From the NCBI RefSeq assembly GCF_001443605.1, contig NZ_CP013118.1:62001-126000 (forward strand): 64,000 nucleotides of DNA, given 5' to 3'. Position 1 is the stretch's first letter. The number at the start of each line of letters is the position of its first letter. The notes beneath the pieces were generated by a model. That model made no database searches, was not told where the DNA came from, and worked only from the letters and a program-made list of their open reading frames with translations. Source of the DNA: Salinivirga cyanobacteriivorans. Its GTDB lineage: Bacteria; Bacteroidota; Bacteroidia; Bacteroidales; Salinivirgaceae. Both the position numbers and the translations under genes were made by a program. Positions 1-64,000 of this stretch are shown here, piece after piece.

Positions 1-676
1 CTATATGTGCATTAAAAGACTTACCCGGGTGCGCATCCATTGTAACAACAGCGCTGTCGCCTTTTTTAATTTGCACCCACTCACGATCTGTTACCTGGGC
101 TACTACACGATATTTCCTGCCGGTTGTACCAAGTACAATAACCGGATACCCGGCACCAACCATTTCGCCGGGTTGGGCCAGTTGCTTTAAAACAGTTGCT
201 GATGCGGGTGCTTTAATGGTAGCGTGTTTTTGATTAAAGCGGGCCATTTGCAAATCGGCACGCGCTGCTTCCAGGGCAGTTTTTACATTTTGCCATTGTT
301 CAAGTGTGGCCACACTATCTTTATACAAATTATTTACACGTTCAAAATCACGATTTGCTTTATCAACGGCGAGTTTGGCTTGTTTTACCCTGGAGGCTAT
401 TTCAACCGTGTTCAAACTGGCTAGTGTTTGGTTTTTAGCTACCTGCTCTCCGGGTTCAACGTTTATCTGATCAATGATCCCCCCTATTTTAAAGCTCAAT
501 TTAAGGTTTTTGTCTGCTTCTATGGTGCCAACTGTGTGAATGGGCCATTGCCTGGTAACCCGCTCCACAGCTTCAACGGCCACTTCAGGGTTTGTCGATT
601 CCTTTTTGCCGGGGTTATCGATCTGGCAACTTGCCAAAACCATTAATACAATTATAATAAATGGACTATTTTTCAT
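1..676 (-). CDS. RND efflux periplasmic adaptor (HlyD/MFP family), partial
   Basis: The C-terminal part runs off the left edge; about 225 residues are visible. The protein starts MKNSPF, with a hydrophobic stretch and a lipobox-like LASC at about residue 17, so it should be an inner-membrane lipoprotein facing the periplasm. After this come a first barrel-sandwich (lipoyl) half (GTIEADKNL, KIGGIIDQINVEPGEQV), a helical hairpin of about 90 residues, the second half (ATIKAPASATVLKQL) and the start of the beta-barrel domain. The start codon at 674-676 overlaps the end of the upstream tolC-like gene by 11 bp, so the two are cotranscribed. The transporter gene should lie beyond the left edge. The family assignment is secure; the substrate is unknown. 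Confidence 0.88.
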   Translation of the reverse strand, partial: MKNSPFIIIVLMVLASCQIDNPGKKESTNPEVAVEAVERVTRQWPIHTVGTIEADKNLKLSFKIGGIIDQINVEPGEQVAKNQTLASLNTVEIASRVKQAKLAVDKANRDFERVNNLYKDSVATLEQWQNVKTALEAARADLQMARFNQKHATIKAPASATVLKQLAQPGEMVGAGYPVIVLGTTGRKYRVVAQVTDREWVQIKKGDSAVVTMDAHPGKSFNAHI

Positions 677-2051
677 ATTGATCGTATTTTTGCTCCATAT
701 TTATTTGGGCGGCAGCCTTTTCTAGTTGTGCCTTTTTTATGTAAAAATCATACCTGGCAATAACCTGTTGTTCCTCTGCTATTCGAAATTCTTCCAGGGC
801 ATTAATATGTTCAAGTTGATTTACCATACCTTGACGGTATTTTTTATTAATGATTTTCCAGGTAGCTTTTGTATGTTTTACCTGCTGTGTTTTGGCCTCA
901 TACTTTTTGTAAGCAGCCCTGAGACTGTAATATGCGTTAATAAGCTGTATATCAATTTTCTTTTGCACTTTTTGTTTTTCCAGCTCAGCCTCCTGAAGAC
1001 CAATGCGTGCTTCTTCCAGTTTTGAATTTCGCCTCATTCCCTGGAAAAGAGGCCATTGCAACACAAGTGATGCAATGTAAAAGTCATCATCGTGCTCAAA
1101 CTGATAATGTTTACCCTGAAAACCATAATCAAAAACAAATGTGAGTTCTGGCCAGTAGTTCGATTTCATGAGTTTTTCATTATATCGGGCAGCCCTGGCC
1201 GCAGCATACACCTGTTCTATTTCTTCACGCTTTGAAGCGTTCTGTTTAAAAGTATCAATTTTTTGGATGGGAATAAGCGAATCATATTGAGTATCTTTTT
1301 CAATAGTATGCCCTGGCTCCCTGTTAAGCAAAAAGTTAAACCACGATGTGGCCTTTTGCATTTTTTCTGTTGCACCGGCATGTGCCTCCTCCCATTCGGC
1401 AATGCGGGTTCTGGACTTTAAAACATGGTCGTAGGTCACTTTCTGGTTTTCATACATTTTTTTGTTTACATACAGGTTCTCATCTAAAATACGCTTGTTT
1501 TTATTTAAAACCTCCAATAAACCAATACTTTTCAGATAATTAAAATATGCCTTTTTAATTTCTGATACCAGTTCCCGGGCATAGGCATTGCGACCCTGTT
1601 TTTTTACATTGCTTATGGCCCGGCTCATTTTGGAATTATAATAGATTTCTCCATTTAGTATCGGCTGCGTTAGCCTGATTTTGGTTTCATGCTCCTGCGT
1701 ACGTAAAAAATCAAATTGCTGATTCTCTATCTGTGGAAACATTGCAGTACCGGTAAGCTGATTGAGTGTACTGTAAACAGGATTTAACATATCTCCAACG
1801 GGCAAATCAATGGTTCGTCCGCCATCTGCCTTTGAAAATCTTGCATTGACAGTTATTTCGGGCCAGTAATAGCTTTTTGCCTGTTTAATTATTTCAACGC
1901 TTTTTCGGTAATCAAGCGTTTTCTGTTTTAGTACAATATTATTTTCAAGACCTTCATTTATATAATCGCCCAATAATGATGATTGACCAAAAGCATTGGC
2001 TGAAAGCACCAAAGGTCCCAGGAACAAAAAAATACTCAGATATGGCTTCAT
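666..2051 (-). CDS. TolC family outer-membrane efflux protein
   Basis: 461 residues, the usual TolC length. A signal peptide is visible (MKPYLSIFLFLGPLVLSANAFG). The rest is long amphipathic helix with the two-fold internal repeat expected of outer-membrane efflux channels; QEAELEKQKVQKKIDIQLINAY is typical of the C-terminal half. It forms the outer-membrane channel of a tripartite pump with the adaptor that follows, whose start overlaps its stop codon. It is the first gene of the operon visible here. An intergenic gap of 138 bp holding the gdhA terminator separates it from gdhA, so transcription probably starts in that gap. Substrate unknown. Confidence 0.9.
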   Translation of the reverse strand: MKPYLSIFLFLGPLVLSANAFGQSSLLGDYINEGLENNIVLKQKTLDYRKSVEIIKQAKSYYWPEITVNARFSKADGGRTIDLPVGDMLNPVYSTLNQLTGTAMFPQIENQQFDFLRTQEHETKIRLTQPILNGEIYYNSKMSRAISNVKKQGRNAYARELVSEIKKAYFNYLKSIGLLEVLNKNKRILDENLYVNKKMYENQKVTYDHVLKSRTRIAEWEEAHAGATEKMQKATSWFNFLLNREPGHTIEKDTQYDSLIPIQKIDTFKQNASKREEIEQVYAAARAARYNEKLMKSNYWPELTFVFDYGFQGKHYQFEHDDDFYIASLVLQWPLFQGMRRNSKLEEARIGLQEAELEKQKVQKKIDIQLINAYYSLRAAYKKYEAKTQQVKHTKATWKIINKKYRQGMVNQLEHINALEEFRIAEEQQVIARYDFYIKKAQLEKAAAQINMEQKYDQYEK

Positions 2052-2136
2052 AAATTTTCAATTGTTAAAGCAAAACGAATTTACAAAGGAATTGGTTTAT
2101 ATTAAAAAGGTAGTCATATAAATGTGGTTCAAATTA

Positions 2137-2166
2137 TAAAAAAAGCTCCGCTGCTGGCGGAGCTTT
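2137..2166 (-). terminator. Rho-independent terminator of gdhA
   Basis: A perfect 10-bp stem, AAAGCTCCGC (2142-2151) with GCGGAGCTTT (2157-2166), closes a 5-base loop. Read on the minus strand it is followed by a run of T. It lies 24 bp after the gdhA stop codon. Confidence 0.88.
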
Positions 2167-2189
2167 GTATGTATCAAATTATTTAATAT

Positions 2190-3542
2190 CTATACAATAC
2201 CCTGATCAAGCATGGCATCTGCAACTTTTACAAATCCACCAATATTCGAGCCTTTAACATAATCAATAGAACCATCATCACGTTTTCCGAATTTTACACA
2301 TGTAGAATGAATATCCTTCATGATGGTATGTAGCCGTTTATCAACCTCTTCCCTGGTCCAGGCGAGACGCATGCTGTTCTGTGTCATTTCAAGACCTGAA
2401 ACAGCCACACCACCGGCATTAGCTGCTTTACCCGGGCCATAAAGCACACGCTTTTCCTGGAAATACTCAACTGCTTCGGGGGTAGTAGGCATATTGGCCC
2501 CTTCAGAAACAACATAACATCCATTTTGCACTAAAGTCTTAGCTTCATCTTCATTGATCTCATTTTGGGTAGCACATGGCATTGCCACATCGCATTTCAC
2601 AATCCACGGGCGCTGAGCATCGTGATATTCCACATCATATTTATTTGCATATTCTTTGATGCGACCGCGTTTCACATTCTTAAGATGCATCACATACTTT
2701 AATTTCTCTTTATCAATACCATTAGGATCGTGTATAAAGCCGCTACTGTCGGAAAGTGTAATTACTTTTCCACCCATTTCAGTAACTTTTTCTGTGGCAA
2801 ATTGCGCCACATTACCCGAGCCTGAAATTGCTACTACTTTTCCTTTAAAGTCTTCTCCGCGGGTTTTGAGCATTTCTTCCGCAAAATATGTAGCTCCATA
2901 GCCTGTTGCTTCGGGTCTTATGAGGGAGCCTCCCCACTCTTTAGCTTTTCCGGTAAATACGCCCACAAACTCATTTCTGAGTTTTTTATACATACCAAAT
3001 AAAAATCCAATTTCGCGTCCACCAACACCTATGTCACCTGCCGGAACATCGGTATTCGGACCTAAATGCCTGTGCAACTCGTTCATGAAACTTTGACAAA
3101 AACGCATTACTTCGTTATCTGATTTGCCTTTGGGGTCGAAATCTGACCCACCCTTACCACCACCCATTGGCAAAGTAGTAAGGGAGTTTTTAAATACCTG
3201 CTCGAATGCTAAAAATTTAAGTATACTCAGATTCACAGTAGGGTGAAAACGCAATCCGCCTTTATAAGGTCCGATAGCGCTATTCATCTCAATTCGATAG
3301 CCGCGGTTCACCTGAATATTGCCTTTATCATCGACCCAGGGTACACGGAACAATATCATGCGTTCCGGTTCTGCAATACGTTCAAGGACTTTTGCTTCCT
3401 TGTATTGCGGGTTTTCCTCAATAAATGGAATTAATGATTCGGCTACTTCTTTAACCGCTTGCTGAAATTCCTCTTCACCCGGATTTTTCATTTCAATCCT
3501 GGACATGAAGTCATTTAGTGCTTGTTGATGCATGTTTTCCAT
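2190..3542 (-). CDS. gdhA: NADP-type glutamate dehydrogenase
   Basis: 450 residues, the length of the hexameric bacterial enzyme. It reductively aminates 2-oxoglutarate with ammonia to glutamate in the cytoplasm. The substrate-binding domain shows PMGGGKGGSDFDPKGKSD, which contains the active-site lysine region, and PAGDIGVGGREIG. The C-terminal half has a dinucleotide-binding GSGNVA motif. It is monocistronic: its own terminator follows, and upstream there is a 240-bp divergent gap shared with the PEP/pyruvate-binding protein gene. The NADP preference is inferred from family and length. Confidence 0.95.
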   Translation of the reverse strand: MENMHQQALNDFMSRIEMKNPGEEEFQQAVKEVAESLIPFIEENPQYKEAKVLERIAEPERMILFRVPWVDDKGNIQVNRGYRIEMNSAIGPYKGGLRFHPTVNLSILKFLAFEQVFKNSLTTLPMGGGKGGSDFDPKGKSDNEVMRFCQSFMNELHRHLGPNTDVPAGDIGVGGREIGFLFGMYKKLRNEFVGVFTGKAKEWGGSLIRPEATGYGATYFAEEMLKTRGEDFKGKVVAISGSGNVAQFATEKVTEMGGKVITLSDSSGFIHDPNGIDKEKLKYVMHLKNVKRGRIKEYANKYDVEYHDAQRPWIVKCDVAMPCATQNEINEDEAKTLVQNGCYVVSEGANMPTTPEAVEYFQEKRVLYGPGKAANAGGVAVSGLEMTQNSMRLAWTREEVDKRLHTIMKDIHSTCVKFGKRDDGSIDYVKGSNIGGFVKVADAMLDQGIV

Positions 3543-3783
3543 AAGGTAAAATTTTAGTTAGCTCTTTCAATTTACTTCATATATTTCACATAATCAAACA
3601 TTTTGAAAACTGATTGTTAGTACCTTGCATTTGGTTTTGGATCAAAAGACAATTTTTTCTGGTTTTATGCGGGCTAAACTAATAAACTCAATAATTAAGG
3701 TTTATTTGTCAAAGAACCTCAAATAATGTAAATTGATAAAGTAAAATGGTTTCACCTAGTATTAATGCGTAAAAGCAACCAGA

Positions 3784-6700
3784 ATGAATCAAAACAACCA
3801 ACAGGATGATACACGGGGTTATGGAGACCTGGAAAAGGATTTGACGCGCCAGCAATACGAAAAACTTAAAGCAGAAAATAAGGAGCGTCTCAAAGAATTG
3901 GCCTGTATAAACGAAACCACCCAGATTCTGAAACAGGCTAAGAATGTGGAGGAAGCTATGCAAAAAATCACCCAGGCTATTCCTCGAGGCATGCAATACC
4001 CCGAAGATACAACTGCACGTATAACATATGATGGAAAAGTTTTTACAAGCGTAAATTTCAGAGGGTCGCAATGGGTGCTCAGGCAAACATTCGATACCAT
4101 TGATAAGCGGGTTGGTGCTATTGAAATTTTTTATACCCGCAAACATCCGGATTTGGACGAAGGTCCTTTTCTAAAGGAAGAGCGCGATTTAATTGACAAC
4201 CTGACGAGTCTTTTTAAAGGCTACCTCGATGGCGATATTGCCAATAAACTGAGCCGCCCTAACCAAATATACAGCTCACCAGAAACCATTTCAGTCGAGA
4301 AACCAAGGAGAAGAAAATTGTTGCAATTATTTTTAAACCGCAACAACTACAACCGGGATCTTTATCACGATTTAATGCCTTTTAAGATCAAAGAAATCCT
4401 CCTTGTAGCCAGCCTATACGATGCTTTTAGTATTGAAAGTGGCGGGCGTTTTTCGGAGTATGTGCTCAGGCAATATGAACGGCTCAACCTGACATCTGTT
4501 CCACGAATAACGGGAGTTTCTGACCCGGAGGAGGCTATGGAACATTTGCGTAGCAAACACTACGATATGGTAATTATGATGATTGGCCTCGATACCCGCA
4601 GACCTTTCAATCTTGCTGCACGTATAAAGGAGTCTTTTCCCTATTTGCCGGTGTTTGCCCTGCTCAATAATAATGAGAACCTGCTTACACTTGAGGAGCG
4701 CCGTAAAAAAATGCCGGTAATCGATAAAATTTTTGTCTGGAAGGGCGACTCAAGGGTTTTCTTTACCATGATCAAGCTCATTGAAGATAAAATCAATGTG
4801 GATAACGATACCCGCCTCGGGCTGGTAAGGGTAATTATTCTGGTCGAAGATGCTGCACCATATTATTCACGCTATTTACCAATGCTGTACAATATTGTAA
4901 TGGAGCAAACCCGGCGTATTATTGACGATGTGAGTACCGACGACCTATACAAAGTGTTACGACTAAGAACAAGGCCCAAAATATTGTTGGCTACTACATA
5001 TGAGGAGGCAATGCACATTTATGAAAAATATGGTAGTCAGCTTTTATGTTTGATCACCGATGTAGAATTTGAGCGTAACGAAAAACTTGATAAAAAAGCC
5101 GGAATACATCTGGTAAAAGAAATAAAGGCAGACCGCAAAGAGTTGCCGACCGTCATACAATCTTCCTATGAAAAATATGATGAAATAGCCAGCGAACTGG
5201 AGTGCGCTTTCATTAATAAAAAATCAGAAAGCCTGATGCAGGATTTGCGCACCTTTATTCTGCATAACCTGGGGTTTGGAAATTTTGTTTTCAGAGATCT
5301 TCATGGACGCGAAATCGCAGTGGCCAGAACTTTACGTGAATTCGAAAATTTACTGCATACCATTCCCGACGAATCCATACTTTTCCATGGTAAAAAGAAC
5401 CACTTTTCATTGTGGTTAATGGCCCGTGGCGAGATTCAGGTGGCCCATATTATTCATCCGGCACAAATAGCCGATTTTCCAAGTACCGATGACTTGAGAC
5501 AATTCATTATCAATGTGCTTAATAAATTCAGAAATGAACAAAACCAGGGCAAAGTTGTACCTTTTCATGTTTCCGACATCGATGATCATACAAGTATTGT
5601 GCTTTTGGGAGAGGGAAACCTTGGAGGAAAAGGCCGCGGACTGGCATTTATAAATACTTTGATTCACAACTATGATTTCTCTCAGCATGTACCGGGCATT
5701 AATATCCGTACACCTAATACCTCAATAATTGGGACCGATGAGTTTCAGCAGTTTTTAGAAATCAATAGCTTAAATAAAAAGGTTTATAACGAAAAAGATG
5801 AAAATAAAATAAGAAAATGGTTCATCAAAGCTGAACTGTCTGACCAGTTGAAAGATAAACTCTACAAATTCTTGAAGTTTATTGAAAAGCCAATTGCCGT
5901 AAGATCTTCAGGTATGTTCGAAGATAGCCTTCACCAGCCGTTTGCCGGAATATTTGAAACATACATTCTGCCCAACAACGATCCGGATATTCAGGTCAGA
6001 CTCAAACAACTGCAAAATGCCATTAAGCTGGTCTATGCATCGGTATTTTCAAAACTGGCAAGGGGTTACGTAGAGGCCATCAGTTATAAAATCGAAGAAG
6101 AGATGATGGCTGTTGTAATTCAGGAAGTTGTTGGGAACCAATACGGAGATTATTATTACCCGCACATAAGCGGAGTAGCCCAATCATACAACTACTACCC
6201 GATATCGCACATGAATCCGGAAGACGGAATGGCTGTTGCGGCACTCGGCCTTGGAAAATATGTGGTAGATGGCGAAAAAGCTTATCGGTTCTCACCCAAA
6301 TATCCGCAAACGCTTGTGCACTCATTGAAAGATCTTTACAAAAACTCCCAGGTCGAGTTTTATGCTGTAGATATGAAACGGGATAATATTGATTTCGAAA
6401 AAGGCGACATGGCAGGGCTTATACGACTCGACATTGACGATGCAGAGATGCATGGTACCATTAAGCATCTGGCATCGGTATATGAGCCCGATGGCGACAG
6501 ACTTATGCCCGGATTAAACCATGCAGGCCCAAGAATAATAAATTTTGCCAATATTTTACAGCACAACTATATTCCGCTGGCAGAAACTTTACAGGCAGTG
6601 CTCGACATTGTAGAGGAAGCACTGGGCTCACCGGTTGAAATTGAGTGGGCTGTAGATTTAAATAAAGATAAAGACGGCAAAGCATCGTTTTATTTGCTGC

Positions 6701-7269
6701 AAATAAAACCACAAATCAGTACCTGGGAAGGTTTTTCAATTGATGAAGAGGCCCTGAAAGAAGAGAATATACTGCTTTATACCGATAAAGCTATGGGGAA
6801 TGGTATCATTGAAGATATTGAAGATATTGTAATTATTAACCGTGATAAATTCGAGAAATCGGCAACCATGGAAATGGCCGAAGAGGTAGATCAAATTAAT
6901 GAACAGATGAAAAAAGAGGGCCGGCAGTATCTGCTTATTGGTCCCGGGCGCTGGGGTACCCGCGATCGCTGGATTGGAATACCTGTAGAATGGCCGCAAA
7001 TTTCCAATGCCAAGGTTATTGTAGAAACCGATATGGATGGTTTCCCATTGGATGCATCCTCGGGCTCACACTTCTTTCACAATGTAACGTCAATGAATAT
7101 AGGTTACTTTTCAGTTACCCAATCCAGTAAAAAACAGACAATCAATTGGGATTTTATTGAAAACCAACCCCTTCACCAGGAGCTAAAGCATTTTAACCAT
7201 TTCAGGCTCGATTCACCTGTTAAAATAATGATTGACGGTAAAAAACGTCTTGGAGTTATTACGTATTAA
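3784..7269 (+). CDS. Large PEP/pyruvate-binding domain protein (PPDK N-terminal domain)
   Basis: 1161 residues. The N-terminal 150 resemble a GAF-like sensor region with a coiled-coil start. Residues of about 190-500 look like two degenerate receiver-like folds (for example DMVIMMIGLDTRRPF and LLCLITDVEF). From about 600 to 1000 there is a pyruvate-phosphate-dikinase ATP-grasp region, with GEGNLGGKGRGLAF near 610 and PIAVRSSGMFEDS near 705. The phosphohistidine domain and the PEP-binding barrel of PEP synthase are absent, so it cannot be a complete PEP synthase. A signalling or phosphotransfer role is my inference. It stands alone between two gaps. Confidence 0.8.
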   Translation: MNQNNQQDDTRGYGDLEKDLTRQQYEKLKAENKERLKELACINETTQILKQAKNVEEAMQKITQAIPRGMQYPEDTTARITYDGKVFTSVNFRGSQWVLRQTFDTIDKRVGAIEIFYTRKHPDLDEGPFLKEERDLIDNLTSLFKGYLDGDIANKLSRPNQIYSSPETISVEKPRRRKLLQLFLNRNNYNRDLYHDLMPFKIKEILLVASLYDAFSIESGGRFSEYVLRQYERLNLTSVPRITGVSDPEEAMEHLRSKHYDMVIMMIGLDTRRPFNLAARIKESFPYLPVFALLNNNENLLTLEERRKKMPVIDKIFVWKGDSRVFFTMIKLIEDKINVDNDTRLGLVRVIILVEDAAPYYSRYLPMLYNIVMEQTRRIIDDVSTDDLYKVLRLRTRPKILLATTYEEAMHIYEKYGSQLLCLITDVEFERNEKLDKKAGIHLVKEIKADRKELPTVIQSSYEKYDEIASELECAFINKKSESLMQDLRTFILHNLGFGNFVFRDLHGREIAVARTLREFENLLHTIPDESILFHGKKNHFSLWLMARGEIQVAHIIHPAQIADFPSTDDLRQFIINVLNKFRNEQNQGKVVPFHVSDIDDHTSIVLLGEGNLGGKGRGLAFINTLIHNYDFSQHVPGINIRTPNTSIIGTDEFQQFLEINSLNKKVYNEKDENKIRKWFIKAELSDQLKDKLYKFLKFIEKPIAVRSSGMFEDSLHQPFAGIFETYILPNNDPDIQVRLKQLQNAIKLVYASVFSKLARGYVEAISYKIEEEMMAVVIQEVVGNQYGDYYYPHISGVAQSYNYYPISHMNPEDGMAVAALGLGKYVVDGEKAYRFSPKYPQTLVHSLKDLYKNSQVEFYAVDMKRDNIDFEKGDMAGLIRLDIDDAEMHGTIKHLASVYEPDGDRLMPGLNHAGPRIINFANILQHNYIPLAETLQAVLDIVEEALGSPVEIEWAVDLNKDKDGKASFYLLQIKPQISTWEGFSIDEEALKEENILLYTDKAMGNGIIEDIEDIVIINRDKFEKSATMEMAEEVDQINEQMKKEGRQYLLIGPGRWGTRDRWIGIPVEWPQISNAKVIVETDMDGFPLDASSGSHFFHNVTSMNIGYFSVTQSSKKQTINWDFIENQPLHQELKHFNHFRLDSPVKIMIDGKKRLGVITY

Positions 7270-7468
7270 TCAGCACCAATTAAAAAAACACATACCACAT
7301 TCAAAATAGTTATATAGCTGTAAGTCTATTTGTTAGACGTATTTCACATCAACTACTTCCGATGGATAGCGTGTCATTATTTGCTTTCAAAAACTCAAAT
7401 CCTGACAAAACTCATTGATTGTGTCGATTTATAATGCCACTTTAACAGCACAATTAAAACTCAGCGCT

Positions 7469-10400
7469 ATGTATAAAATAACCGAACACCCGATCCTGGA
7501 TATCCCGAAGGGTAAGGAAGTATATTTCAAGTATAATGGAGAACAAATAAAAGCTGAAAAAGGCAAAACCATTGCAGCCGCCCTGCACCAGGCTGGTTAT
7601 CCAGTACACAGCCATAGCTTGACCAATCGCAATCGCAGTCTGGAATGTGGTATCGGGAAATGTGGTGCATGCGAAATGCTCGTAGATGGAGAAGTTCGAC
7701 GTATTTGTATCACGAAAGTTGATGACATAAAAGAGGTTTCAGAAATACCCAAAGACTACGAACCCTCGAAAACAAACTATCCGGATAAAAACCCGATTGA
7801 AGTACATAAAACCACTGTTGCCATTGTAGGTGCAGGTCCGGCAGGGCTGGCCGCAAGGGCGACACTTAATAAGCATGGCGTTGACAATCTTGTAATTGAT
7901 AACAATGACACCATTGGCGGACAGTTTACCATGCAGACGCACCAGTTTTTCTTTTTCGAAAAAGAAAAGAAATATGGCGGTATGCGCGGATTTGATATCC
8001 CCAAAGAACTGACCATGGATAATAATGAGGGTATTTTGCTTAATTCAACTGTCTGGGACTTGCTGGAAGGTAAGCGATTGGCCATAAAAAACATAAAAAC
8101 CGATAAAATATACTATGTTGATGCCGAGCATCTCATCATTGCCACAGGAGCTGTACCCTTTATGCCCTCATTTGAAAACGATGACTTGCCAGGAGTTTAT
8201 ACAGCTGCTGTAGTACAAAAAATGATGAATAATGAACATACATTGCTGGGTAAAAATATATTGACCGTGGGTGCCGGTAACATAGGTTACCTCACCTCCT
8301 ACCAGGCTGTACAAGCCGGAGCCAATGTTAAAGCCATACTTGAAGCACAGGATCGCGAAGGTGGATTTCCGGTACAGGCCAACCGGGTTCGCAGACTGGG
8401 TATTCCAATTTACCTCTCACATATTCTTGTAAAAGCTATTCCAAATGAGGACCATACCGGTATAACCGGCGCAGTGGTAGCAGAAGCCAAAAACTTTAAA
8501 CCTGTGCCCGGTACAGAACGCATTATTGAAGGTATCGATACCATTAACATTTGTACAGGACTGGTTTCTGATGATGCACTGCTGCGCAAAGGAAAAGAGG
8601 TATTTGGCCGAAATGTACATGGTGCAGGCGACGCCATCCGTATTGGAGAAGGGACAAGTGCAGTGTTGCGGGGTAAGCAGGTAGCATACGAAATTATGGA
8701 AGAAATGTCGCTCAGGTATAATTACGACGATTATCTGGCACTTTCAAAAGAGTACATCGATTCTCAACAGCACCCAACAAAAGTTATAGAAGAACCGGTG
8801 ATTCCGGATCGTGAACGGATGCAAAAACCATTTGTAATTGCCGATTGCACCTATGGATTTGCATGTAATCCATGCGCATTTGCCTGTCCGCACGATGCTA
8901 TAACCAAGTCTTCATCAAGCACCGTACCTGTTATTGATTTTGATAAATGTGTTGGCTGTATGCAATGTGTAACACTTTGTCCAGGCCTGGCTATATTTGG
9001 ATACAACCTCAAAAAAGACTGGCTCTTTTTTCCGGTGGAATATGAAGTAGCCGAAGGCGAAGAAGTAGTATTAGTGGATAATGATGGCAACAAAATAGGT
9101 GAAGGTGTGCTTGAAAAAATCATGAAGAAACCTAATAAAACAAATCTGGCACGTGTAAAATCAAGCAATTTACATGGCGAAGATCTGGTTAAAGCTCGTG
9201 GTTTTATAACCAAAGCAAACTTTCCGGAACAGGTAGAATTTGCTCCATCTTCCAACAATATTGAAAGCAAAGAATTTATTTGTCACTGCGATGACGTAAC
9301 CATGGATGAAGTGATGAAGGTTATTGGAGATCGGAAATTTATATCGGTAGACGAAATTAAACATACAACCCGTCTGGGAATGGGTGCATGCAGAGGCAAG
9401 CGTTGCATTAAGCGCTTAAAAACTGCATTGGCAGGCTCAGGAATACAAATTGTGGGAGAAGCAACCCCCAGGGGTCCGATGTCGAACCAGGTAAGTATGG
9501 GCGAGATATACCCGAACGACCTACATGAAAAAACCATACCTAACCTGAACGGACAAAAAATTGAAACCATTGAAACCAAGGTTCTTGTTGCAGGTGGAGG
9601 TATTGGCGGAAGCGCACTGTTTCGCTATTTTGCCGAAGCCGGCGAGAACCCCATTTTAATAAATTACGAACGTGGATCATCGTGGCGCAATATTGCCGGT
9701 GGACGGCCGGTTTTCAGTGTGCCCGAATTGGCCGATATTGCAGGAAACAACAGGAAAATATTTAAGGAGCTACAGGAAATTTCCAATATTCATCTTACCG
9801 ATATCAATTATGTTACGCTGGCACACGACCAGGCCACATACGAAGCCCTCGAGGCCTCTAAAGCATGGAGCGATGCCATGATGATTGAACCTAAAGATTT
9901 CCCCAAATACATCGCTCCCGGATTTAGTACAAGTAACGATAAGTACATGGCTGCCCTTGTCACAAAAGATTGCTGGCAAGCCACACCAGGCCTGGTTATT
10001 GACCTGATTCGCAAAATAGGTATCGACCATGGCGGTATGATTCACGAGGATGCCAAACTCATTGATCTGGAAAAAACCGATAAGGGGTACATTGCATTGG
10101 TGAATACCCATGAGGGTAAATATGTAAAATACAAAACCAAACATTTTGTGAATGCCCTTGGAGGCAATGCTGGCGATTTTGCCGATATGGTTGGTGTCGA
10201 TACCGGACTGTTCCCGGTTAAACACCAGGCTTTTATTACAAGGCGTCTGCCCTACCTTGGTGTAAACAACCAACCCTTAAATATGATAATTGACCGAAGA
10301 AATTATAAAGGATTTACAGCGGTGTATGGGCAACAACTTGCCGAAACAGGGCAAATTATTGGTTGTGCCTCTCCTGCTGTCGAACCACTACAAACAGCCA

Positions 10401-10699
10401 AAAACCTCAAAATCAACGATAAAGACTTCCTGGAAATTGTTTCAGAAGTTTTTGTAGATTGGCTTCCTGAACTTTCTTCAGTTGGTTTCCAGGCAGTTTG
10501 GTCGGGCTATTATACCGAGCCACGTATGATTATTGATCCTGAAAAAGGCTTATTTGTTGGATTGAGGGGTCAGGGATTCATGCTTGGGATGTACCTCGCC
10601 AAAATGTATGTGGATGCTGTAACAGGCAAAAAAGTGCCTGAATACCTGCGACGACTGGCACTGGAAGGTGACGGTTTGCAGGAAAAAGCTTTTAAATAA
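7469..10699 (+). CDS. Multidomain FAD/Fe-S oxidoreductase (sarcosine oxidase alpha/HcnABC-like)
   Basis: The ATG at 7469 (MYKITEHPILD) is preferred over a TTG 54 bp upstream; this gives 1076 residues. Domains in order: a 2Fe-2S domain with CGIGKCGAC; an FAD/NAD oxidoreductase starting VAIVGAGPAGLAAR, with a second nucleotide fold at LTVGAGNIGYL; a 4Fe-4S pair (CNPCAFACP and CVGCMQCVTLCPG); a BFD-like 2Fe-2S region (FICHCDDVT and GACRGKRC); and a C-terminal D-amino-acid-oxidase-type FAD domain (VLVAGGGIGGSALF). This fuses what are often separate subunits of sarcosine, opine or proline-type dehydrogenases. Oxidation of an amino or imino acid is likely, but the substrate cannot be read from the sequence. 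Confidence 0.85.
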   Translation: MYKITEHPILDIPKGKEVYFKYNGEQIKAEKGKTIAAALHQAGYPVHSHSLTNRNRSLECGIGKCGACEMLVDGEVRRICITKVDDIKEVSEIPKDYEPSKTNYPDKNPIEVHKTTVAIVGAGPAGLAARATLNKHGVDNLVIDNNDTIGGQFTMQTHQFFFFEKEKKYGGMRGFDIPKELTMDNNEGILLNSTVWDLLEGKRLAIKNIKTDKIYYVDAEHLIIATGAVPFMPSFENDDLPGVYTAAVVQKMMNNEHTLLGKNILTVGAGNIGYLTSYQAVQAGANVKAILEAQDREGGFPVQANRVRRLGIPIYLSHILVKAIPNEDHTGITGAVVAEAKNFKPVPGTERIIEGIDTINICTGLVSDDALLRKGKEVFGRNVHGAGDAIRIGEGTSAVLRGKQVAYEIMEEMSLRYNYDDYLALSKEYIDSQQHPTKVIEEPVIPDRERMQKPFVIADCTYGFACNPCAFACPHDAITKSSSSTVPVIDFDKCVGCMQCVTLCPGLAIFGYNLKKDWLFFPVEYEVAEGEEVVLVDNDGNKIGEGVLEKIMKKPNKTNLARVKSSNLHGEDLVKARGFITKANFPEQVEFAPSSNNIESKEFICHCDDVTMDEVMKVIGDRKFISVDEIKHTTRLGMGACRGKRCIKRLKTALAGSGIQIVGEATPRGPMSNQVSMGEIYPNDLHEKTIPNLNGQKIETIETKVLVAGGGIGGSALFRYFAEAGENPILINYERGSSWRNIAGGRPVFSVPELADIAGNNRKIFKELQEISNIHLTDINYVTLAHDQATYEALEASKAWSDAMMIEPKDFPKYIAPGFSTSNDKYMAALVTKDCWQATPGLVIDLIRKIGIDHGGMIHEDAKLIDLEKTDKGYIALVNTHEGKYVKYKTKHFVNALGGNAGDFADMVGVDTGLFPVKHQAFITRRLPYLGVNNQPLNMIIDRRNYKGFTAVYGQQLAETGQIIGCASPAVEPLQTAKNLKINDKDFLEIVSEVFVDWLPELSSVGFQAVWSGYYTEPRMIIDPEKGLFVGLRGQGFMLGMYLAKMYVDAVTGKKVPEYLRRLALEGDGLQEKAFK

Positions 10700-10731
10700 C
10701 AGGTACCTTATTTTCAAATGTATACAAGAAA

Positions 10732-10769
10732 TATCTGTCCAGGTAAGAAATAAATTACCTGGGCAGATA
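10732..10769. terminator. Candidate terminator hairpin between converging genes
   Basis: A 15-bp stem with one G-U pair (10732-10746 with 10755-10769) closes an 8-base loop. It lies 33 bp after the oxidoreductase stop and 44 bp from the stop of the convergent gene. There is no clear T run, so the call is tentative. Confidence 0.5.
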
Positions 10770-10812
10770 AATAATCTTACAGATCCAAATAATTCAAAAA
10801 GATACCTCAAAA

Positions 10813-11331
10813 TTACTTATTCCCGGGCTCAATGGCTTTTATTTCATTCATCGGGAGTTTCTGAAACATAGTAAGAGCTTGTTTTTTACTAATGTCAGGA
10901 CTTGCTGTAAGACGGACAGCCAAACCTTGATCAAAATACATCTTTAGATCGTGCTGTCCCATGTATTCCCTGTAATAAATATTTCCTTTCCCGGAATTGA
11001 CAACATCGCGGCGTTTTTTTTCTTTGCGTTTGGTTTTCTTGAATGTTTTGGGTGTATATAACCAAATTCCGACCTGCAAAATTGCCCCATCTTTACTCAT
11101 ATAACTTGTGCCGGCCCAATTAACCGTTTCACTTTTCCGGGTACTGAAGCCAGACTTATTGATGCCATCGGCAAGCGTTTTAGGAAATATTGACTCTAAT
11201 GATTCCGGATTCTTAAGTTTTGATTGGCTGTTTTGTCCAATCAAATCAGGGTAATTAAGCATCAAAATACCAATAATTAAAAACAAAACTAATGGCTGAT
11301 TACTTCGTTGAAATAGAATTAAGTTAGTCAT
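10813..11331 (-). CDS. Exported hypothetical protein
   Basis: 172 residues, not recognised. A hydrophobic N-terminal segment (LVLFLIIGILMLNYPDLIG) suggests export or membrane anchoring. The mature part is basic, with a KKTKRKEKKRRD patch at about 90-100. It is convergent with the oxidoreductase gene upstream on the other strand and has no operon partner. Confidence 0.6.
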   Translation of the reverse strand: MTNLILFQRSNQPLVLFLIIGILMLNYPDLIGQNSQSKLKNPESLESIFPKTLADGINKSGFSTRKSETVNWAGTSYMSKDGAILQVGIWLYTPKTFKKTKRKEKKRRDVVNSGKGNIYYREYMGQHDLKMYFDQGLAVRLTASPDISKKQALTMFQKLPMNEIKAIEPGNK

Positions 11332-11646
11332 AAGGCTATTTTATATTTGATTAGGTTCTACGTTTTCATTAATGTGCAATTTATTTGCATACCGTAAAAG
11401 TGTTTGTACAACAAAAAATTTCAATTGTTTACATCTAATTTTTAATTAACATTTGTTAAACACTGCACTTTAAGGCTTTTGTTTTTACTAAAACAAGTTA
11501 CAATTCGCAGGTTGCCTACTATTTATTACCATAGCCCAAAACACCTAATCAACTCATTGTCAAAAGTTAATAAACTCTTAAAAAGATGAATTCTCTTGAC
11601 TTTCATATATTTATGTAATAACTTGTAATACACAAAAAATTCAGCC
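11332..11646. other. Divergent intergenic region without genes
   Basis: 315 bp of AT-rich DNA between two divergent genes. I see one plus-strand TATATTTG box at 11342-11349 but no well-spaced -33 partner, and no RNA gene. Confidence 0.4.
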
Positions 11647-12108
11647 ATGAATAAAACTATCAAATTTCTTTTTGTGATTTGTTTGCTGCTAACAGCACTA
11701 ACAAGTTGCCAACCTGACAAAGGTTCGGGGAATGAGATAGCAAAAGTAAAAAGCGTTTTTGAAAGCTACTTTGACGGAATATCCCAGTTCGATTACACCG
11801 CAATGCGCAATGCCTGCACTCCTGATTGTATAATTTTTGAAAATGGAGTAAAATGGACTGTACAGGATCAAATTGATTACCTGAAAAACTTCGAAGGTAA
11901 GGGAACTATTACCTATAAATTTTCTGATATTCAGTGGGTGGTAAAAAAGGATGTGGCCTGGACAAAATATAAAAACACAGCGGATGCGGTAATTAATGGA
12001 AATCCGGTTCACTGGGAATGGCTCGAAAGTGCAACTTTTGCAAAGAAAAACGGAAAATGGAAAATGGCTTTTTTACATTCTACCATGATTCCACCTCCCA
12101 AAAAGTAA
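11647..12108 (+). CDS. NTF2-like (SnoaL/DUF4440-type) lipoprotein
   Basis: 153 residues. A lipoprotein signal with LTSC lipobox lies at about residues 17-20, so it is probably anchored in the envelope. The rest looks like the cone-shaped NTF2 fold used by SnoaL/DUF4440 proteins: KSVFESYFDGISQFDYTAMRNACTPDCIIFENG, then KGTITYKFSDIQW and a C-terminal WKMAFLHSTMI strand. The family is used both as enzymes and as ligand-binding domains, so no reaction is assigned. A hairpin terminator follows. Confidence 0.72.
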   Translation: MNKTIKFLFVICLLLTALTSCQPDKGSGNEIAKVKSVFESYFDGISQFDYTAMRNACTPDCIIFENGVKWTVQDQIDYLKNFEGKGTITYKFSDIQWVVKKDVAWTKYKNTADAVINGNPVHWEWLESATFAKKNGKWKMAFLHSTMIPPPKK

Positions 12109-12143
12109 TTTAAGAATTTTTCCGGAATTGAAATAAGCCTTTT

Positions 12144-12173
12144 AAACGCCATCTTATCTAAGGTGGCGTTTTT
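12144..12173. terminator. Bidirectional terminator
   Basis: A stem of AAACGCCATCTT with AAGGTGGCGTTT (one G-U pair) sits in the 63-bp convergent gap between the NTF2-like gene and the DUF1456 gene. T runs are present on both strands. Confidence 0.8.
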
Positions 12174-12636
12174 ATTGTGATCGGAATTTAATTTGCAATC
12201 CTTTGAGGAAATTACGTAAGTATTGATCCTGGCAATCCCGATATTTTTGATGGCCGGGTTTTCTGAAAAATGCCGACAATTCGGGCTTGCTAATTTTTAT
12301 TCCTGCAATTTTAAAAATACCAATCATATCATCATCCCGAAGGTTAAGGGCAATTTTTAGCTTACGCAATACAAGATTGTTATTTAGCCGTTTTTCCGGT
12401 ATTGGCTGTGGTCCTTCCTTTTTACCGCGTTTAACATTGATTAGTCCATTTAAGAATGCAGCCAAATATTGATCTGAAATATCACTTTTTTCCGGATCTT
12501 CGTCCTTTTTTAGCCATTCACTAACCTGCGATCGGGTGACAACAAAATCAGCACTTGAAAATAGTCCGATCATATCGTCATCACCGAAGTCAAAAATATA
12601 TCGCACACGTCTTAAAATGTCATTGTTGCTAACCAT
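12172..12636 (-). CDS. DUF1456 family protein (YehS-like)
   Basis: 154 residues made of two copies of the DUF1456 repeat: NNDILRRVRYIFDFGDDDMIGLF near the start and NNLVLRKLKIALNLRDDDMIGIF near residue 85. Each is followed by a helix and an FLNGL or FLKGL segment. This is the usual two-repeat architecture of E. coli YehS. The biochemical role of the family is not established. Single gene, divergent from the FKBP gene. Confidence 0.85.
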   Translation of the reverse strand: MVSNNDILRRVRYIFDFGDDDMIGLFSSADFVVTRSQVSEWLKKDEDPEKSDISDQYLAAFLNGLINVKRGKKEGPQPIPEKRLNNNLVLRKLKIALNLRDDDMIGIFKIAGIKISKPELSAFFRKPGHQKYRDCQDQYLRNFLKGLQIKFRSQ

Positions 12637-12813
12637 ATCTGAGCTAAATTAAATATGTCATCAAAGGTAAGAAAAGCAGTGGAATTTATTGTTTTTTGAA
12701 ATTATTACTGTTTTGCAGCTTAATTAAGTGTTTTATAAGTATGGTTCGCGTGTATTTACGAATATTCATTCCTTTTTTATAAATTGCATTCTATTGATCT
12801 TAAAAATTCAGCA

Positions 12814-14025
12814 ATGACAAAAATCATCTCAATATTTTTGCTGCACATCATATTATTGGGTGCAGGAAAACTGACAGGACAAGATACCAAACACATATTT
12901 TCAGGCCCGAGTGACAAATGGGATAAAAATATGGATACAACCCAAACCGGACTCATTTTCCAAATCACGAAGCCCGGTGAAGGCGCAAAACCCGAACCGG
13001 GAGATTTGGTAGCTGTCCATTATATTGGACAACTCTCAGATGGCACAACCTTCGATAACTCCTACGAGCGAGGCGAGCCCCTTACCTTTAACTACGGTGT
13101 AGGACAGGTTATTCGGGGCTGGGACGAGGCAATAGCAATGCTTCGTGAAGGTGGAGCAGCAAAACTTATTGTACCGCCCCATTTGGGATACGGCAATCGT
13201 CGGGTACTCGATATTCCACCCAATTCTACTTTGAATTTTCAAATAGAACTGATAGGTATTAAACCAAACAAAGAGTTTTCCACATTCAATACAGCGGGTT
13301 ACGATACCTTAAGCACTGCATCAGGAATACGCTATATGGTATTAGACTCTGGACAGGGTTTAAGGCCAGATACCAATTCCTGGGCCTATTTGCATTACAC
13401 AGGTTATTTGCCCGATAAGCGAATCTTCGATGCCTCGAAACTCCGCGGAGAACCAGTACGCATCAACCCCGGAGCAGAAGATGTGATACCTGCCTGGGAT
13501 GAAATGGTGCAAAAAATGCGCGTTGGTGGCCGATACCACATAATTGTGCCCCCTGAATTAGGCTATGGGAGTGCCGGGTTACCCGGTGTGGTGCCCCCCG
13601 GAACTGAATTGCGCTTCGATTTGGAATTGATTCATGTCTCTGAAAAAAGGGAAGTAAAACCATTTGATGTAGCCGGTAAAGATACTGTCAAGCTTGACTC
13701 TGGTTTGCAGATCATTCACATAAAAACCGGTCTGGGCAGCTACCCAGTTGATGGCAATGTGGTAAAAATTCACTTTTCTGGTTATTTTAATGATGGTGAA
13801 TTATTTCAATCATCGCTTAAAACCGACGATCCTGTAATTTTTGCCATTGATCAGGGACAGGTTATCAGCGGATTAAATACCGCAGTAAAACAAATGCGCC
13901 CCAATGGAAAAGCAAGGGTAATAATTCCATGGCAACTGGGTTACGGAGAAGAGGGAAATCCGCCATTGATTCCGCCAAAATCTAATCTAATTTTTGATAT
14001 CGAATTAATCAGCGTAGTAAAATAA
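12814..14025 (+). CDS. Exported FKBP-type peptidyl-prolyl isomerase with three FKBP domains
   Basis: The ATG at 12814 (MTKIISIFLLHIILLGAG, a signal peptide) is preferred over an upstream TTG; 403 residues. Three FKBP domains follow one another at about 45-150, 170-275 and 295-400. Each carries the GxxxxxDxS-type strand, the V(I/H/S)xWDE-like loop and a LGYG motif. In the third domain the WDE loop is reduced to SGLNTAV, so it is probably the least active. Expected to act on proline bonds in envelope proteins. The next gene starts 18 bp downstream, so they may be cotranscribed. Confidence 0.88.
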   Translation: MTKIISIFLLHIILLGAGKLTGQDTKHIFSGPSDKWDKNMDTTQTGLIFQITKPGEGAKPEPGDLVAVHYIGQLSDGTTFDNSYERGEPLTFNYGVGQVIRGWDEAIAMLREGGAAKLIVPPHLGYGNRRVLDIPPNSTLNFQIELIGIKPNKEFSTFNTAGYDTLSTASGIRYMVLDSGQGLRPDTNSWAYLHYTGYLPDKRIFDASKLRGEPVRINPGAEDVIPAWDEMVQKMRVGGRYHIIVPPELGYGSAGLPGVVPPGTELRFDLELIHVSEKREVKPFDVAGKDTVKLDSGLQIIHIKTGLGSYPVDGNVVKIHFSGYFNDGELFQSSLKTDDPVIFAIDQGQVISGLNTAVKQMRPNGKARVIIPWQLGYGEEGNPPLIPPKSNLIFDIELISVVK

Positions 14026-14043
14026 CCTGAAATAACAATCCCT

Positions 14044-15987
14044 ATGAAGTTTCCAAACTGGGTGCAAAAATATTCGCAGGCCATACTTTTTATCCTTACC
14101 CTGCTGATTTATGCAAATACACTTACAAATGAATATGCCCTTGATGATGCCATTGTAATTACCGAAAATAACTATGTAAAACAGGGTATTGAAGGAATTG
14201 ATGATATTTTGTCCACCGAATCGTTCACTGGTTTTTTTGGTTTTGACAAGCAGCTCGTTGCAGGTGGCCGATACCGCCCCTTATCAATTGCCACTTTTGC
14301 GCTTGAGCATGAGTTTTTTGGTCAAAATCCTTTCATTTCACATTTAATCAATATATTGCTTTACGCTTTTGTAGTAGTTCTAATTTTTCAGGTATTACAA
14401 AAAAGCAGTCGCGTGGCCACTGAAGCAGCTTTTATCATCGCATTGCTATACGCCTTGCATCCAATACACACCGAAGCTGTGGCTAATATTAAAGGAAGAG
14501 ACGAAATTCTTGCATTTCTTTTCGTACTTCTTGCGGCTAAATGGCTTTTATATAGCCAAAAAAACAAGTTTTTGGTATACAGCGCTGCTGCAATATCAAT
14601 GTTTTTGGCCATGTTGTCAAAAGAACATGCTATCGCATTTGTTGTGCTCCTGCCACTTTGCCTTTATTACCTAAAACGTCCAAAATCAGAACTTATTCGT
14701 GCAGGTCTTGCAACACTTATTCCTGCAGCACTTTTTATTCTCATACGTTATCAGGTGCTTGGTGGGATGCAAATCCAAGAGAGTAGTGCACTTATGAACA
14801 ATCCGTTTGTAGACATGACAACCGGTGAAAAATATGCCACCATACTCCTCACATGGCTCTGGTACCTGCGGTTGTTGATTGTGCCGCATCCCCTAACCTA
14901 CGATTATTATCCCTATCATGTGCCCATTACAGGTTGGGACAGTATTTACCCATGGCTTACATTGATTATAGTAATTGCATTGTTGTTTTTTGCCGTAAAA
15001 ACCCTGATTAATAGAAAGTTTTATGGTTTTTGGGTTTGGTTTTTTATTGGCACTTTCATTTTAATGTCGAATCTGTTTTTCCCGATTGGTACCTTCATGA
15101 ACGAACGGTTCATGTTTATGCCTTCTTTGTCTTTTAGTGTGGCGTTGGGCTACGGTATTCACTGGCTGTTGAAGCAAAAAACGTATACACGGGCAGGGTT
15201 TGCAGTATTAATTATTGTTGGGCTTGCATACAGCGTTAAAGCTATTGATCGCAATCGTGATTGGAAAAATGATTTTACACTGTTTACGCACGATGTACAA
15301 ATATCTGAAAACAGTGCCAAAGGCAACTGCTTAGCCGGGGGACAATTATATGAAAAGGCAATTGAGCAAAGCAATACAAGTCAAAAACAGGATTTATTGC
15401 AACTTGCCCGCAAGTATCTTGAAAAAGCAATTGACATACACCCAACCTATAACGACGCCCATCTTTTATATGGCAATACCCTTTTTGCATCGGATGAACC
15501 ACTAAACGAAGTTATGCCACACTATTTAAGTATTTTGAATCGTGCACCCCGTCATCAGAGCGCCTGGAAAAATGCACTTGCCGTGTTGCAGAAAGGCAAA
15601 CCTAAAAACCGGTTGCAGTGGTACAAAAAACTAAACAGCATTGATTCTACCCGGTTTGAAATCAATTATCAGATGGGAAACATTTATGGGAAGCACCTGA
15701 ATGACCTTAAAAAAGCTGAAAAATATCTCAAACGAGCTATACAAATAAAACCCGGAAGTATAAAAGCCTTAAAGGATCTGGCTGTGGTGTATGGCCTTAC
15801 ACGGAGATACAAAGCCTCTGTTTCTCAGCTGCGAAAAGTAGTGAAGCTAAAACCTGAAGATGCCAGCGCCTGGTATAATTTGGGACTGAGTTTAAATGCA
15901 ATGAAACAAATTGACGAAGCACAAAAAGCGCTTGATAAAGCCCATGAACTTAATCCGGAGCAAAAGCGAGTGGTGATTAGGAAGTGA
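14044..15987 (+). CDS. Membrane protein with glycosyltransferase-like (TMTC/PMT-type) region and TPR repeats
   Basis: 647 residues. About ten membrane segments fill residues 10-400. An early luminal loop with acidic residues (YALDDAIVITENNY) and GGRYRPLSIAT resembles the GT-C / TMTC family. The C-terminal third has tetratricopeptide repeats, for example LKKAEKYLKRAIQIKPGS and DASAWYNLGLSLNAMKQIDEAQ. Protein O-mannosylation or a related glycosyl transfer is known for TMTC relatives; here it is only a family-based guess. Confidence 0.75.
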   Translation: MKFPNWVQKYSQAILFILTLLIYANTLTNEYALDDAIVITENNYVKQGIEGIDDILSTESFTGFFGFDKQLVAGGRYRPLSIATFALEHEFFGQNPFISHLINILLYAFVVVLIFQVLQKSSRVATEAAFIIALLYALHPIHTEAVANIKGRDEILAFLFVLLAAKWLLYSQKNKFLVYSAAAISMFLAMLSKEHAIAFVVLLPLCLYYLKRPKSELIRAGLATLIPAALFILIRYQVLGGMQIQESSALMNNPFVDMTTGEKYATILLTWLWYLRLLIVPHPLTYDYYPYHVPITGWDSIYPWLTLIIVIALLFFAVKTLINRKFYGFWVWFFIGTFILMSNLFFPIGTFMNERFMFMPSLSFSVALGYGIHWLLKQKTYTRAGFAVLIIVGLAYSVKAIDRNRDWKNDFTLFTHDVQISENSAKGNCLAGGQLYEKAIEQSNTSQKQDLLQLARKYLEKAIDIHPTYNDAHLLYGNTLFASDEPLNEVMPHYLSILNRAPRHQSAWKNALAVLQKGKPKNRLQWYKKLNSIDSTRFEINYQMGNIYGKHLNDLKKAEKYLKRAIQIKPGSIKALKDLAVVYGLTRRYKASVSQLRKVVKLKPEDASAWYNLGLSLNAMKQIDEAQKALDKAHELNPEQKRVVIRK

Positions 15988-16067
15988 TTGAGTTAATTCA
16001 GTTAATGAATTGTGCGGTGGTCGGTTGTAGGTTGGCAGGTTGGTAAGTTCTTAAGTTTCTAAGTTGG

Positions 16068-16170
16068 TTGTGATGTATGGGGTTCTTCGCCGATGATTTG
16101 CGGTTTTGGAGGTAATTAGCAGCAAACGCGCCGATTTTTACATTCTGTGATATACCCGGGGCGCTGCCCC
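16068..16170. repeat. Intergenic direct repeat, copy 1
   Basis: About 100 bp starting TTGTGATGTATGGGGTTC reappears with a few changes 293 bp further on (16361-16465). Copy 1 is followed by GC-rich hairpins (CCCGGGG...CCCCCGGG near 16155 and GCCCC TTC GGGGC near 16188). The region from 15988 to 16471 holds no gene that I can support. Confidence 0.7.
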
Positions 16171-16360
16171 CGGGTTGACGCCGGTTGCCCCTTCGGGGCG
16201 TGAGAAGATGGTGAATTGGAATTTGTTATTCGTGTTTGAATATTGGGATTTTGATGATTGGTGTTTAATGACTTGTTGAAAGTAATAAAAGTCTGTGGTG
16301 ATGCCCATTATTGTTCAGGGTGTGCGGGAGATCCTGGAAGTTGGTAGGTTTGTAAGTTGA

Positions 16361-16465
16361 TTGTGATGTTTGGGGTTCTTCGCCGATGATTTGCGGTTTT
16401 GGAGGTAATTAGCAGCAAACGCGGCGATTCTTCTGTGTTGAGTGATCTACCCGGAACGTTGCCCG
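16361..16465. repeat. Intergenic direct repeat, copy 2
   Basis: Second copy of the repeat at 16068. It shares the core GGGGTTCTTCGCCGATGATT and continues through AGCAGCAAACGCG. Function unknown. Confidence 0.7.
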
Positions 16466-16471
16466 TAAATA

Positions 16472-16505
16472 CAAAAAGCTGCCTCAAATGCATGAAGCAG
16501 CTTTT
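16472..16505 (-). terminator. Terminator of the serC-serA-DUF1015 operon
   Basis: On the minus strand AAAAGCTGCTTCA pairs with TGAGGCAGCTTTT around a short loop, with a T run after it. It lies 19 bp past the DUF1015 stop. Confidence 0.82.
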
Positions 16506-16523
16506 CGATTGCTAAAAAACTTT

Positions 16524-17771
16524 CTATTCGTCTAATTTGTGTATTACAAGACCACTGCGCAACTTGGGTTCGAACCAGGTTGTTTTTGGTGGCATAATAT
16601 TTCCTGTATCAGCTATATCGATCAGCTGTTTCATTGTTACAGGATACATAGAAAAGGCTACTTTCATTTCACCATTGTCTACACGACGCTCCAGTTCGCC
16701 CAAACCACGTATTCCACCTACAAAATCAATGCGCTTGTCGCGACGCAGGTCTTCGATTCCAAGCAACTCATCCAGTACAAGGTTCGAAAGAATGGTTACA
16801 TCCAATACACCAATTGGATCTTCATCGTTGTATGTTCCTGCTTTAGCTTCAAGTTTATACCATTTACCTTCGAGATACATACCAAATGTGTGCAGTTTTT
16901 CTGGTTTGTAAGCATTTGTGCCTACTTCTGACACTTCAAAGTTCTTTTGAAGCTTTTCAAGAAACTGTGTTGAAGTATGTCCGTTCAGATCTTTTACAAC
17001 ACGGTTATAATCAATAATGTGCAGCTGATTATCAGGAAAATGTACCGCTAAGAAATAGTTGTACTCTTCGTTACCGGTATGATTGGGATTATTTTTAGCC
17101 TGTTTTTCAGCTACTCTTGCTCCTGCTGCTGTGCGGTGGTGTCCGTCGGCCACATAAGTGTAAGGCACCTTAGTTTCGAACAATTCTGTGATACGTTTAA
17201 TATCGTCATCGTTATCTACTACCCAAAAATGATGTCCAAAGCCATCAACAGCAGTAAAATCATATTCAGGCGCTTTGCTTTCCACTACCTTTTTCACAAT
17301 AGCATCCAGCTCATCCACAGCAGGATAAGAGAAAAACACCGGTTCCATATTGGCATTATTAATCTCCACGTGCTTCATACGATCCTCTTCTTTTTCAGGA
17401 CGTGTAAGTTCGTGTTTTTTAATGATGCCGTTAAAATAGTCATCGGCATGTGCACCAGCCACGAGTCCGTATTGTGTACGGCCATCCATGGTTTGTGCAT
17501 AGATGTAGTATTTCTCTTTTTCGTCCTGTATAAGCCAGCCTTTTTCCTGCCATTTGGCAAAATTTTCACGGGCCTTGTCATACACTTCCTGAGCATGCTC
17601 ATCGTATCCGGGTTCGAAATCGATTTCGGGACGGATAATGTGTAAAAGTGATTTTTCGGTTGCTTCCTCACGGGCTTCTTCCGAGTTCATAACGTCATAA
17701 GGTCGGGAAGCCACTTCGCTGGCCAGTTTTTTTGGTGGCCTTACACCTTTGAATGGTTTAATTTTCGCCAT
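16524..17771 (-). CDS. DUF1015 family protein, serine-operon member
   Basis: The ATG at 17771 (MAKIKPFKGVRPPK) is chosen over a TTG 12 bp upstream; 415 residues. The N-terminal KPFKGVRPP and central YVADGHHRTAAGARVAEKQ motifs are hallmarks of the DUF1015 family. It is the third gene of a serC-serA-DUF1015 operon, 56 bp after serA. This arrangement recurs in Bacteroidota and suggests a role tied to phosphoserine metabolism, but the reaction is not known to me. Confidence 0.85.
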   Translation of the reverse strand: MAKIKPFKGVRPPKKLASEVASRPYDVMNSEEAREEATEKSLLHIIRPEIDFEPGYDEHAQEVYDKARENFAKWQEKGWLIQDEKEKYYIYAQTMDGRTQYGLVAGAHADDYFNGIIKKHELTRPEKEEDRMKHVEINNANMEPVFFSYPAVDELDAIVKKVVESKAPEYDFTAVDGFGHHFWVVDNDDDIKRITELFETKVPYTYVADGHHRTAAGARVAEKQAKNNPNHTGNEEYNYFLAVHFPDNQLHIIDYNRVVKDLNGHTSTQFLEKLQKNFEVSEVGTNAYKPEKLHTFGMYLEGKWYKLEAKAGTYNDEDPIGVLDVTILSNLVLDELLGIEDLRRDKRIDFVGGIRGLGELERRVDNGEMKVAFSMYPVTMKQLIDIADTGNIMPPKTTWFEPKLRSGLVIHKLDE

Positions 17772-17827
17772 TTTTTTTATCAATTATTTAAGCACAAATT
17801 TTTGTGCCCTCATTACACAATAAAATT

Positions 17828-18751
17828 CTATTTATTTACCTGGAATGTGCGATCGTCTTTTTCCAAAAAGTTAATAATCTGGTTTACAGCTGCAATGCCG
17901 GCATTGATGTTGGCTTCTGCAGTTTGGGCACCCATTTTCTTTGGAGTAAAGAAGTAACGACCTTCAAATTTCTCAGCAAAAACATCTTTATTATCGGGTG
18001 CGATATCTGAGATATACTGTAAATCAGCACGCGCTTCCATTGCTTTTACCAGGCCATCTTCATCGATTACTTCTTTACGGGCTGTGTTTACTAAAACACC
18101 ATTTTCAGGCATTTTACTCAGCAATTCGTAACCAATAGATTTTTTGGTTTTGTCGTTTGAAGGAATGTGCAGCGATACATATTGACATGTGCTGTAAAGC
18201 TCTTCGATACTGTCGACGACTTTTACGCCATCTTTTTCAATTTCTGCCTTTTCTTTGAATGGATCAAAAGCTTTTACTTCCATACCAAAGCCTTTGGCAA
18301 TTTCGCCCACATAGCGGCCAACATTTCCGTAAGCATGTATACCAATAGATTTGCCACGCAATTCGGTACCAGCTTTGCCGTTATATCCGCCACGGGCAAG
18401 ATAAACCATCATACCCAAAGCCAGTTCAGCCACAGCATTAGAGTTTTGTCCGGGTGTATTCATCACCACCACATTGTTGGCAGTTGCTGCTTCAAGGTCA
18501 ACATTATCGTAACCGGCGCCACCACGTACTACAATTTTAAGGTTTTTACCGGCTTCAATGACCTCTTTAGTAACTTTGTCGCTTCGCACAATCAAGGCAT
18601 CGGCATCAGCAACTGCCTCAAGCAGTTGATCGTTAGATTCATATTTTTCCAACAGCGCAACTTCATAGTTGGCATTTTGGGCAATATCTTCTATACCCTC
18701 TACTGCCGCAGGGGCAAAAGGTTTTACTGTTGCTACCAATATTTTAGCCAT
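17828..18751 (-). CDS. serA: D-3-phosphoglycerate dehydrogenase, short Lys-type
   Basis: The ATG at 18751 (MAKILVATVKPF) gives 307 residues; the extension upstream to 18793 looks spurious. The enzyme oxidises 3-phosphoglycerate to 3-phosphohydroxypyruvate, the first step of serine synthesis. Visible motifs are VRGGAGYDNVDL and the NAD-binding GIHAYGNVGRYVG. The protein lacks the regulatory ACT domain. At the place of the usual catalytic His (TPHIGA) it reads TPKKMGAQTAEAN, with lysine. This matches the described type IIIK enzymes of Entamoeba and Bacteroides, so it is a family variant, not damage. Confidence 0.92.
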   Translation of the reverse strand: MAKILVATVKPFAPAAVEGIEDIAQNANYEVALLEKYESNDQLLEAVADADALIVRSDKVTKEVIEAGKNLKIVVRGGAGYDNVDLEAATANNVVVMNTPGQNSNAVAELALGMMVYLARGGYNGKAGTELRGKSIGIHAYGNVGRYVGEIAKGFGMEVKAFDPFKEKAEIEKDGVKVVDSIEELYSTCQYVSLHIPSNDKTKKSIGYELLSKMPENGVLVNTARKEVIDEDGLVKAMEARADLQYISDIAPDNKDVFAEKFEGRYFFTPKKMGAQTAEANINAGIAAVNQIINFLEKDDRTFQVNK

Positions 18752-18793
18752 AACATTTAGTTTTAAAAAATTTAACACTATTAAAAAGCACAA

Positions 18794-18821
18794 GTCACAC
18801 TCTCCCCATGGAAAGCGTGAC
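18794..18821 (-). promoter_or_regulatory. Hairpin in the serC-serA gap
   Basis: GTCACGCTTTCC pairs with GGAGAGTGTGAC (12 bp, two G-U) around ATGG on the minus strand, between serC and serA. A T run follows only about 6 bases later, so it may be a weak terminator, attenuator or mRNA stabiliser. Confidence 0.5.
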
Positions 18822-18848
18822 CTGCTATATGCTTAATATTAAGTTCAT

Positions 18849-19925
18849 TTATGCATGTTGCTTTTCAAATTCCTGCATACAGTTCACCAATTCTTTTACA
18901 TCTTCTACAGTACTGGCATTGTAAGTAGAAGCACGGAAACCACCAACTGAACGGTGACCTTTGATGCCTACGATATTGTTATCAGCAGCATATTTTAAAA
19001 AGTCGTCCTGTAAGTTTTGGTATTTTTCTTCGAAAATAAAGGTAATGTTCATGCGTGAGCGCGAAGCTTTATCAATTACAGTACCTTTAAACATTGGGTT
19101 ACGGTCTATTTCGCCATAAAGCATATCGGCACGCTCTTTTGCGCGGCGCTCCATCTCTTCTACTCCACCCTGTGCTTTTACCCATTTAAGCGTCTCTTTT
19201 ACGCCAAATACATTCACACATGGAGGTGTATTGAACATAGAACCTTTTTTCACGTGTGTTTCGTATTTCAACATAGTTGGAATTGGGCGATCTACAACTT
19301 TGTCGAGCATATCTTTACGGATAATCACAAAAGTAACACCGGCGGGGCCAACATTTTTTTGCGCACCACCATAAATCATGGCATATTTACTTACATCGAT
19401 TTTGCGGCTCATCATATCCGATGACATATCGGCTATAAGGGGCACATCACCTGTATCGAGATCTTCAAAAATCTCTGTTCCGCGAATTGTATTGTTTGAG
19501 GTAATGTGAATATAATCTACATCTTTAGGTACATCAACCTTTGGATAATAAGCAAAATCTTTGTCTTCGCTGCTTGCTATAACCTCAACTTCGCCAAACA
19601 TTTTGGCCTCTTTTATAGCTTTGGTCGACCATGAACCTGTATCAACATAAGCCGCTTTTTTATTCATGAAGTTATAAGGAATCATGGCAAACTGCATTGA
19701 TGCACCTCCACCGAGGAAAAGAACCTCATAATTTTCCGGAATATTCAACAGTTCTTTAAACAGATCCTGGGCTTCATCTATTACAGCCTGAAATTCTTTG
19801 CTGCGGTGCGAAACTTCCATGATCGATTGGCCGGCATTACCAAGTTCTTTTACAGCTTCTGCTGTGTTTTCCAATGCTTGTTCCGGTAGTTTGCAGGGGC
19901 CTGCATTAAAAATATGTTTTCTCAT
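18849..19925 (-). CDS. serC: Phosphoserine aminotransferase
   Basis: 358 residues, full length for SerC, a PLP enzyme that converts 3-phosphohydroxypyruvate and glutamate to phosphoserine. Motifs are [13 protein letters not shown] at the N-terminus, [17 protein letters not shown], and the PLP-lysine region [12 protein letters not shown], followed by the C-terminal [11 protein letters not shown]. It is the first gene of the serC-serA-DUF1015 operon, so two of three serine-pathway steps are encoded together. No phosphoserine phosphatase is in view. Confidence 0.95.
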
Positions 19926-20031
19926 AATTGTGCTTTTAGAAATTTTTAGCGAATTTAGTATAAAAATTACTGAAAACGTAATGTTTTACAGCAATAAACA
20001 CAATCATTTTTATCCACAAAGGCGCATGCAT

Positions 20032-20364
20032 ATGAGGATTCTGATTTTCTTGATATTAATTGCATTAATTTCTCCGGATTCGATGGCACAAAAAATTTAT
20101 AAAACAGATCTCAAAAGTGAGGCTGACTATATTGCCTGGGAAACCAAATATAAATCTGAAGCCGATGTGTGGGTTTTTCTGACAGAAAATAAAACTGAAG
20201 CCAAAAAGCGCAGCGGTATATGGTATTTTACCGACAAAAGAGCGCAAGCCGACTATAAAATATATTTTACCGGTTTTAAAGCAGAAGCCGATTGGCTTAT
20301 TTACTATACCGAAAACAAAACCGAAGCAGGATATACATACAGAGAAGAAGATGAAGGATACTAA
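20032..20364 (+). CDS. Small exported DUF6150-like repeat protein
   Basis: About 110 residues. Start taken at 20032 (MRILIFLILIALIS, signal peptide ending near SMAQ); 20026 is also possible. The mature part is a string of short repeats of the form SEADxxxWxTxYK / TEAxxxxxxYFTD / AEADWLIYYTENKTEA, typical of DUF6150 proteins. These probably form repeated beta-hairpins. Its 3' end overlaps the next gene by 14 bp in another frame, so the two are translationally linked. Function unknown. Confidence 0.75.
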   Translation: MRILIFLILIALISPDSMAQKIYKTDLKSEADYIAWETKYKSEADVWVFLTENKTEAKKRSGIWYFTDKRAQADYKIYFTGFKAEADWLIYYTENKTEAGYTYREEDEGY

Positions 20365-20920
20365 AAACCGCTGCTGGTGGGCACCAGCCAACGACCCTGA
20401 ATATATAAAATATCATGATGAAGAATGGGGTGTTCCAACGCACAATGACCGCGACCTATTTGAAATGCTTGTGCTGGAAGGTGCACAGGCCGGATTATCA
20501 TGGTCGACCATATTACACAAACGGGGAAACTATCGCAAAGCATTTGACAATTTTGAGGTTACAAAAGTTGCCAATTATGATGAATCAAAAATAGAAGCTC
20601 TGTTGCAAAACAAAGGTATTGTACGAAATCAGTTGAAAATACGAAGTGCAATTAAAAATGCCAGGGTATTTATTACGATTCAAGAAGAATTTGGCTCTTT
20701 TAACTACTATATTTGGAGTTTTGTCAGCCATAAACCCATTGTGAACCATTGGAATAAACCGGAAGATGTGCCAGCTATAACAGCATTATCAAAGACAATA
20801 TCAAAAGACCTGAAAAAACGGGGAATGAGTTTCGTTGGACCGACTATCATATATGCCTATATGCAGTCTATTGGCATGGTCAATGATCATCTTACAAGCT
20901 GTTTTATTCACCCTGAATAA
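20351..20920 (+). CDS. tag: DNA-3-methyladenine glycosylase I
   Basis: 189 residues, normal length. This base-excision repair enzyme removes 3-methyladenine from alkylated DNA. Motifs are the N-terminal NRCWWA with zinc-ligand Cys, YHDEEWGVPTHNDRDLFEMLVLEGAQAGLSW, the helix KIRSAIKNARVF, and the C-terminal GPTIIYAYMQSIGMVNDHLTSC. The start overlaps the upstream DUF6150 gene. Confidence 0.94.
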   Translation: MKDTKNRCWWAPANDPEYIKYHDEEWGVPTHNDRDLFEMLVLEGAQAGLSWSTILHKRGNYRKAFDNFEVTKVANYDESKIEALLQNKGIVRNQLKIRSAIKNARVFITIQEEFGSFNYYIWSFVSHKPIVNHWNKPEDVPAITALSKTISKDLKKRGMSFVGPTIIYAYMQSIGMVNDHLTSCFIHPE

Positions 20921-20995
20921 TTCACAACGTATTTCATTAAATATGGTTATTGGTTTGCTTTTATCTAAAAATTACTAATTTCAGGCTTTCTATTA

Positions 20996-23353
20996 ATGGC
21001 AATAAAAGATAACATAAACATCCATTCATCAAAATACACACCACGCTTAAAGGTTATTATTGTGGTATGTACAGGCATTCTATCCTTAGTGGTGTCTCAG
21101 TTTAATATTAATGTAGATATTGGGCACATACAATTTAATTTTCCCTGGTCTGTAGGGTTACCCCTCCTTATTGCGATAACATTTGGAGGAAAATACGGCT
21201 TCCTGTCAGGTATAACCGGCGGAGCACTTTATCCATTGCTTTTATGGCCGCAGGAGGGTTATGCAAATTTGGCTGTAGTGATGCTATTACTAAGCTTATA
21301 TTACATATCGGGCAGCGTAATTCACGGTCACCATTTAAAACATAAATACCCGCTTACAATAAAAATTATTTTTTTAGGCATTTTAGCTTCGGTTGGCTAT
21401 ACCATCATTTATTTAGTATTATATAATCCCTTGCTGAACTTGAATCCTGCTTTTTGGCAAACCGAAACAATTAATCATCTTGATATTTCTATTTTAAAGG
21501 CCTTTGCCATAAAAGATACGCTGAATTTTGTTTTTATGTTAATAACAGCAGAGCTGTTCTTTAAGCTCCCGGCAATCAGAACCATACTGGGAATAAGCTC
21601 TATGAAGTTCATGCGTAAAAACAATGAAATTTTTGCCCTGTGCATACTTACTTCAGTATTTATGTGGCTAACTTTTATCGGACTCGACTATTATTTATTG
21701 CGAAGTGTAGAAAATCAATCTCATTATTACGACAGCATTGCACTGTTTATCACAATGGCTACCGGAGTAATAGTAGCCCGAGTACTTATTCGTTTTATAG
21801 AACACAGACTGCAAGCCGAAAATGCTTTGCTTTTAAGTGAAGAAAAATTCCGCATGATTAGTGAAAATGCCTACGACCTTATTGCTTTACACAACATTGA
21901 CGGTTTTATAAAATATGTATCACCATCTATCAAAAAATTTAGTGGCTTACCGCCAGAAAAAGTCATAGGTGAACATGTTACTTCATTTTTGCATCCTGAT
22001 GACTGGCCACAATTTAAGAAAAGCCGAAAAAAACTAGTAGAAGAAAGTCCTTATTTAAAAATTAAACAACGAATAAAACACGCAGATGGACATTACACCT
22101 GGGTGGAATCTAACGGACAGTTAATACAAACTGAAGATGATAATGAAACATACGTACAGGTTGTAAGTCGTGATATTACAGACCAAATTAAAGCAGAAGC
22201 AGCACTTCGTGAAAATGAACAAACACTCACCAACATTTTTAACCATGCGCCTTTTACAATGATCTTGCTAGATGGCGAAATGAAGATTGTCAAGATCAAT
22301 ACCAATCCTTTGCTTACAAAAGAAATGCAATCAAATGCTCTGGGCGCAACTATTGGAGAAACTTTCAGGTGTATTGAACCAACCAGAAATAATATGCCAT
22401 GCGGAGCAGGCCGTTGGTGTAAAAATTGTATTATCAAAAAACTATTCAACGAGGCTTATCAGCACAACCGTGCTTATCAGAAACATGAAGGCTCAATAAT
22501 TATCCAGGGAAGAGAAGGTATGCAAAGGCATACTGTGCTGGTATCCTCTTCGTTGCTATACCGCAGAGAAAAGAAATATGTGCTTATTACAATAGACGAT
22601 ATTACAGCCCGTAAGCAAATGGAAGTGCAACTCGAAAAGGCGAAAGAAAAGGCAGAAGAGAGCGATAAACTCAAGTCGGCATTTCTGGCCAATATGAGTC
22701 ACGAAATACGTACCCCCATGAATGGCATAATTGGTTTTGCCCAAATGCTTAAAGAGCGCAAAAACCTCATTCACAAAACAGACAGGTACCTTGACATTAT
22801 TATGGAGAATAGCAAGCGCCTCATGGTATTGGTAAACGATATTCTGGATATTTCGGGTATTGAAAGCGGTCGTTTGAAATTTCTTTACAAAAACATCCAT
22901 CTGAAAAACATGCTCGATGATATTTATGATTTTATCAAGCCCACAGCCAAAGAGAAATCATTGAAGCTCCATATTTCGAAACCCGCAAATGGACCCGATT
23001 ACATCAGAACAGATGATGCGAGATTGAGACAGGTATTGATTAATTTATTGAACAACGCCATGAAATTCACCGAAAAAGGAGAAATTGAATTTGGCTACAC
23101 AATAGAATCCGAGGCGATTAGTTTTTTTGTGCGTGATACAGGCATCGGTATACCGGAAAGTGAAAAAAATAATATTTTTCTGCGCTTCAGGCAGGTAGAG
23201 CAGGATTTCACCAAAGTTAAGGGTGGCACCGGACTCGGACTCTCAATTTCTAAAAAAATAGTTGAGCATTGGGGTGGGGAAATTTGGGTAGATTCTACAC
23301 CCCAAAAGGGCTCAACTTTTTATTTTACTATTCCGTTCAATGAACATAAATAA
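20996..23353 (+). CDS. PAS-domain sensor histidine kinase
   Basis: 785 residues. The first 270 have about seven membrane segments forming an integral sensor. A PAS domain at about 283-400 (FRMISENAYDLIALHNIDGFIKYVSPS) ends in a PAC motif. A second PAS at about 405-540 contains a CRxIE...CGAGRWCKNC cysteine cluster that could bind metal. The HisKA domain carries the phospho-acceptor H569 in NMSHEIRTP. The ATPase domain shows an N-box (LINLLNNAMKF), DTGIGIP and GGTGLGLSI. There is no receiver domain and no response-regulator gene beside it, so it is an orphan kinase. Signal unknown. Confidence 0.9.
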   Translation: MAIKDNINIHSSKYTPRLKVIIVVCTGILSLVVSQFNINVDIGHIQFNFPWSVGLPLLIAITFGGKYGFLSGITGGALYPLLLWPQEGYANLAVVMLLLSLYYISGSVIHGHHLKHKYPLTIKIIFLGILASVGYTIIYLVLYNPLLNLNPAFWQTETINHLDISILKAFAIKDTLNFVFMLITAELFFKLPAIRTILGISSMKFMRKNNEIFALCILTSVFMWLTFIGLDYYLLRSVENQSHYYDSIALFITMATGVIVARVLIRFIEHRLQAENALLLSEEKFRMISENAYDLIALHNIDGFIKYVSPSIKKFSGLPPEKVIGEHVTSFLHPDDWPQFKKSRKKLVEESPYLKIKQRIKHADGHYTWVESNGQLIQTEDDNETYVQVVSRDITDQIKAEAALRENEQTLTNIFNHAPFTMILLDGEMKIVKINTNPLLTKEMQSNALGATIGETFRCIEPTRNNMPCGAGRWCKNCIIKKLFNEAYQHNRAYQKHEGSIIIQGREGMQRHTVLVSSSLLYRREKKYVLITIDDITARKQMEVQLEKAKEKAEESDKLKSAFLANMSHEIRTPMNGIIGFAQMLKERKNLIHKTDRYLDIIMENSKRLMVLVNDILDISGIESGRLKFLYKNIHLKNMLDDIYDFIKPTAKEKSLKLHISKPANGPDYIRTDDARLRQVLINLLNNAMKFTEKGEIEFGYTIESEAISFFVRDTGIGIPESEKNNIFLRFRQVEQDFTKVKGGTGLGLSISKKIVEHWGGEIWVDSTPQKGSTFYFTIPFNEHK

Positions 23354-23977
23354 TTAATTATCAATACATTGATTGATAAGCTTTATATTAACCGCAAACA
23401 ATCCAATCAAATATTTCGATTTAACTTTGGATCAGTTGAAAAAGTTGTGGGCTTTCTAATAATGGTTGAATTTTTTTAAGAGAATAGAACGCGGGTTATA
23501 CAGGTTAATTAATCAAAATTTCAGATGTTTGCTCTCTTTGTAGCATAGTGTTCGGTAATTATTTTAATAAAATAACATGTCAGATATCTTAGATAAGCTG
23601 ATTTTCACAGATAAGTAGAAGCATAGTTGTGGCTTTTTACAAAAAAATCTGGTAATGAAACCCAGGAATTCCAATCATAACCCCAAGCGTTATCAGTATT
23701 CATCCGTTTATCGCAGATATTTATAGAAAAATGCTTAGCTGATAAGTATTTTAGTCCATTATTTTTTCTAATGGAATTAGCCGTTTAATCTGCGTTCTAT
23801 TTTTATTTACGGAAGTTCGTTCAGGTTACTTCTGAAATGTTTTTTGCATTCTAACAATTCAAACCATGTCTTTATGCTCTAGCATCAAATGGGTTGTAAT
23901 ATGTTCAACATAGACAATTCAATACTAATCCACAACTTTATAAAAAACTCCCTTTCTTTCTGGTTTTTTGTATTTTT
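23354..23977. other. Long intergenic region, no gene seen
   Basis: 624 bp of AT-rich sequence between the kinase and an outer-membrane protein gene that converges on it. I find no convincing ORF, tRNA or terminator. It is presumably spacer or decayed DNA. Confidence 0.4.
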
Positions 23978-24520
23978 TTACTTCAGCAGACCAAACTCCA
24001 CGCTTAGTGTTGGGATATACAAGGGCGTTTCTTTATTAAAATTTGCAATAAAGTCTACCCCAACACTCATAAACCTGAATGGGATATATTTTACACCGGC
24101 TTTAATGGATAAACCCACAACCCAAATATCTTCAGTAGCATAGGTATTGCCACCGTCATCGAGCTCAATAATTTCGTTTGTTCGTTTGGTTTTTAGAAAC
24201 GGGGCAATACCGCCTAAATACTGTATGCGTATTTTACCACGGTCGAGGTTTTTGCCAAGCATAAAGCTGTAATGCTCATAAGTTTCTAAAGGTCTGTCGG
24301 AACTGGCTATGCTATGCTCTTCCAGTACATGGTAACCGGCACTGTAAACCATCTTATCCCAGGCAATGTCCACATCTCCACCATAAACCAGACCATCTTT
24401 ATTGAAAAACCCGGCCTGTGGGTTTAAAGCAAATCCCTGAAACCCTGTTTGTGCTTGCACAGCATTAAAACTGCATAAAATTGATAATACTAAAGCTGAT
24501 ACAATTACTTGTTTTTTCAT
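23978..24520 (-). CDS. Outer-membrane beta-barrel-like protein
   Basis: 180 residues with a clear signal peptide (MKKQVIVSALVLSILCSFNAVQAQ). The mature part has alternating hydrophobic strands and ends in LSVEFGLLK, which resembles an outer-membrane beta-barrel C-terminus. Not recognised as a specific family. Single gene. Confidence 0.65.
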   Translation of the reverse strand: MKKQVIVSALVLSILCSFNAVQAQTGFQGFALNPQAGFFNKDGLVYGGDVDIAWDKMVYSAGYHVLEEHSIASSDRPLETYEHYSFMLGKNLDRGKIRIQYLGGIAPFLKTKRTNEIIELDDGGNTYATEDIWVVGLSIKAGVKYIPFRFMSVGVDFIANFNKETPLYIPTLSVEFGLLK

Positions 24521-24648
24521 TTTTTTCGGGCAAAAATAGCAGATTAATAAAGCTTTGCAAAATGTTTTATCTTAAATCAAGTCAACCCATAAATATTAAC
24601 AGATACCTGTCACCGCCATAAATGGTGGCGCAGTGAGTATGTTTATTT

Positions 24649-24812
24649 CTAGTGTCATGTCAAGTGTGAAATATCGGGTAAGTTGAAGATATTTTCGTTT
24701 TTAGCAAGACAAAAAATGTGCGCATAGCAGCGTTCTGTAAACATTTTTTAACGCAGATAAAAATGAAAAGATCAATACTTGGCCCGTAAGATTATGCTTG
24801 ACATGACACTAG
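24649..24812. repeat. 164-bp element bounded by 16-bp perfect inverted repeats (MITE candidate)
   Basis: CTAGTGTCATGTCAAG at 24649-24664 is perfectly inverted at 24797-24812. The 132 bp between contain no ORF. The layout is that of a miniature inverted-repeat element. A target duplication is not clear from the flanks. Confidence 0.6.
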
Positions 24813-24934
24813 GATTTGGTAACGCAGCAAATGTGCTAAGATAATGGCATGCATAATTTTCGATATATTTTCAGGTAAGTACAGAAATTCCAAAAACTCC
24901 TGTAGTTACTGATGTAAATGACCAAAATATTAAC

Positions 24935-27448
24935 CTATTCACGGAAATAGAGTTTTAATAGAAAAGGAAGCTCTTCATTCTCAGGAGCTATACGAATGGC
25001 TTTTTGCAACTGATTGTAAAGTAACCGTTTATCGTTGGTCAACATACCCTCCAGCCCCCGGGTCATCATTTTATTGGCTTCAATGAAGCGTTTCATTTTC
25101 ATGGTGTCAGGAATATTGTGGAATACGCGGAATACACCATCGCGGTTAAAATTCAAATAGGCCAGGTTTTGTGGCAAATTTTCTTCACGAAAAACACTAA
25201 AATCGAAAAACTCCACATAGGAGCGATTATCGGTATTAATTTTTATCTCTTTCGGGAAATCCTCAATGGCCAAAGGGTCGAAAATTAAGTTGGCCGCCAA
25301 ATGATACGGATTGGCATAAAAATACGGGTCTTTTGGGAAATCGGCAATCCTGCTGCTCCATTTTTCAAAATCGATTTTTACCGGATCGGTACTTCCCATC
25401 AGCACAGCGTGGTAGTGGCCAAGCCACACGACAGTGTGCGGAAAAACATGATGAAAGGTTTTTATTAATCCCAGCAAGTCGTCCCTGTTCAGCTTATGCA
25501 AAGGTAAATACTGGGTGACCATACCTCCCGGGTTCAGATGCTTTTTATAAAGCTCAAAATAGGCTGTTGTATAGAGGTTTCCAGAGCCAAGCACCGGGTG
25601 CGTAGGATCGCTGGAAATGAGGTCGTAAGTTTCGGAGGTGGATTGTAAAAAATGCCGGCCATCGTCGCCATGTATGGTCAGTCGCGGATCGTTTACAATA
25701 TTGTTGTTCAATGCACTATAGTATTTCGCTGCTTTTTTAAGTCCGGGCACCAATTCCACACAATCGATCTGCTCTATTTCGTCGTGCGAGGCAATGGCAG
25801 ATGTGGTTACTCCGATACCAAAACCCACAATCAGTGCTTTTTTGGCCTGCAACCCGGCAAAAAATGGCATGTGTCCCACCATTTTTACCGCCTTAATGGC
25901 ATCGTAACTTGAACCAATAACAGACGCATTATTTACATAAGTAGATTTTACAGAATTATTGCCCTCACTCATCTCACCAACAACCAAAGTACCTTGTACA
26001 GCCTCGTTGTAATGCAACACTTTTTTATCCTCAAGGTGAAAAGAGGGTGGTAAAATGCGCATATGCAATCCGGAGATAGTAACCAAAAAAAGCAGGGCAA
26101 TGGATACCAGCGCCATGATACGGGGATTTTTGCGGTCGCTTTCAGGCAAATGGCGCAGGGTAAACACAAGGGCTAAAAAAAGCAATATGGCCACCAGCAA
26201 AATACTCCTGCCCGTACCTGCCAGCGGGATAAATAAAAATGCAGCAATGAGCGGTCCAACAAAAGACCCCAACGCATTGGCCAGCATAATGCGGCCCACA
26301 TTCCTGCCCACATTTTGGTATGATTGTGTATATAAATCAACAGCAAAAGGAAAAGCATAACCAGATACGGCTGCCACAGGTAATATCACAATAATAGAAA
26401 CAACCACAGGAATGATTAATAAACGGGTAAAATGTGTATTAAACACATCATGCAAAGGGAAAAGCATCGCTTCGGGCAAATTTAACAGCACAATAAGGCC
26501 AAAAACACTCAGTGCAGCCAATAAAATATACAAAAGCGAAATGCGCTTGCCGGGAGCTGCCACTTTATTCCTGCCCGATTTGTAATACCAGCTGCCTGCA
26601 AACAATCCTGCAATTACCAGCGAGGCGATAAGAGAAAACGTATAACTGGTATTGGTAAGGTAAACCTTTAGCATGCGCACCCATATCACCTGCAGGGCAA
26701 TAACCGCCAAACCACACATGAAAGTGAGCATTAAAGCCGGCCTGCGCCAATCGGCTGCAGGCTTTTTCTTTTTAGCCTCCCTATCTGGCACTGACGCTTC
26801 ATCGACAGCAGGTAATGGCATAAAACGCCAGGCCACAAAGGCAAGCATTAACATCACAAATGTACCGGCAGCAACCGTTTCTAGCTGGCCTAACTGTCCC
26901 AGAAAAATAAAACCGGTGATCAAACCACCCAATGTACTGCCAAGGGTTTCAAGACCGTAAATGTGGCCCATATGATGCTTAATCTGGTCATTACCGCGAA
27001 TCAGTATTTTGGCAATTGTCGGCAAAATACCACCCATAAAAAACGCCGAAACAATAAGCATAACAAATGCCACGAGGTAGACAATACTTTCACGCAAAAC
27101 TACCCCGGTGCCGGCCATGGTTTCATAAAGCCCGGGCAGTCCAAAGCTGAAAAGCAAATAGTTGACCACCCCGAGTAATCCGATAATACCAAAGAGGGCA
27201 GCGAGCAAATGTTTATTGGGTTTAAGCCTGTTAATATATCGCCCCCAAAACATGCCGCCAAAACCAAGTCCACCCATGAAAGTGGCCAGCACTAGCGTAG
27301 AAGCAAAAACCGTAGAGCCCAAATAGAGCGATAGAATACGGTTCCAACTGATCTCAAAAACCAGGAAACTAAATCCTGCAAAGAATACAACTATTTGAGG
27401 TATCAAACTTATTTTGTGGTAGCTATGTTTCGTCATTTGGATTGCCAT
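24935..27448 (-). CDS. MFS transporter-spermidine synthase-like fusion protein
   Basis: 837 residues. About 14 membrane segments in residues 15-470 form a transporter-like region (GGLGFGGMFWGRYI, MGGILPTIAKIL). Residues of about 490-770 form a Rossmann methyltransferase-type spermidine synthase domain with GFGIGVTTSA near 540, DGRHFL and SSDPTHPVLGSGNLYT. This two-part build is known as the 'fused MFS/spermidine synthase' family. Polyamine synthesis is not proven for the family. A second ATG lies 12 bp inside. Single gene; the accessory region starts just upstream. Confidence 0.85.
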   Translation of the reverse strand: MAIQMTKHSYHKISLIPQIVVFFAGFSFLVFEISWNRILSLYLGSTVFASTLVLATFMGGLGFGGMFWGRYINRLKPNKHLLAALFGIIGLLGVVNYLLFSFGLPGLYETMAGTGVVLRESIVYLVAFVMLIVSAFFMGGILPTIAKILIRGNDQIKHHMGHIYGLETLGSTLGGLITGFIFLGQLGQLETVAAGTFVMLMLAFVAWRFMPLPAVDEASVPDREAKKKKPAADWRRPALMLTFMCGLAVIALQVIWVRMLKVYLTNTSYTFSLIASLVIAGLFAGSWYYKSGRNKVAAPGKRISLLYILLAALSVFGLIVLLNLPEAMLFPLHDVFNTHFTRLLIIPVVVSIIVILPVAAVSGYAFPFAVDLYTQSYQNVGRNVGRIMLANALGSFVGPLIAAFLFIPLAGTGRSILLVAILLFLALVFTLRHLPESDRKNPRIMALVSIALLFLVTISGLHMRILPPSFHLEDKKVLHYNEAVQGTLVVGEMSEGNNSVKSTYVNNASVIGSSYDAIKAVKMVGHMPFFAGLQAKKALIVGFGIGVTTSAIASHDEIEQIDCVELVPGLKKAAKYYSALNNNIVNDPRLTIHGDDGRHFLQSTSETYDLISSDPTHPVLGSGNLYTTAYFELYKKHLNPGGMVTQYLPLHKLNRDDLLGLIKTFHHVFPHTVVWLGHYHAVLMGSTDPVKIDFEKWSSRIADFPKDPYFYANPYHLAANLIFDPLAIEDFPKEIKINTDNRSYVEFFDFSVFREENLPQNLAYLNFNRDGVFRVFHNIPDTMKMKRFIEANKMMTRGLEGMLTNDKRLLYNQLQKAIRIAPENEELPFLLKLYFRE

Positions 27449-27670
27449 TTAAAAATACCAAAACTACATAAAAATACATTACTGTCCGATAAAAGCACGG
27501 AATTGATCAATTGATTTTTCAAAACTATGATTTTCTGAGAATTAAGGTTTGCATTTAATGAATTTTTTAAAGTAAGCCTCAGAATAGAGAGGGCTGCATC
27601 AATTCGTCATAAGTTTTCTGCCAATCTTTGTCCGGATGCTCAAGAAACCTGAATAAATGAATGTAGTTAA

Positions 27671-29180
27671 TTCTACTTTAACAGATTAAAAAAAACGAAG
27701 TTATTTTAAGTGAATAACAGTGATAATCCGTTAACATTTAGTATATTGCGCATGTTAAAAAAATGTAATTTTATTTGCAATGGGTAACGAGCGAATCACT
27801 TAAAAAAAGATTATAACAATGGTAAAACACTGCTTGCGGTTAACGACCGTCTTGAAGTGTATTTGTCTGAATATGAGTATTTTTTCAAAAATAAAACAAA
27901 GACAAACTTCGATAAAGCCTCTCAATATGTCGAAGGACTTGCATTAAGCGATTTGAAAAACATAGAACGCATAAGTGAAACATTGAATGCCAACTATCAT
28001 CAGATGCAGCATTTCATAACAGAATCTAACTGGGATGCTCGGGCTGTCATCGATCAAACTGCAAAAAATGTAGACCAAGCATTGCCCAATCGGAAGTTAA
28101 CAGGACTACTCATCGATGAAAGTGGTTGGGTTAAAAAGGGAAAGAAAAGCGTTGGTGTTGATCATCAGTATTGTGGGAATGTAGGAAAAACAGCAAACTC
28201 ACAGGTAGCCGTTTTTGGCTGCCTTTGTAATGACAAATACGCCTCGTTGGTCGATACCAGGCTTTATTTACCAAAATCATGGATCGATGATCAGGGTAGA
28301 TGTGAAGCTGCAGGTATACCCCGTGAAGATAGGATTTTCCGCACAAAACCAGAGTTGGCAACAGAAATAGTAAAGCATCAACTTGAAATGGGTATATCAT
28401 TTGATTACGTTGGAGCGGATGGCCTATATGGAAATGACATTGTATTTACCCGTTCTGTGGCTGATTTGGGCTTAATTTATATGCTTGATATTCATAGTAA
28501 TCAAAAGATATATTTAGAAGAGCCAGAACTTTATTTGCCCGAACGCAAGAGTAATCGGGGGCGCGCCCCAAAAAAGCTAAAAGCAAGTACATCAGCAGTT
28601 AATGCCGACACCTACATTAAAACCCTGTCCGCAAAGGATTGGAAGAAATTAAATATTCGCGATTCTGCAAAAGGCAAACTCAAGGGGCTCTTTCATTTCA
28701 AGACTGTTTACATTTGGGACAAAGCCTCCAATGCCGTTGAAAAACGTTTATTGGTTGTTTCGAAAAGAAAAACAAATGATTGCGTAGAGACTAAATATTC
28801 ATTCACAAATGCCGAACTTGTCCAGTACACCGAACAAGCACTGGCATATATGCAGGCACAGCGTTTTTTTATAGAGCACAGTTTCAAAGAACAAAAGCAA
28901 ATATTGGGGATGGACCATTTTCAGACTCGTAAATGGAAATCATGGTATCATCAAGTTGCATTAAATATGATTGTAGGCAGTTTTATGTTAAAGGAGAAAA
29001 TTTTAAATCAGGACCAGATTCCATTGCTTTCTGCAAGGGACATCATGGATTTTTTGGTATATAAGTTTTACCGTGAAATGACAGATGAGCGTATGTTGGA
29101 AAAATTGGAACATCGACACAAAAAAAGGCAACGGGATATAGATTACTGTTATTCAAAACAATAAATGTGTTAAAGTAGAA
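27671..29180. mobile_element. IS701-family element inserted in the IS4 transposase gene
   Basis: Inverted ends TTCTACTTTAACA (27671) and TGTTAAAGTAGAA (to 29180) are flanked by TTAA on both sides (27667-27670 and 29181-29184), the expected 4-bp target duplication. Removing the element restores the IS4 reading frame exactly. Confidence 0.92.
27857..29164 (+). CDS. IS701-family transposase
   Basis: 435 residues from a GTG start; the frame is open back to 27788 but has no ATG. DDE-type motifs LLIDESGWVKKGKKSVGV, YVGADGLYGND and the C-terminal FFIEHSFKEQKQILGM helix with the catalytic Glu are all present. The gene appears intact and fills its element. Confidence 0.88.
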   Translation: MYLSEYEYFFKNKTKTNFDKASQYVEGLALSDLKNIERISETLNANYHQMQHFITESNWDARAVIDQTAKNVDQALPNRKLTGLLIDESGWVKKGKKSVGVDHQYCGNVGKTANSQVAVFGCLCNDKYASLVDTRLYLPKSWIDDQGRCEAAGIPREDRIFRTKPELATEIVKHQLEMGISFDYVGADGLYGNDIVFTRSVADLGLIYMLDIHSNQKIYLEEPELYLPERKSNRGRAPKKLKASTSAVNADTYIKTLSAKDWKKLNIRDSAKGKLKGLFHFKTVYIWDKASNAVEKRLLVVSKRKTNDCVETKYSFTNAELVQYTEQALAYMQAQRFFIEHSFKEQKQILGMDHFQTRKWKSWYHQVALNMIVGSFMLKEKILNQDQIPLLSARDIMDFLVYKFYREMTDERMLEKLEHRHKKRQRDIDYCYSKQ

Positions 29181-30292
29181 TTAAACAAATGAATTTTACA
29201 GAAGCTAACTAAATTGGAAAACGCCCATTTCCTCTTGAGCGTTTTTTGGATAACAGTCATCAATAGGTTTGCGATTAAGGCACAGTATATCTGTATTTTA
29301 ATCGCATTTTCATTGTCCCCGAGAAAATATTTTAGCGGGAAATTTTGTTTTAATTGTTTGAACAGAAGTTCAATTTGCCATCGTAGTTTGTAAATAGCAG
29401 CTATTAAATCAGCCCTCATTTCAAACAAGTTAGTTAAAAACTCAAACCGTCTTTTAAGGTTTCTGTCGTAGAACTGGACTTTACGCAGCTTTAAAGGGCG
29501 TGTGTTATTCTCATATTTTACCTGAACTTCTATGATTTCATCTTTTTCAACCCCACTATGAATATGTTCTTCTATCTTACAATCATTTAGCGTTTTATAT
29601 GCTGCATTGTCTTTTATTCGGGTGACAAAACCTGTATCTGTTTGCGAAAATTTATCAAAGGCTTTGTAGTCATTATAGCCTTTGTCAAATACGTATATTG
29701 TGTTTGCATTATGCTTAAGACTATTTAACAATACATGGTCATGAGTGGCAGCACTGGTGAGCCAAACCATCTTGGGTGCAGTTTCGTCTACATTTATCGT
29801 TGCATGAAGTTTTATACCGCCTTTCTTTTTACCGGTTTTAGGATGCCGTCCAACACACTTCAATATATCCTTAAACAAACTGATGGTTGAGCTGTCAATA
29901 ATCTCTACTTGTTTGTTTATTACATCTTTAATTCTGCTGTCCGAAATATAATGACCATATTGTTTGAGTAGCTTATTGTAGATTTCTCCGAACACATCAC
30001 AATCTCTACGTTTATTTGAATCTGACAAGGTACTTTTCTTTGGAATATGATTTAACTGAAAATGTTTGGTTTTACCTGATAAACCAAGCATTGCGCCACT
30101 TACTTCGCGTAAAGATGTGCATTTAGCAAAAGAACAAAACAGCATGCTAATTAAGTGATCTTTAGTTTTAAACTTCTTTACATAGTGATCCGAACCGTGC
30201 TTTTTTGCACTTGCAGTAATGATTTTTGAATCAATTAAGGAAATCAGCTGTCCGAAAACCGATGTTCCAAAAAAATGTGTAGTTTTATCCAT
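29153..30292 (-). pseudogene. IS4-family transposase, split by IS701
   Basis: The N-terminal 371 residues are intact, including EIIDSSTISLF, YVFDKGYNDY and the YREK signature YKLRWQIELLFKQLK. The last 8 codons of the open frame are read from IS701 DNA. The true C-terminus (YIHLFRFLEHP to DELMQPSLF, stop at 27579) lies on the far side of the insertion, at 27579-27666. The joined product would be 399 residues. The missing tail makes activity doubtful. Confidence 0.9.
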
Positions 30293-30396
30293 AAGTAGAG
30301 TGTTTGTGGTAAAACAAATCTACTAAAAAAGAGAGAAGGAAGGCTACTGCAGTCTTCCTCCTCTCAAATTTTTATCGGACAACAGTGATAAAAATA

Positions 30397-30663
30397 ACGA
30401 AATAGCATTGGATACCAAAGCAACCAGCATAGAATACACATTGCTTCCTTGCGTGTGCTTTGTATTAAACGTGGTATGCCATTTTTAACCCCTAAGCACA
30501 CCAGGGCCAACTGAACATCTGCGAATAAAGCCAGATTACCGCCGGTTGTATGCTCCTACTCACCGCCTTGCCACGGGGAATACAGGGGAAATATTCGCTT
30601 CGTGTTTACTCCGTGTTCCTTGTGCTCTCCGTGGTTGATCTTTTGGACACTAAAACCAACTGA
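30397..30663. other. Short non-coding stretch between IS4 and the broken primase
   Basis: About 270 bp without a credible ORF. It contains a CCACGGAGAGCACAAGG-like sequence (minus strand, near 30620), a phrase I regard as a common intergenic repeat. It marks where primase homology stops at its left side (30664). Confidence 0.4.
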
Positions 30664-30700
30664 AGTAGTGTTTGCCAAATTCTACGTTATGCCCTGGATA

Positions 30701-30911
30701 TTTCGGACTAAGCTGACCCCGCCTCTGGGAGTCGAAATTCAGTGTTTTTAGTAATGAAAAAAACATGACATTCCGGCGGATGCTGACCCCTTATTTTATA
30801 AGTTGCTTTTGTTATCGTGTTTTTTTTCGCGCCGAAAATTTTCGATTTCGGAGCAAACTGACCCCTGTGGACAGGGCAATTTCAAATTTCGAAGCAAACT
30901 GACCCCCTTTT
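30701..30911. repeat. Transposase-binding repeats at the IS21 left end
   Basis: Four spaced copies of a motif ending (A/T)GCTGACCCC or AAACTGACCCC lie at about 30711, 30781, 30856 and 30896. Inverted relatives lie near 33291 and 33312 at the right end. Multiple terminal repeats are normal for IS21. Confidence 0.8.
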
Positions 30912-30963
30912 TTCTTGCAGCTTGAGTTATTTAGTGGCCTAGAAACCACTAAAACAGATAGGG

Positions 30964-32514
30964 ATGGCAGGAAAAATTAAGCGTATGAGCCAAATTAAAC
31001 AATTACTACGCCTGTATAAACAGGGCAAAAGAAAAAAAGCCATTGCCAGGATCCTGGTTATGAGCAAAAACACAGTTAAAAGCTATTTGTACAAAATAGA
31101 AGGTGGAAAATTCGATGTTGACGAGCTCTTAAAAATGGACGATCCACAGCTTGAAGCTACATTGTTTTCGGGCAATCCTTCTTACAAAGATGAACGTTAT
31201 GAACACTTAAAAAGCAAGTTGGATTATTACACCTCAGAACTAGACAAAACAGGCGTTACGCGTGGTTTGCTGTGGCGTGAGTACCAACAAACCACCAATA
31301 ATACATATAGCTACACACAGTTCTGCCACCACCTGAACCAACACAACAAAAGCCGCAGGCCAAGCTTAAAACTTTACCATAATGCCGGGGAAAAACTTTT
31401 TGTCGATTTTGCCGGAAAGACACTTTCTTATGTTGACAAAGAAACAGGCCAGGTCATCGAATGCCAGGTTTTTGTGGCCTGTTTGCCCTATTCTGATTAT
31501 GCTTTTGCCATGGCCGTTCCCAGTCAAAAAATGGAAGATTTTATTTACGCAATGGTTTGTTGTTTGAAGTTTTTTGGGGGCGCTCCAAAGACGATCGTTA
31601 CCGACAACTTAAAGTCGGCCATCACCAAAGCCAATAACTATGAACCTACCGTAAACCAAGCCATGGAGGACTTGGCTTGGCATTACGAGACGACCGTAAC
31701 ACCTACACGGCCAGCTAAACCTAAAGATAAAGCATTGGTCGAAAACCAGGTCAAATTGATATACAGCCGTGTATACGCCCCGTTGCGGAATGAAACCTTT
31801 TTCGACCTTGCTTCGCTGAACAAGGCTATAATGAGGCAGGTTAAATTGCACAACCAGACCCGGATGCAACAAAAGAATTATTGTCGTGAAGAAAAGTTCC
31901 TTGCAGATGAAAAAACAAAACTCGCAGCATTGCCGGAAGAAGACTTTCAAATCAAATATTACAAAACATTAAAAGTCAATCCCAATAACCATGTGTACAT
32001 CGGTTCAGACAAACACTACTATAGTGTACCTTACATGTATATCGGGCAAAAGGTCACAATAATTTACACACGGTCATTGGTAAAAATATATAACGATAAA
32101 GGGGAAAAAATAGCTGTCCATACAAGAGATTTACGAGAAGGCAGGTATACAACCGACAGCGATCATTTATGCTCACAGCACCAACACTATATTAGCCGAA
32201 GCCCCGAATATTATCTTGAAAAAGCACGGCGGCTGAGTTCAACACTTTATCGTTTAATCGACCTTACCTTTAAACAAGATAGGTACCCCGAACATCTTTA
32301 TAAAACGTGTGACGGCCTTTTGAGCCTATACCGTAAAACAGATCCCGGGTTGTTTCACCATGCTTGCGAAACGGCTATTTCGTTCGAGAAATATTCTTAT
32401 ATGTTTATCAAAAACATCATTGAAAAGAACCCCCATCAATACGATATAAAAAAGGAAATATCCAAACCGCTCCCCAAGCATGATAACACACGGGGTGCAA
32501 ACTATTATCAATAA
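30964..32514 (+). CDS. istA: IS21-family transposase IstA
   Basis: 516 residues. An N-terminal helix-turn-helix (KQGKRKKAIARILVMSKNTVKSYL) is followed by an rve/DDE core with FVDFAGKTLSYVD, IVTDNLKSAI and the Glu region PKDKALVENQVKLIYSRVY. The next gene begins 17 bp downstream. Confidence 0.93.
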   Translation: MAGKIKRMSQIKQLLRLYKQGKRKKAIARILVMSKNTVKSYLYKIEGGKFDVDELLKMDDPQLEATLFSGNPSYKDERYEHLKSKLDYYTSELDKTGVTRGLLWREYQQTTNNTYSYTQFCHHLNQHNKSRRPSLKLYHNAGEKLFVDFAGKTLSYVDKETGQVIECQVFVACLPYSDYAFAMAVPSQKMEDFIYAMVCCLKFFGGAPKTIVTDNLKSAITKANNYEPTVNQAMEDLAWHYETTVTPTRPAKPKDKALVENQVKLIYSRVYAPLRNETFFDLASLNKAIMRQVKLHNQTRMQQKNYCREEKFLADEKTKLAALPEEDFQIKYYKTLKVNPNNHVYIGSDKHYYSVPYMYIGQKVTIIYTRSLVKIYNDKGEKIAVHTRDLREGRYTTDSDHLCSQHQHYISRSPEYYLEKARRLSSTLYRLIDLTFKQDRYPEHLYKTCDGLLSLYRKTDPGLFHHACETAISFEKYSYMFIKNIIEKNPHQYDIKKEISKPLPKHDNTRGANYYQ

Positions 32515-32531
32515 ACCGAAAAATAAAAATT

Positions 32532-33251
32532 ATGGAAGAAATTAAATCTAAATTTACGCAACTGCGACTACACGGCATGCAGCAGACATGGCAGGCCATG
32601 ACGGAAACCCGCAAACACCATGACCTCTCGCTGAGCGAAGGTCTTGAGATGCTTTTGCAAGGGGAAGAGCAGTACAGAACGAACAACCGCTTTGAAAGGT
32701 TGCGAAAAAATGCAAAATTTCGTTACAGGGCATCAATCGAAGAACTTACTTATGATAGTGCTCGTGGTCTCAATAAAAGTCAAATTACGAACCTTGCCAC
32801 TGGCGAATATATAGAAAAAGGGGAGTCTGTTTTAGTGACCGGTGCTACCGGTTGCGGGAAAAGCTTTTTGGCTTCTGCCCTTGGTCATCATGCATGTAAT
32901 CAAGGCTACAAGGTGGCATATTTTAACCTGCAGAAACTGTTGATCAAGACGAAAATGGCAAGAGCCGAAGGCACTATTAACAAATTTTTCGATCAGCTTT
33001 CTAAAGCACATTTACTCATTCTTGACGACTTTGGATTGACCCATTTGGTCGCTCAACAACAAATGGACTTCATGGAAATAATTGAAGATCGACATGCTCG
33101 TCATGCCACTATAATAGCCAGTCAACTGCCTGTTGCAGGCTGGTATGACATTATTGGAGAAGCAACCATTGCCGATGCTATTTTAGATCGGTTAGTCCAC
33201 ACATCACATCGTTTAGAATTAAAAGGAGAAAGTCTGAGAAAAAAACTGTAA
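32532..33251 (+). CDS. istB: IS21-family helper ATPase IstB
   Basis: 239 residues. DnaC-like AAA+ ATPase with Walker A GATGCGKSF and Walker B LLILDDFGL. It assists IstA in target selection. Confidence 0.93.
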   Translation: MEEIKSKFTQLRLHGMQQTWQAMTETRKHHDLSLSEGLEMLLQGEEQYRTNNRFERLRKNAKFRYRASIEELTYDSARGLNKSQITNLATGEYIEKGESVLVTGATGCGKSFLASALGHHACNQGYKVAYFNLQKLLIKTKMARAEGTINKFFDQLSKAHLLILDDFGLTHLVAQQQMDFMEIIEDRHARHATIIASQLPVAGWYDIIGEATIADAILDRLVHTSHRLELKGESLRKKL

Positions 33252-33338
33252 ATTTGTCATAAAATCTGTTCTTTGACCTAATGCTGCAAGGGGGGTCAAT
33301 ATGACCGAAATGGGGGGGCAGTATCACCGAAATATCCA

Positions 33339-33871
33339 TGCCCGCCACTTTCTGTGATTCTTCTGCCGTACAGGCTTACGATGTTGCCGTTTTTGTCTTT
33401 CAATGGAAAGGTGATGCACTGTTTGAGTTTTTTCCAGTTTACTCCTGAGTTATAGCCAACTTCTTGTAATTGTTCTAAGCAGCGATTTCTCAAATACTCC
33501 TGTGCTTTGGGGCTGCGTGGGAGGCCTTCTTTTTGCATTTTAAACAGTTCGGCAAAGTTTTCGGCCTCCTTCACGCTAGCCTTACCTGAAGAAATCCCCA
33601 TAACTTCAGTATTTTCTCCTGCCAGTTCTGCAGCTTTTTTTAACGCTGTATGCTTATCGCAATTTTCTTTGTCCTGGATAAATTGTATCACATCGCCGGT
33701 TTTGCCGCAGCCAAAGCAGTTGTAAGTGTTGGTTTCTGTATAAATTTTGCAGCTGGGTTTGTCGTCTTCGTGGAACGGACATTTAATGTGGTCGTTCTTA
33801 TCGGGTTTAATGCCGTAGTGCGCCAAAACGCTCATTATAGTCAGCTGTTTTTTGATATCGGGGATTTGCAT
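33339..33871 (-). pseudogene. Primase/helicase copy 1, 5' fragment
   Basis: The first about 178 codons are almost identical to copy 2 (40510-43101), including the CHC2 zinc finger KCPFHEDDKPSC...CFGCG. Reading then runs into IS21 and stops at 33296. A few more codons (HNVEFGKHY) survive at 30664-30694 beyond the IS, after which the homology ends in unrelated sequence. TOPRIM and ATPase parts are gone, so it is non-functional. Confidence 0.9.
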
Positions 33872-33903
33872 GTGAGAAAAAGTTTAAAATTATTTTTTAA
33901 GAC

Positions 33904-34028
33904 TTATCATTCACAAAACTAAATGATAAATCTCAAACCACCAAACATTAAATGTATTGTTTATGACTCTTAATTCACTTACTTTTGCAAATACAGTGAT
34001 TTAGCGGTCATTTTTAATACTTATCATT
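33904..34028. promoter_or_regulatory. Divergent control region of XRE gene 1 and primase copy 1
   Basis: The octamer TTATCATT occurs at 33904-33911, inverted (AATGATAA) at 33922-33929, and again at 34021-34028 touching the XRE start codon. A Bacteroidota-type promoter lies between them: TTG at 33957-33959, then 20 bp, then TACTTTTG at 33980-33987. The spacing suggests autorepression by the XRE protein. This is inferred. Confidence 0.65.
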
Positions 34029-34358
34029 ATGGATTTTGGCGACAATATGATGCTCATACGCAAAAAGAAAAAGCTCTCACAAGCTGCTTTGGGAAAAATG
34101 ATTGGCACCTCCGGTGATGTGATCGGAAGGTACGAACGCGGGGACATTAAACCCTCCATTGATGTGGTTGCAAAAATTGCCGATGCACTGGAAGTTTCTG
34201 TAGATTACCTGATAGGAAAAACAAGCTTACTCCTCGATAAAGAAACACTGCAACGCATCGAGAATATTTCAAACCTCAAAGAAGAAAACAAAAACTTCAT
34301 TTTCAACCTGATCGATATGGCGCTCAGGGATATAAAAGCTAAAAAAGCTTATTCGTAA
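34029..34358 (+). CDS. XRE-family repressor 1
   Basis: 109 residues. The N-terminal helix-turn-helix is KKKLSQAALGKMIGTSGDVIGRYERGDIKPSIDVVAKIADALEVSVDYLIG, followed by a short helical dimerisation tail. Identical in protein sequence to copy 2 at 43259. It is divergent from the primase gene with symmetric octamers between, so it probably controls the unit. A hairpin terminator follows. Confidence 0.9.
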   Translation: MDFGDNMMLIRKKKKLSQAALGKMIGTSGDVIGRYERGDIKPSIDVVAKIADALEVSVDYLIGKTSLLLDKETLQRIENISNLKEENKNFIFNLIDMALRDIKAKKAYS

Positions 34359-34369
34359 AATTCATAAAC

Positions 34370-34391
34370 GGTCCAAGCGTCCGCTTGGACC
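34370..34391 (+). terminator. Terminator-like perfect palindrome after XRE 1
   Basis: GGTCCAAGCG (34370-34379) pairs with CGCTTGGACC (34382-34391). A related but imperfect sequence lies in unit 2 at about 43611. The TCCAAGC word recurs in the conserved 31-bp end sequence just after it, so it may also belong to the end of the unit. Confidence 0.6.
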
Positions 34392-34421
34392 ATGGTCAAT
34401 TCTATTATTTACAAGCTTGGA
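34391..34421. repeat. Conserved 31-bp right-end sequence of units 1 and 2, copy 1
   Basis: Starts CATGGTCAATTC and ends ACAAGCTTGGA. It matches 29 of 31 bases with 43622-43652, although the DNA between it and the XRE stop differs. It could be the outer end or recombination site of the unit. Confidence 0.55.
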
Positions 34422-34433
34422 ATAGTGGGGTTT

Positions 34434-35216
34434 TCAAACCTTGATCTTTATTTTAACTGTCCTAAATGAGTATGGATCGTAAAAAACTAAATATTTATTA
34501 TCAAAGCTAAAAAAAGGAGATTCTTCAGAAAAACCAGGGCCTTTAATATCTTGTTTTTCTCCTGTTTCAGAATTAATTATTTGTTCTACTTTAGGGTTAT
34601 ACGCATAGACGTATTTCCCGCTTTTAGAAAATGCAAAGTTGTTAATTAGTGCATTTCTTTTAAAAATTAATTTTGCACTTTCTTTTTTGTTTAAATCGAC
34701 TAAATATATATCCCAAGGAACATTTCCTTCTCTAGGCTCTGACTCAAGACAAAAGAATATTTTATTATCAACAACCTTTTGGACATAACCAACTATTCCG
34801 AGAAATTCTTTTTCCTGTGTTTCGAGATTAATTCTAACTATCTCTTTAGGGTGTTTCTCATCCAGTATATCAACTGTGGCATATAAATAATTATTCTTTA
34901 CATCATATGTAATTGAACTATATACGTTTTCAATTTGATAAGATTTATATTGTGTATTTATAGTATACTGTTCGTTTTTAAAGTTATACAGAACTTCATT
35001 ATTATCCAATACCTGCAATGGAAATAGTAGTTCTGGATATTTTTTAATAATAATTGTATCTGTTTCAGTTATCGAAATCAATGATTTTGAACTTAACTCT
35101 GAGAATACTGGCTGACTGTCAACAAATCCAACATACAAATATGGAGGAGGATATTTTTGGCTAAAACTCAATATCGTACTTGAAATAAAAACGATAAAAA
35201 TAATAATCTTCTTCAT
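34434..35216 (-). CDS. Candidate periplasmic immunity protein E
   Basis: 260 residues with a signal peptide (MKKIIIFIVFISSTILSFSQ). The mature part has repeated beta-rich blocks (NNYLYATVDILDEKH, DNKIFFCLESEPR, GKYVYAYNPKVEQ, DNKYLVFYDPY) that suggest a beta-propeller. It starts 4 bp after tip E, the same tight coupling as the other four pairs. Export fits neutralisation of a periplasmic, cell-wall-directed toxin. No similarity to a named immunity family is recognised. Confidence 0.6.
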   Translation of the reverse strand: MKKIIIFIVFISSTILSFSQKYPPPYLYVGFVDSQPVFSELSSKSLISITETDTIIIKKYPELLFPLQVLDNNEVLYNFKNEQYTINTQYKSYQIENVYSSITYDVKNNYLYATVDILDEKHPKEIVRINLETQEKEFLGIVGYVQKVVDNKIFFCLESEPREGNVPWDIYLVDLNKKESAKLIFKRNALINNFAFSKSGKYVYAYNPKVEQIINSETGEKQDIKGPGFSEESPFFSFDNKYLVFYDPYSFRTVKIKIKV

Positions 35217-35220
35217 AGCT

Positions 35221-36198
35221 TTAATTATTTAAATACATATAAAACTTAACATTTTGATGCTTCTGACTAGCATAAGTCATAGTTAATCTTTGAGTTTGCT
35301 CATCAATATCACTATCAGGCCACCTATTCCCACCACCTGTATCAAAAACAAAAGGTACATTACCTCTAAAATAATTAGGATATGATGTTCCATTTAAATA
35401 CCAATTGTACTGATTTGTAGTAACTCCAGGCAATAATACATTTATGTGACCAGACATGTTTGGATTTCCACTATTCCATACACTGACTATTAAAAAACCA
35501 CTTTGACTTAATGATATTGTCTGTTCAAAAGTAACTTCATGAAATTTTTTGGGAGTATTAATACCTGAATTATTTTCATCTAAAAAGATAGCAATATCAT
35601 TGGCTTTCCCTGGATTTTGAACTTTACCACCCATACTTTGAGGGTATAAAATACTATCTCCCGTTAATTGTAAAACTAATTTCCTCACACCTCTATTGCA
35701 CTCCGAATTTACACCAGGAATTGAGGCTGCAACCGATGAAGCAGTATTAACTAGTATTGTTTCATCAAATTGTTGCCCTGTAACTGATGAAATATAATGA
35801 ATTAATGAATCAACATCTTCAGCTGTAACATAAACATGAAAATAAGCATCTTCATATGTGTCATTTAAATAATTATATTTGTCAAATTTAATAGGAATTA
35901 CTTCATATTCCACATTTGAATGGGGTATGTTTTTCGTAGTTACATTTCCTAAATTATACCTATCAGAAACAAGCTCTTTTTTACCTTCTTCGTGGTTTAA
36001 AAGAGGTGCATCTATCATAATATAATCATATGTTTTATTACCAAGTTCAACATTTTCAGCAAAAGCGTATATCTCTTTATTAAATCTAAGGTAATAATTT
36101 ATTGCTCCTCCATTAATATTTGATTGTTTTATTTCTTCAATAATTGATACTACTTCATCTAAATCATTTTGAGGATAAACGATCTCCCCCTCTTCCAC
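35221..36198 (-). CDS. Orphan toxin tip E (NlpC/P60-like candidate)
   Basis: 325 residues from a GTG inside the junction (read MEEGE); the frame is open to about 36276 and contains the whole 23-codon junction but no better start. The first about 150 residues resemble a linker domain seen in the other tips. Then C167 (NSECNRGVRKLVLQ) and H251 (MSGHINVLLP) are spaced like the Cys/His dyad of papain-fold peptidoglycan hydrolases. As an orphan it lacks its N-terminal delivery part, so it is probably silent until recombined onto a full-length gene. Toxin role inferred. Confidence 0.6.
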   Translation of the reverse strand: MEEGEIVYPQNDLDEVVSIIEEIKQSNINGGAINYYLRFNKEIYAFAENVELGNKTYDYIMIDAPLLNHEEGKKELVSDRYNLGNVTTKNIPHSNVEYEVIPIKFDKYNYLNDTYEDAYFHVYVTAEDVDSLIHYISSVTGQQFDETILVNTASSVAASIPGVNSECNRGVRKLVLQLTGDSILYPQSMGGKVQNPGKANDIAIFLDENNSGINTPKKFHEVTFEQTISLSQSGFLIVSVWNSGNPNMSGHINVLLPGVTTNQYNWYLNGTSYPNYFRGNVPFVFDTGGGNRWPDSDIDEQTQRLTMTYASQKHQNVKFYMYLNN

Positions 36199-36258
36199 AT
36201 CTTCAAAGATGTGCCAACCGCCTTCGGGGTTGTGGATCAGGTCCCATTGGTATTTCCA
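36190..36258 (-). repeat. 69-bp junction sequence, copy E
   Basis: 23 codons reading WKYQWDLIHNPEGG then WHIFEDVEE. Immediately upstream (36259) the sequence changes to the conserved end of the mobile unit, where copies B and C continue into the metallopeptidase. Confidence 0.85.
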
Positions 36259-36829
36259 AGTGAACGGAAAAATTGAATGTCAATGATGCTTTTATACAGG
36301 CTTTTATCAAAGAACGTCGTGCTATAAACACACTTTCAAATATATAAAAATCGGCCATGCTTTTTCTTTCAATTGAAAAGTTCAATTGAAGAAAAAAGAC
36401 CACAGGTTTATTTTTTAAAAGAAAAACAAAAAAAAGAAAGCCATACCGCAAGGTAAGGCGGAAAGGGCTGTCAAGGCTGACGGCAAAAGAGTTTTACCGG
36501 AAAAAATCCATTTATTAAAACTGTTTTGCCGGAACTTGTCTTGGCCTTTACTGCCCTTGTAGCCGACTTAAATTGGGTTTCCTTTTTTTGCTTTCCGGCA
36601 GTCAAAAACTGCGTTGTTTCAAGTCGCTAACCTGCTGAACAATGGTAACTTGTGCGTAAGGAAAAAGTGCCTACAGCAAGCGGTGGGAAAGCGGATGCAA
36701 TGAGCGATGCCCTGAGCGTAGTCGAAGGGTGAAGCGGATTGCAGACGCTGTGCAGCGATAGCGAGCCGCCTGCGAGTGCGGCCGAGGCCTGCCGGGTAAA
36801 AGCCGACCTTAGAAGGCTGAGCGGCAGTG
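36259..36829. other. Conserved non-coding segment of unit 2, left part
   Basis: No credible gene. It aligns with 45465-46029 of unit 3. It differs in several places, for example a CCCTGAGCGTAGTCGAAGGG palindrome-like insertion near 36710. It is cut at 36829 by IS21 element 2 and resumes at 39424. Confidence 0.7.
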
Positions 36830-36989
36830 TGTAAATTGCAAATTTAAAATGTACAAATTTTCGCAAAAGTAAATGTACAGTTTTTGATTTATCTTTTTCA
36901 TTGATTATTTGTGTTTGTTTTATGTAACAACGGAGGGTAATACCTTCGTCCCTGAAGCGTAGCGAAAGGGCGAAGGTATTACCCGGGCG

Positions 36990-37748
36990 TTATGATTTTT
37001 CCTCTTTAAATATGGTTTGCCTGTTCTCCATGCGATAACTACTACCTGATAGCTTGATTACTTCACAGCGGTAAAGTATCCTGTCTAACAAGGCAGATGT
37101 TAATACCTCATCATCGAGGGTTTCCGCCCATTGTTTAGGCGATTTATTGGTGGTAATAATTATGGAGCACTGTTCATGTAGTTGATTGATCAGGTTAAAG
37201 AAAGCGACGGCTTCATGCTTTTTAATGGGCATAAGCATAATATCGTCAATAGCTATCAAATGAGCTTTTAAAAGACGATTGTAAGTGGCCAGTGCAGATG
37301 ATACCATTTCCTTCATTTTTATGGTGTTGATAATGTCTTCCATGGTCATAAAATATGCTTTATATCCCGATGTGATTGCTTGATATATAAGTCCAGCGGC
37401 CAAAAAAGTTTTGCCTGTACCTGAGGGACCCATCAAGATGACATTGTAATTTTGCTCCATCCACAATAATTCCCTTAGCTCTTTTAATTGTGGCCTGGTA
37501 ATGCCATTGGCAAAGTTAAAGTCATATTGATCAAGGTCGTGAGATTTAGGAAGGCGCGCCATTTTCAACCTTCTTTCGTAATCGTTTTTTCGGCGTTGTA
37601 AGATTTCCTGATAAAGGAGTTCATGGGTATATTCCAGATAAGAAGGGCTGTCGATCTGTGCCTGGTGCACCATTTTATCAGCGTTGTTTCTTAGTTTGGT
37701 CAGCCTGAGTTTGTCGGCGTATTGCTTGATTTGTTTGATTTGTTCCAT
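36990..37748 (-). CDS. istB: IS21-family helper ATPase IstB
   Basis: 252 residues, AAA+ ATPase with Walker A GPSGTGKTF and Walker B HLIAIDDIMLM. It starts 2 bp after istA. Only distantly similar to the IstB at 32532. Confidence 0.92.
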   Translation of the reverse strand: MEQIKQIKQYADKLRLTKLRNNADKMVHQAQIDSPSYLEYTHELLYQEILQRRKNDYERRLKMARLPKSHDLDQYDFNFANGITRPQLKELRELLWMEQNYNVILMGPSGTGKTFLAAGLIYQAITSGYKAYFMTMEDIINTIKMKEMVSSALATYNRLLKAHLIAIDDIMLMPIKKHEAVAFFNLINQLHEQCSIIITTNKSPKQWAETLDDEVLTSALLDRILYRCEVIKLSGSSYRMENRQTIFKEEKS

Positions 37749-37750
37749 GG

Positions 37751-39325
37751 CTAAAATAGTTTTTCGTAAGTATTAATGTTGCTTGTGTTGGCCTTAATAG
37801 TAGCTTTTTCCATAAATTTAGTGGTTTGAGGGCGCTCTATGTTTACCTTCGTTTTACTGTTCTTTTCTGCTTGGTTTGCAATATGGATTATGGCCTGATA
37901 GAGACTGTTCGCATTGTAATATTGACATTCCATGCAATAATCAAGGCCTTTATCGATATGCTGTTGCGTAAAGCCTGTGATTTTTTTGGCTATTGCCCGC
38001 AGGTTGTCGTGGTAGTATCTTGACTTATCGCTTTTGATCAGTTCAAGGTAAAATTTGGCTTTGTCTGTATTGCCCAACCTTTCCAGTGCTTCGGCATAAG
38101 TCTGTGGAAGTGTTTTTGATTTATCGCGCCTAAAGTCCGTGTTGCGCAGGTATTCCCCTTCACCTATGCACAGGTCATAACTTGTGATCAACCCGTTATT
38201 CCCGGAGGATCGGTAAAAGAATACTTTCCCTTCTTTTATGGAATAAAGTACCTTTGAACCAGGCCCTTTGTATGTGCCAAGGGGAAGCTGGTAGCTGTTT
38301 TTGTGCAATAAAACCGTATTGTTTTTTCTTACGGTATGCGACCGTAATGTTTGTTCATGTGACAATTGCTGTTTTTTGTAAGGTAAAAGATATTGTTTTT
38401 CGATTTTCCATTCTTTATAAGGCACTTTGTGGGTAGTGGTATGTTTTTTTGCATTTGCTGTTCGTGCAAGCCATGCCAGCCCTTCCTCATTGAGTAAACT
38501 GATGCCCCTGAAGGGCCTTCCCCTTAAAAAATTGTTCTTTATATAACCGACCACATTCTCGATCTTTCCCTTGCTTTGAGGGTCAGCTTTCCGACAAAAA
38601 ACAGCTTTAAATGGCTGGTTTTGTACAAAACTGTTGAACTCATGGGTCAGCTTATAATCGCCAAGGTTTTCATCTTTTATGAAAACACAGTCCTGGTCAT
38701 AAATTATTTTTCGGGGGATGCCTCCAAAAAACTCAAATGCAAGAAAATGAGCATAAACCGCATCAGTAGCAGTGAAGGGCCTTTCTTGAAAATAAACAAA
38801 TTTATGCCGTGAACGGGAAAGTAATATTGCAAAGAAATAAACCTTTCGTCGATTGCCTTCGACAGTGCGCATGTAAGTCTCGCCAAAATCGACCTGAGCC
38901 TCTTGTCCGTAAGGCGTCTGTGGTAATTGGCCGAAGTCCCGTTGACTCTCCGATCTTGGTTTGGGAATATTGTACTTTTCACGGATCATTTGCACAAAAT
39001 TATACACTGTTTTACTGTGTACTTCAGGCAGGTCATCTGCGTATTTTTCTTTCAAGTGATCTTCAATTTGCGCTGCCGACAAATCTGCATGCTCATTTAG
39101 TTCATCTTTAACGAAATCTGCATAAGCTGCAAGTTTTCGGGGCAGGTTTTTTCCCTGGCGTATCCAATCATGGAAATCTTCTTCACCCATGCTTAAATAG
39201 CGTTTTACGGTTCGGCGGTCAATGCCAATTTCTCTTGAAATCTGGCTTTTATTGAAACCATTTTCTGATAATTCTTTAACTTTGTACCACATACAAAATT
39301 TTTCTTTTTTTTCATAAGTCCTCAT
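37751..39325 (-). CDS. istA: IS21-family transposase IstA
   Basis: 524 residues. N-terminal helix-turn-helix (ENGFNKSQISREIGIDRRTVKRYL), DDE core AQVDFGETYMRT, IIYDQDCVF and the Glu region SKGKIENVVGYIK. Intact. Confidence 0.92.
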   Translation of the reverse strand: MRTYEKKEKFCMWYKVKELSENGFNKSQISREIGIDRRTVKRYLSMGEEDFHDWIRQGKNLPRKLAAYADFVKDELNEHADLSAAQIEDHLKEKYADDLPEVHSKTVYNFVQMIREKYNIPKPRSESQRDFGQLPQTPYGQEAQVDFGETYMRTVEGNRRKVYFFAILLSRSRHKFVYFQERPFTATDAVYAHFLAFEFFGGIPRKIIYDQDCVFIKDENLGDYKLTHEFNSFVQNQPFKAVFCRKADPQSKGKIENVVGYIKNNFLRGRPFRGISLLNEEGLAWLARTANAKKHTTTHKVPYKEWKIEKQYLLPYKKQQLSHEQTLRSHTVRKNNTVLLHKNSYQLPLGTYKGPGSKVLYSIKEGKVFFYRSSGNNGLITSYDLCIGEGEYLRNTDFRRDKSKTLPQTYAEALERLGNTDKAKFYLELIKSDKSRYYHDNLRAIAKKITGFTQQHIDKGLDYCMECQYYNANSLYQAIIHIANQAEKNSKTKVNIERPQTTKFMEKATIKANTSNINTYEKLF

Positions 39326-39423
39326 ATTATCAAAATGATAAGATGGGGACTTTTTTTATTAACCTAAAATGTACATTTTAGATTGCGAAAATTTGTACAT
39401 GTAAAGTTGCGTATTACACAGTG

Positions 39424-39800
39424 CTGTTTACAGTGAGCTTTGGCGCAGGTTTTTGATCGTGTCGTCGGATGGAGCGATGGCTCAAAAACTGTGACAAAGG
39501 CGAACCGAGGACGCTAGCAGGCTCGCTTAACTCGGGCAGCGGTTGGCTGTGACTGCGATGTGGAGTTTACGGAACATGGCAGGCGCAGACAAAGGAGCTG
39601 CCAATGAGGAAGATTGAGGAACGCAAAAAACATGACAAGCTCGTATCCGCCAGCTGGCGGAGGAGACCCGCAGGGCGGCACAGCGCTTTTTTATTCAATT
39701 GAAAAAAATAAAATGTCATAAAAATGTGCTGTGACGGCTTGGCCATGGGTTTTTGCTGACGAGTGATGACGAATACCGCTTTTCCGGATCGTGCGGTGGG
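39424..39800. other. Conserved non-coding segment of unit 2, right part
   Basis: Continuation of the segment after IS21 element 2; matches 46030-46430 of unit 3. It lacks the 29-bp hairpin insertion present in unit 3 near 46388. No gene seen. Confidence 0.7.
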
Positions 39801-39806
39801 GGTTAT

Positions 39807-40373
39807 TTACAACTCCTGCCATCCTTTAAAATCTTTAAATTCTTCAAAGGCCGATTCCCATATCTCAGAGGCTTCCTGTGCCCGGGTTTGTGGTATGAGT
39901 TCGTAGTTCTGCAGTTGACGGTAGCCTTTGCCGTTTTTCCGGATTAGATTTAATTCCCGTAAGCCTTGTAAAATGCGATTGCAACTGGTTTTTGATTTTC
40001 CGGTAAGTGCTTGTAAATCCCTCCAATTGAAAGAAGAAGATAAACCGATTTCATCAAACAAGATTTGATAATAATTTCTTATATTGCCCGATATATCAAG
40101 CTTTTGGGCTGTAAACAATGGACTGATCAACATTAAAGCTGTTGCATAATCTTCTCTTTGGCTGATGTAATTTCCCTCGCTGTCTTTTTGCCTGTAGAGC
40201 TTATTGATTACCGTTAATGAGTGTACCAGTGATTCATAAAGTATGCGTACATCGTTCTGTAAAATGGTGCTGCTTTCTATTTCTGTGGTTGGGTCGTGTA
40301 CTGTTGTTGCCCTTGGGAACAGGTTCTTTAAGGCGATTACTAAGCTTGTTATTTTTAGGTATCTGCATTCCAT
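39807..40373 (-). CDS. Winged-helix protein related to the primase C-terminus
   Basis: 188 residues from the ATG at 40373 (MECRYLKITSL); the frame is open to 40478, but that part overlaps the motif region. The segment LTVINKLYRQKDSEGNYISQREDY parallels VTLINQYQRKRDGQGRVITEPEDL of primase copy 2. It is followed by a helix-turn-helix (WRDLQALTGKSKTSCNRILQGLRELNLI). It looks like a stand-alone copy of the primase C-terminal region. It occupies the position of the recombinases and RelE pair of unit 3. Confidence 0.65.
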   Translation of the reverse strand: MECRYLKITSLVIALKNLFPRATTVHDPTTEIESSTILQNDVRILYESLVHSLTVINKLYRQKDSEGNYISQREDYATALMLISPLFTAQKLDISGNIRNYYQILFDEIGLSSSFNWRDLQALTGKSKTSCNRILQGLRELNLIRKNGKGYRQLQNYELIPQTRAQEASEIWESAFEEFKDFKGWQEL

Positions 40374-40384
40374 TGTTTTTTCAA

Positions 40385-40495
40385 TATCTCTATTAACACT
40401 TTTCGTGGGACGCGGGACGCAAAGGGTTTTTTCCAGTAATGACGCAGGTTCTATCGTCCCATTTGGCGTTCCACCCACTTTGGGACGCTAGATAT
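40385..40495. repeat. GGGACGC/GGCGTTCC motif cluster, unit 2
   Basis: TGGCGTTCCA (40464-40473) and TGGGACGCTA (40481-40490) face each other across 7 bp. Further GGGACGC words lie near 40408-40420 and GTCCCA near 40456. The matching cluster of unit 3 is at 48798-48896. Candidate recombinase core site or operator. Confidence 0.55.
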
Positions 40496-40509
40496 TTACC
40501 GGCTTAATT

Positions 40510-43101
40510 TTAGAGCTTATCTAATTGATTGTTAAGATATTCTTTAATCTGCTCACGCAACTTTACAACATTGTCCCAATACGATACTTTATAACGTAAT
40601 CCCTTATTTTGATAACCACCTGTAACCGAAAGATATTCTAACTCTAAAAGATTGTTTAAATATCGGTGTGTAGCCGATTTACTAAGGTTTAGACTATGCC
40701 GGATTTCCCGTTGCATGAATTCATAGTTTTGCGGGTTTTCTTTTGCCAAAACATACGCCTTCAGCTGCTCAAAGAACTGCCGCAATGAGCCGTCCAGCTC
40801 GTCCACTTTCAAAAAAATACTGTCGAACATGATCTCTACGGCTGTTTTCAGGTCTTCGGGTTCGGTGATTACCCGGCCTTGTCCATCTCGCTTGCGCTGA
40901 TACTGATTGATTAAGGTGACTTGCTTTACAAAACTCAAAAACAGTTCGTGCAGGCGCCGTATTTTGTGGGCTTGGGGTGGCAGTTTTATCTTGTCGGCAT
41001 AGGGGTTGATTACTTTCAACGGTTTTAACATGCGGATGCAGTTTTGCAAAAATTCCTTTGCTTCAACTTCCTGCCCTTTTTCTATCGTCCCGCTGGCGGT
41101 TTTGCTTTGGTAGTTCATAATCTTTTGTGTTTGCCCGCTGCTTTCATCCACGGCCACAATAAACATACGGCTCATGTTGTCCTCGTAAATTTGTCCGTGC
41201 GTAGTGGCGCAGATGCTGGCCATTGGACCTCTAACAATTCGTTGAGCACTTCTAATGTTTCCGTTTTCGTCCTTTTGACTGGTGGAGCTGCTGAGCTGTT
41301 CGTTGCTGATCAGCTCGCGCCAGGCAAACAAGGCTTCTTCTTTCAGCCCATCGATGTCTTCCAAACAAACCAGTTTCCCTTGAAAATAATATTCATCGTA
41401 GTTGTAAAAACTGTTTTCCGTAACACGGGTAAATTTCACTACTCGTTCATCGGGCATTAAAGCGGCTATTTTGCTCAAAAGGTGCGTCTTTCCGCTGCCC
41501 GAACTGCCTTGTATCAGCGCATGCAGCGTGCCGGGCATTTTGTGGCTCGTGCCAATAATGAACAAAAACAATCGGTTGTTCTCTTCGCCTACGATGCCCG
41601 ATTGGCCGATCAAATCGTTAAGATGTTCTATCAAGTTTTGTTTTTTCAGGAACGCTTTACACTTCGCTTGTTCCGGTAAGCTTAAAGCTTTGTCGTTTGA
41701 GTTTTCTTCGGTGGTTTGCTGCAGTTGGTTATCTCTGTGCTCTTCCAGTAAATCGGTTAGTTGCGATAAATCGTTTTCCACCAAATCGCTCCGTAAATCC
41801 AGTTTCTCACTTGCCTCACTGGCTTCTTTACGCGCCTGTTTTTCTTCGTATAAATCCAAACGGCAACGGTATTTTATGGCGGTTTCCAGATGCTGCACGT
41901 CTAAACTTACCAGCATGCGGTCGAAGGTTTTCGGCAGGCTGCCTTTGATAATGTAACGGGCGGTTGGGGTTTCGTGGATGATTTTGTTTGGGGTATCGGT
42001 TTTTAATGGAGACGCAAGGCATTGCGGCTGTACTTCGGTAGCGGCCTCCTTTGGAGACGCATGGCAATGCGTCTGTACATTGGTAGTGGCGGCTTTCTTT
42101 GGAGACGCATGGCACTGTGTCCGGCTTCCGACGGATTGCGTCTGTACGACAGGCTGTCGTTCTTCGATTAATTGCAGTATTGCTTCTTTGCCGTAGTTTA
42201 CAAAGAGGCTGTTGATGTCTTCGCCGTCGGGCGTTGGTACTGTTGAGACAAGGCATGCCTTGTCTTTAATCAGTTCTTCGCTGTATTTCCTTGCCGCTTC
42301 TTTTCCGGCTTGGTCGCCATCAAAAAAGAAGATTATTTCCTCCAGATTGGATAATTGACTTATGGCTGCTTTGCGTTCAGCCGTTAGGCCGTTGGTGCCG
42401 TAGGCGCTTAGTATTGAGACGCTCTGCAGATCGTCTTTACAATGCAGCAGTGAAGCTGCATCTATTATCGCTTCGGTTATGATTAACGTTTCTGTATTAG
42501 CGTCTGGATAGCCCGGGTAAAGTCCTTTGCGGTTTGCCGTGTAGTAGTGTTTGCCAAATTCTATGTTATGGCCATTGCTCTCCGCTATTCTTCTACCGTA
42601 CAGGCTTACGATATTCCCGTTTTTGTCTTTCAATGGGAAAGTGATGCACTGTTTGAGCTTTTTCCAGTTTACACCGCTATTGTACCCAACCTCTTGTAAT
42701 TGTTCTAAGCAGCGGTTTCTCAAATATTCTTGTGCTTTGGGGCTGCGTGGGAGGCCGTCTTTTTGCCTGTTAAATAGTTCGGCAAAGTTTTCGGCCTCCT
42801 TCACGCTAGCCTTACCTGAAGAAATCCCCATAACTTCAGTATTTTCTCCTGCCAGTTCTGCAGCTTTTTTTAACGCTGTATGCTTATCGCAATTTTCTTT
42901 GTCCTGGATAAATTGTATCACATCGCCGGTTTTGCCGCAGCCAAAGCAGTTGTAAGTGTTGGTCTCTGTATATATTTTGCAGCTGGGTTTATCGTCTTCG
43001 TGGAATGGGCATTTGATGTGGTCGTTTTTATCTGGTTTAATGCCGTAGTGCGCCAAAACGCTCATTATAGTCAGCTGTTTTTTGATATCGGGGATTTGCA
43101 T
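40510..43101 (-). CDS. Primase/helicase-like protein of the mobile unit, copy 2
   Basis: 863 residues. A CHC2 zinc finger of DnaG type at about 27-60 (KCPFHEDDKPSC, CFGCGKTGDV) is followed by a TOPRIM region at about 215-310 (LIITEAIIDAASLL, EIIFFFDGDQAGKEAA). After a variable linker comes an ATPase with Walker A QGSSGSGKTH near 535 and VCLEDIDGL, then a winged-helix C-terminus. It probably primes or remodels DNA for replication of the element. The linker near 310-370 is enlarged by in-frame palindromic repeats (CHASPKxAAT). Divergent from XRE gene 2. Confidence 0.88.
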   Translation of the reverse strand: MQIPDIKKQLTIMSVLAHYGIKPDKNDHIKCPFHEDDKPSCKIYTETNTYNCFGCGKTGDVIQFIQDKENCDKHTALKKAAELAGENTEVMGISSGKASVKEAENFAELFNRQKDGLPRSPKAQEYLRNRCLEQLQEVGYNSGVNWKKLKQCITFPLKDKNGNIVSLYGRRIAESNGHNIEFGKHYYTANRKGLYPGYPDANTETLIITEAIIDAASLLHCKDDLQSVSILSAYGTNGLTAERKAAISQLSNLEEIIFFFDGDQAGKEAARKYSEELIKDKACLVSTVPTPDGEDINSLFVNYGKEAILQLIEERQPVVQTQSVGSRTQCHASPKKAATTNVQTHCHASPKEAATEVQPQCLASPLKTDTPNKIIHETPTARYIIKGSLPKTFDRMLVSLDVQHLETAIKYRCRLDLYEEKQARKEASEASEKLDLRSDLVENDLSQLTDLLEEHRDNQLQQTTEENSNDKALSLPEQAKCKAFLKKQNLIEHLNDLIGQSGIVGEENNRLFLFIIGTSHKMPGTLHALIQGSSGSGKTHLLSKIAALMPDERVVKFTRVTENSFYNYDEYYFQGKLVCLEDIDGLKEEALFAWRELISNEQLSSSTSQKDENGNIRSAQRIVRGPMASICATTHGQIYEDNMSRMFIVAVDESSGQTQKIMNYQSKTASGTIEKGQEVEAKEFLQNCIRMLKPLKVINPYADKIKLPPQAHKIRRLHELFLSFVKQVTLINQYQRKRDGQGRVITEPEDLKTAVEIMFDSIFLKVDELDGSLRQFFEQLKAYVLAKENPQNYEFMQREIRHSLNLSKSATHRYLNNLLELEYLSVTGGYQNKGLRYKVSYWDNVVKLREQIKEYLNNQLDKL
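42008..42150. repeat. In-frame REP-like repeats inside primase copy 2
   Basis: Three spaced copies of GGAGACGCA(T/A)GGCA, each followed by a TGCG(T/G)CTGTAC-like half at about 42008, 42053 and 42098, encode the CHASPK(K/E)AAT repeats. Copy 3 of the primase has unrelated linker DNA here. Confidence 0.75.
42246..42265. repeat. 20-bp perfect palindrome inside primase copy 2
   Basis: AGACAAGGCATGCCTTGTCT reads in frame as part of the sequence between the TOPRIM acidic motif and the linker. Primase copy 3 lacks it at this position. Confidence 0.75.
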
Positions 43102-43133
43102 GTGAGAAAAAGTTTAAAATTATTTTTTAAGAC

Positions 43134-43258
43134 TTATCATTCACAAAACTAAATGATAAATCTCAAACCACCAAACATTAAATGTATTGTTTATGACTCT
43201 TAATTCACTTACTTTTGCAAATACAGTGATTTAGCGGTCATTTTTAATACTTATCATT
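43134..43258. promoter_or_regulatory. Divergent control region of XRE gene 2 and primase copy 2
   Basis: Same arrangement as at 33904: TTATCATT at 43134-43141 and 43251-43258, inverted at 43152-43159, with TTG (43187) and TACTTTTG (43210-43217) 20 bp apart. Confidence 0.65.
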
Positions 43259-43588
43259 ATGGATTTTGGCGACAATATGATGCTCATACGCAAAAAGAAA
43301 AAGCTCTCACAAGCTGCTTTGGGAAAAATGATTGGCACCTCCGGTGATGTGATCGGAAGGTACGAACGCGGGGACATTAAACCCTCCATTGATGTGGTTG
43401 CAAAAATTGCCGATGCACTGGAAGTTTCTGTAGATTACCTGATAGGAAAAACAAGCTTACTCCTCGATAAAGAAACACTGCAACGCATCGAGAATATTTC
43501 AAACCTCAAAGAAGAAAACAAAAACTTCATTTTCAACCTGATCGATATGGCGCTCAGGGATATAAAAGCTAAAAAAGCGTATTCGTAA
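43259..43588 (+). CDS. XRE-family repressor 2
   Basis: 109 residues, identical in protein sequence to XRE 1 at 34029. Same helix-turn-helix and same divergent control region. Probably represses the primase gene and itself. The DNA after the stop codon differs from unit 1. Confidence 0.9.
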   Translation: MDFGDNMMLIRKKKKLSQAALGKMIGTSGDVIGRYERGDIKPSIDVVAKIADALEVSVDYLIGKTSLLLDKETLQRIENISNLKEENKNFIFNLIDMALRDIKAKKAYS

Positions 43589-43621
43589 AAAGCAATAATA
43601 GCTCCAAGCGGACATTTTAGC

Positions 43622-43652
43622 CATGTTCAATTCTATTATATACAAGCTTGGA
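43622..43652. repeat. Conserved 31-bp right-end sequence of units 1 and 2, copy 2
   Basis: Starts CATGTTCAATTC and ends ACAAGCTTGGA. It abuts the stop codon of immunity gene D at 43653. See copy 1 at 34391. Confidence 0.55.
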
Positions 43653-44072
43653 CTAGTTGGTGCCAGTTGGGTTTTTAGCTTCATCTATGAAACTCTGTAT
43701 TTCCTCAATTGCTTTTTCAAGTTCTTTACGCTTAACACTAGTAGAATAACTTTTTTTACTTCCATTATTAAATGTGAAGTGAATCCCTCCTCCCATATAC
43801 AAAGCATTAATAAAACGAACAGCCTTAATTTCTTTCATAAAATACTCTTTATAAAAAAAAGGATTCCATGAATTTCTGATAATAATTTTCTCTTTATTAT
43901 ACTCAAAGTTGTAATGCTTAGGAACAAACCGAAGTACGAATAGTAAAAACAGCAATACACTTATTAAATAGCCTCCAATAGTTAGATCATATTGTGCTGT
44001 ATAATAAATCATAAATACAAAGACTAATGCAATGATAATTAAATCATTATTACTGTCTATAATTTTTTTCAT
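43653..44072 (-). CDS. Candidate membrane immunity protein D
   Basis: 139 residues. Two membrane helices at about 10-50 (LIIIALVFVFMIYYTAQ and GGYLISVLLFLLFVLRF) are followed by a cytosolic domain with alternating strands (IIIRNSWNPFFYKEYFMKEIKAVRF, GGIHFTFNNGSKKSY), possibly a bacterial PH-like fold. Its ATG overlaps the stop of tip D by 4 bp (ATGA). Pairing with a hydrophobic tip suggests protection against a membrane-acting toxin. Inferred from layout. Confidence 0.55.
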   Translation of the reverse strand: MKKIIDSNNDLIIIALVFVFMIYYTAQYDLTIGGYLISVLLFLLFVLRFVPKHYNFEYNKEKIIIRNSWNPFFYKEYFMKEIKAVRFINALYMGGGIHFTFNNGSKKSYSTSVKRKELEKAIEEIQSFIDEAKNPTGTN

Positions 44073-45130
44073 GGTTGCTTAATTTCAAATTCTTTACCTG
44101 AGACATTTATCACAGAAGTACCCACACCAAAAGCTGAAATTATGGCTTTTAATTCGGAGCCAGTAACAGTTCCAATATCCATAACATTTGTATAGACTCC
44201 TGAAGCAGAGCTTACTCCCAATAAGACATTGGCCAAGTCAAAAAAGTAGTGACCATTTTCCGGGTCAATTTTACATAAAACTCCTTCAATCACATTATAT
44301 GTTTTTTGTGAATCAAAAAGACCGTTTTGTATGTCTGAATATTTTGAATAACCTTCCGCAAATGATGCGGCAGAAAAACCTACATCTGCTACTCCAGCAA
44401 TAGTTCCAACCAAGGTTGATGGTGGAAAAACTACCATAACTACTACTCCACCAACAGCTCCAACAGCACCTGTTATCATAGCGAATATGGCACTATTTTC
44501 TTGATCTTCTAGATATTGTCTTACTGCTTCTTCTGCTTGCAATCTTTCGATTAGCGCTTGTTTTTCTTCCTCAATTCTTTGCTCTTTTATAGTGTTCCAT
44601 TCCCAGTAAAAACCCCATGGATCAGATTTTTTCCAATGCTCATAAAATAGTGATTTAATCTCATTTATCTTGGATTGATTAGAAAGATTCGGAATTTGAT
44701 TTGCACCTTGAACATGCATGAACTCAGCAATCCTAGAAAACCACTGTTCTTGATGATATTCAAGTAAGGCTGTGTTCTCATTATCACCATCTAATAATTG
44801 AGGCTTTAGATAATATATTGCATCCCTAAGATCAGCCTTATACTGTTCATACATATATTCATCTAGATTATTATCAAAATACATTCTTGGATCTGGAATA
44901 TAACTAGTTTCTCCATTTACCCAATTAAATACACAAACTCCATTGTCACAACTCTCTGATGAAAAATGGTCTAATAAAATATTTTTCTTCTCATTATATT
45001 GAGCTGTATAATACTCTTCTTCATAATTACCACATTTAATGGCTCTTTTGGATTCGAAAAGTAATATATCTTGCTTTTCTCTGACCAAATAAAATCTTAA
45101 TTCATCTTTTATCTGAGCCTTCAGCAACAT
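44069..45130 (-). CDS. Orphan toxin tip D, downstream frame
   Basis: 353 residues from an ATG at 45130 that overlaps the upstream frame by 29 bp. An acidic, helical N-terminal half is followed by a glycine-rich hydrophobic stretch at about 215-260 (FAMITGAVGAVGGVVVMVVF and TLVGTIAGVADVGFSAASF) that could insert in a membrane. No known domain is recognised. Either it is translated by coupling or it is the rest of tip D after a frameshift. Confidence 0.5.
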   Translation of the reverse strand: MLLKAQIKDELRFYLVREKQDILLFESKRAIKCGNYEEEYYTAQYNEKKNILLDHFSSESCDNGVCVFNWVNGETSYIPDPRMYFDNNLDEYMYEQYKADLRDAIYYLKPQLLDGDNENTALLEYHQEQWFSRIAEFMHVQGANQIPNLSNQSKINEIKSLFYEHWKKSDPWGFYWEWNTIKEQRIEEEKQALIERLQAEEAVRQYLEDQENSAIFAMITGAVGAVGGVVVMVVFPPSTLVGTIAGVADVGFSAASFAEGYSKYSDIQNGLFDSQKTYNVIEGVLCKIDPENGHYFFDLANVLLGVSSASGVYTNVMDIGTVTGSELKAIISAFGVGTSVINVSGKEFEIKQP

Positions 45131-45404
45131 TTAATCCGGAACTAATAATGTCATTATTCCATTTATTTTGATCAAAATAGTAATCATTGGCTGCTTGGTC
45201 ATAATATATGTAAAAGCTATTCATTATTTGATTTTGAATATTATTTAGAGATTGGTTTAATTGACCAGGAATCCATAGATTATTACTTTCAATATATTCA
45301 ATTAATTCATAAGTACTTTTAGGAACTCCTATAAAAAAATCATTGGGGTAATCACTAACATTTGTGTTGTTACACATATAATATTTAATCTCCCCCTCTT
45401 CCAC
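45102..45404 (-). CDS. Orphan toxin tip D, frame joined to the junction
   Basis: 100 residues continuing from the junction (VEEGEIKYYMCNN), ending GLNVAEGSDKR. It stops 29 bp into the next frame, which is displaced by +1. The simplest reading is a single toxin tip broken by a frameshift near 45102-45130. No motif recognised. Confidence 0.5.
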   Translation of the reverse strand: MEEGEIKYYMCNNTNVSDYPNDFFIGVPKSTYELIEYIESNNLWIPGQLNQSLNNIQNQIMNSFYIYYDQAANDYYFDQNKWNNDIISSGLNVAEGSDKR

Positions 45405-45464
45405 ATCTTCAAAGATGTGCCAACCGCCTTCGGGGTTGTGGATCAGGTCCCATTGGTATTTCCA
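45396..45464 (-). repeat. 69-bp junction sequence, copy D
   Basis: Encodes WKYQWD to IFEDVEE. At 45465 the sequence switches to the mobile-unit end. DNA is nearly identical to copy E. Confidence 0.85.
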
Positions 45465-46433
45465 AGTGAGCAGGAAAACCCATCGTCAATGATGTTTTTA
45501 TACAGGCTTTTATCAAAGAACGTCGTGCTATAAACACACTTTCAAATATATAAAAATCGGCCATACTTTTTCTTTCAATTGAAAACTTCAATTGAAAAAA
45601 AAAAGACCACAGGTTATTTTTTAAAAGAAAAACAAAAAAAGAAAGCCATACCGCAAGGTAAGGCGGAAAGGGCTGTCAAGGCTGACGGCAAAAGAGTTTT
45701 ACCATAAAAATCCATTTATTAAAACTGTTTTGCCGGAACTCGCCTTGGCCTTTACTGCCCTTGGAGCCGGCTTAAATTGGGCTTCCTTTTTTTGCTTTCC
45801 GGAAGTCAAAAATTCCTTTGTTTAAAGTCTTTAACCTGCTGAACAATGGTAACTTGTGCGTAAGGAAAAAGTGCCTACAGCAAGCGGTGGGAAAGCGGAT
45901 GCAATAAGTGAAGTGAGGAACGAACGAAACGGGTTGCAGACGCTGTGCAGCGATAGCGAGCCGCCTGCGAGTGCGGCCGAGGCCTGCCGGGTAAAAGCCG
46001 ACCTTAGAAGGCTGAGCGGCAGTGCTGCCTGCAGTGAGCTTTGGCGCAGGTTTTTGATCGTGTCGTCGGATGGAGCGATGGCTCAAAAACTGTGACAAAG
46101 GCGAACCGAGGACGCCAGCAGGCTCGCTTAACTCGGGCAGCGGTTGGCTGTGACTGCGATGTGGAGTTTACGGAACATGGCAGGCGCAGACAAAGGAGCT
46201 GCCAATGAGGAAGATTGAGGAACGCAAAAAACATGACAAGCTCGTATCCGCCAGCTGGCGGAGGAGACCCGCAGGGCGGAACAGCTTATTTTTATTCAAT
46301 TGAAAATAAGAGTATCATAAAAATGTGCTGTGACGGCTTGGCCATGGGTTTTTGCTGACGAGTGATGACGAATACCGCTTTTCCGGATTTCCGATACGTT
46401 GCACTATCGGGACAGGCTGTGCGGTGGGGTTTT
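45465..46433. other. Conserved non-coding segment of unit 3
   Basis: About 970 bp, AT-rich at its left end and GC-rich in the middle, with short overlapping ORFs on both strands that look accidental. It has paired TTCAATTGAA words near 45577 and 45589, several inverted stretches, and a 29-bp hairpin insertion near 46388 absent from unit 2. Its conservation across units 2, 3 and 4 suggests an origin, a transfer or recombination site, or a structured RNA. Confidence 0.6.
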
Positions 46434-46742
46434 CTAATATTCCAAAGGTTCTCGTTTTACATGACGAACTCTTAAAATCTGGATGTTTTCATCAGTAATT
46501 TTATATGCAACCCTGTAATTATACAATTCAAAAGCTCTATAGTTACCTTTATTGTTAGTTTTGAACTTATCTGCCGGGTATCTATGTGGTTGTTCCGGTA
46601 TTTTATCAACTGTATCTAAAATACCATCTCTTACAGTGATTGCGCCTTGGTAAGATTCTTTTAATATTTTATTATAGGCTTTCTTTAATTGGGTTTTTGC
46701 CTCTTTGTCCCATATAACAGGCAATTGTTTATTTGTTACCAT
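46434..46742 (-). CDS. RelE/ParE-family toxin
   Basis: 102 residues with the RelE/ParE fold signature: WDKEAKTQLKKAYNKILKES at the N-terminus and FELYNYRVAYKITDENIQILRVRHVKREP at the C-terminus. RelE members cut mRNA on the ribosome; ParE members target gyrase. Which one applies is not decidable here. Start overlaps the antitoxin stop by 7 bp. Duplicated at 61219. Confidence 0.85.
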   Translation of the reverse strand: MVTNKQLPVIWDKEAKTQLKKAYNKILKESYQGAITVRDGILDTVDKIPEQPHRYPADKFKTNNKGNYRAFELYNYRVAYKITDENIQILRVRHVKREPLEY

Positions 46743-46984
46743 CCCTTTGCTTCTTCTCTTAATGATTCTTGTGTGATGAATTGCCCTTTATTTATCCTTT
46801 CTTCTGCTTCTTCCAGTTCTTTATTGTACTGAGCTACAGAAATTCGGTTTGACTTTTCTGCTGCTTTATCCAAAAAAGATTTCATCATTGACAACATTGA
46901 TTCTTTTTGTGCTTTAGAAAGCATGCTATAATAAAATTTAAACTCCTGATTTAATGTTTGTTCTTTCATCGCTCCTAATTTCAT
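46736..46984 (-). CDS. Antitoxin partner of the RelE/ParE toxin
   Basis: 82 residues (77 from the second ATG at 46969, MKEQTLNQEF). Acidic, helical, ending RINKGQFITQESLREEAKGW, the kind of C-terminal tail that wraps a RelE toxin. Position immediately before the toxin and the overlap support the call. Likely stabilises the mobile unit. Confidence 0.75.
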   Translation of the reverse strand: MKLGAMKEQTLNQEFKFYYSMLSKAQKESMLSMMKSFLDKAAEKSNRISVAQYNKELEEAEERINKGQFITQESLREEAKGW

Positions 46985-47024
46985 AGTTCTTTACAAATTT
47001 AACGATTAATAGTTACTTTCTGTT

Positions 47025-47888
47025 TCATTTCAACGGATGATATTTTTCTAACTCCTTTTGCAGATCTTCTAAATTGTCCGTCCTGTAACGCTCTGTGCTG
47101 CTTACATACTTGTGCCCGGCCATGTATTGCACTTCCCGTAAATTGTAATGTTGCAACCAATTTGTAATGACCGATGCCCGGATTTGTGCCATGTTTTTTA
47201 ACCTCGGTCCGTACCGGTTTATCATCTTTTTTATTCTTGGCATGCCACGGCCCAGCCGCTTTTTGTGGAACAAATAAGGGCCTTCGATTTCATCGCTCAA
47301 CGCTTTTCTTTCGGTCAAAAGATATTCGTGCAACGGTAGTATTTGAAAGGGCTTTAGCGCTAATATCCTTTTGTTGGTCCTTTTGGTGGAAGGTACATAA
47401 ATTTGGCCTTTGCCCAGTTGCAAATGGTTGATCTCCAGCTTTACCAGTTCACAGGTTTGTAAGCCCTGGTAAATTTTCAACCCTAAAATGATGTGATAGG
47501 TTTTCAACGTGTTTTCGTGCGTCCAGTGGTTGCGGCTTTCAGGGAACTTTTGGTATATTTCATCGAGCTGCTTTTGGGTAAATAAATCGTGCGGTACCGT
47601 GCGCTGTACGCCTTTTAATCGGACGTTTTCTGCAACGTTGGGCAGGCCTTTAAATTCCAAGTAATAGCCGATTTTTTTTAACTCTAAATTGATGGTTTTT
47701 GCCTGTATGCTTTGGCCTTTTCGATAGCGGATGTACTGCATTAACTGCTCATTATCAAAACTTTCAGCTGAAAGAGATAGTTCATGCAAATAAAGTTTAA
47801 ACTTCTTTTCAATGAAAGAACCATAATCACCGGCCGTGCTTATGGCAAAGCCTTTTTCAACCAGGTATTGTTTAAAATATTGATCCAT
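47025..47888 (-). CDS. Tyrosine recombinase 2 (degenerate active site)
   Basis: 287 residues. N-terminal SAM-like core-binding domain and C-terminal catalytic fold. The Tyr region GHKYVSSTERY is intact, but the first catalytic Arg position reads GLQTCEL (Q), and the HxxR box reads AQIRASV without the His. It starts 17 bp inside the end of recombinase 1. It may serve as a partner of recombinase 1, as in paired-recombinase transposons. Duplicated at 61810. Confidence 0.85.
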   Translation of the reverse strand: MDQYFKQYLVEKGFAISTAGDYGSFIEKKFKLYLHELSLSAESFDNEQLMQYIRYRKGQSIQAKTINLELKKIGYYLEFKGLPNVAENVRLKGVQRTVPHDLFTQKQLDEIYQKFPESRNHWTHENTLKTYHIILGLKIYQGLQTCELVKLEINHLQLGKGQIYVPSTKRTNKRILALKPFQILPLHEYLLTERKALSDEIEGPYLFHKKRLGRGMPRIKKMINRYGPRLKNMAQIRASVITNWLQHYNLREVQYMAGHKYVSSTERYRTDNLEDLQKELEKYHPLK

Positions 47889-48798
47889 TGACCAAATGCG
47901 TATATTTCTGTGTTGACTCTATTGATTTATGACCAAGGAATAAAGCAATGTTTTCTAACCGCATGCCCTCCTGTAAAAGGTGTGTAGCAATAGAGTGCCG
48001 TAAAATGTGCAGGCCAAAGGTTTTCTGTTTTAGTTTTTCGTCGCTTGTTTGGTTTTTTAGCAACTGCAACCGGTTGTACATGCCCTGCTGGCTCCACCGG
48101 GTCCCGCGACGGCCCAAAAGCAGGGCTTCGTTTTTTTGTCCGTTCAAAAGTTCATCCCGTTGGTTGAAAATGTATTCCTGCAGGCCGGATTTTACCTGCT
48201 TGTTCATAGGAACATACCGCTGCCTGTAACCTTTTCCTTGTCGAACATAAAGCAAGTCTTTCTCAAAAAGTAGGTCGCTGATATTCAGGGCTGCACCTTC
48301 GCTTGCCCGTAACCCGCAACCGTAATAAATCCCGAGCATGGCTGTGTCTCTTTGGCTGTATAAATTATCCTGGTCTTTTGCAGCTTTGTACAAGGCTTTT
48401 ATCTCTGCTTTGCTTAAATATGTAGCGGTTTCACAGGTTTTAAGCAGTTCGGGTTTAATGGCGATGTTGGCCGTGCCTGTGAGTTGAAGGAACTTGCTCA
48501 AAAGTCGCAGCGTGGTAATGTGTTTGTTGATGTAACCTGCACTCAGGCTGCCCGATCGGTTGCAGTTGGGGCGGTGTTGCAGATACTCCAGGTAGCTTTT
48601 TATTTGCCCGGCTTTAAAGTTTCGTAAATGACGGGTTTGGTTTTGCTCCAAAAACGATAAAAATTCCTTTGTGTTCCAATAACCGAGCTTTACCGTATGT
48701 GGGTTGTAGTTCAGTGTTTCCAACCACCTTCGGAAGTTTTCGGATATAAACACGAACTGTTTACTTTTAATTTCCCTATTAACACTTTTTTGGAACAT
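47872..48798 (-). CDS. Tyrosine recombinase 1 (integrase/Xer type)
   Basis: 308 residues. N-terminal core-binding domain (FRRWLETLNYNPHTVKLGYWNTKEFLSFL) and a full catalytic set: GLRASEGAALN, HILRHSIATHLL, LGHKSIESTQKYTH with the nucleophilic Tyr. Cuts and rejoins DNA at specific sites, presumably the ends of the unit. Its start lies in the cluster of GGCGTTCC-type motifs. Duplicated at 62657. Confidence 0.92.
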   Translation of the reverse strand: MFQKSVNREIKSKQFVFISENFRRWLETLNYNPHTVKLGYWNTKEFLSFLEQNQTRHLRNFKAGQIKSYLEYLQHRPNCNRSGSLSAGYINKHITTLRLLSKFLQLTGTANIAIKPELLKTCETATYLSKAEIKALYKAAKDQDNLYSQRDTAMLGIYYGCGLRASEGAALNISDLLFEKDLLYVRQGKGYRQRYVPMNKQVKSGLQEYIFNQRDELLNGQKNEALLLGRRGTRWSQQGMYNRLQLLKNQTSDEKLKQKTFGLHILRHSIATHLLQEGMRLENIALFLGHKSIESTQKYTHLVNGSIF

Positions 48799-48896
48799 GG
48801 AACGCCAAGGGGTTTTTAAACTTTAATTTCATGTCAATTAGTTTTTTATATGATTTCCTGGCGTTCCATCTGGTGTTCCAATGCTTTGGGACGCCA
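48798..48896. repeat. Inverted 10-bp motif cluster upstream of recombinase 1
   Basis: TGGAACGCCA (48798-48807) and TGGCGTTCCA (48859-48868) are exact inversions. TGGTGTTCCA (48871-48880) faces TGGGACGCCA (48887-48896) across 6 bp. Arms of this size with a 6-7 bp spacer resemble a tyrosine-recombinase core site. A repressor site is an alternative. Confidence 0.55.
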
Positions 48897-51474
48897 GGTT
48901 ATCAATTTGGCCGAACAGGTACGTTTTGATTTCATTCCGAAGCTTTGTAACGTTGTCCCAATAGATTATTTTGTACTTAAACCCACGGTTGGCATAACCG
49001 CCCGATTGATGCAGGTATTCCAGTTCCATTAATTCGCTGAGGTAACGGTACAGCTGTGTTTTGCTTAAATGCAGGGCATGCCTGACCTCCCGCTGGGTAA
49101 ATTCGTACTGCTGAGGGTTGTCTTTTTCTAAAGCATAAGCCTTCAGTTTTTCAAAAAACTGCCGCAATGAGCCGTCCAGCTCGTCGACCTTCAAAAAAAT
49201 ACTCTCGAACATGATTTCCACGGCCGTTTGCAGGTCTTCGGGTTCGGTAATAATGCGCCCGTGTGCATCTCGCTTGCGCTGATACTGATTAATTAAGGTG
49301 ACTTGCTTTACAAAGCTTAAAAACAGTTCGTGTAAACGCCTTATTTTATGGGCTTGCGGTGGTAGTGTTATCTTGGCGGCGTAAGGGTTGACCACTTTCA
49401 ACGGCTTTAACATACGGATGCAGTTCTGCAAAAATTCCTTGGCTTTTATTTCTTGTTCTTTTTCGATGGTTCCGCCGGCAGTTTTGCTTTGGTACTTCAT
49501 TATCTTTTGGGTTTGCTCGCTGCTTTCATCAACGGCCACAATAAACATTCGGCTCATATTGTCCTCGTAAATTTGCCCGTGGGTGGTGGCGCAGATGCTG
49601 GCCATTGGCCCGCGGACAATACGCTGGGCACTGCGGATGTTCCCGTTTTCGTCTTTCTGGCTGGTGCTGCTGCTCAGCTGTTCGTTGCTGATCAGCTCGC
49701 GCCAGGCAAAAAGCGCTTCTTCTTTCAGCCCGTCGATGTCTTCCAAACAGACCAGCTTATTCTTGAAAAAATATTCGTCGTAGTTGTAAAAGCTGTTTTC
49801 CGTAACGCGGGTAAATTTAACCACCCGTTCCGGTGGCATTAGTGCCGCTATCTTGCTCAAAAGGTGCGTTTTGCCGCTCCCCGAGCTGCCTTGTATCAAG
49901 GCGTGCAACGTGCCGGGCATTTTGTGGCTCGTGGCTATGATGAACAAAAACAAACGGTTGTTTTCTTCGCCTACGATGCCGCTTTGGCCGATCAGTTTAT
50001 TGATCCTGGTGATTAATTCGGGTTTGCTTAAAAATGCTTTGCATTTCGCTTGTGCTGCTATGCTTAGAGCTTTGTCGTTTGAGTTTTCTTCGGTGGTTTG
50101 TTGCAGTTGGTTGTCCCGGTATTCTTCCAGTAAATCAGTTAATTGTGATAAATCGCTTTCCACCAAATCGCTGCGCATATCCAGTTTTTCCGATGCTTCA
50201 CGGGCTTCTTTCCGGGATTGTTTTTCTTCGTACAGATCTAAGCGGCAGCGGTATTTGGTGCCTGTTTCCAAGTGCTGCACGTCTAAGCTCACCAGCATGC
50301 GGTCGAAGGTTTTCGGCAGGCTGCCTTTGATAATGTAACGGGCGGTGGGGGTTTCGAAAATTATTTTATTTGGGGTATTAGTGTTTAATGGTGACAGGCC
50401 GTTGGTTTCTTGTACTTCTTCGGGTGTAATGGCCTTATTGTTAAATTGTTGTATTGTTATATTGTTAGGTGATTTGGGAGTTTTGAGGTTTACAGGTTGC
50501 CGTTCTTCGATTAATTGCAGTATTGCTTCCTTGCCATAAGTCACGAACATACTATTTACATCCTCGCCATCAGGTGTTGGCACGCTTGTTACTTCAACTC
50601 TGCTCAGTAACCTTTGAACGTTTTCTGTATTTTTTATTACGCCTTCACGTCCAGCATTGTCTCCATCAAAGAAAAAGATTACTTCTTGCTTCTCGACTCC
50701 GCTCGAAGACCATTCTGCAATGGCTGCTTTGTGTTCGGCGGTTAGGCCGTTGGTGCCGTAGGCGCTTAGGATTGAGACGCTCTGTAGAGCGTCTTTACAT
50801 TGCAGCAGCGTTGCTGCATCGATGATGGCTTCGGTGATGATTAAAGTTTCTGTATTTGTGTCTGGATAGCCCGGATAAAGCCCTTTGCGGTTTTCGGTGT
50901 AGTAGTGTTTGCCAAATTCTACGTTATGGCCATTGCTCTCCGCTATTCTTCTGCCGTACAGGCTTACAATGTTTCCGTTTTTGTCTTTCAATGGGAACGT
51001 AATGCACTGTTTGAGCTTTTTCCAGTTTACTCCTGAGTTATAGCCAACTTCTTGTAATTGTTCTAAGCAGCGGTTTTTGAGATACTCCTGCGCTTTGGGG
51101 CTGCGTGGGAGGCAGTCTTTTTGCCTGTTAAATAGTTCGGCAAAGTTTTCGGCCTCCGCAGCCCGCTTGGATGCAATCCCCATTACATCGGTATTTTGGA
51201 TATTTTTTGTTGCGTTGCCATTGGCCAGTTCTGTGGCCTTTTTTAAAGCTGTGTGCTTATCGCAATTTTCTTTGTCCTGGATAAATTGTATTACATCGCC
51301 TGTTTTGCCACAGCCAAAGCAGTTGTAGGTGTTGGTTTCTGTATAAATCTTGCAGCTGGGCTTGTCGTCCTTGTGGAACGGGCACTTTATATGACTGTTC
51401 TTATCGATTTTAATGCCATAATGCGCCAAAACACCCGCTATGGGCAGCCGTTTTTTGATGTCGGGGATTTGCAT
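48838..51474 (-). CDS. Primase/helicase-like protein of the mobile unit, copy 3
   Basis: 878 residues with the same layout as copy 2: CHC2 zinc finger at about 27-60, TOPRIM (LIITEAIIDAATLL, VIFFFDGDNAGREG), Walker A QGSSGSGKTH near 540, a VCLEDIDGL acidic motif and a winged-helix end. It differs in the linker at about 325-375 (LKTPKSPNNITIQQFNN). Its last codons (GTPDGTPGNHIKN) run through the inverted-motif cluster. Intact. Confidence 0.88.
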   Translation of the reverse strand: MQIPDIKKRLPIAGVLAHYGIKIDKNSHIKCPFHKDDKPSCKIYTETNTYNCFGCGKTGDVIQFIQDKENCDKHTALKKATELANGNATKNIQNTDVMGIASKRAAEAENFAELFNRQKDCLPRSPKAQEYLKNRCLEQLQEVGYNSGVNWKKLKQCITFPLKDKNGNIVSLYGRRIAESNGHNVEFGKHYYTENRKGLYPGYPDTNTETLIITEAIIDAATLLQCKDALQSVSILSAYGTNGLTAEHKAAIAEWSSSGVEKQEVIFFFDGDNAGREGVIKNTENVQRLLSRVEVTSVPTPDGEDVNSMFVTYGKEAILQLIEERQPVNLKTPKSPNNITIQQFNNKAITPEEVQETNGLSPLNTNTPNKIIFETPTARYIIKGSLPKTFDRMLVSLDVQHLETGTKYRCRLDLYEEKQSRKEAREASEKLDMRSDLVESDLSQLTDLLEEYRDNQLQQTTEENSNDKALSIAAQAKCKAFLSKPELITRINKLIGQSGIVGEENNRLFLFIIATSHKMPGTLHALIQGSSGSGKTHLLSKIAALMPPERVVKFTRVTENSFYNYDEYFFKNKLVCLEDIDGLKEEALFAWRELISNEQLSSSTSQKDENGNIRSAQRIVRGPMASICATTHGQIYEDNMSRMFIVAVDESSEQTQKIMKYQSKTAGGTIEKEQEIKAKEFLQNCIRMLKPLKVVNPYAAKITLPPQAHKIRRLHELFLSFVKQVTLINQYQRKRDAHGRIITEPEDLQTAVEIMFESIFLKVDELDGSLRQFFEKLKAYALEKDNPQQYEFTQREVRHALHLSKTQLYRYLSELMELEYLHQSGGYANRGFKYKIIYWDNVTKLRNEIKTYLFGQIDNLASQSIGTPDGTPGNHIKN

Positions 51475-51502
51475 GGGAAAAAAAGTTTAAAATTATTTTT
51501 TA

Positions 51503-51590
51503 GTACCAATTGGTGACAAATATAATATATTAGTTCTAAACAAACAAAACTTTTATGATTTGATTAATACAGATAAGTGCCGTATTTTTG
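51503..51590 (+). promoter_or_regulatory. Control region of XRE gene 3 and primase copy 3
   Basis: The palindrome ACCAATTGGT (51503-51512) lies between the divergent genes. A promoter follows: TTTG at 51559-51562, 20 bp, TATTTTTG at 51583-51590. The operator word differs from that of units 1 and 2, matching the diverged repressor. Confidence 0.6.
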
Positions 51591-51629
51591 TGCCTTACTG
51601 ACTTTTATGGGTATTTAAAGCACTTATTT

Positions 51630-51965
51630 ATGACATTTGGAGAGCGTATTATATCATTAAGAAAAAAGTTAAAATGGTCTCAAGACGAACTAGCGAAAAA
51701 GATTGGTACTTCTGCTCCTATTATTGGAAGGTACGAACGCAACGAGATAAAGCCATCTATTGAGACGGCCAAAAACATTGCTGATTCGCTTAATGTTACT
51801 TTAGATTATTTGCTAGGAGGGTCTAATAGTGCCGTTTTAGACAAAGAGCTTTTAAAACGGCTTGAAGATATTGAAAGCCTTTCGCAAGAGGACAAGGACA
51901 AGATTTACTACTTCATCGACATGGCTATCAGGGATGCAAAAGCAAGACAGGCTTATAAAGAATAA
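51630..51965 (+). CDS. XRE-family repressor 3
   Basis: The ATG at 51630 (MTFGERIISLRKKLKWSQDEL) is preferred over a start at 51588; 111 residues. Helix-turn-helix with RKKLKWSQDELAKKIGTSAPIIGRYERNEIKPSIETAKNIADSLNVTLDYLLGG. Homologous to but clearly diverged from XRE 1 and 2. Likely represses the primase gene of unit 3. Confidence 0.88.
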   Translation: MTFGERIISLRKKLKWSQDELAKKIGTSAPIIGRYERNEIKPSIETAKNIADSLNVTLDYLLGGSNSAVLDKELLKRLEDIESLSQEDKDKIYYFIDMAIRDAKARQAYKE

Positions 51966-52008
51966 AGTTTTATCAATCAGGAAAGTCAGACTATCACCTG
52001 AATACAGC

Positions 52009-52554
52009 CTATTCTGACCCTTTATTCTTTCCCGACAAAAATTTACGCAAAAATCCCTTCTCCTGAGCTATATCCGCAGAATATTTCCTCAGATAAAGTA
52101 TCGCTCCTACGGTCACAAGTATGCCCATAATCAGAAAAGTCCAAGCCATCCAATAAGGTGGTTTGTATTTCAGTATAACCTTACCATTAACCGAAAGCTG
52201 TTCAATATACATTTCATTCTTTTCAGTCCATACTGTTACTGAATTTTCAATTAAATCCTTCCCATTAAAGTATTTAACAAGTAAGTCTTTATGCTTACCT
52301 AAATCTGAATAAAATTCTTTATCAGTTTGAATTTCAACATAAAAAAGTTCTCTTTTTGTATCTGGATAAGCCTCTGATTTTTCTATCACTTCTTTAACAC
52401 CATAATTTTTAATCACCCCGCCAAACCTCTCAAGACCAACAGGATTAGGAGATATGGTAATAAAAAGATAAATTCCAGCAATAAAAGACCCTATTCCAAA
52501 AGGAAAGCCTGAGAAGATAGTCCAATAATAAGTATACTTTTCAGGTACTCCCAT
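52009..52554 (-). CDS. Candidate membrane immunity protein C
   Basis: 181 residues with two membrane helices, near 10-33 (WTIFSGFPFGIGSFIAGIYL) and near 135-155 (WMAWTFLIMGILVTVGAILYL), and an extracytoplasmic domain of about 100 residues between. It starts 11 bp after tip C. The pairing and topology suggest protection at the inner membrane. No family recognised. Confidence 0.55.
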   Translation of the reverse strand: MGVPEKYTYYWTIFSGFPFGIGSFIAGIYLFITISPNPVGLERFGGVIKNYGVKEVIEKSEAYPDTKRELFYVEIQTDKEFYSDLGKHKDLLVKYFNGKDLIENSVTVWTEKNEMYIEQLSVNGKVILKYKPPYWMAWTFLIMGILVTVGAILYLRKYSADIAQEKGFLRKFLSGKNKGSE

Positions 52555-54248
52555 AATAACACGATTTATCTGAATGAATTGATTTTATTTTGCAGTAATT
52601 GAAATTCTTCCGGATATGCTGATTCAAAGCTGTCTTTATCGTTTTCATCAACATTGTCCCATGCCTGCACTAAATTAGTTATCGCTGATAAATACTCATC
52701 GTGAGCAAAATCACTATAAATAACTCCAACATCTATCACTTTGCTTACAGTGCCATATATATCCATAAATTCTACTCCGAGCTTATTTTTTGCAAATGCC
52801 CTAATGTCATCATCTTTTAGAAATCGGTCTGTCACTGTTTTTGTCAACAGGAATCCATTCCACAGCATCCGCATATAGCTCCCCGCATTTATTGCCCTAG
52901 ACAATGATGCTGCCGGAAAATAAAATGTTGCAATAGTGAGCGCAAACTCAACAAATGCTTCTTCTGCTTCTTCTTCTGCGGTTTCAATCAACCATGCAAG
53001 ATAAACTCCGGGCATTGCCACAGTATGGTCTTCAATTCCGATATGCTCATTCTTTACCTCAAAATATACACTTACGGTTTCAAACGGATCTAACTCAAAT
53101 GAGTTAAATTGGGGGCCAAGTAAGGTGCTTCTTTGAACATTAACAATAAAATCACCATTATCTTCAAATAAAACCCTATAAGTGGCAATATAAGCATTGC
53201 TCCTAAAATCCATCATGGCTTCCCAGTTGTCTATCTCGTTTAAATTATAATCCGTTATATTGCCTAATGGATTCCAAACAAAAAAGTTTTCCTTTTCAAC
53301 ATCTTTTCCTTCTGCTATAATATTTTCACTATTTTGTAAGCAATAAAGGTGCGTAACGCCTATTGCAATATTTTTAAAATTATCGGAAGATATATCATTA
53401 AGTGACCCAAATAACTCCTGGTGAAGTGAGCTTTCATCTTTTAGCCATGAATATAGAGATGTTGCGGTTTCTTGGCTGGTCACGCTACGCATTAATTTAC
53501 GTAGTGCGTTATATTTTTTAGTATTCAAACCGCTATTTGTTATAACTAACACCCGATTTTGTATATTATCTGAACTTAAAGCGTTTTCTAACCAGGCTTC
53601 AGGAATATACTTTATAAAACTTACTAACTTGTCAATATTATTTGTTTGCTCTATTTTTTCTATATACCATTCCTTCATTGCAACTTCATCTTGTGTAGTA
53701 TTTATTACATTCTTTAGCAACATATCTACACTTGGCACAATTGATTCACTTACAATTTCATCTATTGCCTCTTGTCGCAGATTGATTTCCAAATTTCTAA
53801 GTTCGCATAAACTCAAACCTTTTAATGCTTCAATGGAGAGTTCGCTAACATTAGCATACTCAATATTATCATTAAAAAGAGATTTACAATATTCATAGGC
53901 ATCTGTGGCGGTAGGAGAATTATAATTCAAGGGTTCTATAATTATAGTAGAAGAATTACCTGTTAACTTTATTTGTTTTTCAGAATCACTACTTTCAATA
54001 TCAGTACTGAAATAATCGCTTGCATATCCACTCAAAGGCATTTCTCCATTAAAATCAATCGTTAATATTTCATAACCGTAATCTACATTAGGTTTATTAA
54101 GGCTATCCAATAATGTATTAAGACGAATGACATATTGAGACTTTCCCCAATAAAGGAATACTTGTTCTTCATCCTCATTACGTGCACATTGTACATTTTT
54201 AATGGCTCGTGCTAATACAACTGCTTTATCTTCTATGACAACCTCCCC

Positions 54249-54317
54249 CTCTTCCACATCCTCAAAAATATGCCACCCACCTTCGGGGTTGTGGATCAGG
54301 TCCCATTGGTATTTCCA
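54249..54317 (-). repeat. 69-bp junction sequence, copy C
   Basis: Encodes WKYQWDLIHNPEGG to IFEDVEE in the context GTELWKYQW, where the metallopeptidase remnant is still joined. Confidence 0.85.
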
Positions 54318-54430
54318 AAGTTCGGTGCCGGTTGAATAATCCATAAGATTATCTGTTTCTCCCTGAGGCAAAGTAAAGGAATTTTCTTCGGAAAACGTGT
54401 GGCGTAAATTAAAAACTCCGTGGCCAAGTT

Positions 54431-54450
54431 TCCCGATTCTCGGGACAGGC
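54431..54450. repeat. 20-bp hairpin insertion in the zinc site of gene C
   Basis: TCCCGATTCTCGGGACAGGC is present here and absent from the otherwise matching gene B at 57476. A related hairpin with the same GGGACAGGC tail is inserted in unit 3 near 46388-46416. Confidence 0.85.
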
Positions 54451-54805
54451 AATGCGCTACATCGCGGGTGGTGGCATCGGCGGTTACGAAGCCGTAGCGC
54501 GATTTAATGGGCATATACCCACGTACGTCGCCGCCTTCGGTGATGCCGGGGATTACGAACAGGTAGGCCTGGCCCTGTTGCACGGGGTCGTACTGCATGC
54601 TGGCCAGAAACGATTCCCACACGGCGCGCATCTCGTTGCTGTAGTCGGTGTTGGGGCGCTCTATGAGGCCGTCGCCGTTTTCGTCCCAATAGTTGATGTC
54701 CAGCGCGGGCAGGTATTCCACATCCCAGCTTACCACGGCCTGGCCGTAAATGTCGTTGAGTGCGTCTTCGAACTGGGCTTCGGTGTAGTTGAGCTCGTAG
54801 CCACG

Positions 54806-55143
54806 GGGTCAGTGCAATAGAGATTTATTGTTCTTTTATATTCTTTGCCTTGATGCAAAGAACCAAAAATCAAGACCAAATTACGCTTCAGCCCGCTCTG
54901 TTCAAAGAATTAAATGACCAATAAAAGCTGAACAAGCCTCTTTTATGTCATTCATATCCTTTGAACATTCACTCCAACGCTGGCTCGCAAATTTGGTCTG
55001 GCCTGCCCGCAAAAAGTTTTTTAGTGTATTACTAACTTTTTATTGTAGCTTTTTGACCGGCCATGATGCAACGCCTGAACGACATTGCCACCTTCCGGGA
55101 AAAAGGCTGCATAGATATACTATACCTTTACTCAATACACGGC
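54806..55143. other. Intergenic region between immunity B and truncated gene C
   Basis: 338 bp without a convincing gene. It includes a TTGCCTTGATGCAAAGAACC stretch (partly palindromic TTTGC...GCAAA), which I take as a common intergenic sequence of the phylum. It marks the recombination breakpoint of gene C. Confidence 0.45.
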
Positions 55144-56319
55144 CTACTTCCCCTGCTCCACCTCCATAATCAATTCAACGCGTTTTTTGTCCTGGGGAGA
55201 TATAACCACCTGGTCGTTGCTGAGTTCATAAAACTGATTGCGTTCTACCATTTCGTGGTACCAGTCAAACTGCCCGAAAAATTCCTGTAAATCTTTGCTA
55301 TTGAACTGATAGCCCTGTCTTGCAAAAAATGCGTTCCTTAATTTTCGCAACTGGCCTTTTGATAGCTTCTGTAATTCTTCGGTTGATGCATCAGAAAGTA
55401 AGCTTTCTGTTATAAAAGTGCCTGAAAAAGATTTCTCTTTTTTCGGCATGTTTACAATTAACCGATCTTTACCATAACACAAATTCCTCACATCCTTATG
55501 AGGGAATTCTTTTGGTAAAACAACTTCTCTAAAAGAAATAGGTTTGCCATTCGGTTTGATTTCATAATAGTTTCTATTTTGATATCTTATAACTTCTTTA
55601 CTGTAAACCTCATTTATTATTGCATATGATTCACTTTTTATGTTCCATAAAATACCTTTTCCTTTTTCTTTTAAATCTATTTTAGCATAAATAATTTCAG
55701 TTTCTGGTATTATGAACCAGCTTCCAGGAACTACATTTGCTAAAACTAGCTCTGGATTATCCCACTGTCCAATTTTTACACGATATACATCTTCAGTTTC
55801 GCTGGAATACCAATTACAAATATGTGGAGACCCAAAGTAAATATAACCTTTATTAAAGGTAGGTTTTCTTCCGAATAATGGTAACATTTCAATGTCAAAC
55901 CTCTCTCTTTCAGACAATTCCATCTTAGTTAGAAAGTAATTGTTTTGAAGCAAAAAGGAACAATACAAAATATTGTTATCATATGATATATTTTTATCGA
56001 TAGTTGAATAATCCAATTTTTGTGTTCTATCTTTAAAATGTATCTCAACTATTCCTTTATAATTAAAAACAGAGACATTTGAAGAAATGAAAACCTGTCT
56101 TTTATTAGGTTGTTTTTCTAATTTGCTCAATACACCATTATTAGAATAAAAATCTTTGATTTTAAACAACTTATTATAGTTTTTTCTCTGATAATCGTTA
56201 CATCGGTATATTAAATTGGAATCCATCCCAATAAATTCAAAATCGTTTGAAATGCCAACAAAATCTTGGGAATATGTATCTAGGCATATTAAGAGCAAAA
56301 TAACATAAAGAAACTTCAT
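55144..56319 (-). CDS. Candidate periplasmic immunity protein B (with YARHG-like C-terminus)
   Basis: 391 residues. Signal peptide MKFLYVILLLICLDTYSQ. Long beta-rich middle part reminiscent of a propeller (NKGYIYFGSPHICNWYSSETED, WFIIPETEIIYAKIDL), then a C-terminal YARHG-type domain (LRKLRNAFFARQGYQFNSKDLQEFFGQFDWY). YARHG domains are known in exported Gram-negative proteins that bind the cell wall. It starts 6 bp after gene B. Immunity role inferred from position and export. Confidence 0.6.
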   Translation of the reverse strand: MKFLYVILLLICLDTYSQDFVGISNDFEFIGMDSNLIYRCNDYQRKNYNKLFKIKDFYSNNGVLSKLEKQPNKRQVFISSNVSVFNYKGIVEIHFKDRTQKLDYSTIDKNISYDNNILYCSFLLQNNYFLTKMELSERERFDIEMLPLFGRKPTFNKGYIYFGSPHICNWYSSETEDVYRVKIGQWDNPELVLANVVPGSWFIIPETEIIYAKIDLKEKGKGILWNIKSESYAIINEVYSKEVIRYQNRNYYEIKPNGKPISFREVVLPKEFPHKDVRNLCYGKDRLIVNMPKKEKSFSGTFITESLLSDASTEELQKLSKGQLRKLRNAFFARQGYQFNSKDLQEFFGQFDWYHEMVERNQFYELSNDQVVISPQDKKRVELIMEVEQGK

Positions 56320-56325
56320 AATCTA

Positions 56326-58338
56326 TTATTTAATATATTTAAACCAAATGTATGGATTTGTTAGTCTTGTGATTTTACTACTTCGACTTTTGGGAAATTG
56401 CATAATCGCTTTTGTATCAGTACCTGCTTCTATAGCAATTGGTAATTCCACATCAAAATCATCTCCAACTTTAGTCTTTTCTGGGGTTCCTGAGAAAAGA
56501 GTTTTAGGTACTATTGCAACGATATGTCCAGGCCCTGACTCTTTCACCACACCAATAATTATTTCTCCCAAATTTGCTTGATTCTGAATGTCATCGAAAA
56601 AAACATTCCAGGTTTGCGTAGATGGTTTGGTTAACCTTTCAAAATATTCTGTTAAAGAATTGCTATTTAAATCTTCGTATATTCTATTTGCTGTTCCTGT
56701 CCAACTAATAAGTCCTTTAAATGCAGTTGGCCCATCTTGAGTCTCCAGCCCTGATCCGAATCTACTATCTGGATTTTCTGGATCTGTTACAGGAAACAAT
56801 ACTGTCTCATTTTTCATATAATACAAATATGCTCTGATAGTATTATTGCATGTATATTCTACTCCAGGTGTCTCCCATGATTCTCCAATCAACATTGCAC
56901 TATCAGCAAATTGTTGAATATGCTCTAAATCTGCACCATACAAATAGTTTTTAAGCACATCAACATTATCCGAATCAACATCTATGTGTAATACATCATG
57001 TCCTCCCGTTCCTATACCTTCAAAACGTAATGACGTAAAATCACCTTGTTGCTGATAAATATTTTCCTCAGGGTATTCATTGTATAAACCTGGATTAATT
57101 TTGACTTCTTGATTGCGAGGATAAAACTCAATTTGAATCTGAATCGGATCTGCATCTCCAAGCGCTACAGATGAATGATACAAAATGGAAGTACTGTAAT
57201 TGTAGCTTACCTGACTATTTCCATTAGCATAAGCATTCTTTAATGTATCTAAAACCGCCATTATTTTGGATTTATTTACAATTACACCACTTTCCCCCTC
57301 CTCCACATCCTCAAAAATATGCCATCCACCTTCTGGGTTGTGTATGAAGTCCCATTGGTATTTCCAAAGTTCGGTGCCGGTTGAATAATCCATAAGATTA
57401 TCTGTTTCTCCCTGAGGCAAAGTAAAGGAATTTTCTTCGGAAAACGTGTGGCGTAAATTAAAAACTCCGTGGCCAAGTTCATGCGCTACATCGCGGGTGG
57501 TGGCATCGGCGGTTACGAAGCCGTAGCGCGATTTAATGGGCATATACCCACGTACGTCGCCGCCTTCGGTGATGCCGGGGATTACGAACAGGTAGGCCTG
57601 GCCCTGTTGCACGGGGTCGTACTGCATGCTGGCCAGAAACGATTCCCACACGGCGCGCATCTCGTTGCTGTAGTCGGTGTTGGGGCGCTCTATGAGGCCG
57701 TCGCCGTTTTCGTCCCAATAGTTGATGTCCAGCGCGGGCAGGTATTCCACATCCCAGCTTACCACGGCCTGGCCGTAAATGTCGTTGAGGGCCTCTTCGA
57801 GTTGTTCCTGTGTGTAATTGAGCTCGTGGCCTACAGGTACTACTTTCAATTCGAGGGCAAAGCGCTCATAAGCTGCCACCCCTATACCTCCGGCTATGGA
57901 AGCTTCCCCGGTGGTGGTATCGCGGTTGCACACGGCCAGCAGAATATCTTCATTGCCGGGTGGTGCCTGCAGGCTGAGTGTGTAGCCTGAGGTGGCATCG
58001 CCGTCTGCGCTTACGCCGGTGCCGCCCGACTGGTACTGGAAATTGAGCTCATCGGCGTCGCTGTCGTTCACCTGCACGCGCAACATGCCGGTTTCATCGG
58101 TGGACATGGCTTTCCAGCCAATGCCGGTGACCTGCGTACCCGTGGTCAGGGTTTGATAGCCGGTTACGGGCGGATCGCGATAAGCATCCATACCGTATTT
58201 GGACATGCTGTGGGGGACAAACTCAATTGGCCTGTCGCAGGCGATCATATCCTGCACCGGATCGTGGTCGGCTCCACCACCGGAACCACCTTCGCCATCG
58301 CCACCCACGTTGAAATGGTCATCTTCGGTTACCACCAC
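56326..58338 (-). CDS. Metallopeptidase-toxin gene B (5'-truncated polymorphic toxin)
   Basis: 670 residues from a GTG; the frame is open to 58398 but a true N-terminus is missing, so this is a 5'-truncated gene. Residues of about 190-350 form a metzincin-like peptidase: H286 ELG H290, H297, and a NLMDY Met-turn near 314-318. Residues 325-347 are the junction. Tip B follows: a linker domain shared with tip A (IYQQ, GDFTSLRFEG), then C497 (YTCNNTIRAYLYY) and H605 (GPGHIVAIVP), a spacing typical of NlpC/P60- or CHAP-like peptidoglycan hydrolases. The peptidase may release the tip. Delivery and toxicity are inferred. Confidence 0.68.
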   Translation of the reverse strand: MVVTEDDHFNVGGDGEGGSGGGADHDPVQDMIACDRPIEFVPHSMSKYGMDAYRDPPVTGYQTLTTGTQVTGIGWKAMSTDETGMLRVQVNDSDADELNFQYQSGGTGVSADGDATSGYTLSLQAPPGNEDILLAVCNRDTTTGEASIAGGIGVAAYERFALELKVVPVGHELNYTQEQLEEALNDIYGQAVVSWDVEYLPALDINYWDENGDGLIERPNTDYSNEMRAVWESFLASMQYDPVQQGQAYLFVIPGITEGGDVRGYMPIKSRYGFVTADATTRDVAHELGHGVFNLRHTFSEENSFTLPQGETDNLMDYSTGTELWKYQWDFIHNPEGGWHIFEDVEEGESGVIVNKSKIMAVLDTLKNAYANGNSQVSYNYSTSILYHSSVALGDADPIQIQIEFYPRNQEVKINPGLYNEYPEENIYQQQGDFTSLRFEGIGTGGHDVLHIDVDSDNVDVLKNYLYGADLEHIQQFADSAMLIGESWETPGVEYTCNNTIRAYLYYMKNETVLFPVTDPENPDSRFGSGLETQDGPTAFKGLISWTGTANRIYEDLNSNSLTEYFERLTKPSTQTWNVFFDDIQNQANLGEIIIGVVKESGPGHIVAIVPKTLFSGTPEKTKVGDDFDVELPIAIEAGTDTKAIMQFPKSRSSKITRLTNPYIWFKYIK
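57298..57366 (-). repeat. 69-bp junction sequence, copy B
   Basis: Encodes WKYQWDFIHNPEGG to IFEDVEE joined to an intact metallopeptidase domain. It is the most diverged of the five at DNA level (for example TTCTGGGTTGTGTATGAAG). Confidence 0.85.
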
Positions 58339-58444
58339 CTCGGTGCCTGCGCCATCGCTGATGTAGGTGGCTCCACTTCGCCCGATTGCAAATCCGCGCT
58401 ATCTGGGGCTAAACAGGCTTTTTCTAACACAAAGTAAAGAAACA

Positions 58445-59269
58445 TTAAAATTCTTTCTTTTTATCCATGTCAAAACCTTCTTTTAAGGCGTCTTTGAAAT
58501 AGGTTTTATCTTTATCTCGATCTAATATGGTCCCATCTATTCTAATCTCTTCGATTGCTTCAAACGAGCACTTTTTTAACTTCTGTTTGAGACTATTGTA
58601 TTTTCGCACCTGAAGATATAGAGGTGATTTATACGTTGATGTAATATCCAAATTACCCAATAACATTTTTGTTTTATCAACACCAACCTTTTCTATTGCT
58701 AAATTTATTACGGGACATCCTTTTACCTGCAAAAAATACCAAAAATTTACCGTTCCGGTGGTTGAGTTTCGGGGAAAAAGAACTAATAAACTATCAAGTT
58801 CAGTCCAGGAATAACCCTTTCCTATTAATTCGGAAGTGCTGTTTTTTAGAAAGTTGTATTCATTAGGGTATTTCTCTTTTAAATTCTTATTTTTATTTAA
58901 AGAACCGATAAAGAATTTTGCCTGCAAGGGAATAATTCCTTTATAGTCGGTTGCGTAAAAAGGAGAAACAGTATCTTGCCATTCTTTCTTTACTTTATAT
59001 TGCAAGGTATCAATGTAATTATTCCATCCTTGTTCTGACACTTCATTAGAATGCATTAATTCGTAAAGCTCGTTTAAAGCGTGTGCATATTCATATAAAT
59101 TTAAATTAAACAAGCTTTCTTTTATCGATGCCTTTATGGCCTCATGTCCTTTCTCAAAGGCTGGTGTAACAGAGGTGCTGTTCAACACACCATCAACATT
59201 ATTTTCTTGCGAAAAAGAAACAATGTTGATTAAAAGAGTAATCCAAACAAAAAATATTTTTTTCATCAT
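58445..59269 (-). CDS. Candidate periplasmic immunity protein A
   Basis: 274 residues with a signal peptide (MMKKIFFVWITLLINIVSFSQ). The mature part is helical and charged (YEYAHALNELYELMH, LKEKYPNEYNFLKNS), ending KEGFDMDKKKEF. Its ATG shares one base with the TAA of tip A (TAATG). Not a recognised family. Export matches the proposed cell-wall target of tip A. Confidence 0.6.
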   Translation of the reverse strand: MMKKIFFVWITLLINIVSFSQENNVDGVLNSTSVTPAFEKGHEAIKASIKESLFNLNLYEYAHALNELYELMHSNEVSEQGWNNYIDTLQYKVKKEWQDTVSPFYATDYKGIIPLQAKFFIGSLNKNKNLKEKYPNEYNFLKNSTSELIGKGYSWTELDSLLVLFPRNSTTGTVNFWYFLQVKGCPVINLAIEKVGVDKTKMLLGNLDITSTYKSPLYLQVRKYNSLKQKLKKCSFEAIEEIRIDGTILDRDKDKTYFKDALKEGFDMDKKKEF

Positions 59270-60189
59270 TATCGGTTTATTGTAATATTGATTTCTAATG
59301 CTTTGTTGCTTTCTTCCGCTTCTTCTTGCTTTTGTTCAATATATGTGTTTATTGAATTTAAGGTTGTACCTGAAGAGCCATTTGTATCATAAATATTTAT
59401 CGTTTTTATAGTTTCACCGGTTTCAGGGTCTTTTAATTCAAATTCAGCAGAAGTATATTCATCTCCAGCTGTAATTAAACAACCTGAAGTGTGTTCATAG
59501 TCCACTCCTGTATGAATTAAAATACCTGAACGCGTACCTGATTTTTCAGGAGTTGTTTTTAATCTGAATTCATTAGCACAATTCTCCCGTTTTTCTTTTG
59601 GAGGCTTGTCGTCATATAATGAACAATCATTTTCTATTACCTCATAAGTTTCAGCCGGGATGCGTTTCCCGCTCCCATCTTGGCGCTCTTCAGCATAAGT
59701 TCCGGCTTCCCGTTCGATAAAATATCCTGTTACTTCGCCATTGTCAATAATAAAACTACTAAAGGTATTTTTTTCATTTTCTTCAATTAGTTCTGTAACT
59801 ATCTCGACTTCAATTATAGAGTCCTCATAAATATAATTGTATAAAAGGCTATAATCATCGGCTTCAACATCAATTTCTATTACATGGTTACCTGGACTCC
59901 CAACTCCTTCAAACCGAAGTGATGTAAAGTCTCCATCTTGCTGATAAATATGATCCTCTGTATAAGTTTCACCATTTGCCGGGTTTATCCGGGTTTCTTG
60001 CTGGTAATGATCCGTCTCTATCTGCACTTGAATGGGATCCTCCCCGCCTAAGTCTACCGAAGAATTATACATTATAGTTGTTCCATAATTAAACGAGACT
60101 TCATCTTCTCCGTTTTCGTAGCCTTCTTTTATCTCATCCAATATCTCCAGTATTTCTGACTCATCGGTAATCAAGGCCGCTTCTTCCAC
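59269..60189 (-). CDS. Orphan toxin tip A (L,D-transpeptidase/DUF5675-like candidate)
   Basis: 306 residues from a GTG inside the junction (VEEAALITDE). The linker domain to about residue 115 is clearly related to that of tip B (TIMYNSSVDLGG, IYQQDGDFTSLRFEGVG). The C-terminal domain has SGILIH226TG...EH233TSGC237LITAG, matching the His...S-G-Cys pattern of YkuD L,D-transpeptidases and DUF5675. No delivery domain is attached. It should cut or exchange peptidoglycan cross-links if delivered. This is inferred from motif only. Confidence 0.6.
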   Translation of the reverse strand: MEEAALITDESEILEILDEIKEGYENGEDEVSFNYGTTIMYNSSVDLGGEDPIQVQIETDHYQQETRINPANGETYTEDHIYQQDGDFTSLRFEGVGSPGNHVIEIDVEADDYSLLYNYIYEDSIIEVEIVTELIEENEKNTFSSFIIDNGEVTGYFIEREAGTYAEERQDGSGKRIPAETYEVIENDCSLYDDKPPKEKRENCANEFRLKTTPEKSGTRSGILIHTGVDYEHTSGCLITAGDEYTSAEFELKDPETGETIKTINIYDTNGSSGTTLNSINTYIEQKQEEAEESNKALEINITINR

Positions 60190-60249
60190 ATCCTCAAAGA
60201 TATGCCAGCCGCCTTCGGGGTTGTGGATCAGGTCCCATTGGTATTTCCA
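60181..60249 (-). repeat. 69-bp junction sequence, copy A
   Basis: Encodes WKYQWDLIHNPEGG to IFEDVEE. At 60250 the sequence passes into the mobile-unit end, identical to unit 3. Confidence 0.85.
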
Positions 60250-61218
60250 AGTGAGCAGGAAAACCCATCGTCAATGATGTTTTTATACAGGCTTTTATCA
60301 AAGAACGTCGTGCTATAAACACACTTTCAAATATATAAAAATCGGCCATACTTTTTCTTTCAATTGAAAACTTCAATTGAAAAAAAAAAGACCACAGGTT
60401 ATTTTTTAAAAGAAAAACAAAAAAAGAAAGCCATACCGCAAGGTAAGGCGGAAAGGGCTGTCAAGGCTGACGGCAAAAGAGTTTTACCATAAAAATCCAT
60501 TTATTAAAACTGTTTTGCCGGAACTCGCCTTGGCCTTTACTGCCCTTGGAGCCGGCTTAAATTGGGCTTCCTTTTTTTGCTTTCCGGAAGTCAAAAATTC
60601 CTTTGTTTAAAGTCTTTAACCTGCTGAACAATGGTAACTTGTGCGTAAGGAAAAAGTGCCTACAGCAAGCGGTGGGAAAGCGGATGCAATAAGTGAAGTG
60701 AGGAACGAACGAAACGGGTTGCAGACGCTGTGCAGCGATAGCGAGCCGCCTGCGAGTGCGGCCGAGGCCTGCCGGGTAAAAGCCGACCTTAGAAGGCTGA
60801 GCGGCAGTGCTGCCTGCAGTGAGCTTTGGCGCAGGTTTTTGATCGTGTCGTCGGATGGAGCGATGGCTCAAAAACTGTGACAAAGGCGAACCGAGGACGC
60901 CAGCAGGCTCGCTTAACTCGGGCAGCGGTTGGCTGTGACTGCGATGTGGAGTTTACGGAACATGGCAGGCGCAGACAAAGGAGCTGCCAATGAGGAAGAT
61001 TGAGGAACGCAAAAAACATGACAAGCTCGTATCCGCCAGCTGGCGGAGGAGACCCGCAGGGCGGAACAGCTTATTTTTATTCAATTGAAAATAAGAGTAT
61101 CATAAAAATGTGCTGTGACGGCTTGGCCATGGGTTTTTGCTGACGAGTGATGACGAATACCGCTTTTCCGGATTTCCGATACGTTGCACTATCGGGACAG
61201 GCTGTGCGGTGGGGTTTT
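60250..61218. other. Conserved non-coding segment of unit 4
   Basis: Matches 45465-46433 base for base in the lines compared. No gene supported. Confidence 0.65.
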
Positions 61219-61527
61219 CTAATATTCCAAAGGTTCTCGTTTTACATGACGAACTCTTAAAATCTGGATGTTTTCATCAGTAATTTTATATGCAACCCTG
61301 TAATTATACAATTCAAAAGCTCTATAGTTACCTTTATTGTTAGTTTTGAACTTATCTGCCGGGTATCTATGTGGTTGTTCCGGTATTTTATCAACTGTAT
61401 CTAAAATACCATCTCTTACAGTGATTGCGCCTTGGTAAGATTCTTTTAATATTTTATTATAGGCTTTCTTTAATTGGGTTTTTGCCTCTTTGTCCCATAT
61501 AACAGGCAATTGTTTATTTGTTACCAT
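61219..61527 (-). CDS. RelE/ParE-family toxin, unit 4
   Basis: 102 residues, identical to the toxin at 46434, with the same 7-bp overlap with its antitoxin gene. Confidence 0.85.
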   Translation of the reverse strand: MVTNKQLPVIWDKEAKTQLKKAYNKILKESYQGAITVRDGILDTVDKIPEQPHRYPADKFKTNNKGNYRAFELYNYRVAYKITDENIQILRVRHVKREPLEY

Positions 61528-61769
61528 CCCTTTGCTTCTTCTCTTAATGATTCTTGTGTGATGAATTGCCCTTTATTTATCCTTTCTTCTGCTTCTTCCA
61601 GTTCTTTATTGTACTGAGCTACAGAAATTCGGTTTGACTTTTCTGCTGCTTTATCCAAAAAAGATTTCATCATTGACAACATTGATTCTTTTTGTGCTTT
61701 AGAAAGCATGCTATAATAAAATTTAAACTCCTGATTTAATGTTTGTTCTTTCATCGCTCCTAATTTCAT
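61521..61769 (-). CDS. Antitoxin partner, unit 4
   Basis: 82 residues, identical to the antitoxin at 46736. Confidence 0.75.
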   Translation of the reverse strand: MKLGAMKEQTLNQEFKFYYSMLSKAQKESMLSMMKSFLDKAAEKSNRISVAQYNKELEEAEERINKGQFITQESLREEAKGW

Positions 61770-61809
61770 AGTTCTTTACAAATTTAACGATTAATAGTTA
61801 CTTTCTGTT

Positions 61810-62673
61810 TCATTTCAACGGATGATATTTTTCTAACTCCTTTTGCAGATCTTCTAAATTGTCCGTCCTGTAACGCTCTGTGCTGCTTACATACTTGTGC
61901 CCGGCCATGTATTGCACTTCCCGTAAATTGTAATGTTGCAACCAATTTGTAATGACCGATGCCCGGATTTGTGCCATGTTTTTTAACCTCGGTCCGTACC
62001 GGTTTATCATCTTTTTTATTCTTGGCATGCCACGGCCCAGCCGCTTTTTGTGGAACAAATAAGGGCCTTCGATTTCATCGCTCAACGCTTTTCTTTCGGT
62101 CAAAAGATATTCGTGCAACGGTAGTATTTGAAAGGGCTTTAGCGCTAATATCCTTTTGTTGGTCCTTTTGGTGGAAGGTACATAAATTTGGCCTTTGCCC
62201 AGTTGCAAATGGTTGATCTCCAGCTTTACCAGTTCACAGGTTTGTAAGCCCTGGTAAATTTTCAACCCTAAAATGATGTGATAGGTTTTCAACGTGTTTT
62301 CGTGCGTCCAGTGGTTGCGGCTTTCAGGGAACTTTTGGTATATTTCATCGAGCTGCTTTTGGGTAAATAAATCGTGCGGTACCGTGCGCTGTACGCCTTT
62401 TAATCGGACGTTTTCTGCAACGTTGGGCAGGCCTTTAAATTCCAAGTAATAGCCGATTTTTTTTAACTCTAAATTGATGGTTTTTGCCTGTATGCTTTGG
62501 CCTTTTCGATAGCGGATGTACTGCATTAACTGCTCATTATCAAAACTTTCAGCTGAAAGAGATAGTTCATGCAAATAAAGTTTAAACTTCTTTTCAATGA
62601 AAGAACCATAATCACCGGCCGTGCTTATGGCAAAGCCTTTTTCAACCAGGTATTGTTTAAAATATTGATCCAT
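61810..62673 (-). CDS. Tyrosine recombinase 2, unit 4
   Basis: 287 residues, identical to 47025-47888, with the same Gln and missing His in the active site. Confidence 0.85.
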   Translation of the reverse strand: MDQYFKQYLVEKGFAISTAGDYGSFIEKKFKLYLHELSLSAESFDNEQLMQYIRYRKGQSIQAKTINLELKKIGYYLEFKGLPNVAENVRLKGVQRTVPHDLFTQKQLDEIYQKFPESRNHWTHENTLKTYHIILGLKIYQGLQTCELVKLEINHLQLGKGQIYVPSTKRTNKRILALKPFQILPLHEYLLTERKALSDEIEGPYLFHKKRLGRGMPRIKKMINRYGPRLKNMAQIRASVITNWLQHYNLREVQYMAGHKYVSSTERYRTDNLEDLQKELEKYHPLK

Positions 62674-63583
62674 TGACCAAATGCGTATATTTCTGTGTTG
62701 ACTCTATTGATTTATGACCAAGGAATAAAGCAATGTTTTCTAACCGCATGCCCTCCTGTAAAAGGTGTGTAGCAATAGAGTGCCGTAAAATGTGCAGGCC
62801 AAAGGTTTTCTGTTTTAGTTTTTCGTCGCTTGTTTGGTTTTTTAGCAACTGCAACCGGTTGTACATGCCCTGCTGGCTCCACCGGGTCCCGCGACGGCCC
62901 AAAAGCAGGGCTTCGTTTTTTTGTCCGTTCAAAAGTTCATCCCGTTGGTTGAAAATGTATTCCTGCAGGCCGGATTTTACCTGCTTGTTCATAGGAACAT
63001 ACCGCTGCCTGTAACCTTTTCCTTGTCGAACATAAAGCAAGTCTTTCTCAAAAAGTAGGTCGCTGATATTCAGGGCTGCACCTTCGCTTGCCCGTAACCC
63101 GCAACCGTAATAAATCCCGAGCATGGCTGTGTCTCTTTGGCTGTATAAATTATCCTGGTCTTTTGCAGCTTTGTACAAGGCTTTTATCTCTGCTTTGCTT
63201 AAATATGTAGCGGTTTCACAGGTTTTAAGCAGTTCGGGTTTAATGGCGATGTTGGCCGTGCCTGTGAGTTGAAGGAACTTGCTCAAAAGTCGCAGCGTGG
63301 TAATGTGTTTGTTGATGTAACCTGCACTCAGGCTGCCCGATCGGTTGCAGTTGGGGCGGTGTTGCAGATACTCCAGGTAGCTTTTTATTTGCCCGGCTTT
63401 AAAGTTTCGTAAATGACGGGTTTGGTTTTGCTCCAAAAACGATAAAAATTCCTTTGTGTTCCAATAACCGAGCTTTACCGTATGTGGGTTGTAGTTCAGT
63501 GTTTCCAACCACCTTCGGAAGTTTTCGGATATAAACACGAACTGTTTACTTTTAATTTCCCTATTAACACTTTTTTGGAACAT
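62657..63583 (-). CDS. Tyrosine recombinase 1, unit 4
   Basis: 308 residues, identical to 47872-48798, with a complete catalytic set. The inverted 10-bp motif cluster recurs at 63583-63681. Confidence 0.92.
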   Translation of the reverse strand: MFQKSVNREIKSKQFVFISENFRRWLETLNYNPHTVKLGYWNTKEFLSFLEQNQTRHLRNFKAGQIKSYLEYLQHRPNCNRSGSLSAGYINKHITTLRLLSKFLQLTGTANIAIKPELLKTCETATYLSKAEIKALYKAAKDQDNLYSQRDTAMLGIYYGCGLRASEGAALNISDLLFEKDLLYVRQGKGYRQRYVPMNKQVKSGLQEYIFNQRDELLNGQKNEALLLGRRGTRWSQQGMYNRLQLLKNQTSDEKLKQKTFGLHILRHSIATHLLQEGMRLENIALFLGHKSIESTQKYTHLVNGSIF

Positions 63584-63622
63584 GGAACGCCAAGGGGTTT
63601 TTAAACTTTAATTTCATGTCAA

Positions 63623-64000
63623 TTAGTTTTTTATATGATTTCCTGGCGTTCCATCTGGTGTTCCAATGCTTTGGGACGCCAGGTTATCAATTTGGCCGAA
63701 CAGGTACGTTTTGATTTCATTCCGAAGCTTTGTAACGTTGTCCCAATAGATTATTTTGTACTTAAACCCACGGTTGGCATAACCGCCCGATTGATGCAGG
63801 TATTCCAGTTCCATTAATTCGCTGAGGTAACGGTACAGCTGTGTTTTGCTTAAATGCAGGGCATGCCTGACCTCCCGCTGGGTAAATTCGTACTGCTGAG
63901 GGTTGTCTTTTTCTAAAGCATAAGCCTTCAGTTTTTCAAAAAACTGCCGCAATGAGCCGTCCAGCTCGTCGACCTTCAAAAAAATACTCTCGAACATGAT
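63623..64000 (-). CDS. Primase/helicase of unit 4, C-terminal end only
   Basis: The frame is open to the right edge. The visible about 126 residues equal the end of primase copy 3 (winged helix, GTPDGTPGNHIKN end). Confidence 0.88.
   Translation of the reverse strand: MMFESIFLKVDELDGSLRQFFEKLKAYALEKDNPQQYEFTQREVRHALHLSKTQLYRYLSELMELEYLHQSGGYANRGFKYKIIYWDNVTKLRNEIKTYLFGQIDNLASQSIGTPDGTPGNHIKN

What the first reader, a model, noticed from the sequence alone, without database searches (positions are those of the whole stretch)
33904..34028. Three octamers and a spaced promoter between the divergent XRE and primase genes
TTATCATT twice direct and once inverted, the last touching the XRE start, with TTG-20-TACTTTTG between. 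Units 1 and 2 are identical, and unit 3 has a different palindrome (ACCAATTGGT) with a different repressor. Operator and repressor appear to have changed together.
Basis: partly seen in the sequence, partly recalled or inferred. Interest (0 to 1): 0.5.

Follow-up and report, generated by a model that had tools for sequence, protein, structure and literature searches.

The report
Swappable repressor-operator cassette of stacked elements
Between two genes of a mobile DNA element lies a small switch, a repressor gene together with its likely binding sites, and the same genome carries nineteen such elements with nine different versions of the switch, each inherited as one block, much as temperate viruses keep separate immunity types.

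Summary
In detail: TTATCATT at 33904 and 34021, inverted at 33922, and TTG-N20-TACTTTTG. Three octamers alone are weak evidence (350 of 5000 shuffles hold such a triple), but octamers 1 and 3 end an 18-nt direct repeat, 17/18 identical, that 0 of 400 shuffles match. The chromosome carries 19 such units in about 210 kb, of nine repressor/operator types. Copies of one type are about 100% identical over operator and XRE; different types fall to background (0.60-0.67), while the adjoining primase is equally similar in both sets. Operator and repressor thus travel as one block of about 0.5 kb. Over 31 non-redundant Bacteroidia loci, the two promoter regions of a locus share motifs beyond mismatched pairings (10.08 v 8.16; none of 20,000 permutations). 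The XRE passes the curated RstR cut-off, the family of CTXphi heteroimmunity repressors. Best reading: an autoregulated repressor of a primase-recombinase operon with type-specific immunity. Binding and immunity are untested; ACCAATTGGT as unit-3 operator is weakly supported.

The parts
33894..33911 (+). Direct-repeat copy 1 (TTTTTAAGACTTATCATT), ends in octamer 1; downstream of the primase -7 box
   Evidence: 17 of 18 identical to copy 2, 0 of 400 shuffles
33914..33921 (-). Primase promoter -7 box TAGTTTTG (CAAAACTA on +), between octamers 1 and 2
33922..33929 (-). Octamer 2 (inverted), in the -33/-7 spacer of the primase promoter
33942..33945 (-). Primase promoter -33 element TTTG, 20 nt from the -7 box
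33957..33959 (+). XRE promoter -33 TTG
33980..33987 (+). XRE promoter -7 TACTTTTG
34011..34028 (+). Direct-repeat copy 2 (TTTTTAATACTTATCATT) with octamer 3, abuts the XRE ATG
34029..34358 (+). XRE repressor type A, unit 1 (RstR family NF041951, 93.9 bits, cut-off 80)
33296..33871 (-). Unit 1 primase, broken: 191-aa frame, its first 178 aa match the unit 2 primase
43124..43141 (+). Unit 2, direct-repeat copy 1 with octamer 1 (43134)
   Evidence: unit 2 = unit 1 + 9230
43144..43151 (-). Unit 2 primase -7 box
   Evidence: identical interval, + 9230
43152..43159 (-). Unit 2 octamer 2
43187..43217 (+). Unit 2 XRE promoter TTG-N20-TACTTTTG
43241..43258 (+). Unit 2, direct-repeat copy 2 with octamer 3
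43259..43588 (+). XRE repressor type A, unit 2 (identical protein)
40510..43101 (-). Unit 2 primase, 863 aa (CHC2 zinc finger and Toprim above cut-off; AAA match below its cut-off)
51505..51514 (+). Unit 3 palindrome ACCAATTGGT, candidate operator beside the primase -7 box
   Evidence: no XRE-side copy found
51517..51524 (-). Unit 3 primase -7 box TATATTTG, with TTG 20 nt upstream
51560..51590 (+). Unit 3 XRE promoter TTG-N20-TATTTTTG
51630..51965 (+). XRE repressor type B, unit 3 (frame opens at 51588; start homologous to type A at 51630)
48838..51474 (-). Unit 3 primase, 878 aa
47872..48798 (-). Tyrosine recombinase int2, 39 bp downstream of the unit 3 primase
47025..47888 (-). Tyrosine recombinase int1, overlaps int2

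Best explanation
The interval is the control region of an integrative element. The XRE protein represses the divergent primase operon (primase, then two tyrosine recombinases in 11 of 19 units) by binding beside and across the primase -7 box, and limits its own synthesis through another site at or near its own promoter or start codon. Repressor gene and sites form a block of about 0.5 kb that is exchanged as one between elements. Each type should therefore silence incoming elements of its own type and leave other types free: a heteroimmunity system of the RstR kind. Shown: the sites, both promoters as sequence, the linkage of operator and repressor, the spread of types. Inferred: binding, repression, autoregulation, immunity.
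For: Face-to-face Bacteroidota-type promoters at similar places: primase -7 box in 26 of 31 loci (2.0 expected), XRE -7 box in 23 of 31 (2.1 expected), base-shuffled controls; the consensus TAnnTTTG is in a passage of PMC7366714. Octamers 1 and 2 flank the primase -7 box, and the 18-nt repeat recurs at the XRE start. Primase-side and XRE-side regions of one locus share motifs more than mismatched pairings: mean 10.08 v 8.16, sd 0.25, largest of 20,000 permutations 9.22. Linkage: 12 same-type pairs have median identity 1.00 over operator, rest of interval and start of XRE (0.99 in its last part) against 0.60-0.67 in 141 different-type pairs, while the primase is 0.89 v 0.87 (first 600 nt) and DNA beyond XRE 0.63 v 0.60. 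Types A and B score above the RstR curated cut-off. Int2 lies 39 bp after the unit 3 primase on the same strand. XRE is uninterrupted in 18 of 19 units (E3 has lost its 3' end), the primase in 15 of 19 (broken: A1, C2, H2, I1).
Against: No binding data. Only 6 of 31 loci have a dyad at p <= 0.05 near the primase -7 box, although the combined p is 0.0014. Only 6 of 31 loci individually beat mismatched pairings at q <= 0.05; in the own genome A, C and I do, E and H are marginal (0.082, 0.066), B, D, F and G do not. Repressor distance correlates with operator distance (r = 0.134 for the recognition helix) but more strongly with a leader control (0.277), so that test is not specific. L114 has an A/C-like recognition helix (TSGDIIGRYER) with a B-like palindrome. 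ACTTAT beside the XRE start is also present in type B, so part of octamer 3 may be ordinary leader. Five of 31 loci lack the primase -7 pattern and eight lack the XRE one.
Confidence: 0.8

Rival explanations
1. XRE is an activator or dual regulator of the primase operon, not a repressor.
For: Octamer 2 lies in the -33/-7 spacer; some XRE-family regulators activate (recalled, no call).
Against: Octamers 1 and 2 flank the -7 box itself, and copy 1 lies where transcription would be expected to start (start not mapped). In type E the dyad TTGTCAA-N6-TTGACAA runs into the -7 box. The family is named a repressor.
Confidence: 0.08
2. The block is a domesticated or antitoxin-like regulator and confers no element immunity; types reflect recombination only.
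For: The four units with a broken primase keep an uninterrupted XRE. NCBIfam matches to antitoxin families exist, all below their cut-offs.
Against: Types stay discrete at background identity beside a shared primase. No single toxin gene stands next to XRE in all units, which sought only 16 query proteins. That the partner is a replication gene elsewhere is partly by design of the search, which started from the primase.
Confidence: 0.1
3. The octamers are chance A+T-rich matches, and only the promoters are real.
For: 350 of 5000 shuffles hold an octamer triple; the window count of TTATCATT is unremarkable.
Against: The 17/18 repeat, 0 of 400 shuffles; class-wide cognate sharing; a near match, ACTTATAATTCACAAAACTAA, in L091, whose primase is 50% identical.
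Confidence: 0.06

Closest known systems
RstR of CTXphi with rstA, alleles of which define heteroimmunity (PMC7326730, passages read; no CTXphi sequence fetched)
   Same: Same NCBIfam repressor family, above cut-off; repressor beside a replication gene; several alleles, tandem copies; repression of rstA is allele-specific according to that review.
   Different: The replication gene is a CHC2/Toprim primase; two tyrosine recombinases are present in 11 of 19 units; 19 units and nine types in one chromosome; no binding data here.
Repressor/stoperator systems of Cluster A mycobacteriophages (PMC6550527, abstract and passages read)
   Same: Distinct operator consensus per repressor, with strong preference for cognate sites.
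   Different: Many dispersed sites there; here a compact interval with two promoters and two or three candidate sites.
Phage-inducible chromosomal islands with Stl/Rpr repressor (PMC6092414, passages read)
   Same: Divergent master repressor and primase/replication genes.
   Different: There the integrase is transcribed with the repressor; here two recombinases follow the primase. Phage induction and packaging unknown.

Membership tests
RstR family repressor (NF041951) | Score above the curated cut-off of 80 bits | tested here: met
   93.9 and 93.1 bits for types A and B; over cut-off in 19 of 295 class genomes, the own counted, and in 0 of 14 controls
RstR family repressor (NF041951) | Represses the divergent replication gene | not testable with these tools
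   Layout only
Heteroimmunity module | Operator and repressor inherited together as discrete types | tested here: met
   12 same-type v 141 different-type pairs of 18 units
Heteroimmunity module | Same-type exclusion, other types admitted | not testable with these tools
   Needs transfer or reporter assays
Bacteroidota primary sigma promoter | TAnnTTTG at -7 with TTTG near -33 | tested here: met
   Types A and B have TAnnTTTG and TTG at 20 nt in both directions. Over 31 loci the -7 box with TTG at 18-22 nt is found in 20 for primase and 12 for XRE. The full TTTG was checked only for the type A primase promoter (present) and type A XRE promoter (ATTG). Start sites not mapped
Phage-inducible chromosomal island | Divergent repressor and primase | tested here: met
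Phage-inducible chromosomal island | Integrase transcribed with the repressor, on the far side from the primase | tested here: not met
   int2 and int1 lie downstream of the primase on its strand
Phage-inducible chromosomal island | Helper-phage induction and packaging | not testable with these tools
   none
Phage-inducible chromosomal island | Iteron replication origin | not tested
   none

The most novel reading that the evidence does not exclude
The chromosome stores a stack of integrative elements whose immunity types decide which elements can be added. Elements of another type can enter and replicate; elements of the same type are held silent and join by recombination in the identical block, which would leave the observed same-type neighbours (8 of 18 adjacent pairs, 1.27 expected). 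Because each element also carries a toxin tip at an invariant 19-bp junction inside a toxin gene, the repressor/operator type would govern how a cell collects and swaps weapons.
Probability: 0.3. Interest if true: 0.75.

Novelty: new variant of a known kind. Interest (0 to 1): 0.55.

Why it matters
Repressor/operator typing is classical in phages. Here nine natural repressor/operator pairs sit on closely related backbones in one chromosome, and related pairs occur elsewhere in the class Bacteroidia. That is a ready-made set for learning how a small XRE repressor and its operator acquire new specificity, for building orthogonal switches for Bacteroidota, and for testing whether immunity type shapes how toxin-carrying elements accumulate.

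Tried and rejected
Counting octamers alone as evidence: rejected, 350 of 5000 shuffles. A dyad at the primase -7 box as a universal rule: not supported, 6 of 31 at p <= 0.05. Mantel test of repressor against operator distance: positive but not specific, since the leader control correlates more strongly. Relatives in viral contigs: 2 stretches matched a pattern, none confirmed, one scan. Phage records: 260 with a match, all under 60% identity, none covering 80% of the query. Plasmids: 109 records, 16 covering 80% or more, best listed 45% identity. Rfam on the window: 0 matches at the gathering threshold. Same-genus genomes: 2 of 2 besides the own have no match at E <= 1e-30 (one is only 85% complete). 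Filing as a PICI: rejected on gene order. A papers search on a guessed species name gave nothing of use; the species is not identified, and the nearest named primase hits are Salinivirgaceae MAGs, Alkaliflexus and Geofilum. Literature searches; among the titles and abstract openings they listed I saw no description of this array, which says nothing beyond those ten listings.

Rows dropped: of 62 loci scanned (L057-L118, some of them the same place fetched twice), 40 had a divergent XRE within 700 bp. Seven were dropped for gap or primase-start criteria, leaving 33; with 9 own types that made 42, and 11 were removed as redundant (80% or more identity in the first 75 aa), leaving 31. I1 was left out because its primase start is split off by an insertion.

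Full report
Observation. The octamers, the promoter and the contrast between units 1/2 and 3 are in the sequence as described. Their count alone is weak evidence: 350 of 5000 dinucleotide shuffles of the 157-bp interval have some octamer three times, and TTATCATT is not clearly over-represented in the window (9 seen, 6.35 expected). What stands out is longer: octamers 1 and 3 end an 18-nt direct repeat (33894-33911 and 34011-34028, 17/18), unmatched in 400 shuffles.

A second promoter. On the minus strand, TTTG (33945-33942), 20 nt, TAGTTTTG (33921-33914) is a Bacteroidota-type promoter for the primase, and octamers 1 and 2 flank its -7 box. The consensus (TAnnTTTG at -7, TTTG near -33) is as given in a passage of PMC7366714; the same passage says that the -33 motif was not found in another member of the phylum. 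In unit 3 the same two promoters stand at nearly the same places with different flanking DNA.

The genome. The window lies in a 4.81-Mb contig that carries 19 XRE homologues of this kind at C1:96029-306409, plus one weak hit elsewhere. Each stands opposite a primase gene or a remnant of one. There are nine types by sequence: A and E (3 copies each), B, C, D, F, G and H (2 each), I (1). Same-type copies are neighbours more often than expected: 8 of 18 adjacent pairs, mean 1.27 in shuffles, reached in 1 of 200,000. With the two complete duplications (B, F) collapsed it is 6 of 16, reached in 64 of 200,000.

Linkage of operator and repressor. Of 18 units compared (I1 left out), 12 same-type pairs have median identity 0.94 in the 26-bp leader, 1.00 in the operator block, 1.00 in the rest of the interval, and 1.00 and 0.99 in the two parts of XRE. 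The 141 different-type pairs give 0.77, 0.67, 0.60, 0.64 and 0.62. The adjoining primase does not follow the type (0.89 v 0.87 for the first 600 nt; 0.76 v 0.74 for the next 900), nor does DNA beyond XRE (0.63 v 0.60). Background for such A+T-rich DNA under this alignment is about 0.6, judging by the DNA beyond XRE. The block that travels is therefore the interval beyond the leader plus XRE, about 0.5 kb. Two of the 12 pairs (B, F) are whole-unit duplications and say nothing on their own; three pairs include an interrupted primase (A1 or H2), and the C pair includes one with a stop codon (C2).

Across the class. Primase relatives were found in 10 of 295 genomes of the order (E <= 1e-40) and 30 of 395 of the class (E <= 1e-60), the own genome counted in each. 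From these and non-redundant primase/XRE intervals were assembled. Primase -7 boxes occur in 26 of 31 (2.0 expected) and XRE -7 boxes in 23 of 31 (2.1 expected). With -7 boxes masked, the primase side and the XRE side of one locus share a better ungapped match than mismatched pairings: 10.08 against 8.16, sd 0.25, largest of 20,000 permutations 9.22. Individually 6 of 31 reach q <= 0.05: own A, C and I, L112, L104 and L073. Own type B does not (q = 0.885). The XRE-side match lies at the XRE start in A, 8 bp from it in I, 49 bp from it in C.

Co-change beyond the genome. The six most similar operator pairs are own A/L091, own D/L109, own C/L105, L106/L109, L107/L105 and own B/L114, all with recognition-helix identity of 0.69 or more against a median of 0.38; the next, L092/L090, has 0.54. 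For L105, L106, L107, L109 and L114 the partner gene matches only the part of the primase model from about position 354 onward, so similar blocks stand opposite different partner genes. The correlation over all pairs is, however, not specific: recognition helix against operator window r = 0.134, against XRE-side region 0.206, against the control leader 0.277. L114 pairs an A/C-like recognition helix with a B-like palindrome and counts against a simple helix-to-site rule. The name recognition helix is assigned from family knowledge, not from a structure made here.

What XRE is. Types A and B score 93.9 and 93.1 bits against the RstR model, cut-off 80; the closest solved relatives of type A by sequence are P22 C2 repressor chains (E about 1e-8). 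RstR is the CTXphi repressor whose alleles define heteroimmunity (PMC7326730, passages).

Mechanism. Shown as sequence: two opposed promoters, repeats beside the primase -7 box and at the XRE start in type A, block inheritance. Inferred: XRE occupies 33904-33929 and shuts the primase-recombinase operon, and occupies 34011-34028 to limit its own synthesis. Copy 1 and copy 2 start 117 bp apart, about 11 helical turns, which would allow looping (arithmetic and inference only). Immunity of a cell to same-type elements follows if XRE acts in trans; this is untested.

Context. The units look like integrative elements that carry toxin tips. An invariant 19-mer, TTGGAAATACCAATGGGAC, occurs 32 times in the fetched 280 kb, always on the minus strand; a 16-mer of it occurs 32 times in the whole genome, all within C1:98242-308976. 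Fourteen copies follow toxin-gene sequence ending CACCGAACT, and 18 follow an element-end sequence, one to the left of each unit except A1 (coordinates). This suggests integration at a site inside a toxin gene, with the incoming tip joined to the resident N-terminal part. That is inference from junctions; no excised circle or empty site was examined.

Verdict. The finding is right in its core and larger than stated: a repressor/operator block of a known kind in an unusual setting.

Noticed in passing
window 36241-36259, 45447-45465, 54300-54318, 57349-57367, 60232-60250 (minus strand): Invariant 19-mer TTGGAAATACCAATGGGAC with two alternative upstream flanks (toxin gene or element end); 32 copies in the array, 14 and 18 of each kind. 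Looks like an attachment core that swaps toxin tips.
   Followed up: partly
G000:C1:96029-306409: Same-type XRE blocks are adjacent in 8 of 18 neighbour pairs, 1.27 expected; in six of these the primase and the DNA beyond XRE differ.
   Followed up: partly
window 39807-40478 and six further copies in the array: A 223-aa gene, 100% identical in all seven copies, stands downstream of the primase in seven units that lack the two recombinases; it matches C-terminal parts of some primases at 24-26%.
   Followed up: no
window 36731-36829, 45926-46024, 60711-60809 with neighbouring repeats: Repeats, mostly 93-98% identical (one 82%), beside the 19-mer at the left end of three units; no Rfam match in the window. 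Possible origin or recombination region.
   Followed up: no
window 56326-58338: Large protein with an HELGHGVFNLRH stretch (metalloprotease-like, recalled) followed by the tip junction; no Pfam match.
   Followed up: no
G299 (Alkaliflexus) contig C5:1199112-1225758: A second genus with several primase matches and at least three XRE types within about 27 kb.
   Followed up: no
G000:C1:252357-253363 and C1:278450-280358: Insertions break two primases: one holds a 309-aa frame, the other a 464-aa transposase-like frame.
   Followed up: partly
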